Made by a program: the position numbers and the translations under genes | Notes under the pieces: model-generated | What the model saw: the letters and a program-made list of their open reading frames with translations, nothing else | What the model was told of the DNA's origin: nothing | The model's database searches: none | From: Acidimicrobiales bacterium | GTDB lineage: Bacteria; Actinomycetota; Acidimicrobiia; Acidimicrobiales; RAAP-2 | DNA length: 35,068 nt | Direction of reading: 5' to 3' | Assembly: GCA_017883045.1 (NCBI GenBank) | Contig: JADGOJ010000013.1 | Location: forward strand, 1-35,068 | Part shown: one piece after another, positions 1-35,068 of the stretch | How the letters are laid out: every line of letters begins with the position of its first letter | How positions within the stretch are numbered: the first letter of the stretch is position 1

Positions 1-821
1 GTACGGGTCAGCGCGACGATCCCAACGCACATCAGCGCGAAGGCGAGTGCGCCCACGCCGAGGTGGAGCACTCCCGAGAGCAAGTGTTCGCGATAGAGCC
101 AGATGCCGAGCACGACGCTCACAATCGGGTCGACGATCACGATGAACGGTTGGGACACGCTGAGCGGGCCCACGTGCAACGCGGACTGTTCGCAGAAGAG
201 CCCGATCGCGCCCCCGACACAGAGCGCGTAGAGGGGCCACCGCGAGAAGGCGCCGCCCCAACCGAAGGCGCTGATCGTGTCGGTCGTGGCCTTGATGAAG
301 GTCGCCTCCAGGGCCCACGTGATCGCGGTCGCGGACGCGAAGAGCCCAGCTCGGCGATTCGGCGATCCGCGTTGGGCGAGAACGATCAGGAGTGCGACGG
401 CTCCGAAGGTGATGACGATGGGGCCGATCCACTTCGAAGTGGACGGGGTGAAGACACCGCCACTCGGTGACGTGGCGGCCAGGAAGGTGATGAGTCCCGC
501 GCCGGTCACGATCGCGGCGATCCATGTCGCGGGGCGGATCGACTGCCGCAACCAGAGGCGACGCAGCGCGAGCGCCATGATGAGCTCGGTGACGAGCAGC
601 GGCTGGACCACTGACAGCGGACCGAAGTGCAACGCCAATGACTGGAACACGAGCGATCCGCCCATGCCCACCCAACCCAAGAGCCACAGTGGATGGCGAA
701 AGAGGTACACGACGAGTTGCAGACCCGACGACTTCTTCTCGTCACTCGTACTCGCGATGTGTTGCGTCGCGACGGCGAACGCGTTCGAAAGCGCGGTGAG
801 CAGTCCGAAGACAATCGCCAT
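1..821 (-). CDS. EamA/DMT-superfamily integral membrane transporter, 3' end cut off by window edge
   Basis: Read on the minus strand from the ATG at 821, this frame stays open to base 1 and gives about 273 residues of an almost wholly hydrophobic protein, so the C-terminus lies outside the window. The product begins MAIVFGLLTALSNAFAVATQ. It has two similar halves of alternating hydrophobic helices, each containing a version of LHxGPLSVxQP (near residues 65 and 222), the internal duplication expected of DMT/EamA-type permeases. The substrate cannot be read from the sequence. The family exports or exchanges small metabolites across the cytoplasmic membrane. No good ribosome-binding site precedes the ATG, and the frame is also open upstream to about 955, so a slightly longer product is possible. 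Family call fairly sure, substrate unknown. Confidence 0.8.
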   Translation of the reverse strand, partial: MAIVFGLLTALSNAFAVATQHIASTSDEKKSSGLQLVVYLFRHPLWLLGWVGMGGSLVFQSLALHFGPLSVVQPLLVTELIMALALRRLWLRQSIRPATWIAAIVTGAGLITFLAATSPSGGVFTPSTSKWIGPIVITFGAVALLIVLAQRGSPNRRAGLFASATAITWALEATFIKATTDTISAFGWGGAFSRWPLYALCVGGAIGLFCEQSALHVGPLSVSQPFIVIVDPIVSVVLGIWLYREHLLSGVLHLGVGALAFALMCVGIVALTR

Positions 822-1421
822 CAGTGATACCGACTGGCAGCGCGCCGCGTAGGTGTGGTCTTTGAGCGCGAGATCGGCGGGCGCGAACGTGGAGAGCGGA
901 CCTCGCTGGAGATCGACGAGTCCTCCACGCGCGAACCATTCATAGACGGCACGCTAGGCGAGGTCGGCTCGGCGAACCCCCGGCGCTCGAGGGTCACAAT
1001 GGCCGCAATGGCCGCCCGTTCGCAGGTCAGCGAGGGGATCATCTGTCGAAACGAGGGCCACCGCCTCGAGGCCGCTGTGGAAAACATGCGACTAAGTGGT
1101 TGGTATCTCGTCGCAACGATAGGAAACCGGTGGAAAAAGTACTTCGAGACTGGGTAAAAGTTCCTGATTTCACCATTTGGCCCTACGCCGGCCCCCAGGG
1201 TCTGGCACAGTATCACTCGTAGTTCACGTAGCACCTGTCGACGAGAAGGAGAACCGAAAGGGGATTTGGATCGGGAGGGGAGAGGGGCCTCGCAAGAGGA
1301 ACGGATCCCATCCAACGGGCAGCGGAGTTCGGTCCGCAGTCCGGTACGGCGAATGACGTGAAGTGCCAGCCGTCAAACGGTCGTCTGTCCGACACGGACG
1401 ACCGCGAGATGTGCCTTCGGG
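822..1421. other. Intergenic stretch of about 600 bases with no supported gene
   Basis: No frame here has convincing coding character or a recognisable product. On the minus strand the frame of the DMT gene remains open upstream to a TAG at about 955 and reads like protein (RAVYEWFARGGLVDLQ), but has no start codon before that stop. It may be a remnant or chance. A pair of gtggaaaa-type motifs lies near 1077 and 1131. A small hairpin (gtcc/ggac with flanking gtc/gac) lies at about 1379-1402, next to the terminator-like element that follows. I see no RNA gene. Confidence 0.5.
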
Positions 1422-1467
1422 AACCCCGAGGGGCGGGTGAGTTTCGACTCACTGGTCACTCGGGGTT
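1422..1467. terminator. Nested hairpin, probable terminator of the SRAP gene
   Basis: The outer arms aaccccgag (1422-1430) and ctcggggtt (1459-1467) are perfectly complementary over 9 bp. Inside lies a second perfect 6-bp hairpin with a TTCG tetraloop (gtgagt-ttcg-actcac, 1437-1452). The element ends 15 bases beyond the SRAP stop codon, the place for its terminator. On the plus strand it is followed by a short T run, on the minus strand it is not, so termination of minus-strand transcripts would rely on the stem alone. Confidence 0.5.
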
Positions 1468-1482
1468 TTCGGCCGTCTGGGC

Positions 1483-2190
1483 TCAAAACAGCGACTGTGG
1501 TTCGACGGGCGCGATCATCTCAGGACCGTCGTTCCGCACCGAGCCGACCATCGGGTCGACGGCGTAGTGCGAGAGCGTGCCCGCAGGCGGGGGACGAAGT
1601 AGCGAGGCACGCTCGTCGGGGCCGTGGTCGACAACGTCGAGCCAGGTCCCGACGTTGTCGATGCTCAGCACCACCGGCATGCGGTCGTGGATCCCGTCGA
1701 TGTCGTCACTTGGCGTGGTGGTGATGACCGTGCACGTCGCGACCGAGGCGACGTCACTCGGCGCGCTCGGATCGCGCCAGTGCTCGTAGAGGCCCGCGAA
1801 GAGCATCGGCTGGCCGTCGGCGCGGGTGAAGTAGTTCGGTTGCTTCGGGTGGCCGGGACGGTGGTCCCACTCGTAGAAGCCGTCGACGGGGATCACGCAC
1901 GGCCGCTTCGCGAAGGCACTGCGGAACGAGGGCTTCTGCGCAACGGTCTCGCCGCGCGCGTTGAAGAGTCGATTGCCGATCGCGGGGTCCTTCGCCCAAC
2001 TCGGTACGAGGCCCCACCGGTAGCGATCGAGCACGCGCCCGGCGTCACCTTCGGTGACCGCGAAGAGGTGGCGCTGCGGACTGACGTTCCAGCTGGGGTG
2101 GAACTCGGGCTCGATGCCGGCGGCGAGCGCGGCGTCGAGCAGCCGGGCCAGACGGGCCGGCGGGGTGAAGAGGGCGACGCGACCGCACAT
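1483..2190 (-). CDS. SOS response-associated peptidase family protein (SRAP/HMCES/YedK type), abasic-site DNA-protein crosslinker
   Basis: A 235-residue protein. The start is set at 2190 because SRAP proteins need Cys2 exposed after removal of Met1, and the product begins MCGRVAL. The longer upstream frame would bury that Cys. Other expected active-site residues are visible: Asn35 in WNVSPQ, the NARGET motif (78-83), Glu107 in DGFYEW and His168 in HDRMP. The family forms a stable thiazolidine crosslink with abasic sites in single-stranded DNA, shielding them from error-prone processing. The gene is divergent from the imuA-imuB-dnaE2 mutasome, and a LexA box lies in the intergenic space 64 bases upstream, so SOS control is likely although its own -10 is not clear. 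Family assignment is secure. Confidence 0.95.
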   Translation of the reverse strand: MCGRVALFTPPARLARLLDAALAAGIEPEFHPSWNVSPQRHLFAVTEGDAGRVLDRYRWGLVPSWAKDPAIGNRLFNARGETVAQKPSFRSAFAKRPCVIPVDGFYEWDHRPGHPKQPNYFTRADGQPMLFAGLYEHWRDPSAPSDVASVATCTVITTTPSDDIDGIHDRMPVVLSIDNVGTWLDVVDHGPDERASLLRPPPAGTLSHYAVDPMVGSVRNDGPEMIAPVEPQSLF

Positions 2191-2221
2191 AGAACCCCAT
2201 TCTGTCGTGGAAATCGGGCCT

Positions 2222-2251
2222 TTGGCGGACGTCACCGAGAGTCGCTACTCT
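2222..2251 (+). promoter_or_regulatory. Candidate promoter of imuA-imuB-dnaE2
   Basis: TTGGCG (2222-2227) and TACTCT (2246-2251) are separated by 18 bases and resemble -35 and -10 hexamers. Transcription would start around 2258-2261, at or next to the imuA ATG at 2261, which implies a leaderless message and agrees with the absence of a ribosome-binding site before that ATG. Read by eye, not computed. Confidence 0.5.
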
Positions 2252-2253
2252 TA

Positions 2254-2267
2254 CGAACGTATGTTCG
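2254..2267. promoter_or_regulatory. LexA (SOS) box
   Basis: CGAACGTATGTTCG is a perfect 14-bp palindrome matching the actinobacterial/Bacillus-type LexA operator core GAAC-N4-GTTC. It sits just downstream of the candidate -10 and overlaps the presumed transcription start and the ATG of imuA, so bound LexA would block the polymerase directly. It lies between the divergent SRAP and mutasome genes and could control both. Confidence 0.88.
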
Positions 2268-2920
2268 CTTTTTCACCCCATCGCCCGATATTGCCCGCCG
2301 ACCTGGTAGCCACCTTGCGCCCCGTTACCTTCGCCAAGAGCCGGATGCTGCCCCTCGGCGAGCCCTGGGGCGCACTGGTGCCGGGCGGTGGACTGCGCCG
2401 CGGTTCGACCGTCGTCGTGCAGGCCCCACCGGGACTCGGAGGGCTGAGCCTGGCGCTCAGCCTGCTCACCGAGTCCAGCGCTCGGGGACACTGGGCGGCG
2501 GTCGTGGGCGTCGACGATCCTGGCGTCGTCGCCATCGCCGACCTCGGGGTCGATCTCCGTCGCGTGTTGTTCGTGCCGCGACCGAGGGGCGCGTGGGCCG
2601 AGTCCGCGGCCGATCTGCTCGACGGAGTGGACCTGCTCATCGTGCGGCCACCGTCTCGCGCCTCGCTCGGGACCGCGCGCCGGTTGATGGACCGGGTGCG
2701 CGAGCGCGGGACGGTGCTGATCGTGTTGGCCGAGTCGGGCGCGCCGTGGCCGTTGCCGGCGGACCTGTCGTTCGACGTCACCCAGTCGCAGTGGGCGACG
2801 TCGTCGCGGCTCGACGCGCGCTATCTCACGGTACGCGTCGCCGGCCGCGGTGAGGCGGCGCGCGGCGGCGAGCACGTGGTGGTGTTGCCGAACCGAAGAG
2901 GACGCTGCGAGGCCGGCTAG
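2261..2920 (+). CDS. imuA: ImuA-like RecA-fold mutasome accessory protein
   Basis: A 219-residue protein of the RecA-like ImuA family, first gene of the SOS mutasome operon. In mycobacteria ImuA' and ImuB are required for DnaE2-dependent damage mutagenesis. The core begins around residue 28 with RMLPLGEPWGALVPGGGL and continues through alternating beta strands (VVVQ, AAVVGVDD, RVLFVPR, LLIVRPP, TVLIVLAE). The Walker A position (QAPPGLGGLS) is degenerate and lacks the GKT/S lysine, so ATP hydrolysis is doubtful. I chose the ATG at 2261 because a -35/-10 pair places the transcription start there. In-frame TTG codons at 2291 and 2315 are alternatives. Its stop overlaps the imuB start by one base, so translation is probably coupled. 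Confidence 0.85.
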   Translation: MFAFSPHRPILPADLVATLRPVTFAKSRMLPLGEPWGALVPGGGLRRGSTVVVQAPPGLGGLSLALSLLTESSARGHWAAVVGVDDPGVVAIADLGVDLRRVLFVPRPRGAWAESAADLLDGVDLLIVRPPSRASLGTARRLMDRVRERGTVLIVLAESGAPWPLPADLSFDVTQSQWATSSRLDARYLTVRVAGRGEAARGGEHVVVLPNRRGRCEAG

Positions 2921-3999
2921 TGGAACGCCTCCTCGCCATCTGGGTAGAGGCGCTCTGCGAAGAGGCGCCGGACGGTTCGACCCTGCGCGACTACTCGGCG
3001 CTGCTCGACGCGTTGACGATCCTCTGCCCCTTCACCGAGCCGGTCCGCCTCGGTCTGCTCGCGCTGCCGGTGCGAGGACCGAGCCGGTTCTTCGGGGGCG
3101 AGGAGGCGGTGCTCGCCGCCGTGGCCCAGACCGTGCGTGACGTCACCGGTCACGAACCGTCGCTCGGCGTCGCCGACGGGCTCTTCTGCGCCGAGGTCGC
3201 GGCGCGCCGGGGCCTGGTCATCGTGCCGGGCGCGACCGAGCAGTTCCGCCGCTCGCTGTCGCTGAAGGTGTTGGGTCGAAAGGACGTCGCCACGACGTGC
3301 CAGCGACTCGGGCTGCACACGGTGGGTTCGTTCGCCGACCTCGAGCCCGCGCGCGTGGCGGAGCGCTTCAACAAGCACGCGCTGGCGCTGCACCGCGTCG
3401 CGCGAGGCGAGTCGCCCGAACTCGGCGGCCAGCGCGACCTCAAGCTCGTCAAGCGCCTTCGCCAGCTGCGCGGCGAGAACGGGGTGGGTGAGGAGCAGAT
3501 GGGCTTCTTCGGTCAACGAGGCGCGGGCGATGATCGGGCCGAGGCGGCCGCGCACCGGGTGCGCCGGCGCCTCGGCGCCGACGCCGTGGTGGTGGCCTCG
3601 TTGCGCGGGGGCCGGGTCCCCGAGGACCGCGCCACGCTCGTGCCGTGGGGGTCGCCGCCGTCGGGTGCCCGTGACAGCGCCCCGTGGCCGGGACAACTGC
3701 GAGCCCCCTCGCCGGCCACCACCCTGGCCCACCCGGTGGCGGTGCAGCTGCGCGACGGCGGCGACCACCAGATCGTCATGGGGTCACGGGGCTTCCTGAG
3801 CGAGACGCCCGGCGTGCTCCTGTTCTCCAACCAGATGCGCCGTGACGTGGTCTGGCACGCGGGACCCTGGCCGCTGATGGAGCGTTGGTGGTCGCTGGAT
3901 CGGCGCCGGGCCCACCTGCAGGTCCTGCTCGCGACGGGCGAGGCGCTGCTCTTGACGGCCGAGTCGAGCCGCTGGTGGCTCGTGGGGATCTACGACTGA
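2920..3999 (+). CDS. imuB: ImuB-like Y-family polymerase homologue, unusually short and lacking catalytic acids
   Basis: A 359-residue protein starting at GTG 2920, which overlaps the imuA stop and follows the purine-rich cgaagagga. ImuB is a catalytically dead Y-family protein that bridges the beta clamp, ImuA and DnaE2. Recognisable parts are a palm segment (LLALPVRGPSRFFGGEEA, 46-63), the LGVADGLFCAEVAARRG segment (82-98), a helix-hairpin-helix-like region (about 123-150), and the ImuB C-terminus (GFFGQRGAGDDRAEAAAHRV, then LVPWG, ending RRAHLQVLL to WWLVGIYD). Against the usual ImuB of about 500 residues two parts are missing: the finger/palm segment between the first strand (LLAIWV) and the palm, and almost all of the little-finger domain, where only about 30 residues link the HhH to GFFGQ. 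No DxD or SIDE catalytic motif is present. Its stop overlaps the dnaE2 start. Confidence 0.85.
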   Translation: MERLLAIWVEALCEEAPDGSTLRDYSALLDALTILCPFTEPVRLGLLALPVRGPSRFFGGEEAVLAAVAQTVRDVTGHEPSLGVADGLFCAEVAARRGLVIVPGATEQFRRSLSLKVLGRKDVATTCQRLGLHTVGSFADLEPARVAERFNKHALALHRVARGESPELGGQRDLKLVKRLRQLRGENGVGEEQMGFFGQRGAGDDRAEAAAHRVRRRLGADAVVVASLRGGRVPEDRATLVPWGSPPSGARDSAPWPGQLRAPSPATTLAHPVAVQLRDGGDHQIVMGSRGFLSETPGVLLFSNQMRRDVVWHAGPWPLMERWWSLDRRRAHLQVLLATGEALLLTAESSRWWLVGIYD

Positions 4000-6900
4000 T
4001 GGCCGCGTACGGCGAACTCCACGCCCACTCCGGCTTCAGCTTCCTCGACGGCGCGAGCGACCCCGAAGAGCTCGCCGCCGAGGGCGCGCGGCTCGGCCTC
4101 TCGGGCCTCGCCCTGACCGACCACCACGGCCTCTACGGCGTCGTGCGCTTCGCCGAGGCCGCCCGGGCCTTCGGGCTCGCGACGATCTTCGGCAGCGAGG
4201 TGACCCTCGACGCGAGCGACGACCGCGTCGGCGTGCACGACCCCTCGGGCGAGCACCTCGTGGTGCTCGCGCGCTCGCCCGATGGCTACCGCAGCCTCGC
4301 CACGATGCTCGGCGAAGCGCACCTGAAGCGCGGCGAGAAGGGCGCTCCGCGCTTCACCCTCGACGAGGTCGCGGCCTGCGCCAACGAGTGGCTCGTGCTG
4401 AGCGGATGTCGCAAGGGCCCACTGACGCGCGCGCTGATGGAGAAGGGCCCGCGCGCCGCGCAGCGCCAGCTCGAGCGACTCGTCGGAGCCTTCGGCCGCG
4501 ACAACGTCGCAGTCGAGCTCTGGGACCACGGGGCGCCGGACGACGTGGCGCGCAACGACGTGTTGGCCGAGCTCGCCACTCGCCACGGCGTCTCGCTGGT
4601 GGCGACGAACAACGTGCACTACGCCACGCCCGACGCGTTCGCGCGCGCCAACGTTCTGTCGGCGATCCGCGCGCGCCAGAGCCTCGAGGAGATGGAGGGC
4701 TGGTTGAACGCGTCGCCGCTCGCGCACCTTCGCAGCGACGCCGAGCAGCGTCGACGCTTCGCGCGTTGGCCCGGGGTGGTCGACGCCGCCGGCGAGTTGG
4801 CCGTCGCACTGGCCTTCGACCTGCGCCTCGTCGCCCCCAACCTGCCCCCGTTCGCCACCCCCGCGGGGATGGACGAGCAGTCGTACCTCGAGCAACTGGT
4901 CGCCGAGGGCGCGACGCAGCGCTACGGCACCCGCGAGCACGAGCGCGTGCCGGGGGCGTGGCGACAGATCGACCACGAGCTGGGCGTGATCGGGGCCCTC
5001 GGCTTCGCCGGCTACTTCCTCACGGTCTGGGACATCACCGAGTTCTGTCGACGCCAGGACATCTACTGCCAGGGGCGCGGCTCGGCGGCGAACTCGGCGG
5101 TCTGCTTCTCGCTCGGCATCACCAACGCCGACGCGGTGAAGCTCAACCTGTTCTTCGAGCGCTTCCTGTCGCCGGCGCGCGACGGCCCCCCGGACATCGA
5201 CGTCGACATCGAGTCGGGTCGGCGCGAGGAGGTGATTCAGTACGTCTACGAGCGCTACGGGCGTCGCCACGCGGCTCAGGTCGCCGCGGTCATCACGTAC
5301 CGGCCGCGCTCGGCGCTGCGCGACGTCGCGCGGGCCTTCGGGTTCTCTGAAGAGCAGGCCAACGACCTGCGCGATCACGTCGACCGCCACACCATGACGG
5401 CGCTGGACCCCGACGTGCCGGCGCTCGTCACCACCATGGCCACCCAGTTGCTGAACCGGCCCCGCCACCTGGGGATCCACTCGGCCGGCATGGTGCTCTG
5501 CGACCGGCCGGTCATCGAGGTCTGTCCCGTTGAGTGGGGCCGCATGCCCGGACGCACGGTGCTGCAGTGGGACAAGGACGACTGCGCGGCCATTGGCCTG
5601 GTGAAGTTCGACCTCCTGGGACTCGGCATGCTCGAGGCGCTGCACCGCGCCGTCGACCAGGTGCGGATCTTCCACGGCACCACGATCGACCTCGGGGCGC
5701 TGCCCCAGGAGGACGCCGTGTACGACCTGCTGTGCGAGGCCGACACGGTCGGGGTCTTCCAGGTGGAGTCCCGCGCGCAGATGGCGACACTGCCGCGCGT
5801 GCAGCCGCGGTGCTTCTACGACCTCGTGATCGAGGTGGCGCTGATCCGCCCCGGCCCCATCCAGGGCAACGCGGTGAACCCCTACATCCGCCGACGTCGC
5901 GGCGACGAGCCGGTCACGTACCTGCACCCCCGACTCGAGCCGATCCTGCATCGCACGCTCGGCGTGCCGCTCTTCCAGGAGCAGCTGATGGAGATGGCGG
6001 TGGCGATCGCGGGCTTCTCGCCGGCCGAGGCCGACGAACTGCGCCAGGCCATGGCCGCCAAGCGCTCGGAACTGCGCATGATGAAACTGAAGAGCCGCTT
6101 CTACGCCGGCATGGCCCAGAACGGCATCGTCGGCGCGCCGGCCGACCAGCTCTTCGACGCGTTGTCGGCGTTCGCGAACTTCGGCTTCCCCGAGTCGCAC
6201 GCGGTCTCCTTCGCCCACCTCGTCTACTGCTCGGCGTGGATCAAGCATCACTACCCGGCGGCGTTCCTCGTCTCTCTGCTGAACGCCCAGCCCCTGGGCT
6301 TCTGGTCGCCCCAGAGCCTGGTCGCCGACGCGCAGCGCCACGGTGTGACGGTGCACCGCCCCGACGTGAACAGCTCGGCGGTGGGCGCCACGCTCGAGGG
6401 CCCACCCGAGGACCCGGTCGTGCGCCTCGGCCTCGGAGCCCTGCGCACCATCGGCACCGAACTCGCCACGAGCATCGTCGGGGGCGCGCCGTGGCGCGAC
6501 AGTCAGGATCTCGTGCGTCGGGCCGGGGTCCAGCAGCACCATCTCGAGGTGCTCGCGGCGGCCGGGGCCCTCGACTCGTTCGGTACCAGTCGGCGCGCCC
6601 TGACGTGGTCGGCGGGAGCTGCCGCGCAGGGCACCGTCGATCGACTGCCCGGCGTGGTGACGGGCCTGCGCGCGCCCGAGCTGCCGACGACGAGCGAGAT
6701 GGAGCGGGTGGCCGACGACCTCTGGGCGATGGGCCTGACGCCCGAGGCCACGGCGATGGCGCTGATCCGCGGTGAGCTGAACGGGCGTGGCGTGACCCGG
6801 GCCGACGCGCTGTTCGCGGTGGAGAGTGCACGGGTCGTGGTCGCGGGGGTCGTCACCCATCGTCAGCACCCCGAGACGGCCAACGGCGCGGTCTTCTTGA

Positions 6901-7100
6901 ACCTCGAGGACGAGACCGGTCACGTCAACGTGATCTTCTCCAAGGGCGCGTGGGCCCGTTGGTCGTCGGTGGCCCGAGGTTCGCCCGCGCTGCTGATCCG
7001 CGGCTCGCTGCAGCGCGGTCAGGGGAGCGTGGCGCTGTCGGCGGAGTTCGTCGAGCCGTTGGCCCTCGGCGCGACCACGCCGTCACGGGACTGGCGTTGA
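3999..7100 (+). CDS. dnaE2: Error-prone DNA polymerase III alpha subunit DnaE2
   Basis: A 1033-residue C-family polymerase performing translesion synthesis with ImuA/ImuB. The ATG at 3999 overlaps the imuB TGA (tgATG), and the product starts at the PHP domain (YGELHAHSGFSFLDGAS, 4-20, with LTDHHGLYG, 39-47). The palm carries the catalytic aspartates in PPDIDVDIE (Asp401 and Asp403) and Asp538 in KFDLLGLGML. The motif GRGSAANSAVCFSLGIT (359-375) is the usual active-site loop. Near the C-terminus an OB-fold (VVVAGVVTHRQHPETANGAV, then FLNLEDETGHVNVIF) is present. Length and order fit DnaE2 rather than the replicative DnaE1 (about 1180). Last gene of the LexA-controlled operon, convergent with the next gene, whose stop is only 12 bases away. 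Confidence 0.96.
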   Translation: MAAYGELHAHSGFSFLDGASDPEELAAEGARLGLSGLALTDHHGLYGVVRFAEAARAFGLATIFGSEVTLDASDDRVGVHDPSGEHLVVLARSPDGYRSLATMLGEAHLKRGEKGAPRFTLDEVAACANEWLVLSGCRKGPLTRALMEKGPRAAQRQLERLVGAFGRDNVAVELWDHGAPDDVARNDVLAELATRHGVSLVATNNVHYATPDAFARANVLSAIRARQSLEEMEGWLNASPLAHLRSDAEQRRRFARWPGVVDAAGELAVALAFDLRLVAPNLPPFATPAGMDEQSYLEQLVAEGATQRYGTREHERVPGAWRQIDHELGVIGALGFAGYFLTVWDITEFCRRQDIYCQGRGSAANSAVCFSLGITNADAVKLNLFFERFLSPARDGPPDIDVDIESGRREEVIQYVYERYGRRHAAQVAAVITYRPRSALRDVARAFGFSEEQANDLRDHVDRHTMTALDPDVPALVTTMATQLLNRPRHLGIHSAGMVLCDRPVIEVCPVEWGRMPGRTVLQWDKDDCAAIGLVKFDLLGLGMLEALHRAVDQVRIFHGTTIDLGALPQEDAVYDLLCEADTVGVFQVESRAQMATLPRVQPRCFYDLVIEVALIRPGPIQGNAVNPYIRRRRGDEPVTYLHPRLEPILHRTLGVPLFQEQLMEMAVAIAGFSPAEADELRQAMAAKRSELRMMKLKSRFYAGMAQNGIVGAPADQLFDALSAFANFGFPESHAVSFAHLVYCSAWIKHHYPAAFLVSLLNAQPLGFWSPQSLVADAQRHGVTVHRPDVNSSAVGATLEGPPEDPVVRLGLGALRTIGTELATSIVGGAPWRDSQDLVRRAGVQQHHLEVLAAAGALDSFGTSRRALTWSAGAAAQGTVDRLPGVVTGLRAPELPTTSEMERVADDLWAMGLTPEATAMALIRGELNGRGVTRADALFAVESARVVVAGVVTHRQHPETANGAVFLNLEDETGHVNVIFSKGAWARWSSVARGSPALLIRGSLQRGQGSVALSAEFVEPLALGATTPSRDWR

Positions 7101-7112
7101 ACGCTCGCTTCT

Positions 7113-7958
7113 CTAGGCGAAGGCGTACTCGGGGCGGTGGCCCGATTCGATCTCCAGGCGCACGAGGAGCTGGGCCACGGGCAGGTCCTTGGCGTGCGTG
7201 ATGCCGATGCAACGCGAACGCGTCGACAGGACGTCGAAGCGCATCGACGTGCGCTCCAGCACCTGGCCGACGAAAGTCGACAACTGAATCTCGGAGTCCT
7301 CCGAGAAGTCGTGCCGCTCGATCGACCCGCGCATCAGGGGCAGGATCGAGGCATGGAAGCCCCAGAGGTTCATCGAGACCGTCTCGAGCGGCGACAGCGC
7401 CACGGGCTCGAGCCCGTCGTCGGCGTCGTAGCCCTCGAGGGTGGCGTGGACGTTCCGACGCTCAACGATCCCGGTCAGGCGCCCGTCGACGACGTTGCAC
7501 GTGCCGCGCGACACCGGCAGGTCGCCCACCAGCGCCCGGTCGAGTTCGAACCCGACCAGGCAGTGGTTGGGGCTCGTGGCGAGGTGCTCGCCGAGCAGCA
7601 AGAAGGCGGCCCGACCGTAGAGGTCGTCGGCGTTGGAGATGCCAAAGGGCCTATCGAGGTCGAGGCTGCTCTCGGCGGCGAGGACCGCGTCGACGGTACC
7701 GCGCAACCTGTCCTGCACCGCGAAGGTGACCTTGCGATCCTTGGGCCAGTGGTACGCCACGTGCTGTTCGATCTTGGGACCGGTGTCGGGATTGACGACG
7801 ATGACGATCTCGTCGAAGCCCGCGGCGTAGGCGTCGGAGGCGAGCAGGTCGATGACGGCCTCACCGTGCTTGCCGATAGGGGCGAGCTGCTTGACGCCGC
7901 CGTAGCGCCGGGCTCGGCCGGCGGCGAGGATGACCAGAGAAGGTCCGGAACCCATCAT
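7113..7958 (-). CDS. Sugar-nucleotidyltransferase-fold protein (NTP_transferase family)
   Basis: A 281-residue protein with the Rossmann-like nucleotidyltransferase signature LAAGRARRYGGVKQLAPIG (11-29), whose Arg and Lys bind the NTP phosphates. Downstream are Q82...GT (87-88), which recognises base and sugar, and the metal-binding NADD (109-112). Such enzymes activate a sugar-1-phosphate, or a similar phosphate, with NTP. The substrate is not readable. The ATG at 7958 overlaps the TGA of the upstream fabH-like gene by four bases (ATGA), so translation is coupled. Pairing with a ketoacyl synthase is unusual for a sugar-nucleotide enzyme. The C-terminal third (residues 170-281, with SMNLWGFHAS) is helical-looking and could be a family-specific cap. 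Fold confident, reaction uncertain. Confidence 0.82.
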   Translation of the reverse strand: MMGSGPSLVILAAGRARRYGGVKQLAPIGKHGEAVIDLLASDAYAAGFDEIVIVVNPDTGPKIEQHVAYHWPKDRKVTFAVQDRLRGTVDAVLAAESSLDLDRPFGISNADDLYGRAAFLLLGEHLATSPNHCLVGFELDRALVGDLPVSRGTCNVVDGRLTGIVERRNVHATLEGYDADDGLEPVALSPLETVSMNLWGFHASILPLMRGSIERHDFSEDSEIQLSTFVGQVLERTSMRFDVLSTRSRCIGITHAKDLPVAQLLVRLEIESGHRPEYAFA

Positions 7959-8875
7959 GACCACCTGACGATAGCCGAGGCCCACGTCATGCCGGCGCCG
8001 AAGCCGGTCATCAGCGCGTACTCGCCGGCCTTGATACGGCCGTTCTCGCGGGCGTCGTAGAAGGCGAGAGGGATCGAAGAGCTCGACGTGTTGCCGTAGC
8101 GGTCGAGGGTGATCACCGCTCGGTCCATGTCGATGCCGAGGCGCTGCGCCGCGGCCTGGATGATGCGGATGTTCGCCTGGTGGGGGATCATCAAGCTGAG
8201 GTCGTCGGCGGTGATGCCCGCACTGGCGAGCGCCTGCTCGGCGGAGTCCACGACGACGCGCACGGCGCGACGAAAGACCTCCTTGCCGTTCATCTCGAAG
8301 AAGCCACCGTGCTCGCAGGTGAGAAGGTCGGCGGCCGAGCCATCCGCGCCGAGGCTGAACGAGATCAGGTCGCTGCCATCTGGGTCGTACTCGAGGACCG
8401 CGGCGCCGGCGCCGTCGCCGAGCAGCACCGCCATGTTGCGATCGCTCCAATCGACCCATCGCGACAGGTGCTCCGAGCCGATCACGAGGATCCGCTTGTT
8501 GCCCGTCTCCAAGAGGCCGTACGCCGTGCGCACGGCGTACATGAACCCGCTGCAGGCGGCGTTCACGTCCATCGCCGGACAGGTCAGGCCCATCGCGCTG
8601 GCGATCATCGGCGCGGTCGCGGGACAGAGCCGGTCGGGGGTCGTCGTGGCGAGGATCAGGAAGTCGATGTCGGCGAGGGTCATGTTGGCGTCTTCGATGG
8701 CGCGCTGGCCGGCGATGACGCCGAGGCTCATCGCCGTGCCGCCCACGCGGCGCTCGCGGATGCCCGTGCGCTCGGTGATCCACTCGTCGGACGTGTCCAG
8801 GGTCAGCGAGAGCTCGTCGTTGGTGACGATCCGGTCGGGCAAGCCAATGCCCCAACCCTTGAAACGAACGCCCAT
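7955..8875 (-). CDS. 3-oxoacyl-ACP synthase III family (FabH-like) condensing enzyme
   Basis: A 306-residue thiolase-fold protein. The full FabH triad is visible: Cys108 in NAACSGF, His232 in PHQANIRI and Asn262 in GNTSSSS. The N-terminal LDTSDEWITERTGIRERR (26-43) and C-terminal GFGAGMTWASAIVRW are classic. FabH condenses an acyl-CoA with malonyl-ACP to start fatty-acid synthesis, while close relatives make other acyl products. The ATG at 8875 follows a strong ggaggag ribosome-binding site. The gene lies 43 bases after the thioesterase and overlaps the nucleotidyltransferase. This is not a fab operon, so a specialised acyl-condensation role is as likely as the housekeeping one; the fabH symbol is therefore not assigned. 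Family is certain. Confidence 0.93.
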   Translation of the reverse strand: MGVRFKGWGIGLPDRIVTNDELSLTLDTSDEWITERTGIRERRVGGTAMSLGVIAGQRAIEDANMTLADIDFLILATTTPDRLCPATAPMIASAMGLTCPAMDVNAACSGFMYAVRTAYGLLETGNKRILVIGSEHLSRWVDWSDRNMAVLLGDGAGAAVLEYDPDGSDLISFSLGADGSAADLLTCEHGGFFEMNGKEVFRRAVRVVVDSAEQALASAGITADDLSLMIPHQANIRIIQAAAQRLGIDMDRAVITLDRYGNTSSSSIPLAFYDARENGRIKAGEYALMTGFGAGMTWASAIVRWS

Positions 8876-8918
8876 TGGTCAGCTCCTCCGCTGGCTAGCT
8901 ACCAATCCAGTCTATGGG

Positions 8919-9338
8919 CTACGCCTCGGACGTAGAAGGTGCCTTCAGGACCTGCAACGAGCAGCGGGCCACGCAGATCAGGCGGCCATCGTCGTCGGTG
9001 AGCTCGATGTTCCACACGTGCACCGTGCGGCCCTTGCGAAGCGGCGTCGCGGTCGCGGTCAGGACGCCACTGCGCATCGATCGCAGGTGTGAGCAGTTGA
9101 GCTCGGTGCCCACGACGATGTGGTCGGGTGCGACGCTCACGGCGCCCCCGATCGACGCGGCGCCCTCGGCCAGCAGCGCCGAGACGCCGCCGTGCAGGAT
9201 GCCGTAGGGCTGGTGGACCTTCGGACCGACCTCGACCTGGAGGACGACCTTCTCGGGGGTGGCGAGCACCGTCTTGATGCCCAGCTGCTTGTTGACGTCG
9301 TCGTACTCGGAGAGGCCGGAGGCGCCGATGTCGCTCAT
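8919..9338 (-). CDS. PaaI-family hotdog thioesterase
   Basis: A 139-residue single-domain hotdog-fold protein. The family signature is in GILHGGVSALLAEGAASIGG (46-65). HGG caps the central helix and positions the catalytic acid in the ALLAEGAAS stretch. Later strands TATATPLRKGRTVHVWNIEL complete the fold. Members hydrolyse acyl-CoA thioesters, often aryl- or hydroxyaryl-CoA, in the cytosol. The ATG at 9338 has no ribosome-binding site, but a -10-like TAGACT ends 6 bases before it, so the message is probably leaderless. First gene of a three-gene operon with the FabH-like and nucleotidyltransferase genes, which suggests acyl-CoA handling. Substrate unknown. Confidence 0.9.
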   Translation of the reverse strand: MSDIGASGLSEYDDVNKQLGIKTVLATPEKVVLQVEVGPKVHQPYGILHGGVSALLAEGAASIGGAVSVAPDHIVVGTELNCSHLRSMRSGVLTATATPLRKGRTVHVWNIELTDDDGRLICVARCSLQVLKAPSTSEA

Positions 9339-9344
9339 ACGGTG

Positions 9345-9373
9345 AGTCTAGAAGTGTGCCGGTAGCCTCTCAC
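9345..9373 (-). promoter_or_regulatory. Candidate promoter of the thioesterase operon, overlapping the -10 of the divergent aldolase gene
   Basis: On the minus strand GTGAGA (9373-9368) and TAGACT (9350-9345) are 17 bases apart, with the ATG 6 bases after the -10. On the plus strand TAGCCT (9363-9368) lies 7 bases before the aldolase ATG at 9376. Both genes would be leaderless, and their polymerase footprints overlap within 37 bp, so the two promoters should exclude one another. No convincing -35 is seen for the plus-strand promoter. Confidence 0.4.
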
Positions 9374-9375
9374 CT

Positions 9376-10404
9376 ATGACTCGACGCGTGGATCTTCGAA
9401 GCGACACCGTGACCCAACCGACCGCCGCCATGCGCGAAGCCATGGCCGGCGCGGTCGTGGGCGACGACGGCTACCACGAGGACCCGACCGTCGCCGCGCT
9501 CGAGACCCGTTTCGCGCAGATGGTCGCCAAGGAGGCCGCCGTCTTCGTCCCGTCGGGCGTCATGGGCAACCAGATCGCCGTTCGGGTCTTGACGCGGCCC
9601 GGCGACGTCATCGTGGCCGGCCGCGCCCAGCACCTGGTGAGCTTCGAGATGGGTGCGGCGGCGCGCAACTCGTCGGTGCAGTTCGCCACCGTCGACGACG
9701 CCAACGGTGCGTTGGCTCTTCGCGAGGTGCTCGACATCATCGACGCCGAGGACGACCATCAGGCCCACGTCGCGATGGTGTCGGTGGAGAACACCCACAT
9801 GCCCTCGGGCGGCACGCCGTGGGACGTCGCGGCCATGGTCGCACTGGCGAACGCCATCGGGGGCCGTCCGGTGCACCTCGACGGCGCGCGGCTCTTCAAC
9901 GCGGTCGTCGCGACCGGCACGAGCGCCGCTGACTACGCGGCCCCCGCGACCACCGTGATGGCGTGCCTGTCCAAGGGGCTCTGCGCCCCGGTCGGGTCGC
10001 TCCTCGCGGGGCCCGCCGAGCTGATGGAGCGCGGGCGGATCGAGCGCAAGCGGCTCGGTGGCGCGATGCGCCAAGCCGGCTTCCTCGCCGCCGCCGGCCT
10101 CGTCGCTCTCGACACGATGATCGACCGGCTGGCCGAGGACCACGCGCGCGCACGACAGATCGCCGAGCTGTTCGCCGACTCGTTCCCCGAGGCCGGCTAC
10201 AACCCCAGCACGTGTCGCACGAACATCGTCGCGTTCGATCACCCCCAGGCGCGTCAGATCGTCGACGAGCTCGCGCTGCTCGGCGTCGAAGGCGGCACGG
10301 TCGCGCCGCGCCGCGTTCGATTCGTCACCCACGCCGGCGTCGACGACGACGACGTCGCCTACGTCGCCGAGGTGCTGGGTCGCTTCAAGCCATCGGTGCG
10401 CTGA
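9376..10404 (+). CDS. Threonine aldolase family PLP enzyme (low-specificity, beta-eliminating lyase fold)
   Basis: A 342-residue fold-type I PLP enzyme. It begins with the typical [12 protein letters not shown] (5-16), has [10 protein letters not shown] (29-38), the cofactor-binding Asp169 and Arg172 in [10 protein letters not shown], and Lys200 in [12 protein letters not shown] as the residue forming the Schiff base. The low-specificity L-threonine aldolases (LtaE) cleave L-threonine and L-allo-threonine to glycine and acetaldehyde. Related actinobacterial members act on other beta-hydroxy amino acids, so the exact substrate is inferred. The length is normal. The ATG at 9376 lies 7 bases after a -10-like TAGCCT, without a ribosome-binding site. 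It is divergent from the thioesterase operon. Confidence 0.9.
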
Positions 10405-10457
10405 TCGCGGGCCGCACGGAGTTCCCAAACCGTTCGCCGAGTATCCACCACTCGGCA

Positions 10458-10494
10458 TTGGTGGCTTTCGAGCCCAAGGGGTAGCCTTGGGGGC
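10458..10494 (+). promoter_or_regulatory. Candidate promoter with embedded hairpin before the MgtE-N/CBS gene
   Basis: TTGGTG (10458-10463) and TAGCCT (10482-10487) are 18 bases apart, placing a start near 10494 and a leader of about 16 bases with AAAGG as ribosome-binding site. The -10 region lies inside an inverted repeat, agcccaagg (10471-10479) with ccttgggggct (10484-10494, one bulged g), which could be an operator. It is too small to be a riboswitch. Confidence 0.35.
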
Positions 10495-10509
10495 TAATAA
10501 AGGCTTCGC

Positions 10510-11769
10510 ATGACCGAGATCCTCCACCTCTCCACGTTCCTGCACCGTCCGATCTTCGATTCGGACGGCGACCGGATTGGCCGCGTCCAGGACCTGGTCG
10601 CGCGCCTCGGTGACGACGCGCACCCGCCCGTCGTCGGCGTCGTCATCCGCATCGAGGGCCGCAACCTCTTCGTGCCGATCCGCAAGATCGGCGGACTGGC
10701 CGAGGGACGGATGACGTTCCAGGGTCGTCGGGTCGACCTGCGGCGCTTCGAGCGCCGTCCCGGCGAGCTGCTGCTCGGCGAGGACCTGCTCGCGCGCCAC
10801 CTCATCAACCTGGTCCGGGGCCGACTCATCATCGCGAACGAGATCGAGATCGCCCAGATGGAGGGCCGCTGGGAGGTCGTCGGCGTCGACCCGGGCCGTC
10901 GGTCGTTCCTTCGTCGTGTCCTGGGCCAGAAGTTCGCCCAGCAGTTGAAGACCGACGCCATCGTCGACTTCGCGTCCATCGAGCCTTTCGTGTCCCACGT
11001 GCCGTCGGCTCGATTGCGCATCCCGTACCGCAAGCTCGCCAAGCTCCACCCGGCCCAGATCGCCGACCTCGTGGAACAGGCGAGTCACGAAGAGGGCGAG
11101 GAGATCATCGAGGCGGTCGGTCTCGACCGCGAGCTCGAGGCCGACGTCTTTGAAGAGCTCGACGTCACCCACCAGTTGGAGTTCCTCGAGTCGCGTAGCG
11201 ACGTCGAGGCCGCGCGCCTGTTGTCGCGCATGGAGCCCGACAACGCCGCGGACTTGATCAGCGAGGTCGACCAGGACCGGCGACTGCCGATCCTCGAGCA
11301 CCTGGCCGCCGACCAGCAGACCAAGGTCCGCCGGCTGCTCTCGTACAACGCCGACACCGCCGGGGGGCTGATGAACACGGACTTCGTGTCCGTACCCTCG
11401 AGCGCCACGGTCGACGAGGCCCTCGAGGCGATTCGCCACTCGAGCGTGCCCGCCGAGTCGGTGCACGCCGTCTTCTTGCTCGACGAGAGCGGACAACCCA
11501 TCGGGGCGGCCTCGATCGCGCCGCTCGTGCGGGCGCGCCCGGCTGATCTGGCGCTCAGCGTCGCGCGCACCCAACTCGCCCACGTGCACCCCCACTGGGA
11601 CATCCACCGCGTCTCTCGCAAGATGAGTGACTTCAACCTGACGGTCCTGCCGGTGCTCGACGACGAGCACAACAAGATGATCGGCGTCATCACAGTCGAC
11701 GACCTGCTCGAAGAGCTCCTGCCCCAGGGCTGGCGCCGCGAGTTCGGCATGAGCGGGGTGGAGGAGTGA
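10510..11769 (+). CDS. Soluble PRC-barrel/MgtE-N/CBS protein, probable Mg2+-sensing regulator
   Basis: A 419-residue protein without membrane segments. Residues 1 to about 130 form a beta-rich PRC-barrel-like half (HRPIFDSDGDRIGRVQDLV, then NEIEIAQMEGRWEVVGVD). About 180-290 is the helical MgtE intracellular N domain (LHPAQIADLVEQA, RMEPDNAADLI), ending in the hallmark YNADTAGGLM. About 290-410 is a CBS pair (TDFVSVPSSATVDEALEAI, and LTVLPVLDDEHNKMIGVITV). In full MgtE channels these same domains sense cytosolic Mg2+ and gate the pore. Here the pore domain is absent and the next gene encodes an Nramp-like permease, so the protein may gate or sense for that permease. The two genes are separated by 182 bases. 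Domain calls firm, function inferred. Confidence 0.88.
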   Translation: MTEILHLSTFLHRPIFDSDGDRIGRVQDLVARLGDDAHPPVVGVVIRIEGRNLFVPIRKIGGLAEGRMTFQGRRVDLRRFERRPGELLLGEDLLARHLINLVRGRLIIANEIEIAQMEGRWEVVGVDPGRRSFLRRVLGQKFAQQLKTDAIVDFASIEPFVSHVPSARLRIPYRKLAKLHPAQIADLVEQASHEEGEEIIEAVGLDRELEADVFEELDVTHQLEFLESRSDVEAARLLSRMEPDNAADLISEVDQDRRLPILEHLAADQQTKVRRLLSYNADTAGGLMNTDFVSVPSSATVDEALEAIRHSSVPAESVHAVFLLDESGQPIGAASIAPLVRARPADLALSVARTQLAHVHPHWDIHRVSRKMSDFNLTVLPVLDDEHNKMIGVITVDDLLEELLPQGWRREFGMSGVEE

Positions 11770-11795
11770 TGCCCCGTGCGCTCGGTCACGTTCAA

Positions 11796-11818
11796 AGGGG
11801 GTCTCTCTGAAACCCCCT
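11796..11818. terminator. Hairpin between the MgtE-N gene and the Nramp-like gene
   Basis: agggggt (11796-11802) pairs perfectly with accccct (11812-11818) around a 9-base loop, 26 bases after the stop codon. There is no T run, so it may be an attenuator or mRNA-processing element rather than a full terminator. The remaining bases to 11951 show no recognised riboswitch. Confidence 0.35.
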
Positions 11819-11951
11819 AGTACCAGCCCTACGGCGGACAACGCAATGATGCAACTTCGCTCGACTCCCTTGGCAGGCACCTAGCCCGCCGCCCGGGTTT
11901 CGACGTGGTTGTTTCGCCCAACGACCACGACGAGACGAGAGGAGGTGGAGC

Positions 11952-13532
11952 GTGCAGCGCGAACAACACAGCGACCAGCAGATCAGTGGAGCCTTCGGCA
12001 CCATCAAGGCCCATGACGTCGGCAACCGCAAGGGCCTGCGCGCCCGCTTCCTGACCCTCATCGCCATCATCGGGCCCGGGCTCATCGTCATGGTCGGCGA
12101 TAACGACGCCGGCGGGGTCTCCACCTACGCCCAGGCCGGCCAGAACTTCGGCTACTCGCTGCTTTGGACGCTGCCGCTCTTGATCCCGGTGCTGATCATC
12201 AACCAGGAGATGGTGGCGCGCCTCGGCGCGGTGACCGGCGTCGGCCACGGACGTCTGATCCGTGAGCGCTTCGGCCGCTACTGGGGCAACGTCTCGATCG
12301 GGTCGATCCTGCTGCTGAACTTCCTGATCATCATCACCGAGTTCATCGGCGTCTCGCTCTCGATGGAGTACTTCGGGGTCAGCCCGTACATCTCGGTGCC
12401 GGTGGCGGTGGTGCTGCTGTTCGCGGTCACGGCGTCGGGATCGTTCCAGCGCTGGGAGCGGTTCATGATGCTCTTCGTCGCCGTCAACTTCTTCGTCATC
12501 CCGCTACTGATCATGACCAGGCCCCACTACACGACGGCGTTGGTGCACGCGACCGTGCCCGGCATCCGCGGCGGTGCGACCTCGAGCGCGGTGCTGCTCA
12601 TCATCTCGATCATCGGTACGACTGTCGCGCCGTGGCAGCTCTACTTCCAGCAGTCCAACATCGTCGACAAGCGCATCACGCCGCGCTGGTTGAACTACGA
12701 GCGCATCGACACGATCCTGGGCTCGTTCATCGTCGTGATCGGCGCGTCCGCCTTGGTCGCCGCGAGTGCCGCGGGTCTGAGCCACCATGGCGGCACCAAC
12801 GCCTACACCAATGCGCTCGGGGTCGCCCGGGGGCTGGCCCGGCACGTCAGCCACGGATCGGGCGCCCTCTTCGCGATCCTGCTGCTGAACGCCTCGGTGA
12901 TCGGGGCCGCCGCGGTGACCCTCGCGAGCTCCTACGCGCTGGGCGACCTCGCCGGGTCGCGCCAGTCGCTCAACGCGCGCCTGCGCGACGCCAAGGGCTT
13001 CTTCGGCGCCTTCGCCGGACTGCTGGTCGTCGCGGGCACCGTCACGCTGCTGCCCGGCGCACCGCTCGGTCTGATCACGCTCGCCGTCCAGGCGATGTGC
13101 GGGCTGATGTTGCCGAGCACCACGATCTTCGTGCTGTTGCTCTGCAACGACCGCGAGGTCCTCGGGCCATGGGTGAACGGAAGGTGGCTGAACGTCGTGG
13201 CGACGATCATCGTGACCGTGCTGGTGGTGCTCTCGATCACCATGATGGTCTCGACGCTGTTCACGTCGGTGAACGTCGTCGCGCTGCTGACGGTGCTCTC
13301 CATCGCGGGGATCGGCGGCCTGGTCGTCGGTCTGCCGATCGGCCTGCGCCGGGCCGCCGCGCCGGTCAGCTACGACATCGACAAGCGTGACTGGCGGACC
13401 CCGCGACTCACGTTGCTGGCCCCCCTGCCGACCTCGCTGAGCCGTCGGATCCTCTTGCGGGCCGTGGGTTCGTATCTGCTGGTCGCCGGCACATTGCTGA
13501 TCGTGCGCATCGTCCAACTGTCGACCTCCTAG
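11952..13532 (+). CDS. Nramp (SLC11)-family divalent metal permease with divergent metal-site motifs
   Basis: A 526-residue polytopic membrane protein. The GTG at 11952 follows the very strong site gaggaggtgg. The Nramp scaffold is clear: GPGLIVMVG (41-49) leading into helix 1, and FGYSLLW (66-72). The two motifs that form the metal site differ from the canon. Helix-1 DPGN reads DAGG (52-55), preceded by DN. Helix-6 MPHN reads APWQ (226-229), so the methionine that gives Mn/Fe selectivity is missing. Nramp-related magnesium transporters also lack that methionine, and the preceding gene encodes a cytosolic MgtE-like sensor, so Mg2+ is a plausible substrate. Extra length lies in the C-terminal part (NYEIDKRD-like linker and a last helix). 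It is followed after 9 bases by a PIG-L gene. Confidence 0.88.
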   Translation: MQREQHSDQQISGAFGTIKAHDVGNRKGLRARFLTLIAIIGPGLIVMVGDNDAGGVSTYAQAGQNFGYSLLWTLPLLIPVLIINQEMVARLGAVTGVGHGRLIRERFGRYWGNVSIGSILLLNFLIIITEFIGVSLSMEYFGVSPYISVPVAVVLLFAVTASGSFQRWERFMMLFVAVNFFVIPLLIMTRPHYTTALVHATVPGIRGGATSSAVLLIISIIGTTVAPWQLYFQQSNIVDKRITPRWLNYERIDTILGSFIVVIGASALVAASAAGLSHHGGTNAYTNALGVARGLARHVSHGSGALFAILLLNASVIGAAAVTLASSYALGDLAGSRQSLNARLRDAKGFFGAFAGLLVVAGTVTLLPGAPLGLITLAVQAMCGLMLPSTTIFVLLLCNDREVLGPWVNGRWLNVVATIIVTVLVVLSITMMVSTLFTSVNVVALLTVLSIAGIGGLVVGLPIGLRRAAAPVSYDIDKRDWRTPRLTLLAPLPTSLSRRILLRAVGSYLLVAGTLLIVRIVQLSTS

Positions 13533-13541
13533 TCTCTCTTG

Positions 13542-14354
13542 ATGGCTTCCCCCCCCACCCTCGTCTGCGTCCACGCGCACCCCGACGACGAGGCGCTCTT
13601 CACCGCCGGCATCTCGATGCGCTACGCCGCTCGGGGCTACCGCGTCGTGCTGGTCACCTGCACCAACGGCCAACTGGGCCTCGACGACCAGGCCCGCCCC
13701 GGTTCTGATCCCGAGCACGACGTCGAGGTAACGAGGAGCGTGCGCGCCGGCGAACTCCAGCGCGCCGCCACGATGCTCGGCTTCGACCGGGTCGTCACGC
13801 TCGGCTTCGACGACTCGGGGATGGTCGGCTGGCCCCAGAACGAGAACCCCAACGCCTTCATGAACGTCGAGGTCGACAAGGTGGCCCGCACGCTCGCGGC
13901 GATCCTGGACGAGGTGCGCGCCACCGTGGTCGTGACGTACGACGAGACCGGCTTCTACGGCCACCCCGACCACGTCACGGCCAACGTCGTGACCCGTCGG
14001 GCCCTCGACTTCGCCACGAGCCCAGAGCGCCTCTACTACCCGGTGGTGCCCGCGGGCATCCTCACCAAGTTCGTCGAAGGGGCCAAGGCCCTGGGCGTCT
14101 TCCTACCCGCCTGGGTGCTGGACGCCGGGCTCAACGTGCCCGACGAGCTCGTCGCGACGACGATGGACGTGCGCGACTACGCCAAGCGCAAGCAGCTGGC
14201 GATGGCCGCGCACGCCTCCCAGGTCGACAACGGCGACCTGGTGCGGATGAACGAGGAGCTGTTCGAGATGCTGTTCGGCACCGAGTTCTACCAGCGCGCC
14301 TGGAGCCGTACGCCGGCGAGCGGCGACGCGACCGATCTCTTTGGAGGACTCTGA
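13542..14354 (+). CDS. PIG-L/LmbE-family zinc deacetylase (first of two)
   Basis: A 270-residue protein of the GlcNAc-PI de-N-acetylase family. Zinc ligands are in AHPDDE (near 13-18) and in GFYGHPDH (near 137-144). The aspartate in HPDDE is the general base. Members include MshB and Mca of mycothiol metabolism, and enzymes deacetylating other N-acetyl sugars. Length fits. The ATG at 13542 is preferred over the TTG just before it, although no clear ribosome-binding site is visible. The gene starts 9 bases after the Nramp-like gene and overlaps the next PIG-L gene by one base, so the three are probably co-transcribed. The substrate cannot be assigned; mycothiol-related is only a guess. Confidence 0.9.
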   Translation: MASPPTLVCVHAHPDDEALFTAGISMRYAARGYRVVLVTCTNGQLGLDDQARPGSDPEHDVEVTRSVRAGELQRAATMLGFDRVVTLGFDDSGMVGWPQNENPNAFMNVEVDKVARTLAAILDEVRATVVVTYDETGFYGHPDHVTANVVTRRALDFATSPERLYYPVVPAGILTKFVEGAKALGVFLPAWVLDAGLNVPDELVATTMDVRDYAKRKQLAMAAHASQVDNGDLVRMNEELFEMLFGTEFYQRAWSRTPASGDATDLFGGL

Positions 14355-15211
14355 TGGAGCAGTTGACATTCCTCGCCGTGCACGCCCACCCCGACGACGA
14401 GGCGAGTTCGTCGGGCGGCCTGTACCGGCTGCTCGCCGACCAGGGCGTGCGCACGGTCCTCGTGCTCTGCACCAACGGCGAGTGCGGCGACGCGCTCGAC
14501 GGCGCCAAGCCCGACGCCGACCACCACGACGGCGACGAGGTGGCGAAGATCCGCGCCGTCGAACTCGACAACGCCGTGAAGATCCTCGGCATCAGCCGGT
14601 TGGTGCGCCTCGGCTACCGCGACTCGGGCATGAAGGGCTGGCCCCAGAACGACGACCCCGAGTCGTTCTGGGCGACCCCGGTCCCGGTCGCTGCTGCGCG
14701 ACTGGCTCAGGTCCTGCTCGAGGAGCGCCCCCAGGTGATAATGACCTACAACGAGCATGGCTTCTACGGGCACCCCGACCACATCCAGGCGAACCGCATC
14801 ACGCTCGCGGCGCTCGAGCTGATCGACTACGAGCCCACGCTGTACTACAACGCCATTCCCAACTCGGTCATGGCGATGTGGCGCGAACGCTGGGAGCAAG
14901 AGGCGCGCGAGCAGGCCGAGGCCGACGCCGCCAAGGGCATCGTGCGCGAGCCAGAGGTACCGGACCTCGAGGAGGAGTTCGAGATGGGCACGCCCGACGA
15001 CCAGCTCGGCGCCATCATCGACATCAGCGAGGTCAACGGCGCCAAGTTCGACGCGCTCGAGGCCCACGAGTCCCAGATCGGCGATTCGTTCTGGATGAAG
15101 ATGGGTCGCGAGAAGTTCATCGAGACCATGCGCACCGAGTGGTTCGTGCGGGTCACCGATCCCCGGCGCCTCGGGGGCTGCGTGGAGGACATCTTCGCCG
15201 GCTACCGCTAA
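14354..15211 (+). CDS. PIG-L/LmbE-family zinc deacetylase (second of two)
   Basis: A 285-residue paralogue of the preceding gene, its ATG overlapping the preceding TGA (tgATG). Zinc motifs are AHPDDE (11-16) and GFYGHPDH (about 137-144). Shared with the first copy are LCTNGE-type and DSGMxGWPQN segments, which shows recent common descent. It differs by an insertion after LYYNAIPNSV: a charged, helical stretch rich in Glu, Ala and Arg (WEQEAREQAEADAAKG) and an acidic segment (EVPDLEEEFE) of about 50 residues. The end (WFVRVTDPR to EDIFAGYR) recalls Mca-like enzymes, but Mca-specific features are not all present. Followed at once by a perfect palindromic hairpin, so it is probably the last gene of the operon. 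Confidence 0.9.
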   Translation: MEQLTFLAVHAHPDDEASSSGGLYRLLADQGVRTVLVLCTNGECGDALDGAKPDADHHDGDEVAKIRAVELDNAVKILGISRLVRLGYRDSGMKGWPQNDDPESFWATPVPVAAARLAQVLLEERPQVIMTYNEHGFYGHPDHIQANRITLAALELIDYEPTLYYNAIPNSVMAMWRERWEQEAREQAEADAAKGIVREPEVPDLEEEFEMGTPDDQLGAIIDISEVNGAKFDALEAHESQIGDSFWMKMGREKFIETMRTEWFVRVTDPRRLGGCVEDIFAGYR

Positions 15212-15233
15212 CGGGTTGCCCGCGGGCAACCCG
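15212..15233 (+). terminator. Terminator-like perfect palindrome after the second PIG-L gene
   Basis: cgggttgcccg is followed directly by its reverse complement cgggcaacccg, a 22-base perfect inverted repeat starting one base after the TAA. A second small stem, ggtggg/cccacc (15295-15312), followed by ttt, lies 60 bases on and could be a backup terminator. Confidence 0.6.
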
Positions 15234-15836
15234 CCCGGCGGCTTGGGGGAATCGGTGAGGAGAATTCGACTGACGGACCAAGCCAACTGGCGGTGGTGGG
15301 CCACGCCCCACCTTTGATCAGGGATTTCCCTCGATTCTTACGATTCTTACGGACCAGTGAGCCCAAGTCCACCGTGGTGGGGACCGTTTGACGGTGTACC
15401 GACTCTCGCGATCGTGGAGTCAACGAGCACTCCGGGTTCGGCGCGCGGAAGGGACTTCTCGGCGTGCCACGTGTGTTCGAGAGCCCAATCGTCAACCCTG
15501 GCCCGCTGTTTGCGCGCCCTGCGCCTTCTGGCCGTGTCAGCGAAGCGTTGGGTCGGGCTTGAGCGATCTCGTGGAGGTCCGAGGTCGGAGCGATGGCCGT
15601 CCCCGGGCGCGGTTGCTCGACTCGAGCCGATGACCATCCTTATGACCAGGGATTATATAGATTCCGTTAGCCTTGATTGATGCGGCGATTCCGCTGGGTC
15701 CTTCCTGGGAAGCGTGGTTTCGATGTCCGCGACGCTTCGTTTGACACGGGTCTGACCAGCGAAGCCTTGGACCACAGATTGTGGGCCAAAACGCTCCCAG
15801 AGGGCAAGGGCTTCGCCCCCGATTGAAGGAGTACAA
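15234..15836. other. Long non-coding stretch with possible promoter and structured leader of the Thr-rich gene
   Basis: About 600 bases with no believable protein. It contains a tandem repeat of gattcttac (about 15333-15351) and a strikingly AT-rich island, gattatatag (about 15650-15659), that stands out as a -10 in this GC-rich DNA. If transcription starts there, the mRNA leader is about 170 bases. That leader can form gcttcg (15734-15739) with cgaagc (15760-15765), an imperfect tggaccac/gtgggcca pair (about 15769-15789), and a small gggc-ttc-gccc hairpin just before the ribosome-binding site. No known riboswitch consensus was recognised. Confidence 0.35.
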
Positions 15837-16343
15837 ATGCGTAGACCAATCACGAACATCAGAAGGCCCCGTGGCGTCCTGCCGTGGGTAGTGACCGGCG
15901 TCCTGGCCGTCGCCGGCAGTGCGGGAGTCGGCTTGGCCGCCTCCGCGGACACCACCACCACGACGGCGCCGACCACCACCACGACGGCGCCGACCACGAC
16001 CACGACAGCTCCGGCTGACACCACGACCACGACAGCTCCGGCTGACACCACGACCACCACCGCGCTGCTCGCGCCCGCGACCACGGTTCCGACCACGACG
16101 GACGACGACGCGACGTCGTCGGTCTCGGCGAGCGACGATGACGCCAATGACGCCACGACGGCGCCGACCACCAACGTCGGCGACGACAACGGTGACGGCA
16201 ACAGCCAGGGCAACAGCGGCGAAGCTGATGGCGGTGGTGACTTCCGGGGCACCGTCGGGGCCAACAGCACGAGCGGTCACGACGGCGCCAACTCGTCATC
16301 GTGGAACCTCTCGTCACGTGGTTCGTCGAACAACCGCGACTAG
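15837..16343 (+). CDS. Thr-rich low-complexity secreted protein
   Basis: A 168-residue protein of unknown function. The ATG at 15837 follows gaagga at good spacing. The N-terminus has basic residues (MRRPITNIRRPRG) then a hydrophobic stretch (VLPWVVTGVLAVAGSAGVGL) and an AxA-type site (AASA near 34-37), a Sec signal peptide. The mature part starts with five TTTTTA(P) units (about 39-75), then an acidic Asp/Ser/Asn/Gly-rich tail without cysteines, aromatic core or known domain. Such Thr/Pro/Ala-rich segments are typical of surface proteins and may be O-mannosylated. Three GT-C mannosyltransferase-type genes lie further along the window. A smaller protein of similar design is encoded at 19302-19565. 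Coding is supported by start, signal and repeats. Confidence 0.75.
   Translation: MRRPITNIRRPRGVLPWVVTGVLAVAGSAGVGLAASADTTTTTAPTTTTTAPTTTTTAPADTTTTTAPADTTTTTALLAPATTVPTTTDDDATSSVSASDDDANDATTAPTTNVGDDNGDGNSQGNSGEADGGGDFRGTVGANSTSGHDGANSSSWNLSSRGSSNNRD
15951..16064. repeat. In-frame repeats encoding TTTTTAP units
   Basis: Short repeats of acc/acg threonine codons alternate with gcgccg or gctccg (Ala-Pro). The last two complete units form a perfect 27-bp tandem duplication encoding nine residues (TTTTTAPAD register). The region is a candidate for slippage and length variation between strains. Confidence 0.75.
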
Positions 16344-16438
16344 TCCACCTGGGCGGACAATCCGTTCGATCAGAACGCGGGGCGGGCAACACGTGCGCAC
16401 CGTCCCGGTTATGAGTCACGAAGCCTAGGATTGCGAAG

Positions 16439-16480
16439 CGAGAGGGGCCCACGAAGATTCCACTTCGCGGGCCCCTCTCG
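16439..16480. terminator. Strong hairpin downstream of the Thr-rich gene
   Basis: cgagaggggccc (16439-16450) pairs perfectly over 12 bp with gggcccctctcg (16469-16480). Inside, cgaag (16452-16456) pairs with cttcg (16463-16467) around a 6-base loop. It lies about 95 bases after the Thr-rich stop codon, between convergent genes. No T run on either side. Confidence 0.55.
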
Positions 16481-16536
16481 TCACGTGAACTCCCGGGCGA
16501 ACCGCTCCCGCCAGCAGCCATGAACTCTCGCCTGCA

Positions 16537-16572
16537 GCACGATGCCCGGGGCCACTGCCCCGGGCATCGTGC
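16537..16572 (-). terminator. Terminator-like hairpin of ahcY
   Basis: A perfect 15-bp stem, gcacgatgcccgggg (16537-16551) with its complement at 16558-16572, around the loop ccactg. It begins 10 bases beyond the ahcY stop codon. There is no T run, which is common for actinobacterial terminators. Confidence 0.65.
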
Positions 16573-16582
16573 GTGTTGATGA

Positions 16583-18028
<1,446 letters not shown>

Positions 18029-18097
18029 GGTACTCCTAGGGGCTAGTGGCTTCCAGGCGCCGACCTCTGTCGCATACGCCTATCCAAATCGTAGTGG

Positions 18098-19180
18098 CTA
18101 GGCGTTCACGCGAAACTCAACCACGTCGCCGTCCAGCATGACGTAGTCCTTGCCCTCGATGCGAGCTTTCCCGGCGGCGCGAACGCCGGCCATGGTGCCC
18201 GCCGCCATGAGGTCGTCGAAGGCGACGACCTCGGCCTTGATGAAGTGCTTCTGGAAGTCCGTGTGGATCTCACCGGCCGCCTCGGGGGCGGTCGCCCCGC
18301 GGTGGATGGTCCAGGCCCTCGTCTCCTTGGGCCCGGCGGTGAGGAAGGTCTGCAGGCCCAAAGTGGCGAAGCCGACCTTCGAGAGCTGGGCGAGGCCCGA
18401 TTCCTCCTGGCCGTAGGACTGGAGGAGTTCGAGGGCTTCGGCTTCATCGAGGCCGGCCAACTCGGCTTCGACCTTGGCGCACAAGATCACGCTGGGTGAC
18501 GGCGCGACGGAGGCGGCGAGTTCCTCTTGGCGGGCCTTGTTGGACAGCGTCTCCTCGTCGACGTTGAAGACGTAGATGAACGGCTTGTCGGTCAGCAGGT
18601 GCAGGTCGACGATCATGTCGCGGTCGATGTCTTTGCCGACCTTGGAGATGACGCGGCCGTCGTCAAGCGCCGCCTGGACCTTCTTCATCTCGGCTAACCG
18701 GGCGGCGGCGTCGCCGCCACCGCGTTTGGCTTCGCGCTCCAGGCGCGCCAGTACCTTCTCGACGGTTTGGAGGTCGGCGAGAATCAACTCGGTCTCGATC
18801 GTCGCGACGTCGCCGGCGGGGTCGATCTTGCCATCGACGTGGATCACGTCGTCATCCTCGAAGACCCGCACCACCTCGCAGATGGCGTCACACTCCCTGA
18901 TCGCGGCCAGAAACTGGTTACCGAGGCCCTCGCCCTCCGAGGCGCCGCGCACGATGCCGGCGATGTCGACGAAGGTGACCGTGGCGGGAAGGATCCTCTC
19001 GGAGCCGAAGACCTTCGCCAATTTCGCGAGGCGCTCGTCGGGAACCGCGACGACGCCCACGTTGGGTTCGATGGTGGCGAAGGGGTAGTTGGCGGCCAGG
19101 ACGTTGTTGTTCGTGAGGGCGTTGAAGACCGTCGACTTGCCGACATTGGGCAGCCCGACGATTCCGATTGAGAGACCCAT
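18098..19180 (-). CDS. ychF: Ribosome-binding GTPase/ATPase YchF (Obg family)
   Basis: A 360-residue universally conserved P-loop NTPase. G1 is GLPNVGKST (9-17), G2 is in the [12 protein letters not shown] segment, and G3 is [20 protein letters not shown]. The NKxD position is altered (VFNVDEE), the change that in this family shifts preference to ATP. A helical domain follows, and the C-terminal TGS-like domain ends in [18 protein letters not shown]. YchF associates with ribosomes and modulates translation under stress. The start MGLSIGIVG is normal for the family. It lies 69 bases upstream of ahcY in the same direction, so read-through transcription is possible, without functional link. Confidence 0.97.
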
Positions 19181-19301
19181 AGAGCATACGAGGCTACTCC
19201 AAAGGCCAGGAATTAATTACTAAGTAGGTCTCATGACGCTCTTAAAGCCCTCTTAGCCCCATGCGCGACAATGACATTGCATTCAAATGAAGGAGGAGAA
19301 G

Positions 19302-19565
19302 ATGAAGCGCAGGTTCAACGGAATTGCCTCTTGGACAATGACCAGTCTGCTGACACTCGGGCTCGGAGCCGGAGTCGTGTTGATGACCGGCACGAACGGT
19401 GTCGTGACCGCTGCAGCTCCGACCTCCACGCCGTCGACGTCGGTGGCCACCACGGTCCCGACCACGGTTGGTTCCACGTCGAGGCCGACGACGATCAGTT
19501 TCAAAGATGACGGTGTCACGTACACGGTGCTGGCAGGATCGGCGGCGAGCCACTCCGACTACTAA
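19302..19565 (+). CDS. Small Thr-rich secreted or membrane-anchored protein
   Basis: An 87-residue protein of unknown function. The ATG at 19302 is chosen because aggagg (19291-19296) lies at ideal spacing; an earlier in-frame ATG at 19287 would place that site inside the gene. After MKRRFNGIASW comes a hydrophobic segment (TSLLTLGLGAGVVLMTG) and an Ala-rich cleavage-like site, then a short Thr/Ser/Pro stretch (TSTPSTSVATTVPTTVGSTS) and a compact tail (DDGVTYTVLAGSAA). The design parallels the 168-residue protein at 15837, with the same order of basic start, hydrophobic helix and Thr-rich linker, but sequence identity outside composition is low. Confidence 0.65.
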   Translation: MKRRFNGIASWTMTSLLTLGLGAGVVLMTGTNGVVTAAAPTSTPSTSVATTVPTTVGSTSRPTTISFKDDGVTYTVLAGSAASHSDY

Positions 19566-19713
19566 TCGGGGCTTCGCCGGCCGGATGTCGGTCGAAAGGT
19601 CGATAGGCCGATTCGTTGGCGCCGGAGTCGATGACGTCACGACGGACCGGGGATCGGCGTGGCCAACGTCCCGTGATCAAGGGATCGAGGTCGCTGCATC
19701 GTTGTCGGACCCT

Positions 19714-19773
19714 GACGCCGTCGTGGCGTCGAATCCCCCCTGACGTGTTACCAGAGCGTGAATTTCGTCAGGG
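19714..19773. terminator. Two consecutive inverted repeats before the hydrolase gene
   Basis: gacgcc-gtcgt-ggcgtc (19714-19730) is a perfect 6-bp hairpin. It is followed by ccctgacg (19738-19745) with cgtcaggg (19766-19773), an 8-bp inverted repeat around 20 bases. The pair may end transcription from the small Thr-rich gene, whose stop is about 150 bases earlier. The bases from 19566 to 19710 hold nothing recognisable. Confidence 0.35.
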
Positions 19774-19810
19774 ATGACGCGGATGAATGCTGCGACCGTG
19801 GCGGGCGGTA

Positions 19811-19839
19811 TTGCACGCCATCGCGCGGTCATCTACTGT
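19811..19839 (+). promoter_or_regulatory. Candidate promoter of the iminopeptidase-like gene
   Basis: TTGCAC (19811-19816) and TACTGT (19834-19839) are separated by 17 bases, and the ATG follows 6 bases later at 19846. This predicts a leaderless message, consistent with the lack of a ribosome-binding site. Confidence 0.5.
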
Positions 19840-19845
19840 CGAGCC

Positions 19846-20748
19846 ATGAATACGGCAAAAGTGATTGAGGGCGTCGCGCCCTTTGGCGAATGGGAGACGT
19901 GGTACCGGGTCACCGGCGACCTCTCGTCGGGCAAGACTCCTCTGGTCGTCGCGCACGGGGGTCCAGGCTGTACGCACGACTACGTCCTGTCGATCGCCGG
20001 CATCGCGGACACCGGTCGTCCCGTTGTGCACTACGACCAACTGGGCGCGGGCCGTTCCACTCGGCTGCGCGAGAAGGGCGCCGACTTCTGGACCGTTGAC
20101 TTGTTCCTCGCCGAGCTCGACAATCTGCTCGCGACCCTCGGCATCAGCGACCGCTACTTCCTGCTCGGCCAGTCGTGGGGAGGGATGCTGGGTGCCGAAC
20201 ACGCCATCCGCCGACCCGCGGGACTGAAGGCCCTCGTCATCAGCAACTCGCCGGCGTCGATGGCGCTGTGGGCGTCCGAGGCCAAGGTCCTGCGAGGGCA
20301 GCTGCCCCACGAGGTGGAAGAGGTCCTCGACCGCCACGAGGCGGCGGGCACCACCAGCGATCCCGAGTACCTGGCCGCTCAACAGGTGTACTACGACCTC
20401 CACGTGTGCCGGGTGGTGCCCAACCCGCCCGAGGTGCAGCGCACGACCGACTTCATGGCCGAGGACTCGACGGTCTACCTCACCATGAATGGACCCAACG
20501 AGTTCTTCTGTATCGGCACGCTGAGGGACTGGACCGTGGTCGACCGGGTCCACCTGATCACGGCGCCGACGCTGCTCGCCTCGGGCCGCTTCGACGAGGC
20601 GACCCCGGCCACCGTGCAGCCCTTCTTCGACAACATCTCCGACGTTCGCTGGGAGATCTTCGAGAACTCGAGCCACATGCCCTTCGTGGAAGAGCCCGAG
20701 CACTATCTCGAGGTCGTCGAGTCGTTCCTGGCCGAACACGACCAGTGA
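19846..20748 (+). CDS. Proline iminopeptidase-like alpha/beta hydrolase (peptidase family S33)
   Basis: A 300-residue alpha/beta hydrolase. HGGPG (37-41) forms the oxyanion site typical of prolyl aminopeptidases. The nucleophile is Ser110 in GQSWGG, with likely acid Asp250 ([10 protein letters not shown]) and base His277 (NSSHMPF). A helical cap of about 100 residues (130-235) lies between. Family S33 enzymes of this kind remove N-terminal residues, often proline, from short peptides in the cytosol. Start at ATG 19846, because the longer frame to 19774 covers the promoter-like sequence. The gene stands 52 bases before a complete oligopeptide importer, so it may digest imported peptides. Related esterases or lactonases share these motifs, so the substrate is inferred. 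Confidence 0.87.
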
Positions 20749-20800
20749 GTCTGTAGTAAAGAGAGAGAAGCACCAAGCAGCATCTACAAGGGGAGAGTCA

Positions 20801-22504
20801 ATGTCACGTCCTATGTTCACGCGGCGAATCGGGGTGCTCTTGGCATCGTTCGCTATGAGCCTGTTCGGCGTCATCGCAGCCGCGCCCGGCGCCACCGCGG
20901 GCGCGAGCTCGACGTACCAATCCCAGCACGCTGGTGGCACGCTGAAGCTCCTGGCTTCGACCGCCGGTGGAACCCTTGACCCGCAGGTGAACTACACGCT
21001 GCAGTATTGGCAGTTGTACCAGGCCACCTACGACGGCCTCGTCAGCTTCCAGAAGGTGACTGGAGCCGGTTCGTTCGTGGTGGTGCCGGACCTCGCCGTC
21101 GCGCTGCCCAAGGTGACCAACGGCGGCAAGACCTACACCTTCAAGCTGCGCAAGGGCATCAAGTTCTCGAACGGCAAGCCGGTGACCGTCAATGACGTGC
21201 TGTCGTCGTTCCAACGGATCTTCAAGGTGTCGAACCCCAACGCGGGCTCGTGGTACAACGTCATCGTTGGCGGTCCGGCCTGCCTGGCCACGCCAGCGAC
21301 GTGCACGTTGAAGGGCGGGGTCGCGGTGAACGCCTCGACCAACACGGTCACGGTCAACCTGCTCACTCCGGACGCGGAGTTCCTCGACCAGCTGGCCGTA
21401 CCCTTCGGTTCCATCCTGCCCGCCACTGCTCCGGCGAAGGACGCCGGTTCGACACCGATCCCGGGCACCGGCGCGTACATGTTCAAGTCGTACAACCCCA
21501 ACACCGGCCTCGTGATGGTGCGCAACCCCTACTTCAAGGTCTGGTCGGCGCCCGCCCAGCCCAAGGGCTACCCCAACGAGATCGACATGAACTTCGGCAC
21601 GACGGTCGAGTCCGAGGTCACGGCGGTGGAGAACGGCCAGGGCGACTGGGTCTTTGACGCGCTTCCCTCGGACCGGCTCCAGCAGCTGTCGACGAAGTAC
21701 GCCGCGCAGCTCCACGTCAACTCGTTGACCGCGGACTGGTACCTGCCGATGAACACCAACATCGCACCGTTCAACAACCTCAAGGCTCGTCAGGCCGTCA
21801 ACTACGCCATTGACAAGAACGCGGCGGTGAGCCTGTTCGGCGGCAAGCTGCTCGCCTCGCCGACGTGCACCATCCTGCCCCCGGGCTTCCCCGGCTACGT
21901 GGAGTCCTGCGCCTACAACAAGGGGACGGGTTCGAAGTACAACGGCCCGGACCTCGCCAAGGCCAAGGCCCTCGTGAAGGCGTCGGGAACCAAGGGAATG
22001 GCGGTCGGCATCGTCGTGACCAACGACCCGGTGAACTCGGCGGTCGGTCAGTACGTGCAGAGCGTCCTCAACTCGATCGGCTACAAGGCGACGTTGAAGC
22101 CGTTGTCGAACAACATCCAGTTCACCTACATCCAGAACACCAAGAACAAGGTCCAGATCAGCCTGTCCCAGTGGTACCAGGACTACCCCGCGGCGTCGGA
22201 CTTCTTGAAGGTGCTGCTGAGTTGCTCGGCCTTCCACCCGGGTAGCGACAACAGCATCAACATCGCGGGCTACTGCAACAAGGCCATCGACGCCAAGATG
22301 AACAAGGCCGAGGCGCTGGAGCTGACCAACCCCACGGCCGCCAACGCCCTCTGGGGTCAGATCGACCAGCAGCTGATGTCGGCCGGAGCCCCGTGGGTGC
22401 CGCTGTTCAACCCCAAGCAGATCGACTTCGTGTCCAAGCGCGTCGGCAACTACCAGTTCTCTCGCCAGTTCTACATGTATGTTGACCAACTTTGGGTGAA
22501 GTAG
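20801..22504 (+). CDS. Oligopeptide/dipeptide ABC transporter substrate-binding protein (SBP family 5)
   Basis: A 567-residue extracellular binding protein. The ATG at 20801 follows aggggagag. The first 34 residues are a signal peptide (RRIGVLLASFAMSLFGVIAA, then ATAGA) without the lipobox cysteine usual for Gram-positive binding proteins, so it may be released or held in another way. The family 5 fold is seen in GGTLKLLASTAGGTLDPQVN (45-64), YDGLVSF, YTFKLRKGIKFSNGKPVTVNDV (with the classical FSNGKPVTAxDV element), GTGAYMFKSYNP, and ARQAVNYAIDK. It delivers peptides, or related solutes such as nickel chelates, to the permeases encoded next. First gene of a five-gene operon; the next gene overlaps it. 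Confidence 0.94.
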   Translation: MSRPMFTRRIGVLLASFAMSLFGVIAAAPGATAGASSTYQSQHAGGTLKLLASTAGGTLDPQVNYTLQYWQLYQATYDGLVSFQKVTGAGSFVVVPDLAVALPKVTNGGKTYTFKLRKGIKFSNGKPVTVNDVLSSFQRIFKVSNPNAGSWYNVIVGGPACLATPATCTLKGGVAVNASTNTVTVNLLTPDAEFLDQLAVPFGSILPATAPAKDAGSTPIPGTGAYMFKSYNPNTGLVMVRNPYFKVWSAPAQPKGYPNEIDMNFGTTVESEVTAVENGQGDWVFDALPSDRLQQLSTKYAAQLHVNSLTADWYLPMNTNIAPFNNLKARQAVNYAIDKNAAVSLFGGKLLASPTCTILPPGFPGYVESCAYNKGTGSKYNGPDLAKAKALVKASGTKGMAVGIVVTNDPVNSAVGQYVQSVLNSIGYKATLKPLSNNIQFTYIQNTKNKVQISLSQWYQDYPAASDFLKVLLSCSAFHPGSDNSINIAGYCNKAIDAKMNKAEALELTNPTAANALWGQIDQQLMSAGAPWVPLFNPKQIDFVSKRVGNYQFSRQFYMYVDQLWVK

Positions 22505-23553
22505 CACCAACCAGTGAGTCGCCGACATCGGCGGCTCCGCTGACGAGGACAGCGACGAGCGCCGGGGGCCCCGAAAGCCCCTGGCGCTCGTCGCTGCGCC
22601 AGCTTCGACGCAACCGAGCGGCCATGGGCGCACTGGTGGTTGTGGCGTTCATGGTCACCGCCTGTCTCCTCGCCCCGGTCTACGCCCACCAGATCGCCCA
22701 CGAGGATCCCTTCAGCTCGAATCTGCTGGGTCGGATAAGGCTGAACGGCCGGATGGTCAGCGTCCTACAGGCCAACACCCAGGGGGCGGGCTACGGCGTG
22801 ACGCCGATCGGGCCGACGTGGCACTTCACGAACTACTTTCTGGGTGCTGACAACCAGGGCCGCGACGTCTTCGCGCGCTTCTTGTACGGGGGCAGGGCGA
22901 GCCTCTTGATCGGCTCGGTCTCGGCCGTCATCTGCTGCGCGGTGGCGACCGTCATGGGGCTCGCCGGGGGCTACTTCGGCGGCGCCATCGACTGGGTCGT
23001 CTCGCGCCTGTTCGACATCGTCTGGGCCTTCCCGATCTACCTGCTGGCCATCTCGCTCTCGGTGATCCTGCTGACCTCGGGCGTGAACATCGGACCACTG
23101 CACATCGGGCCGGGATCGATGATGGTGCCGATCTTGATCATCGGGGCGATCTTCGTTCCCTACGTCGGGCGTCCGTTGCGGGGCATCGTCCTGTCGTTGA
23201 AGGAACGTGAGTTCATCCAGGCCGCCATCGGGTCGGGCGCCTCGGACTGGCACATCCTTTCGAGGGAGGTGTTCCCCAACGTCGCGCCGAGCATCATCGT
23301 GTTCTTCCCTCTCATGGTGGCGTTCGACATGCTCACCGAGTCCTCCCTCTCGTTCCTCGGCATCGGCGTCCAGCCCCCCAACGCGAGTTGGGGGACGATC
23401 ATCCAAGACGGACTCGGACTGCTCTACACCCGACCGTGGGTGGCGATCGCCCCGGGACTCGGCATCGTGATCACCGCGGGCGCCCTCAACGTCTTCGGCG
23501 ACGGCCTCCGCGACGCCTTCGACCCCAAGGCCAAACTGCGCGGATCGATCTAG
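22492..23553 (+). CDS. Oligopeptide ABC transporter permease, DppC/OppC type
   Basis: A 353-residue inner-membrane permease. The N-terminal tail is cytosolic and Ser/Thr/Ala-rich, then RRNRAAMGALVVVAFMVTAC opens the first helix. A periplasm-facing loop leads to GADNQGRDVFARFLYGGRAS (about 122-141), the family signature. The ABC-contact EAA motif is in EFIQAAIGSGASDWHILSREV, and the end is DGLRDAFDPK. The only start that keeps the N-terminus is the TTG at 22492, which overlaps the binding-protein gene by 13 bases; no strong ribosome-binding site is visible, so translation is probably coupled. The C-type permease precedes the B-type here, the reverse of the classic dpp order. Confidence 0.93.
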   Translation: MGEVAPTSESPTSAAPLTRTATSAGGPESPWRSSLRQLRRNRAAMGALVVVAFMVTACLLAPVYAHQIAHEDPFSSNLLGRIRLNGRMVSVLQANTQGAGYGVTPIGPTWHFTNYFLGADNQGRDVFARFLYGGRASLLIGSVSAVICCAVATVMGLAGGYFGGAIDWVVSRLFDIVWAFPIYLLAISLSVILLTSGVNIGPLHIGPGSMMVPILIIGAIFVPYVGRPLRGIVLSLKEREFIQAAIGSGASDWHILSREVFPNVAPSIIVFFPLMVAFDMLTESSLSFLGIGVQPPNASWGTIIQDGLGLLYTRPWVAIAPGLGIVITAGALNVFGDGLRDAFDPKAKLRGSI

Positions 23554-24522
23554 ATGCGCTCGTTCATCATCCGACGCCTGATCTCGGCGGTGCTGGTGCT
23601 CTTCGCCATCAGCGTGATGGTGTTCCTCATCTTCTTCGCGACTCCCGGCGTCGATCCCGCTGCGCGTATCGCCGGACGCAGCGCGACCCCCCAGATCCTC
23701 GAGCAGGTCCGCGCCGCCTTCGGGCTGAATCGCCCGATCCCGATCCGCTACCTGCTGATGATGGAGCACCTCTTCATCAAGCACGACCTCACCTCGTACG
23801 TGAACGTGGGCGACAGGGTGCTTCCCCAGATCTTGCAGGCGGCCCCCGTCACGCTGTCGCTCGTCATCGGGGCGGCGGTGATCTGGCTCATCGTCGGCGT
23901 GCTGGGCGGCGTGGTCGCCGCCGCGAACCGGGGTAAGTTCATCGATCCCCTCATCATGTTCGTCGGCATCGCCGCAGTCTCGGTGCCGGCCTACTGGCTC
24001 GGCGAAGTCGTCAACTACTTCACCCAGAGCAAGTTCCACTCGTCGATCTTCTCCTGGGTGCCGTCGTCGGGCTACGTGTCACCAACGACGAATCCGTGGC
24101 AGTGGGCGCTGCACTTGCTCTTCCCCTGGCTCACGCTGGCGGCGCTCTACGCGGGCATCTACGCCAGAGTGCTGCGCGCCGAACTGGTGAACGCCATGAA
24201 CGAGGACTACGTGCGAACGGCGCGGGCCAAGGGCCTGTCCGAGCGGCGGATCCTCCTGCGCCACGCACTTCGCTGCTCGCTGATCTCGATCGTCTCGCTG
24301 TTCGGCCTGGACTTCGGCGCGCTGATCGGGGGAGCGGCGCTCTTGACCGAGGTCGTGATGGGGCTGCCCGGCATCGGCATGCTGACCTACAACGCGCTGC
24401 AGAACCTCGACCTGCCGGTGCTGATGGGCTGTGTCATGTACGGCGCGTTCTTCATCGTGCTCGCCAACGCCGTCGTCGACGTGCTCTACGCCTGGCTCGA
24501 CCCGAGGGTGCGACTTGCCTGA
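23554..24522 (+). CDS. Oligopeptide ABC transporter permease, DppB/OppB type
   Basis: A 322-residue inner-membrane permease starting directly after the preceding stop codon. The N-terminus MRSFIIRRLISAVLVLFAIS and the segment VRAAFGLNRPIPIRYLLMM are typical B-subunit features. The EAA coupling motif is in DYVRTARAKGLSERRILLRH (about 222-241), and GLPGIGMLTYNALQNLDLPV is the conserved region before the last helix. It forms the translocation pore with the DppC-type subunit. The next gene starts at a TTG that overlaps its end by eight bases. Confidence 0.94.
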   Translation: MRSFIIRRLISAVLVLFAISVMVFLIFFATPGVDPAARIAGRSATPQILEQVRAAFGLNRPIPIRYLLMMEHLFIKHDLTSYVNVGDRVLPQILQAAPVTLSLVIGAAVIWLIVGVLGGVVAAANRGKFIDPLIMFVGIAAVSVPAYWLGEVVNYFTQSKFHSSIFSWVPSSGYVSPTTNPWQWALHLLFPWLTLAALYAGIYARVLRAELVNAMNEDYVRTARAKGLSERRILLRHALRCSLISIVSLFGLDFGALIGGAALLTEVVMGLPGIGMLTYNALQNLDLPVLMGCVMYGAFFIVLANAVVDVLYAWLDPRVRLA

Positions 24523-25543
24523 CAACACGACGCCGAGCGACGCAGTGCTGAGCGTGCGCGACCTGAGGGTCTCCTTCGCCACGCGCCAGGGCGCGCTGCG
24601 CGCCGTCGACGGCCTGTCCTTCGACGTCGGTTCGAAGGAGGTCCTCGGCATCGTCGGCGAGTCCGGCTCGGGCAAGAGCGTGGCGATGTACTCGATGCTG
24701 GGTCTCGTGCGCGACTCGAACGTCACGATCTCGGGCAGCGTGAAGTTCGAGGGACGAGAGATCCTCGGCCTGTCCGACCGCGAGATGCAGAGCGTGCGCG
24801 GGGGCGACATCGGCATGATCTTTCAGGACCCGATGACTGCGCTGACCCCGGTGTACACCGTGGGCTGGCAGATCGTCGAGCAGATCCGGGCCCACACCGA
24901 CATGACCAAGCAGCAGGCGCGCGAACGGGCCATCGGACTGCTGGGCGAGGTCGGCATCCCCGATCCCAAGAGCCGGGTCGACCACTATCCCCACGAGTTC
25001 TCCGGCGGCATGCGCCAGCGCGTCGTCATCGCCATGGCGCTTTCGTGCAATCCGAAGCTCCTCATCGCCGACGAGCCGACGACGGCGCTTGACGTCACGA
25101 CCCAGGCGCAGATCCTCGACTTGATGCTCAAGATGCAGGAGTCCTACGGCTCGTCGATCGTGATCATCACCCACGACATGGGCGTGATCGCCGAGATGGC
25201 CCATCGGGTCGTCGTCATGTACGCCGGTCGCCCCGCCGAGATCGGCCCCGAGGTCGACGTGGTGCGCTACCCGCGCCACCCCTACACCTGGGGGCTGCTC
25301 GGCGCCGTGCCGCGCGTGGACTCGAAGAACCGCCGGCTGGTCACCATCCCGGGGACGTCGGTCTCGCCCCTCGACGTGCCCGAGGGCTGCGCCTTCGGCC
25401 CCCGTTGCGAGCACAGGATGGAGATCTGCGACGAGCGACCGGTGCTGCACGGCCCGGGCGACCACCTCGACGCCTGCTGGCTCAGCGACGCCCAGCGTCT
25501 GGCGATCCGTTCCGCGCGCTCGGTCGCGGGAGGTGCGTCGTGA
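24515..25543 (+). CDS. Oligopeptide ABC transporter ATP-binding protein, DppD/OppD type
   Basis: A 342-residue ATPase energising the importer. Walker A is GESGSGKS, the signature is FSGGMRQR, Walker B is [12 protein letters not shown], and the H-loop lies in IIITHDMG. The C-terminal oligopeptide-transporter extension contains the [13 protein letters not shown] element and four cysteines ([14 protein letters not shown] and CW), a spacing known to bind an iron-sulfur cluster in some DppD proteins. The TTG at 24515, after gaggg, is the best start and keeps [10 protein letters not shown] near the N-terminus. The frame continues upstream but would overlap the permease by 90 bases. It overlaps the next gene (GTGA). 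Confidence 0.93.
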
Positions 25544-26526
25544 GTGACGACGTCCTGCTGAGAGCGACCGACATCGTCAAGAGCTTCACGTCACGGGGCA
25601 AGAAGCTCGGCGCGCGGTCGGTCGCGACCGCGGTGAACGGCGTGTCGCTCGAGGTGCGCCGCGGCGAGACGCTCGGCATCGTCGGCGAATCGGGATGTGG
25701 CAAGTCGACGTTGGCGCGCTGCCTCGTGCAGTTGCTCCCCGTGACGTCGGGCACCGTCGAGTTCAACGGGGCCACCCTCACGGGACTGTCGCGTCGTCAG
25801 ATGCGCCCCCACCGGCGCGAGATGCAGCTGGTGTTCCAGGACCCCTACGCCTCGTTGAACCCGCGCCGCACCGTCGGCGACATCGTCGCCGACCCGATGC
25901 GCATCAACAAGGTGGGTACCGAGGCCGAGATCGGCGAGCGCGTCCGCGAGCTCTTCGCCACCGTCGGGCTCGACCCCGCCTCGCTGCGTCGCTACCCCCA
26001 CGAGTTCTCCGGCGGCCAGCGCCAGCGCATCGGCATCGCCCGCTCCCTCTCGCTGAACCCGTCGCTCGTGGTCGCCGACGAGCCGGTGTCGGCGCTCGAC
26101 GTCTCGGTCCAGGCCCAGGTACTCAATCTGATGGCCGACCTCCAAGAGACCTTCAAGCTGACCTACCTCTTCATCGCCCACGACCTCGGCGTCGTGCGTC
26201 ACGTGTCGGACCGGGTCGGCGTCATGTACCTGGGCGAGATCGTCGAGCTCGGCGAGGCCGAGGTGCTCTACGAGAAACCTCTGCACCCCTATACCGAGGC
26301 GCTGTTGTCGGTCGTGCCCGAACTGAACGACACCGATGCTCCGCGCCGCGAGCGCATCCTGATCAGTGGCGACGTGCCCGACCCGTCGGACCGGCCCACG
26401 GGCTGCGCCTTCCACCCGCGATGCCCTGTGGCGACCGCCGTGTGTCGAACCGACAAGCCCGCGTTCGTGGAACTGCGGACCGGGCGATTCGTGGCCTGTC
26501 ACCACCCGCGCAACCTCGACGCGTAG
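25540..26526 (+). CDS. Oligopeptide ABC transporter ATP-binding protein, DppF/OppF type
   Basis: A 328-residue ATPase, partner of the DppD-type subunit. The GTG at 25540 overlaps the previous TGA (GTGA) and is preceded by gggaggtg. Walker A is GESGCGKST, followed by VFQDPYASLNPRRTV (a DppF hallmark), the signature FSGGQRQRIGIARSL, Walker B VVADEPVSALD, and the H-loop in IAHDLGVVRHV. The C-terminus carries HPYTEALLSVVPE and CAFHPRCPVATAVC. It is the last gene of the importer operon; a hairpin follows 25 bases after the stop. Confidence 0.94.
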   Translation: MSDDVLLRATDIVKSFTSRGKKLGARSVATAVNGVSLEVRRGETLGIVGESGCGKSTLARCLVQLLPVTSGTVEFNGATLTGLSRRQMRPHRREMQLVFQDPYASLNPRRTVGDIVADPMRINKVGTEAEIGERVRELFATVGLDPASLRRYPHEFSGGQRQRIGIARSLSLNPSLVVADEPVSALDVSVQAQVLNLMADLQETFKLTYLFIAHDLGVVRHVSDRVGVMYLGEIVELGEAEVLYEKPLHPYTEALLSVVPELNDTDAPRRERILISGDVPDPSDRPTGCAFHPRCPVATAVCRTDKPAFVELRTGRFVACHHPRNLDA

Positions 26527-26550
26527 GCAGCGCCCAAGGAGCCACCCGAA

Positions 26551-26578
26551 CGTTCGTCGTCTTCGGCGGCGACGAACG
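26551..26578 (+). terminator. Terminator-like hairpin after the peptide-importer operon
   Basis: cgttcgtcg (26551-26559) is perfectly complementary to cgacgaacg (26570-26578), and a G-U and a C-G pair extend it to 11 bp around the loop ttcggc. It starts 25 bases after the dppF-type stop. No T run. Confidence 0.6.
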
Positions 26579-26680
26579 CGCCGGGCACGTGTGCGATGAC
26601 CACGAATTGCCCTGCTGTTAGTCTCGAAAAACGGACCGCTCGCGCACCATGAGCGGCGCGAATCAAGATTGGATTGCATC

Positions 26681-27889
26681 GTGGGCAGTGCCGAGGACGA
26701 ATCGACGGGCGCAGGGTCCAATGCCGGGCCGCTCGCGGGAATCCACGTGCTGGACCTGTCGCGAGTCTTGGCCGGCCCCTACGCGACCATGATCCTGGGC
26801 GACCTGGGTGCTGACGTCATCAAGATCGAGCAGCCCCACGGCGGTGATGACACGCGTCTCTGGGGACCCCCCTTCGTCACCACGGCGACCGGTCGTGAGA
26901 GCACCTACTTCCTCTCCACCAACCGCAACAAGCGAAGCCTCACGGTCGACCTGAAGGACCCCGACGAACGCGGCTTCATCGAGCAGCTCGTTCAGTGGGC
27001 GGACGTGATCGTCGAGAACTTCCGCCCCGGCGTCATGGACCGCCTCGATCTCGGTGACGACCGGCTCGAGGCGCTGAACCCGGGCTTGATTCGCCTCTCC
27101 ATCAGCGGCTTCGGCGACGACGGGCCCGACAGCCGTCGCGTCGGCTACGACCTGATCCTGCAGGCCGAAGGGGGGATGATGTCCATCACCGGCCCCCGCG
27201 AGGGTCCCATGGTGAAGGTCGGGGTGCCCATCGCCGACCTCAGCGCCGGGCTCTACGCCACGATCGGCATCCTGGCCGGTCTCGTCGAGCGTGCCTCGAG
27301 TGGGCGGGGTCAACGGGTGTCGACGTCGCTGCTCGGCGGACAGATCGCGTTGCACTGCTTCCAGGGAACCAAGTACCTCATTGCCGGCGAGGTCCCTCCC
27401 CTGTCGGGCAACAACCACCCGACAATCTGCCCCTACGGGGCCTTCGTCGCGGGTGACGGCCCCCTCGTCATCGCCGTGGGCAACGACGCCATCTGGGGTC
27501 GCTTCGCGCCGCTGGTCGGGATCGACCCGCACGACGCGCGCTTCGAGACCAATGACGTCAGATTGGAGAACGCTGACGATCTCGAGGCCTTGATGGCCAT
27601 TGGACTCGCGACCAGGACGGTGCGCGAATGGCTGCTCGCGTTCGATGCGGCGGGGGTGCCCGCTGGCGAGGTGAAGACGTTCGATCGCGTCTACGCCACC
27701 GAGCAGGTCCGCCAACAGCGTCTCGTCTGGACGGCCGAGCACTCGACGCTGGGCGCGATCGAGCTTCCCGGAAGCCCGCTGCGCTACGGCCGAAGCGACG
27801 TGTCGCTGCGGCGACCCCCTCCGACGCTCGGCGAACACTCTGAGGAGATCCGGGCCGATTTCGGACCGGCCAGCGCGAACCACGACTGA
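26681..27889 (+). CDS. CaiB/BaiF-family (class III) CoA-transferase
   Basis: A 402-residue enzyme that moves CoA between acids via an aspartyl-CoA anhydride. The first core motif is LAGIHVLDLSRVLAGPYATM (18-37), with GDLGADVIKIEQPHGGDDTR next. The catalytic Asp157 lies in VGYDLILQAEGGMMSITG, where the family nucleophile is expected. NRNKRSLTVDL and VENFRPGVMDRLDL are also standard. The start is uncertain: GTG 26681 is preferred over TTG 26669, and neither has a ribosome-binding site. It stands alone, without dehydrogenase or thiolase partners, so the acid substrate is unknown; many actinobacterial homologues serve in steroid, terpenoid or carnitine-like catabolism. Confidence 0.92.
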   Translation: MGSAEDESTGAGSNAGPLAGIHVLDLSRVLAGPYATMILGDLGADVIKIEQPHGGDDTRLWGPPFVTTATGRESTYFLSTNRNKRSLTVDLKDPDERGFIEQLVQWADVIVENFRPGVMDRLDLGDDRLEALNPGLIRLSISGFGDDGPDSRRVGYDLILQAEGGMMSITGPREGPMVKVGVPIADLSAGLYATIGILAGLVERASSGRGQRVSTSLLGGQIALHCFQGTKYLIAGEVPPLSGNNHPTICPYGAFVAGDGPLVIAVGNDAIWGRFAPLVGIDPHDARFETNDVRLENADDLEALMAIGLATRTVREWLLAFDAAGVPAGEVKTFDRVYATEQVRQQRLVWTAEHSTLGAIELPGSPLRYGRSDVSLRRPPPTLGEHSEEIRADFGPASANHD

Positions 27890-28028
27890 AGGCCAGCGAC
27901 CTCGCGGCGACGACCCTGGCGCGCAGGGCACCGCGTTGCCATGACGACCGGGAGTCGAGGCTCGAGCGACGGATCTGGCGCTGCCGACAGGTTGCCGCGT
28001 CTCTGGGCACGTCGAACGATAGGGAGCG

Positions 28029-28333
28029 ATGGCGGGATTCTTGCAGGTGATCGAGTTGGAGACTTCGCGAATCGAAGAGTTGCAAGCCCTCGCCAAGAGT
28101 CTGAGGCGGAGCGTGGCGGGGACCAGACCGTGTCGAAGGGCACGATCGCGGCGGACCGGGACCGGCCGGGCCACTAGGTGATCATCGCCGAGTTCGATTC
28201 CTGCGAAGAGGCGATGAAGAACTCCCACGACCCGGTGACCGACAAGCACGCCCGAGAGATGCAGAAGTTGACCGATGGCCAGTCGAACTTCCACAACCTC
28301 GACGTGCTGACGGTGACGGACTTTCACCAGTGA
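28029..28333 (+). pseudogene. Broken gene for a small monooxygenase-like (ABM-type) dimeric alpha/beta-barrel protein
   Basis: An ATG at 28029 after agggag opens MAGFLQVIELETSRIEELQA, a typical start for small antibiotic-biosynthesis-monooxygenase-like proteins. Around 28100 the sense continues in another frame (GGDQTVSKGTIAADRDRPGH), then a TAG at 28175 stands where a tyrosine would fit, and the same frame goes on (VIIAEFDSCEEAMKNSHDPV, later FHNLDVLTVTDF) to the TGA at 28331. Joined, this gives about 100 residues, the normal family length. One missing base plus one nonsense change are needed, so this is a decayed gene, or two sequence errors. The family call rests on pattern memory (small proteins ending in a FxNLDV element) and is moderately sure. 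Confidence 0.65.
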
Positions 28334-28545
28334 TCGGACCGGTGCGTCACTGCACGCGGCCGCCAGTTCGGGCAACCAACGATCCGGTGGAAACGTGAAG
28401 CGGCCCGCGACGCGGGGGTTGCCCCATCGGGGGCGCATGGTGGCGCGGGCCGCGAGAGCCAGCCAGCCGCGAACCATCGCCTTGCAACGGCGGTACGTTG
28501 GGGACGGGTGCGCACGCGCTGCGCGCGGGGCTGTCAGGAGACAAT

Positions 28546-28959
28546 GTGCTGTCGGTGAAGAACGCGGTCCGGTTGGTCGCTGTCATTCTGGTCGGCGTCA
28601 TCGCCTTCCAGATCGCCATCGCGCTTGGCGCGCCGTGGGGCGCCTACACCCAAGGCGGACGGCACGTCGGCGCCCTTCCGGCCCAGGGGCGGATCATCGC
28701 GGCCGCGTCGGTCGTGCTCTTGGTGACCATGCTGCTCTCGCTGTTCGCGCGGGTCGGACGGGGACCGTTCAAGCGGCTCCCTCGTCGAAGACTGCGGATC
28801 CTCTACTGGTTCACGCTGCTCTGCTCGGCGCTCGCCGTCGTGCTGAACCTGATCACCAAGTCCACCCACGAGCGCGGAGTCTGGTTGCCGGTCTCGATCG
28901 TCCTGCTGGCTCTGGTCGCCTTCATACTTCGAAGAACGCGATTCCACCACTTCTTGTAG
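28546..28959 (+). CDS. Small four-helix membrane protein of unknown function
   Basis: A 137-residue protein. The GTG at 28546 follows aggag at good spacing; the longer frame to 28498 lacks a site. Four hydrophobic segments are visible: VRLVAVILVGVIAFQIAIAL (7-26), IIAASVVLL..LLSLF (about 51-70), LYWFTLLCSALAVVLNLI (about 88-105) and LPVSIVLLALVAFIL (about 115-129). Between helices 1 and 2 is APWGAYTQGGRHVGALPAQG, a conserved-looking loop I have seen in unnamed actinobacterial membrane proteins. The C-terminus is basic (RRTRFHHF). No enzymatic motif. It is preceded by 212 bases with nothing recognisable. Confidence 0.75.
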   Translation: MLSVKNAVRLVAVILVGVIAFQIAIALGAPWGAYTQGGRHVGALPAQGRIIAAASVVLLVTMLLSLFARVGRGPFKRLPRRRLRILYWFTLLCSALAVVLNLITKSTHERGVWLPVSIVLLALVAFILRRTRFHHFL

Positions 28960-29055
28960 GTCGGCGGCCGCTCCGTTCCAGGCGGGGCGCGCGCAGAGCG
29001 ACCGCTCGTGATGAGTCGGCCCTGGCCTTGCCAGCCCGCCGCGCGAGTCGAGTCG

Positions 29056-30717
29056 TCAGCGCGATCCGTAGGGCCAGGAGATCGCCGGCGTCGTGGTCAG
29101 GGCCGCGGGCGACGAGGTCAGGGCCTCGACGAGCCAGTTCTCGTACTGCTGGGGCGCCAAGAGGTACTTCGGCGGCAGGAACGTCGAGGTCACCGTCGAA
29201 TGAGCCCCGAGGATGATCCCCTTCGACGTCGCCGGCGTCCAGAAGCCGACGGGATGACCAGAGCCGATCACGACCATGATGTGCGGCTCGATGGGTGAGG
29301 ACGTGTTGTTGGTCAGCGTGAGCTCCATAGGGCCCATGAACTGACCATCGTTCGTGGTGCCGTAGTGATCGACCCTCATCGAGAGTGGAGGACCGACGAA
29401 CGCCAGCACCGCGCAGCCGACGGCGAGCGCCGCCGGCACGAGGACCAGGACCCGGCGAAACTTCGCTCGCGCGTTGGCGGTCCAGGCGTCGGGCACGGGC
29501 GCCGTCGTCAGCACCGCGACGAACGCGGCGGGGACGAAGTCCACGAGGTAGCTCGAGAGGCTTCGACCCGGCACGAAGAGGACGAGAGGGATCGCGAACA
29601 GCCAGGTGCGCTTGAGCCGGGGGTACCACGCGACGAAGCCGATCAACAGTGCCACCATCAAGAGTGCACCGGTCAACTGAAGCAGGAGTGGGTGGACCAC
29701 GCGCACGAGTCCGTGAGTGGCGAGTGACACCAGGCCCTGGCCGTCGGGGACGAGAGGTTGGGTGAGCGGAAGGAACGCGCCGTGAAGCCACTTCGTCGGC
29801 GACCAGATGACGAAGGGCAGATTGATCGCCGCGAACGGCAGGGCGACGAGGCCGACGTAGCGCAGGACGGTTCGGGCCACGGGAACGTCGTGGTGGCGCG
29901 ACTCGAGGGCGATGCCCACGACGAAGAAGGGGACCGTGAACCAAGGGGTCTGCTTGATCGAACAGGCGACACCGAGCGCGACTGGTCCGAGCCATCTGGA
30001 CCAACTCGGTCCGAGGCGCACGACGAAGTCGTCCCAGCGCATGGCGGCCAGCATCACGAACGGGACGAACAGGGCGTCGGTCCCTCCGTGGACCAACGTG
30101 AAGGTGAACAACGAGGTCAGGAGGAGCAAGGGAGAGAGCCATTTGGCGTACCAGGGCGACACCACGTACAAGATGACCGCCGCCACCAACCACGCGAAGA
30201 GGTCGAGCCAGTCGGTGCCCAGGTGATGCAACCCCAGCAGTTGGAAGGGGGCCTGGATGACGAACGATCCCGCCGGGTACGAGACCTTGTCCACGTGGCC
30301 ACCGCCCAGGGTATAGGTCCAGAAGTCCGCAGGGTGGCGCAACTGCAGCATCGAGCCCCGGAACGTCGCGGCGTAGGGGTTGTGCCCCTTCACGAGGAGC
30401 TGCGTGGCGAGTTGGTTGAAGGCGGCGGAGTCGGTGTAGAAGAACTTGGTGGTGGCCAGGACCGGGCCGTTGGTCAGCGCCACCGCAGCGAGTGACCCGA
30501 GGAACGAGACGTGCTCCAAGGTCCGCTGGTGGGCTGGCGAGACCGTCCATACCGCGATCATTCCCACCAGACCGAACAGGGTGATACACGGCCCGACGAC
30601 GCTGAAGCCCGACCAGCTGCCCCACGACCACCAGGCGTTGGTGCCCACCGAGACGATCGCAAACCAGACGAAGGTCCAGATCGAGCGAGTCAACTGGGAA
30701 GCGCGTTCCTGCTCCAT
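29056..30717 (-). CDS. GT-C-type membrane glycosyltransferase-like protein with C-terminal extracytoplasmic domain
   Basis: A 553-residue polytopic protein. The ATG at 30717 follows the strong gaggaggga, preferred over a GTG 30 bases upstream. About ten to eleven hydrophobic helices carry GT-C features: FFYTDSAAFNQLATQLLVKG and HNPYAATF in the first loop, and SYPAGSFVIQAPFQLLGLHH. Such enzymes use polyprenyl-phosphate sugars outside the membrane. After the last helix (about residue 445) comes a soluble tail of about 105 residues rich in Thr, Ser, Val and Gly (MELTLTNNTSSPIEPHIMVV), which looks like a beta-sandwich. Exact family and substrate unclear. It follows a PIG-V-like gene after 101 bases. 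Confidence 0.72.
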   Translation of the reverse strand: MEQERASQLTRSIWTFVWFAIVSVGTNAWWSWGSWSGFSVVGPCITLFGLVGMIAVWTVSPAHQRTLEHVSFLGSLAAVALTNGPVLATTKFFYTDSAAFNQLATQLLVKGHNPYAATFRGSMLQLRHPADFWTYTLGGGHVDKVSYPAGSFVIQAPFQLLGLHHLGTDWLDLFAWLVAAVILYVVSPWYAKWLSPLLLLTSLFTFTLVHGGTDALFVPFVMLAAMRWDDFVVRLGPSWSRWLGPVALGVACSIKQTPWFTVPFFVVGIALESRHHDVPVARTVLRYVGLVALPFAAINLPFVIWSPTKWLHGAFLPLTQPLVPDGQGLVSLATHGLVRVVHPLLLQLTGALLMVALLIGFVAWYPRLKRTWLFAIPLVLFVPGRSLSSYLVDFVPAAFVAVLTTAPVPDAWTANARAKFRRVLVLVPAALAVGCAVLAFVGPPLSMRVDHYGTTNDGQFMGPMELTLTNNTSSPIEPHIMVVIGSGHPVGFWTPATSKGIILGAHSTVTSTFLPPKYLLAPQQYENWLVEALTSSPAALTTTPAISWPYGSR

Positions 30718-30788
30718 GTCCCTCCTCGCGGGTCGTTCGCTAGACACTCAAGTTACTGAACCACGAGGGCGGTTTCGGTAAGCGCTTC

Positions 30789-30815
30789 GTGGCGACGAAA
30801 GCCTTGGGGCGCCAC
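30789..30815 (-). terminator. Weak hairpin between two glycosyltransferase genes
   Basis: gtggcg (30789-30794) and cgccac (30810-30815) can pair over 6 bp around 15 bases, just after the stop codon at 30819 on the minus strand. It may separate the upstream pair from the downstream glycosyltransferase gene. Confidence 0.3.
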
Positions 30816-30818
30816 TGC

Positions 30819-31955
30819 TCACGGGAACACCGCGAACGAGGTGAGCGTCTCGATGCTCATCAGGACGAACAGCACCGCCGATACGATCAGCAGCGCACGG
30901 TAGCGCGTCCCGCTCCACCTGCTCGCAGCGGCGATGGTGAACGGGAATGCCAGCATCACGAAGCGGGGTCGCAGCCCGACCGGAGACGCGGTCGAAAAGA
31001 GCAGTACGGCGCAGGTGGCGAACGTCGTCAACTCGATGGGCAGGTGTTGCTTGAAGACGACGACGAGCCCGATGATGCTGACGACCGTGCCGAAGAACAG
31101 GATCTGCCCGGTCATGGTCGGCGACAGCGGGTTGGAGAGGAACTTGCCGAGGATGCGCAGTGGATACAGCAGTGAGGGGAAGCTGTTCCAGCCGTCGCGC
31201 TCCGTGATCTGCCACGCGCGCAGATTGCCGGTGTGCGCCCAGAGGTAGCCCATCCACGCGAAGAAGCCGATCGGCGCGAGCAATGGGGCTGCCAACGCCA
31301 TCCATTGGCGCTTCGCGCGAATGGCGGCCAGGGCCGACACCGCGCAGCTGGCCGCGAAGACCAGGCCGACTGGTGACGTCGCCGTGGCGACCGCTCCGAT
31401 GACACCGGCGAGGACCCACCGTCGCCGCAGCAGCGCCAACAGGCCCATCGCGCAGAGCGTGATCACCATGCCCTCGTTGTAGATGAGGTTGAAGACGAAG
31501 CTCCCGGGCGCAAGGGCGAAGAGCAGCGCCGCGCGCTCGGCCCTCTCCTGGTCGGTGAACTCCCTCGTCAGTTTGCCCACGGCGACCACCGCCACCAGCC
31601 CGGTCAGCGCACTGAGCAAGAGACCGACGACCGGCGCGGAAAGCGTGGTGAGGTCCGAAAGCCACCGAATGCACAGTGCGAACACGGGGAAGAGAGCAAT
31701 CGGATTGGCCAGCACGTGGCCACCGGCCATGGGCAGGTGGCTCGGGTAGCCGTGGTAGACGGCCTTGAGGAACCAGGCGCCGTCCCAGATCGAGAGGTCG
31801 TTGACCAGCCCGTGATGGGTGAAGAGGTTGGCGAGGGCCACGATCGCGAGCGTCGCGAGGCGAAGGGCCACGTAGAGCGCGATTGCGGGCGCGAACGGGG
31901 TGCGGTGCCACCACCGCCCTACGTTCGTGAGCGTCGTCGAAGACTCAGACGACAT
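30819..31955 (-). CDS. PIG-V-like GT-C mannosyltransferase
   Basis: A 378-residue polytopic membrane protein. The first extracytoplasmic loop has LSIWDGAWFLKAVYHGYPSH (about 55-74), matching the WDxxWYxxIAxxGY element of PIG-V-like mannosyltransferases, with the Asp as likely catalytic residue. Then NPIALFPVFALCIRWLS, and LAPGSFVFNLIYNEGMVITL, also characteristic of that group. About ten hydrophobic segments. It probably transfers mannose from polyprenyl-phosphomannose to a lipid or glycan outside the cell. The ATG at 31955 (MSSESSTTL) overlaps the upstream gene by 11 bases; a GTG three codons earlier is possible. Translational coupling with the MptB-like gene suggests a common pathway. Confidence 0.8.
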   Translation of the reverse strand: MSSESSTTLTNVGRWWHRTPFAPAIALYVALRLATLAIVALANLFTHHGLVNDLSIWDGAWFLKAVYHGYPSHLPMAGGHVLANPIALFPVFALCIRWLSDLTTLSAPVVGLLLSALTGLVAVVAVGKLTREFTDQERAERAALLFALAPGSFVFNLIYNEGMVITLCAMGLLALLRRRWVLAGVIGAVATATSPVGLVFAASCAVSALAAIRAKRQWMALAAPLLAPIGFFAWMGYLWAHTGNLRAWQITERDGWNSFPSLLYPLRILGKFLSNPLSPTMTGQILFFGTVVSIIGLVVVFKQHLPIELTTFATCAVLLFSTASPVGLRPRFVMLAFPFTIAAASRWSGTRYRALLIVSAVLFVLMSIETLTSFAVFP

Positions 31956-33402
31956 GATCCGCACCCCCGATGACCGTTCGCCACTGACCCGTGGCGAAGA
32001 ACCAGACTAGGCCGGCGATGACGATCGTCCCCGACACGTAGAAGCCGTTGCCGCCGAGCATCGGCGAGCCCCCGGGGCCCACGAGCAGGATCGCCAGTCC
32101 GGCGACGAGCATCAGGAACCGCGATCGCTGCGCGCTGGTGGTCGCGAGCACGGTGACGCCCCAGAGGAAGTACCACGGCCAGACGGTGGGACTCGAGATG
32201 ACGACGATCAGCAGCGCGATGCCTAGACGCCGCGTCGCGTTTGCCCCCCTGCATCCAAGCGCCAGTAGCGCGACCAAGGCCGCCCCGAGGACCTCGCCGG
32301 CTTGTCGGGTGTAGGTGACGACGCTTCGAGTCGAAGCGTGGAGGCCCACCGCGTGCGCCGCAGCACCGAGCAACACGCCGACCGAGACGGTGGGAGAGGT
32401 CAGGACGCGTAGCTGGGTCGGGATGCTGAGGGCTCGAGGGCTGAGCCACGTCCAGCCGTACCCGGCGAGCCCGGTGATCGCGACGACGACCGCGGCGGTG
32501 ATGGCCAACGCCTCGAGCGCGAGGCGTGCCCGCATTCGCGTCGCGCTCTCCCGCCAGGGACCGGCGTAGAGGAATATGACCCCGGCCAGCGCTGGGAGCT
32601 TGATCGTCGCGGCGACGGCGAAGAGCACGACGGCCCAGGGCCTGCTGGCGCGAAGTCCAACAGCCAGCGCGGCCGCCATGAGCCCGAGCATCAACGTATC
32701 GTTGTGCGCCGACGCGACGGCGCTGAATAGCGCCAGCGGGCTGAGCACGCCGAGCCAGAGCGCGACGCCGGCGTCCGCGCCGAAGTGGCGCGCCACCACC
32801 GGCAGGGTGGTCATCAAGAGAACGACACCAGCGAACTCCAGGACGCGAAAGGCGATGACCTGGGCCATCAGGGAACCACCACTGAGTGCCACGGGGATCC
32901 GCGTCAGCTCGACGAAGAGCGGTCCGTAGGGCGAGGTGGTGTTGTGCCACACGTGGGCGATCGACGAGAGGAGCGGCCCGTTCCCGAGCACCCGTGGTGC
33001 GACCAGATAGGGGTTGAGGCCGCGTCGGACCAACTCACCCTGCGCAACGTAGCTGTAGACGTCACGACCGAAGGCCGGCGAACCCACCATGAGGGGTGAT
33101 CCCCACAGCGCGAGAGCGATCCACGCGCGAGTTGATGTCAACTCCCCCCTGAGCGCGTGACTTCCGAGCCCGGCCCAACCGAGTGTCAGCAGCGCGACCG
33201 ATGAGTAGAAGAGGACGTGGGCAAGGAGGTAGCTCCCTTCGGGCAGGCGCAGCCACCACTGGTAACTATGCGGACGCGGGTTCGACCCGACGGTCGCCGC
33301 CGCCAGCACCGTCCCCAGAGAACCGACCGTGCCGAGCAGCAAGGGAAGCCAGTAGGGCACGTTGATTCGGGCAGGTCGTGAGCGGACCCCGGCGGCGTGC
33401 AC
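31945..33402 (-). CDS. MptB-like polyprenol-phosphomannose-dependent alpha-1,6-mannosyltransferase (GT-C)
   Basis: A 485-residue polytopic membrane protein. Key elements are SPAFGRDVYSYVAQGELVRRG and NPYLVAPRVLG, then WHNTTSPYGPLFVELTRIP: the sequence FxRDVYSYxxQG...NPY...SPYGP marks the MptA/MptB family, where the Asp after Arg is the probable catalytic acid. MptA/MptB extend the alpha-1,6-mannan backbone of lipomannan in Corynebacteriales; relatives occur in other Actinomycetota, so the exact product here is inferred. The GTG start at 33402 is preceded by aagggag about 10 bases away. It is the first gene of the glycosyltransferase cluster and overlaps the next. Confidence 0.87.
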   Translation of the reverse strand: MHAAGVRSRPARINVPYWLPLLLGTVGSLGTVLAAATVGSNPRPHSYQWWLRLPEGSYLLAHVLFYSSVALLTLGWAGLGSHALRGELTSTRAWIALALWGSPLMVGSPAFGRDVYSYVAQGELVRRGLNPYLVAPRVLGNGPLLSSIAHVWHNTTSPYGPLFVELTRIPVALSGGSLMAQVIAFRVLEFAGVVLLMTTLPVVARHFGADAGVALWLGVLSPLALFSAVASAHNDTLMLGLMAAALAVGLRASRPWAVVLFAVAATIKLPALAGVIFLYAGPWRESATRMRARLALEALAITAAVVVAITGLAGYGWTWLSPRALSIPTQLRVLTSPTVSVGVLLGAAAHAVGLHASTRSVVTYTRQAGEVLGAALVALLALGCRGANATRRLGIALLIVVISSPTVWPWYFLWGVTVLATTSAQRSRFLMLVAGLAILLVGPGGSPMLGGNGFYVSGTIVIAGLVWFFATGQWRTVIGGADHVV

Positions 33403-33853
33403 GAATCCAAGACTCCCTTGTGATCATCGTCCTTGGACGCGCATCTCTCGCCCGAATGAACTCCACAAACACTAGTTGTCGACCTCGCTCCGACCCGTAG
33501 GTTCCTGCTACTGCGCCACGGCCATTGCCAAAGGAGGCCCCGAGCGCTCGTCGAGTCGCGAAGCGACCGCGACGCGACGTCGCAACCATCGGTCGCGACT
33601 CGCCGCTTTCGGGCCCCATTGCTGAGAGTGCTCTCAACCGATTGGCCGGTCGGCCCCGATCGCTGGAGTCGCGAGAATCGAACCGGGACAATGAACTTCC
33701 GTTCTTCCGCAGGTCGAGGTCTCCTCGAAGCCGATGGTCGCAAGATCGGCCCTCGCGCCGTCGCCCGCGAACACCATCCGCCCCAAGTCCAATCTCAGTA
33801 GGCTCCACGGTGTCCTGCCAGCATTGCCCGCATTTCTTGAGGATCGGGAGAAG
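33403..33853. other. Divergent intergenic region of 450 bases without a supported gene
   Basis: The spacer separates the MptB-like gene (minus) and the ferritin-like gene (plus). Open frames exist on both strands but have Arg/Ser/Pro-rich shadow composition. A palindrome lies at 33623-33636. A tRNA-like stretch near 33660-33685 does not fold. No other signal seen. Confidence 0.5.
33623..33636. promoter_or_regulatory. Operator-like palindrome TGAGAG-TG-CTCTCA
   Basis: A 6-2-6 perfect inverted repeat in the spacer between divergent genes, about 220 bases before the ferritin-like start. It could bind a dimeric repressor; no matching known operator is claimed. Confidence 0.25.
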
Positions 33854-34900
33854 ATGAACGATTCGGATATCACCACCCTTGACGACCTGCGTCGACACCT
33901 GCAGATAGCCCTCCAACTCGAGCACGCGACCCTGCCGCCCTACTTCTGTGCTCTCTACTCGATCGTGCCGGGGAGCAATCGGGATAGCGTCGACCTGATC
34001 AAGTCGGTGCTGTTCGAAGAGATGCTCCACATGACGCTGGCGGCGAACCTGCTCAACGCCATCGGTGGCAGACCCGTCGTCGACGATCCGGAGTTCATCG
34101 CCAACTATCCGACGCCCCTGCCGCACAGCGACAACAGTATCCTCGTGCCGCTCGCGCGCTTCTCGCCCGAGGCGATCGAGACGTTCATGCGGATCGAGAA
34201 GCCCGAGGGTTCCGACGCCCGACCCGAGGCTGAGGGGTACGAGACCATTGGCCAGTTCTACGGCTCTATTGAAGATGGGTTCAAGTCCCTGTGCGCGGCG
34301 CTCGGGGAGAAGGCGGTGTTTTGTGGCGACCCGAAGCTTCAGGTCACTCCCGAGGTGCTCTCGTTCAGGGGCGACCGCCGCGTCGTGCCCGTGTACGACT
34401 TGGCGTCGGCCCTCGTTGCGATCGACGAGATCGAGGAGCAGGGCGAGGGTCTGAAGCACGCCGAAGTGTGGGATGGCGACCGCGACATGTTCCACCCCGA
34501 TCGCGATGAGGTCGCGCACTACTTCCGGTTCAGCGAGATCGCCCAGGGCCGCTCGTACCAACGAGGCGATACACCCCAGTCCGGACCGACGGGCGACCCC
34601 TTCATCGTCGACTGGGATGCCGTCTACCCCATGCGAGGCAACCCGCGCACCGAGGACTACCCCGAGGGCAGCGACGAGCGCGCGACGATGTCCGAGTTCA
34701 ATCAGCTCTACTCGGACATGTTGCGGCTCCTGCACCGCGCCTTCAACGGGGAGCAGGCGAAATTGTCCGATGCGATCTCCGAGATGATGGAGCTGCGCGA
34801 TCGGGCGCGAGAGTTGATGCAGATGCCCAATGATGACGGACTCACTTCCGTGGGGCCCTCGTTCGAGTACCTCCCTCCTGTCGTGCAGGCGAGCACTTAG
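33854..34900 (+). CDS. VioB/StaD-type ferritin-like domain protein
   Basis: A 348-residue protein. The ATG at 33854 follows gggagaag; the longer frame to 33734 reads non-protein-like. The N-terminal two thirds is the ferritin-like domain found in iminophenylpyruvate dimer synthases. The first helix has LQLEHATLPPYFCALYS with Glu23, and the second has LFEEMLHMTLAANLLNAIGG with Glu55/56 and His59, a metal-binding ExxH pattern. A later helix pair contains HYFRFSEIAQ and SDMLRLLHRAF. In VioB/StaD the domain is part of bisindole synthesis, but stand-alone copies are widespread and their job is unknown. No indole-pathway genes are near. Directly downstream, in the same frame after the stop, lie remains of a CDGSH iron-sulfur protein. 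Confidence 0.85.
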   Translation: MNDSDITTLDDLRRHLQIALQLEHATLPPYFCALYSIVPGSNRDSVDLIKSVLFEEMLHMTLAANLLNAIGGRPVVDDPEFIANYPTPLPHSDNSILVPLARFSPEAIETFMRIEKPEGSDARPEAEGYETIGQFYGSIEDGFKSLCAALGEKAVFCGDPKLQVTPEVLSFRGDRRVVPVYDLASALVAIDEIEEQGEGLKHAEVWDGDRDMFHPDRDEVAHYFRFSEIAQGRSYQRGDTPQSGPTGDPFIVDWDAVYPMRGNPRTEDYPEGSDERATMSEFNQLYSDMLRLLHRAFNGEQAKLSDAISEMMELRDRARELMQMPNDDGLTSVGPSFEYLPPVVQAST

Positions 34901-35068
34901 CCACCAGGTCTCACCATCAGCGTTCGAAGGGATGGTCCGTAATGGTTGAGGGTGGCGTCCCGCTCGTTCGCAAGCGCATCATCCGCTCAGAATGGGGGAG
35001 TCGCAGACCTGGAAGAAGGAGTCGACGATCCCGACTGACAAGTCGATCCGGCTCTGTCGATGCGGGCA
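34901..35068 (+). pseudogene. CDGSH iron-sulfur domain remnant with frame lesions, cut by window edge
   Basis: Right after the ferritin-like stop codon the same frame reads PPGLTISVRRDGP, then breaks at 34939-34942. The sense resumes one base shifted as MVEGGVPLVRKRIIRSEWG, and breaks again in a run of five G (34994-34998). It continues as ESQTWKKESTIPTDKSIRLC and then RCG, where the window ends. RCG is the start of the CxCG half of the CDGSH motif, and the GGVPLVRKR...EWGE pattern is typical of bacterial CDGSH proteins. Adding one base at each break gives an unbroken match; no start codon is seen in the first segment. An intact gene could begin at ATG 34942 only if the G run were six. Either decay or sequencing errors. 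Confidence 0.6.

Follow-up and report, generated by a model that had tools for sequence, protein, structure and literature searches.

NrmT/NRMT permeases (Shin et al. 2014; Ramanadane et al. 2022) are Nramp-fold transporters with the published signature DxxG-TxxA/T (Ramanadane et al. 2022, PMC8806188), and the member EleNRMT also carries Mn2+ (PMC8806188). According to Shin et al. 2014 (PMC4072509), most NrmT genes adjoin a gene for an MgtE N-domain protein, and cytoplasmic feedback is proposed for this MgtE-like partner. The same paper reports that the paired NrmT of Acidobacterium capsulatum fully rescues a Mn2+ transport defect, that its rescue of Mg2+ transport is limited to low millimolar Mg2+, and that co-expression of the partner does not improve rescue, which counts against the explanation favored below.

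The window, that is, the whole 35,068-nucleotide stretch of Acidimicrobiales DNA analyzed here, contains a locus of this kind: a DxxG-TxxA permease of Nramp fold lies downstream of a gene resembling the cytosolic domain of MgtE (Table 1). Unlike some NRMT loci, it has no M-box (neither an M-box nor any other Rfam family is found in the window), and it differs further in the beta-rich N-terminal region of its sensor and in a 182-base intergenic gap holding two tiny ORFs, ORF-a and ORF-b. We read the locus as a Mg2+-uptake operon of the NRMT type, composed of a pore-less MgtE-type sensor, an NRMT permease and two linking ORFs, and give this reading a probability of about 0.62. A promoter and terminator scan, itself uninformative, found none.

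Table 1. Features of the sensor-NRMT locus (positions in the window)
Feature	Positions	Strand	Basis
Pore-less soluble sensor of MgtE type (419 aa) with a beta-rich, PRC-like N-terminal region, MgtE_N and a CBS pair	10510..11769	+	profile matches, alignment, model
PRC-barrel-like stretch, residues 6-58, below Pfam cut-off	10525..10683	+	profile match
MgtE N domain, residues 179-281, with D212, D244, D248	11044..11352	+	profile, alignment
CBS domain with the higher score, spanning residues 351-403 and holding N376 and D398	11560..11718	+	profile, alignment
Sensor tail LPQGWRREFGMSGVEE, at the point where MgtE enters its plug helix	11719..11766	+	alignment
GGAGGAG, ribosome-site-like, within last sensor codons, upstream of ORF-a	11760..11766	+	sequence
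ORF-a MPRALGHVQRGSL, ATG overlaps sensor stop (TGATG), ends TGA	11769..11810	+	gap comparison
ORF-b LKPPSTSPTADNAMMQLRSTPLAGT, CTG start overlaps ORF-a stop, 25 codons + TAG	11807..11884	+	gap comparison
Predicted hairpin cgtggttgtt / aacgaccacg, upstream of NRMT ribosome site	11904..11929	+	folding prediction
AGGAGG, ribosome-site-like, of NRMT gene	11940..11945	+	sequence
NRMT-type permease, 526 aa, GTG start	11952..13532	+	Nramp profile, closest solved relative
TM1 metal-site motif D52-A-G-G55	12105..12116	+	alignment
TM6 metal-site motif T223-T-V-A226-P-W228	12618..12635	+	alignment

The sensor, the permease and their adjacency

The sensor ORF matches MgtE_N at 68.6 bits (cut-off 25.9) and CBS at 64.4 bits (cut-off 24), and 10510-11769 has no match to the MgtE pore family (PF01769). 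The sequence-only reading had described a PRC-barrel/MgtE-N/CBS protein without a pore; the latter two domains and the missing pore hold up, while the PRC-barrel match is weak (17.6 bits, cut-off 21.2) and is found at E 0.01 in only 2 of 15 aligned soluble sensors. The predicted structure of residues 1-130 is, with confidence, mostly beta strand. Residues 175-404 align to TtMgtE, and the model fits the Mg2+-bound form 2YVY (TM-score of 0.84 on the target). Like the TtMgtE cytosolic domain, the protein combines N and CBS domains with the acids of sites Mg4, Mg6 and Mg7, which are nearly invariant across 43 soluble sensors: acids occupy TtMgtE positions E59, D91, D95 and D247 in 42, 43, 43 and 43 of the 43, versus 10, 12, 14 and 10 of 15 full-length MgtE proteins. 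Unlike TtMgtE, it is a separate protein lacking both pore and plug helix, and its site Mg5, which the soluble sensors do not keep, is altered (D226 to Asn), which counts against the favored explanation. By this homology, the sensor would amount to the cytosolic gate of MgtE as an independent protein; a divalent ion bound between the N and CBS domains would signal a full cytosolic Mg2+ pool, and the ion-bound form may contact and restrain the permease.

The permease matches the Nramp family (PF01566) at 240 bits (cut-off 29.8) and is the only Nramp of the genome. An Nramp fold with DAGG in place of DPGN and APWQ in place of MPHN had been noticed from the sequence alone, and the alignment agrees, with D52-A-G-G55 in TM1 and T223-T-V-A226-P-W-Q in TM6. 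These residues conform to the NRMT signature, DxxG in TM1 (D52-G55) and TxxA/T in TM6 (T223-A226), rather than to the classical Nramp/MntH signature of DxxN in TM1 and A/CxxM in TM6. EleNRMT (7QIA) is the best solved relative at 218 bits, followed by the next solved Nramp at 87 bits; 132 of 399 residues are identical, and D55, G58, T224, A227 and W229 are aligned. We define the NRMT class by the Nramp domain, the signature, greater closeness to a characterized NRMT than to Mn2+/Fe2+ Nramps, loss of the proton-path histidines in TM6b, and transport of Mg2+ but not Ca2+ without H+ coupling; the histidine comparison covers one TM6b position, at which the permease Trp aligns with the EleNRMT Trp. 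Homology to EleNRMT suggests that a widened Nramp site lets the permease take up Mg2+. It is ruled out as the sole Mg2+ importer of the genome, which also encodes an MgtA-type ATPase (750 bits against a cut-off of 611) and, at 115 bits, a CNNM protein; both of these also count against the favored explanation. CorA and MgtE pores (PF01769) are not found in this genome, which is 94% complete.

In a gene-neighborhood survey of MgtE-N sensors, of the type envisaged in the sequence-only reading, the best 80 sensor loci from named genomes have an adjacent NRMT in 71 cases, DUF1003 in 3 and neither in 6, three of these six lying at contig ends. Chance pairing is excluded because NRMT adjoins the sensor in 71 of these 80 loci. 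Nramps with the signature are paired with a sensor in 27 of 28 cases and other Nramps in 2 of 24 (Fisher p 2e-11, uncorrected for relatedness). An M-box (RF00380) lies within the sensor-NRMT gap of three clade-i relatives, L110, L172 and L177, at 135-140 bits, and L206 has one upstream of both genes; its presence in only 3 of the 80 named loci, like its absence from the window, counts against the favored explanation. The NRMT signature, the conserved and specific adjacency, the near-invariant MgtE-site acids and the M-boxes in a few relatives together make a two-part Mg2+ system, as first proposed from the sequence, the best reading of the pair. The novelty of that proposal does not stand: since Shin et al. 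2014 reported both the pairing and the feedback idea, the finding as originally posed is largely known. Sensor control of the pore is conjectural.

Two tiny ORFs in the intergenic gap

What looks new is the pair of tiny overlapping ORFs between the two genes, which may tune production of the importer. They occur in 50 distinct gaps including the window's; ORF-a begins next to the sensor stop and ends in a UGA that shares bases with the CUG of ORF-b, and the ORF-b peptide begins LKPPST. Before any pattern was set, the ORF-b block was present in 17 of 18 gaps whose NRMT has at least 60% identity, L155 being the one without it. The ORF-b pattern was derived from gaps that were afterwards counted with it; its core occurs once per genome in 48 of 120 family genomes, and the reversed pattern in 0 of 120; 25 loci were first taken as new, of which 7 have peptides identical to those of named loci, leaving 18. 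A P-x-S ORF is missing from 25 of 62 clade-i gaps, and CUG is an unusual start codon; both count against the favored explanation.

If translated, ORF-a and ORF-b would couple sensor translation to permease translation, most likely via termination-reinitiation, first at the sensor stop and a second time where the two ORFs overlap in CUGA, and access to the NRMT ribosome site would depend on ribosomes crossing ORF-b. Pairing that would sequester the NRMT ribosome site is just weakly above control, with a mean of 0.78 versus 0.69 for resampled sequences (40 of the 50 gaps), which counts against the favored explanation. The ORF-a/ORF-b site has a spacing that resembles that of prfB; inspection rules out a programmed frameshift, since the final codon of ORF-a is variable and the +1 frame meets a stop solely where the variable base is T.

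Similar arrangements are described elsewhere. As in Salmonella mgtQ, an 8-aa ORF in the mgtC-mgtB gap (PMC8092293), a short ORF with a ribosome site occupies a long gap directly before a putative Mg2+ transporter gene, and to judge by sequence this combination is conserved here too. Unlike mgtQ, the window has two overlapping ORFs, a CUG start and LKPPST in place of Asp2/Glu5, without early acidic, ribosome-destabilizing codons; compared by eye, the two show no sequence kinship. The M. tuberculosis M-box with the upstream ORF rv1805A (PMC12810186) likewise has a conserved short ORF in which a proline comes early, and the L177 ORF similarly follows an M-box, whereas the downstream genes differ and the window has no M-box.

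Alternative readings

A new riboswitch aptamer (model R1) was the first reading of the conserved gap block and was dropped because start codons, in-frame shifts and a frame control favor two ORFs. A search of 396 phylum genomes with R1 gave 10 matches, 7 of them in the sensor-NRMT gap; the other three, all weak, lie outside it (G329, G190 and G033; E 0.018-0.030). A separate R1 search gave weak matches in four further gaps (L156, L163, L170 and L171) and in two places outside (L180 and L189). The broader idea that the block serves as an RNA element or binds a protein, rather than encoding two translated ORFs, is quite unlikely. A GGGGG/CCCCC helix can form, with one compensatory change in L149, but it is hardly better than slid controls, and support for a second helix downstream of the core is only partial (pairing in 66% of cells; one slid control scores nearly as high). 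The Lys AAA and Ser AGT codons of ORF-b are invariant, though the search pattern fixes these bases, and past codon 6 change by codon position is 0.55, 0.62 and 0.57; this lack of a third-position excess means that only the start of ORF-b looks protein-coding by this test, which also counts against the favored explanation. Opposing the RNA element, ORF-a has an uninterrupted frame beginning next to the sensor stop in 48 of 50 distinct gaps (3/50 and 2/50 for the other frames), ORF spacing is 1 modulo 3 in 44 of 50, and the second Pro codon shows all four bases as its third letter. The frame, spacing, codon-change and codon-invariance figures were all obtained with a search pattern that itself fixes several bases. 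The ORF-b start changes from CUG to AUG in G012, and farther relatives keep P-x-S in frame behind AUG or GUG.

The remaining alternatives concern the proteins. A permease mainly for Mn2+, or for Mn2+ and Mg2+ alike, with a Mn2+-responsive or metal-chaperone MgtE-like protein, is unlikely: PMC4072509 does present the A. capsulatum pair as acting in Mn2+ transport, Mn2+ passage through EleNRMT, the status of sole Nramp and the missing M-box in the window fit the same idea, yet the signature and closest solved relative are those of NRMT, M-boxes occupy the same gap in clade-i relatives, and the acids of the MgtE Mg2+ sites are retained. Somewhat less improbable, if still doubtful, is that the soluble protein is not a gate at all, acting as a cytosolic Mg2+ buffer or on expression or another protein, with adjacency reflecting a shared need for Mg2+ only. 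In keeping with this, the single published co-expression test (PMC4072509) was negative, and three soluble sensors with flanking room have neither NRMT nor DUF1003 beside them; against it, sensor clades largely track partner type, adjacency is kept even in convergent orientation, and two cognate pairs adjoin each other in L196.

DUF1003 partners and possible double sensing

A second apparent novelty is an unstudied membrane protein adjoining the same kind of sensor. Sensors of a sister clade have DUF1003, a membrane protein with two helices and no known function, as their neighbor in 30 of 30 fetched loci; the DUF1003 model is weak (pLDDT 77, pTM 0.34, long helices). Extending the preferred operon reading, we tentatively raise the rather improbable idea that the operon senses Mg2+ twice: after translation through a detachable sensor, whose DUF1003 partners would be unrecognized divalent-cation channels, and during translation through the ORF relay. 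Evolution would then have placed an MgtE-type sensor beside two unrelated membrane proteins, NRMT and DUF1003, and ribosomes would run from the sensor through ORF-a and ORF-b to NRMT via overlapping stops and starts. Low Mg2+ might slow or abort decoding of the ORF-b Lys-Pro-Pro codons and open the NRMT ribosome site, making the relay an actinobacterial counterpart of mgtQ/mgtL without sequence kinship.

The 2014 paper (PMC4072509) left the role of the MgtE-like fragment open, and there are now concrete handles on it: sensor clades that largely track the partner, retained Mg2+-site acids and two gene-joining tiny ORFs. Should DUF1003 be served by this sensor as well, that family, which has no known function, would gain a role in divalent-cation transport that can be tested. 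Leader-peptide control of an actinobacterial Mg2+ importer of Nramp type would be demonstrated if ORF-b responds to Mg2+.

A pore-less MgtE-type protein beside an NRMT

The sequence-only reading had placed a pore-less protein with MgtE_N and CBS domains beside an Nramp-fold permease with altered metal-site motifs, and domain searches confirm this arrangement. The profile search did not find an MgtE pore in the upstream protein (ORF 10510-11769, hereafter the sensor). The PRC-barrel also proposed for this protein stands less well than its MgtE_N and CBS domains, its match at residues 6-58 falling under Pfam's cut-off. The permease is the only Nramp found in its genome (2.28 Mb in 156 contigs, 94% complete; the window is contig C90).

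Features of the sensor-permease locus in the window
Feature	Position	Length	Description
Sensor ORF	10510-11769 (+)	419 aa	MgtE_N at residues 179-281; best CBS stretch 351-403 (profile search)
ORF-a (putative)	11769-11810		Start at or next to sensor stop (TGATG in window); GGAGGAG just upstream
ORF-b (putative)	11807-11884		CTG start overlapping ORF-a TGA; LKPPST, then variable tail; SD-like AAGGGGG upstream
Permease ORF	11952-13532 (+)	526 aa	Nramp family (profile search)
Two deacetylase-like genes	13539-15211		Directly 3' of the permease gene; mutual overlap of one base; first PIG-L/MshB-like, second similar by eye

The permease reads D52-A-G-G55 in TM1 and T223-T-V-A226-P-W in TM6, and so carries the DxxG-TxxA/T signature described for Nramp-related Mg2+ transporters (NRMTs; Ramanadane et al. 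2022, PMC8806188). Among solved structures EleNRMT scores highest against it (218 bits, followed by 87); the two share 132 of 399 residues, and D55, G58, T224, A227 and W229 are aligned. According to that paper, EleNRMT carries Mg2+ and Mn2+, not Ca2+, and shows no H+ coupling. The arrangement proposed by the sequence-only reading is a rediscovery, because Shin et al. 2014 (PMC4072509) named NrmT and reported that most members are adjoined by a gene resembling the MgtE N-terminal cytoplasmic domain, with feedback regulation by this neighbor offered as speculation. In the same source, rescue by an A. capsulatum NrmT was complete for Mn2+ transport but confined to low millimolar Mg2+ for Mg2+ transport, and the partner gave no gain. 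A two-part Mg2+ transport system is plausible, with control of the pore by the sensor as its unproven key step. This analysis adds the putative leader ORFs, M-boxes found between sensor and NRMT in three clade-i relatives, the broad agreement of sensor clades with partner type, and a pairing with DUF1003.

Sensor residues 175-404 align with TtMgtE, and the sensor model (mean pLDDT 86) matches MgtE cytosolic domains such as Mg2+-bound 2YVY (TM-score 0.84 on the target, rmsd 2.1). The MgtE site residues E59, D91, D95, D247, D226 and D250, as named in PMC5882242, correspond to D212, D244, D248, D398, N376 and E401 of the window sensor. Acidic residues occupy the first four of these positions in 42, 43, 43 and 43 of 43 soluble sensors and in 10, 12, 14 and 10 of 15 full-length MgtE proteins of the class Acidimicrobiia. 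Only 4 of the 43 retain D226 of Mg5. Most sensor tails of clade i (NRMTs with TxxA, the window included; clade ii has TxxT) and of the DUF1003 clade read L[PG]xxWR at the point corresponding to entry into the MgtE plug helix.

Breadth and specificity of the pairing

Nramps occur in 47 of 148 class genomes (42 over the cut-off) and MgtE_N in 92. Among 52 Nramp ORFs aligned from fetched loci, a sensor adjoins 27 of 28 signature carriers versus 2 of 24 others, both DxxG-TxxS (Fisher p 2e-11, not corrected for relatedness, with flanks of some unpaired loci spanning only 1.5-2.5 kb). The sole signature carrier without an adjacent sensor is the clade-i NRMT of L056 (G115:C78). A separate class Nramp group, for example L012, L023 and L048, reads DDDPSG in TM1 and TT[IV]SPY in TM6, that is, DxxG-TxxS, with no sensor found in the fetched flanks.

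A gene-neighborhood survey, suggested with the sequence-only reading, bears out the pairing. Of the best 80 among 474 confirmed sensor loci from named GTDB genomes, 71 adjoin an NRMT and 3 adjoin DUF1003; the other 6 have no such neighbor, and three of these lie at contig ends. L202, L210 and L213 extend more than 1 kb downstream of the soluble sensor, yet have neither partner beside it. By record title, the taxa include Acidimicrobiaceae, Thermoleophilia, Chloroflexi, Dormibacterota and Armatimonadetes. Sensor and NRMT genes converge in a few cases (G033, G151, L195), and in L196:192-6469 two neighboring pairs, one with a clade-i and one with a clade-ii NRMT, are divergently oriented. Sensors in two records titled Acidobacteria (L141, L144) are 84-88% identical to the window's and possibly come from mislabelled MAGs. 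Selenocysteine tRNA genes lie close to the sensor locus in L162, L165 and L173.

In a tree of 58 rows, a branch with support 100/99 parts all soluble sensors from full-length MgtE. Those paired with DUF1003, 14 in number, group as a single clade (100/100), and all NRMT-paired sensors except L111 divide according to NRMT clade. Agreement is looser in the named loci, where assignment by best BLAST reference gives 61 clade-i sensors with clade-i NRMTs, 2 clade-ii with clade-ii, and 8 clade-ii NRMTs beside sensors scoring closer to the window's.

Putative leader ORFs and M-boxes in the gap

Sensor-NRMT gaps were aligned for the 18 loci with an NRMT sharing 60% or more identity with that of the window. 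A conserved block stood out in 17 of them, the window included, before any pattern was applied, and its sequence reads as two short overlapping ORFs. Starting at an ATG or GTG between -6 and +8 relative to the sensor stop, the frame of ORF-a stays open in 48 of 50 distinct gaps; the other two frames, used as control, do so in 3 and 2 of 50. The CTG follows the sensor stop at a distance of 28 to 55 nt, which is 1 modulo 3 in 44 of 50 gaps; the remaining six contain another in-frame start. Within ORF-b, proline codons vary synonymously (the first CCC in 45 and CCT in 5, the second all four CCN), and ATG replaces the CTG in one genome (G012). Two points weigh against this reading: third-position change is not in excess past codon 6, and the search pattern itself fixes the lysine and serine codon bases.

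In farther relatives, an in-frame P-[PRH]-S follows an ATG, GTG or CTG. Such an ORF is present in 37 of 62 clade-i gaps of at least 100 nt, versus a mean of 0.05 in resampled gaps, the pattern being derived from the same gaps. A second type with a CUG start, L-x-A-D and a later proline appears in 6 of the 25 remaining gaps versus 0.07 (L160, L164, L166, L176, L177 and L205); in L177 an M-box precedes it. Of 120 family genomes, 48 contain the ORF-b core pattern, always as a single copy, and none contains its reverse; all 30 loci fetched from this search, 18 of them new, place it between sensor and NRMT. Among the papers listed by literature searches, and by term searches within Shin et al. 2014, we found no description of either ORF.

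The search for M-boxes (RF00380) covered the full set of 80 named loci, with gathering thresholds applied to 74 and an E-value criterion to the last 6. Three carry one, upstream of the sensor in L206 and between sensor and NRMT in L172 and L177, as does the gap of class locus L110; the search did not find one in the window. Because relatives' loci carry M-boxes, Mg2+ is the likeliest ligand of the operon, which is no proof for the window itself.

Two known systems offer models. According to PMC8092293, the 219 nt between mgtC and mgtB in Salmonella contain mgtQ, an ORF of 8 aa, and translating it releases the mgtB ribosome site; PMC12810186 describes an M. tuberculosis M-box controlling a conserved uORF with a conserved proline. 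The window ORFs are placed like mgtQ, in the gap ahead of a probable Mg2+ transporter gene, but lack the acidic codons described for it. By analogy, they could, if translated and responsive to Mg2+, act as either does. For the NRMT ribosome site, the predicted masking exceeds the control only slightly (0.78 vs 0.69) and is above 0.8 in 23 of 40 gaps versus 30% of the control.

DUF1003 as a second sensor partner

DUF1003 genes lie, by coordinates, directly downstream of 14 class soluble sensors without an adjacent Nramp. A search of 296 phylum genomes gave 38 strong matches (>360 bits); 30 of these loci were fetched, 8 of which belong to the class set just given, and in all 30 DUF1003 again follows the sensor directly. 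These sister-clade sensor loci comprise L071, L072, L073, L075, L083, L120-L128 and L216-L245. In these loci DUF1003 is a membrane protein of two helices in which the stretch QAxYAAPLILLAQNRQ is invariant. The reverse association fails, only 14 of 65 class DUF1003 matches adjoining a sensor, and neither of the two matches in the window's genome does. Neither of two papers found to mention DUF1003 appears, by its listing, to concern Mg2+. In the boldest reading, this pairing suggests that the MgtE-type sensor may be an exchangeable module, with its DUF1003 partners as candidate divalent-cation pores.
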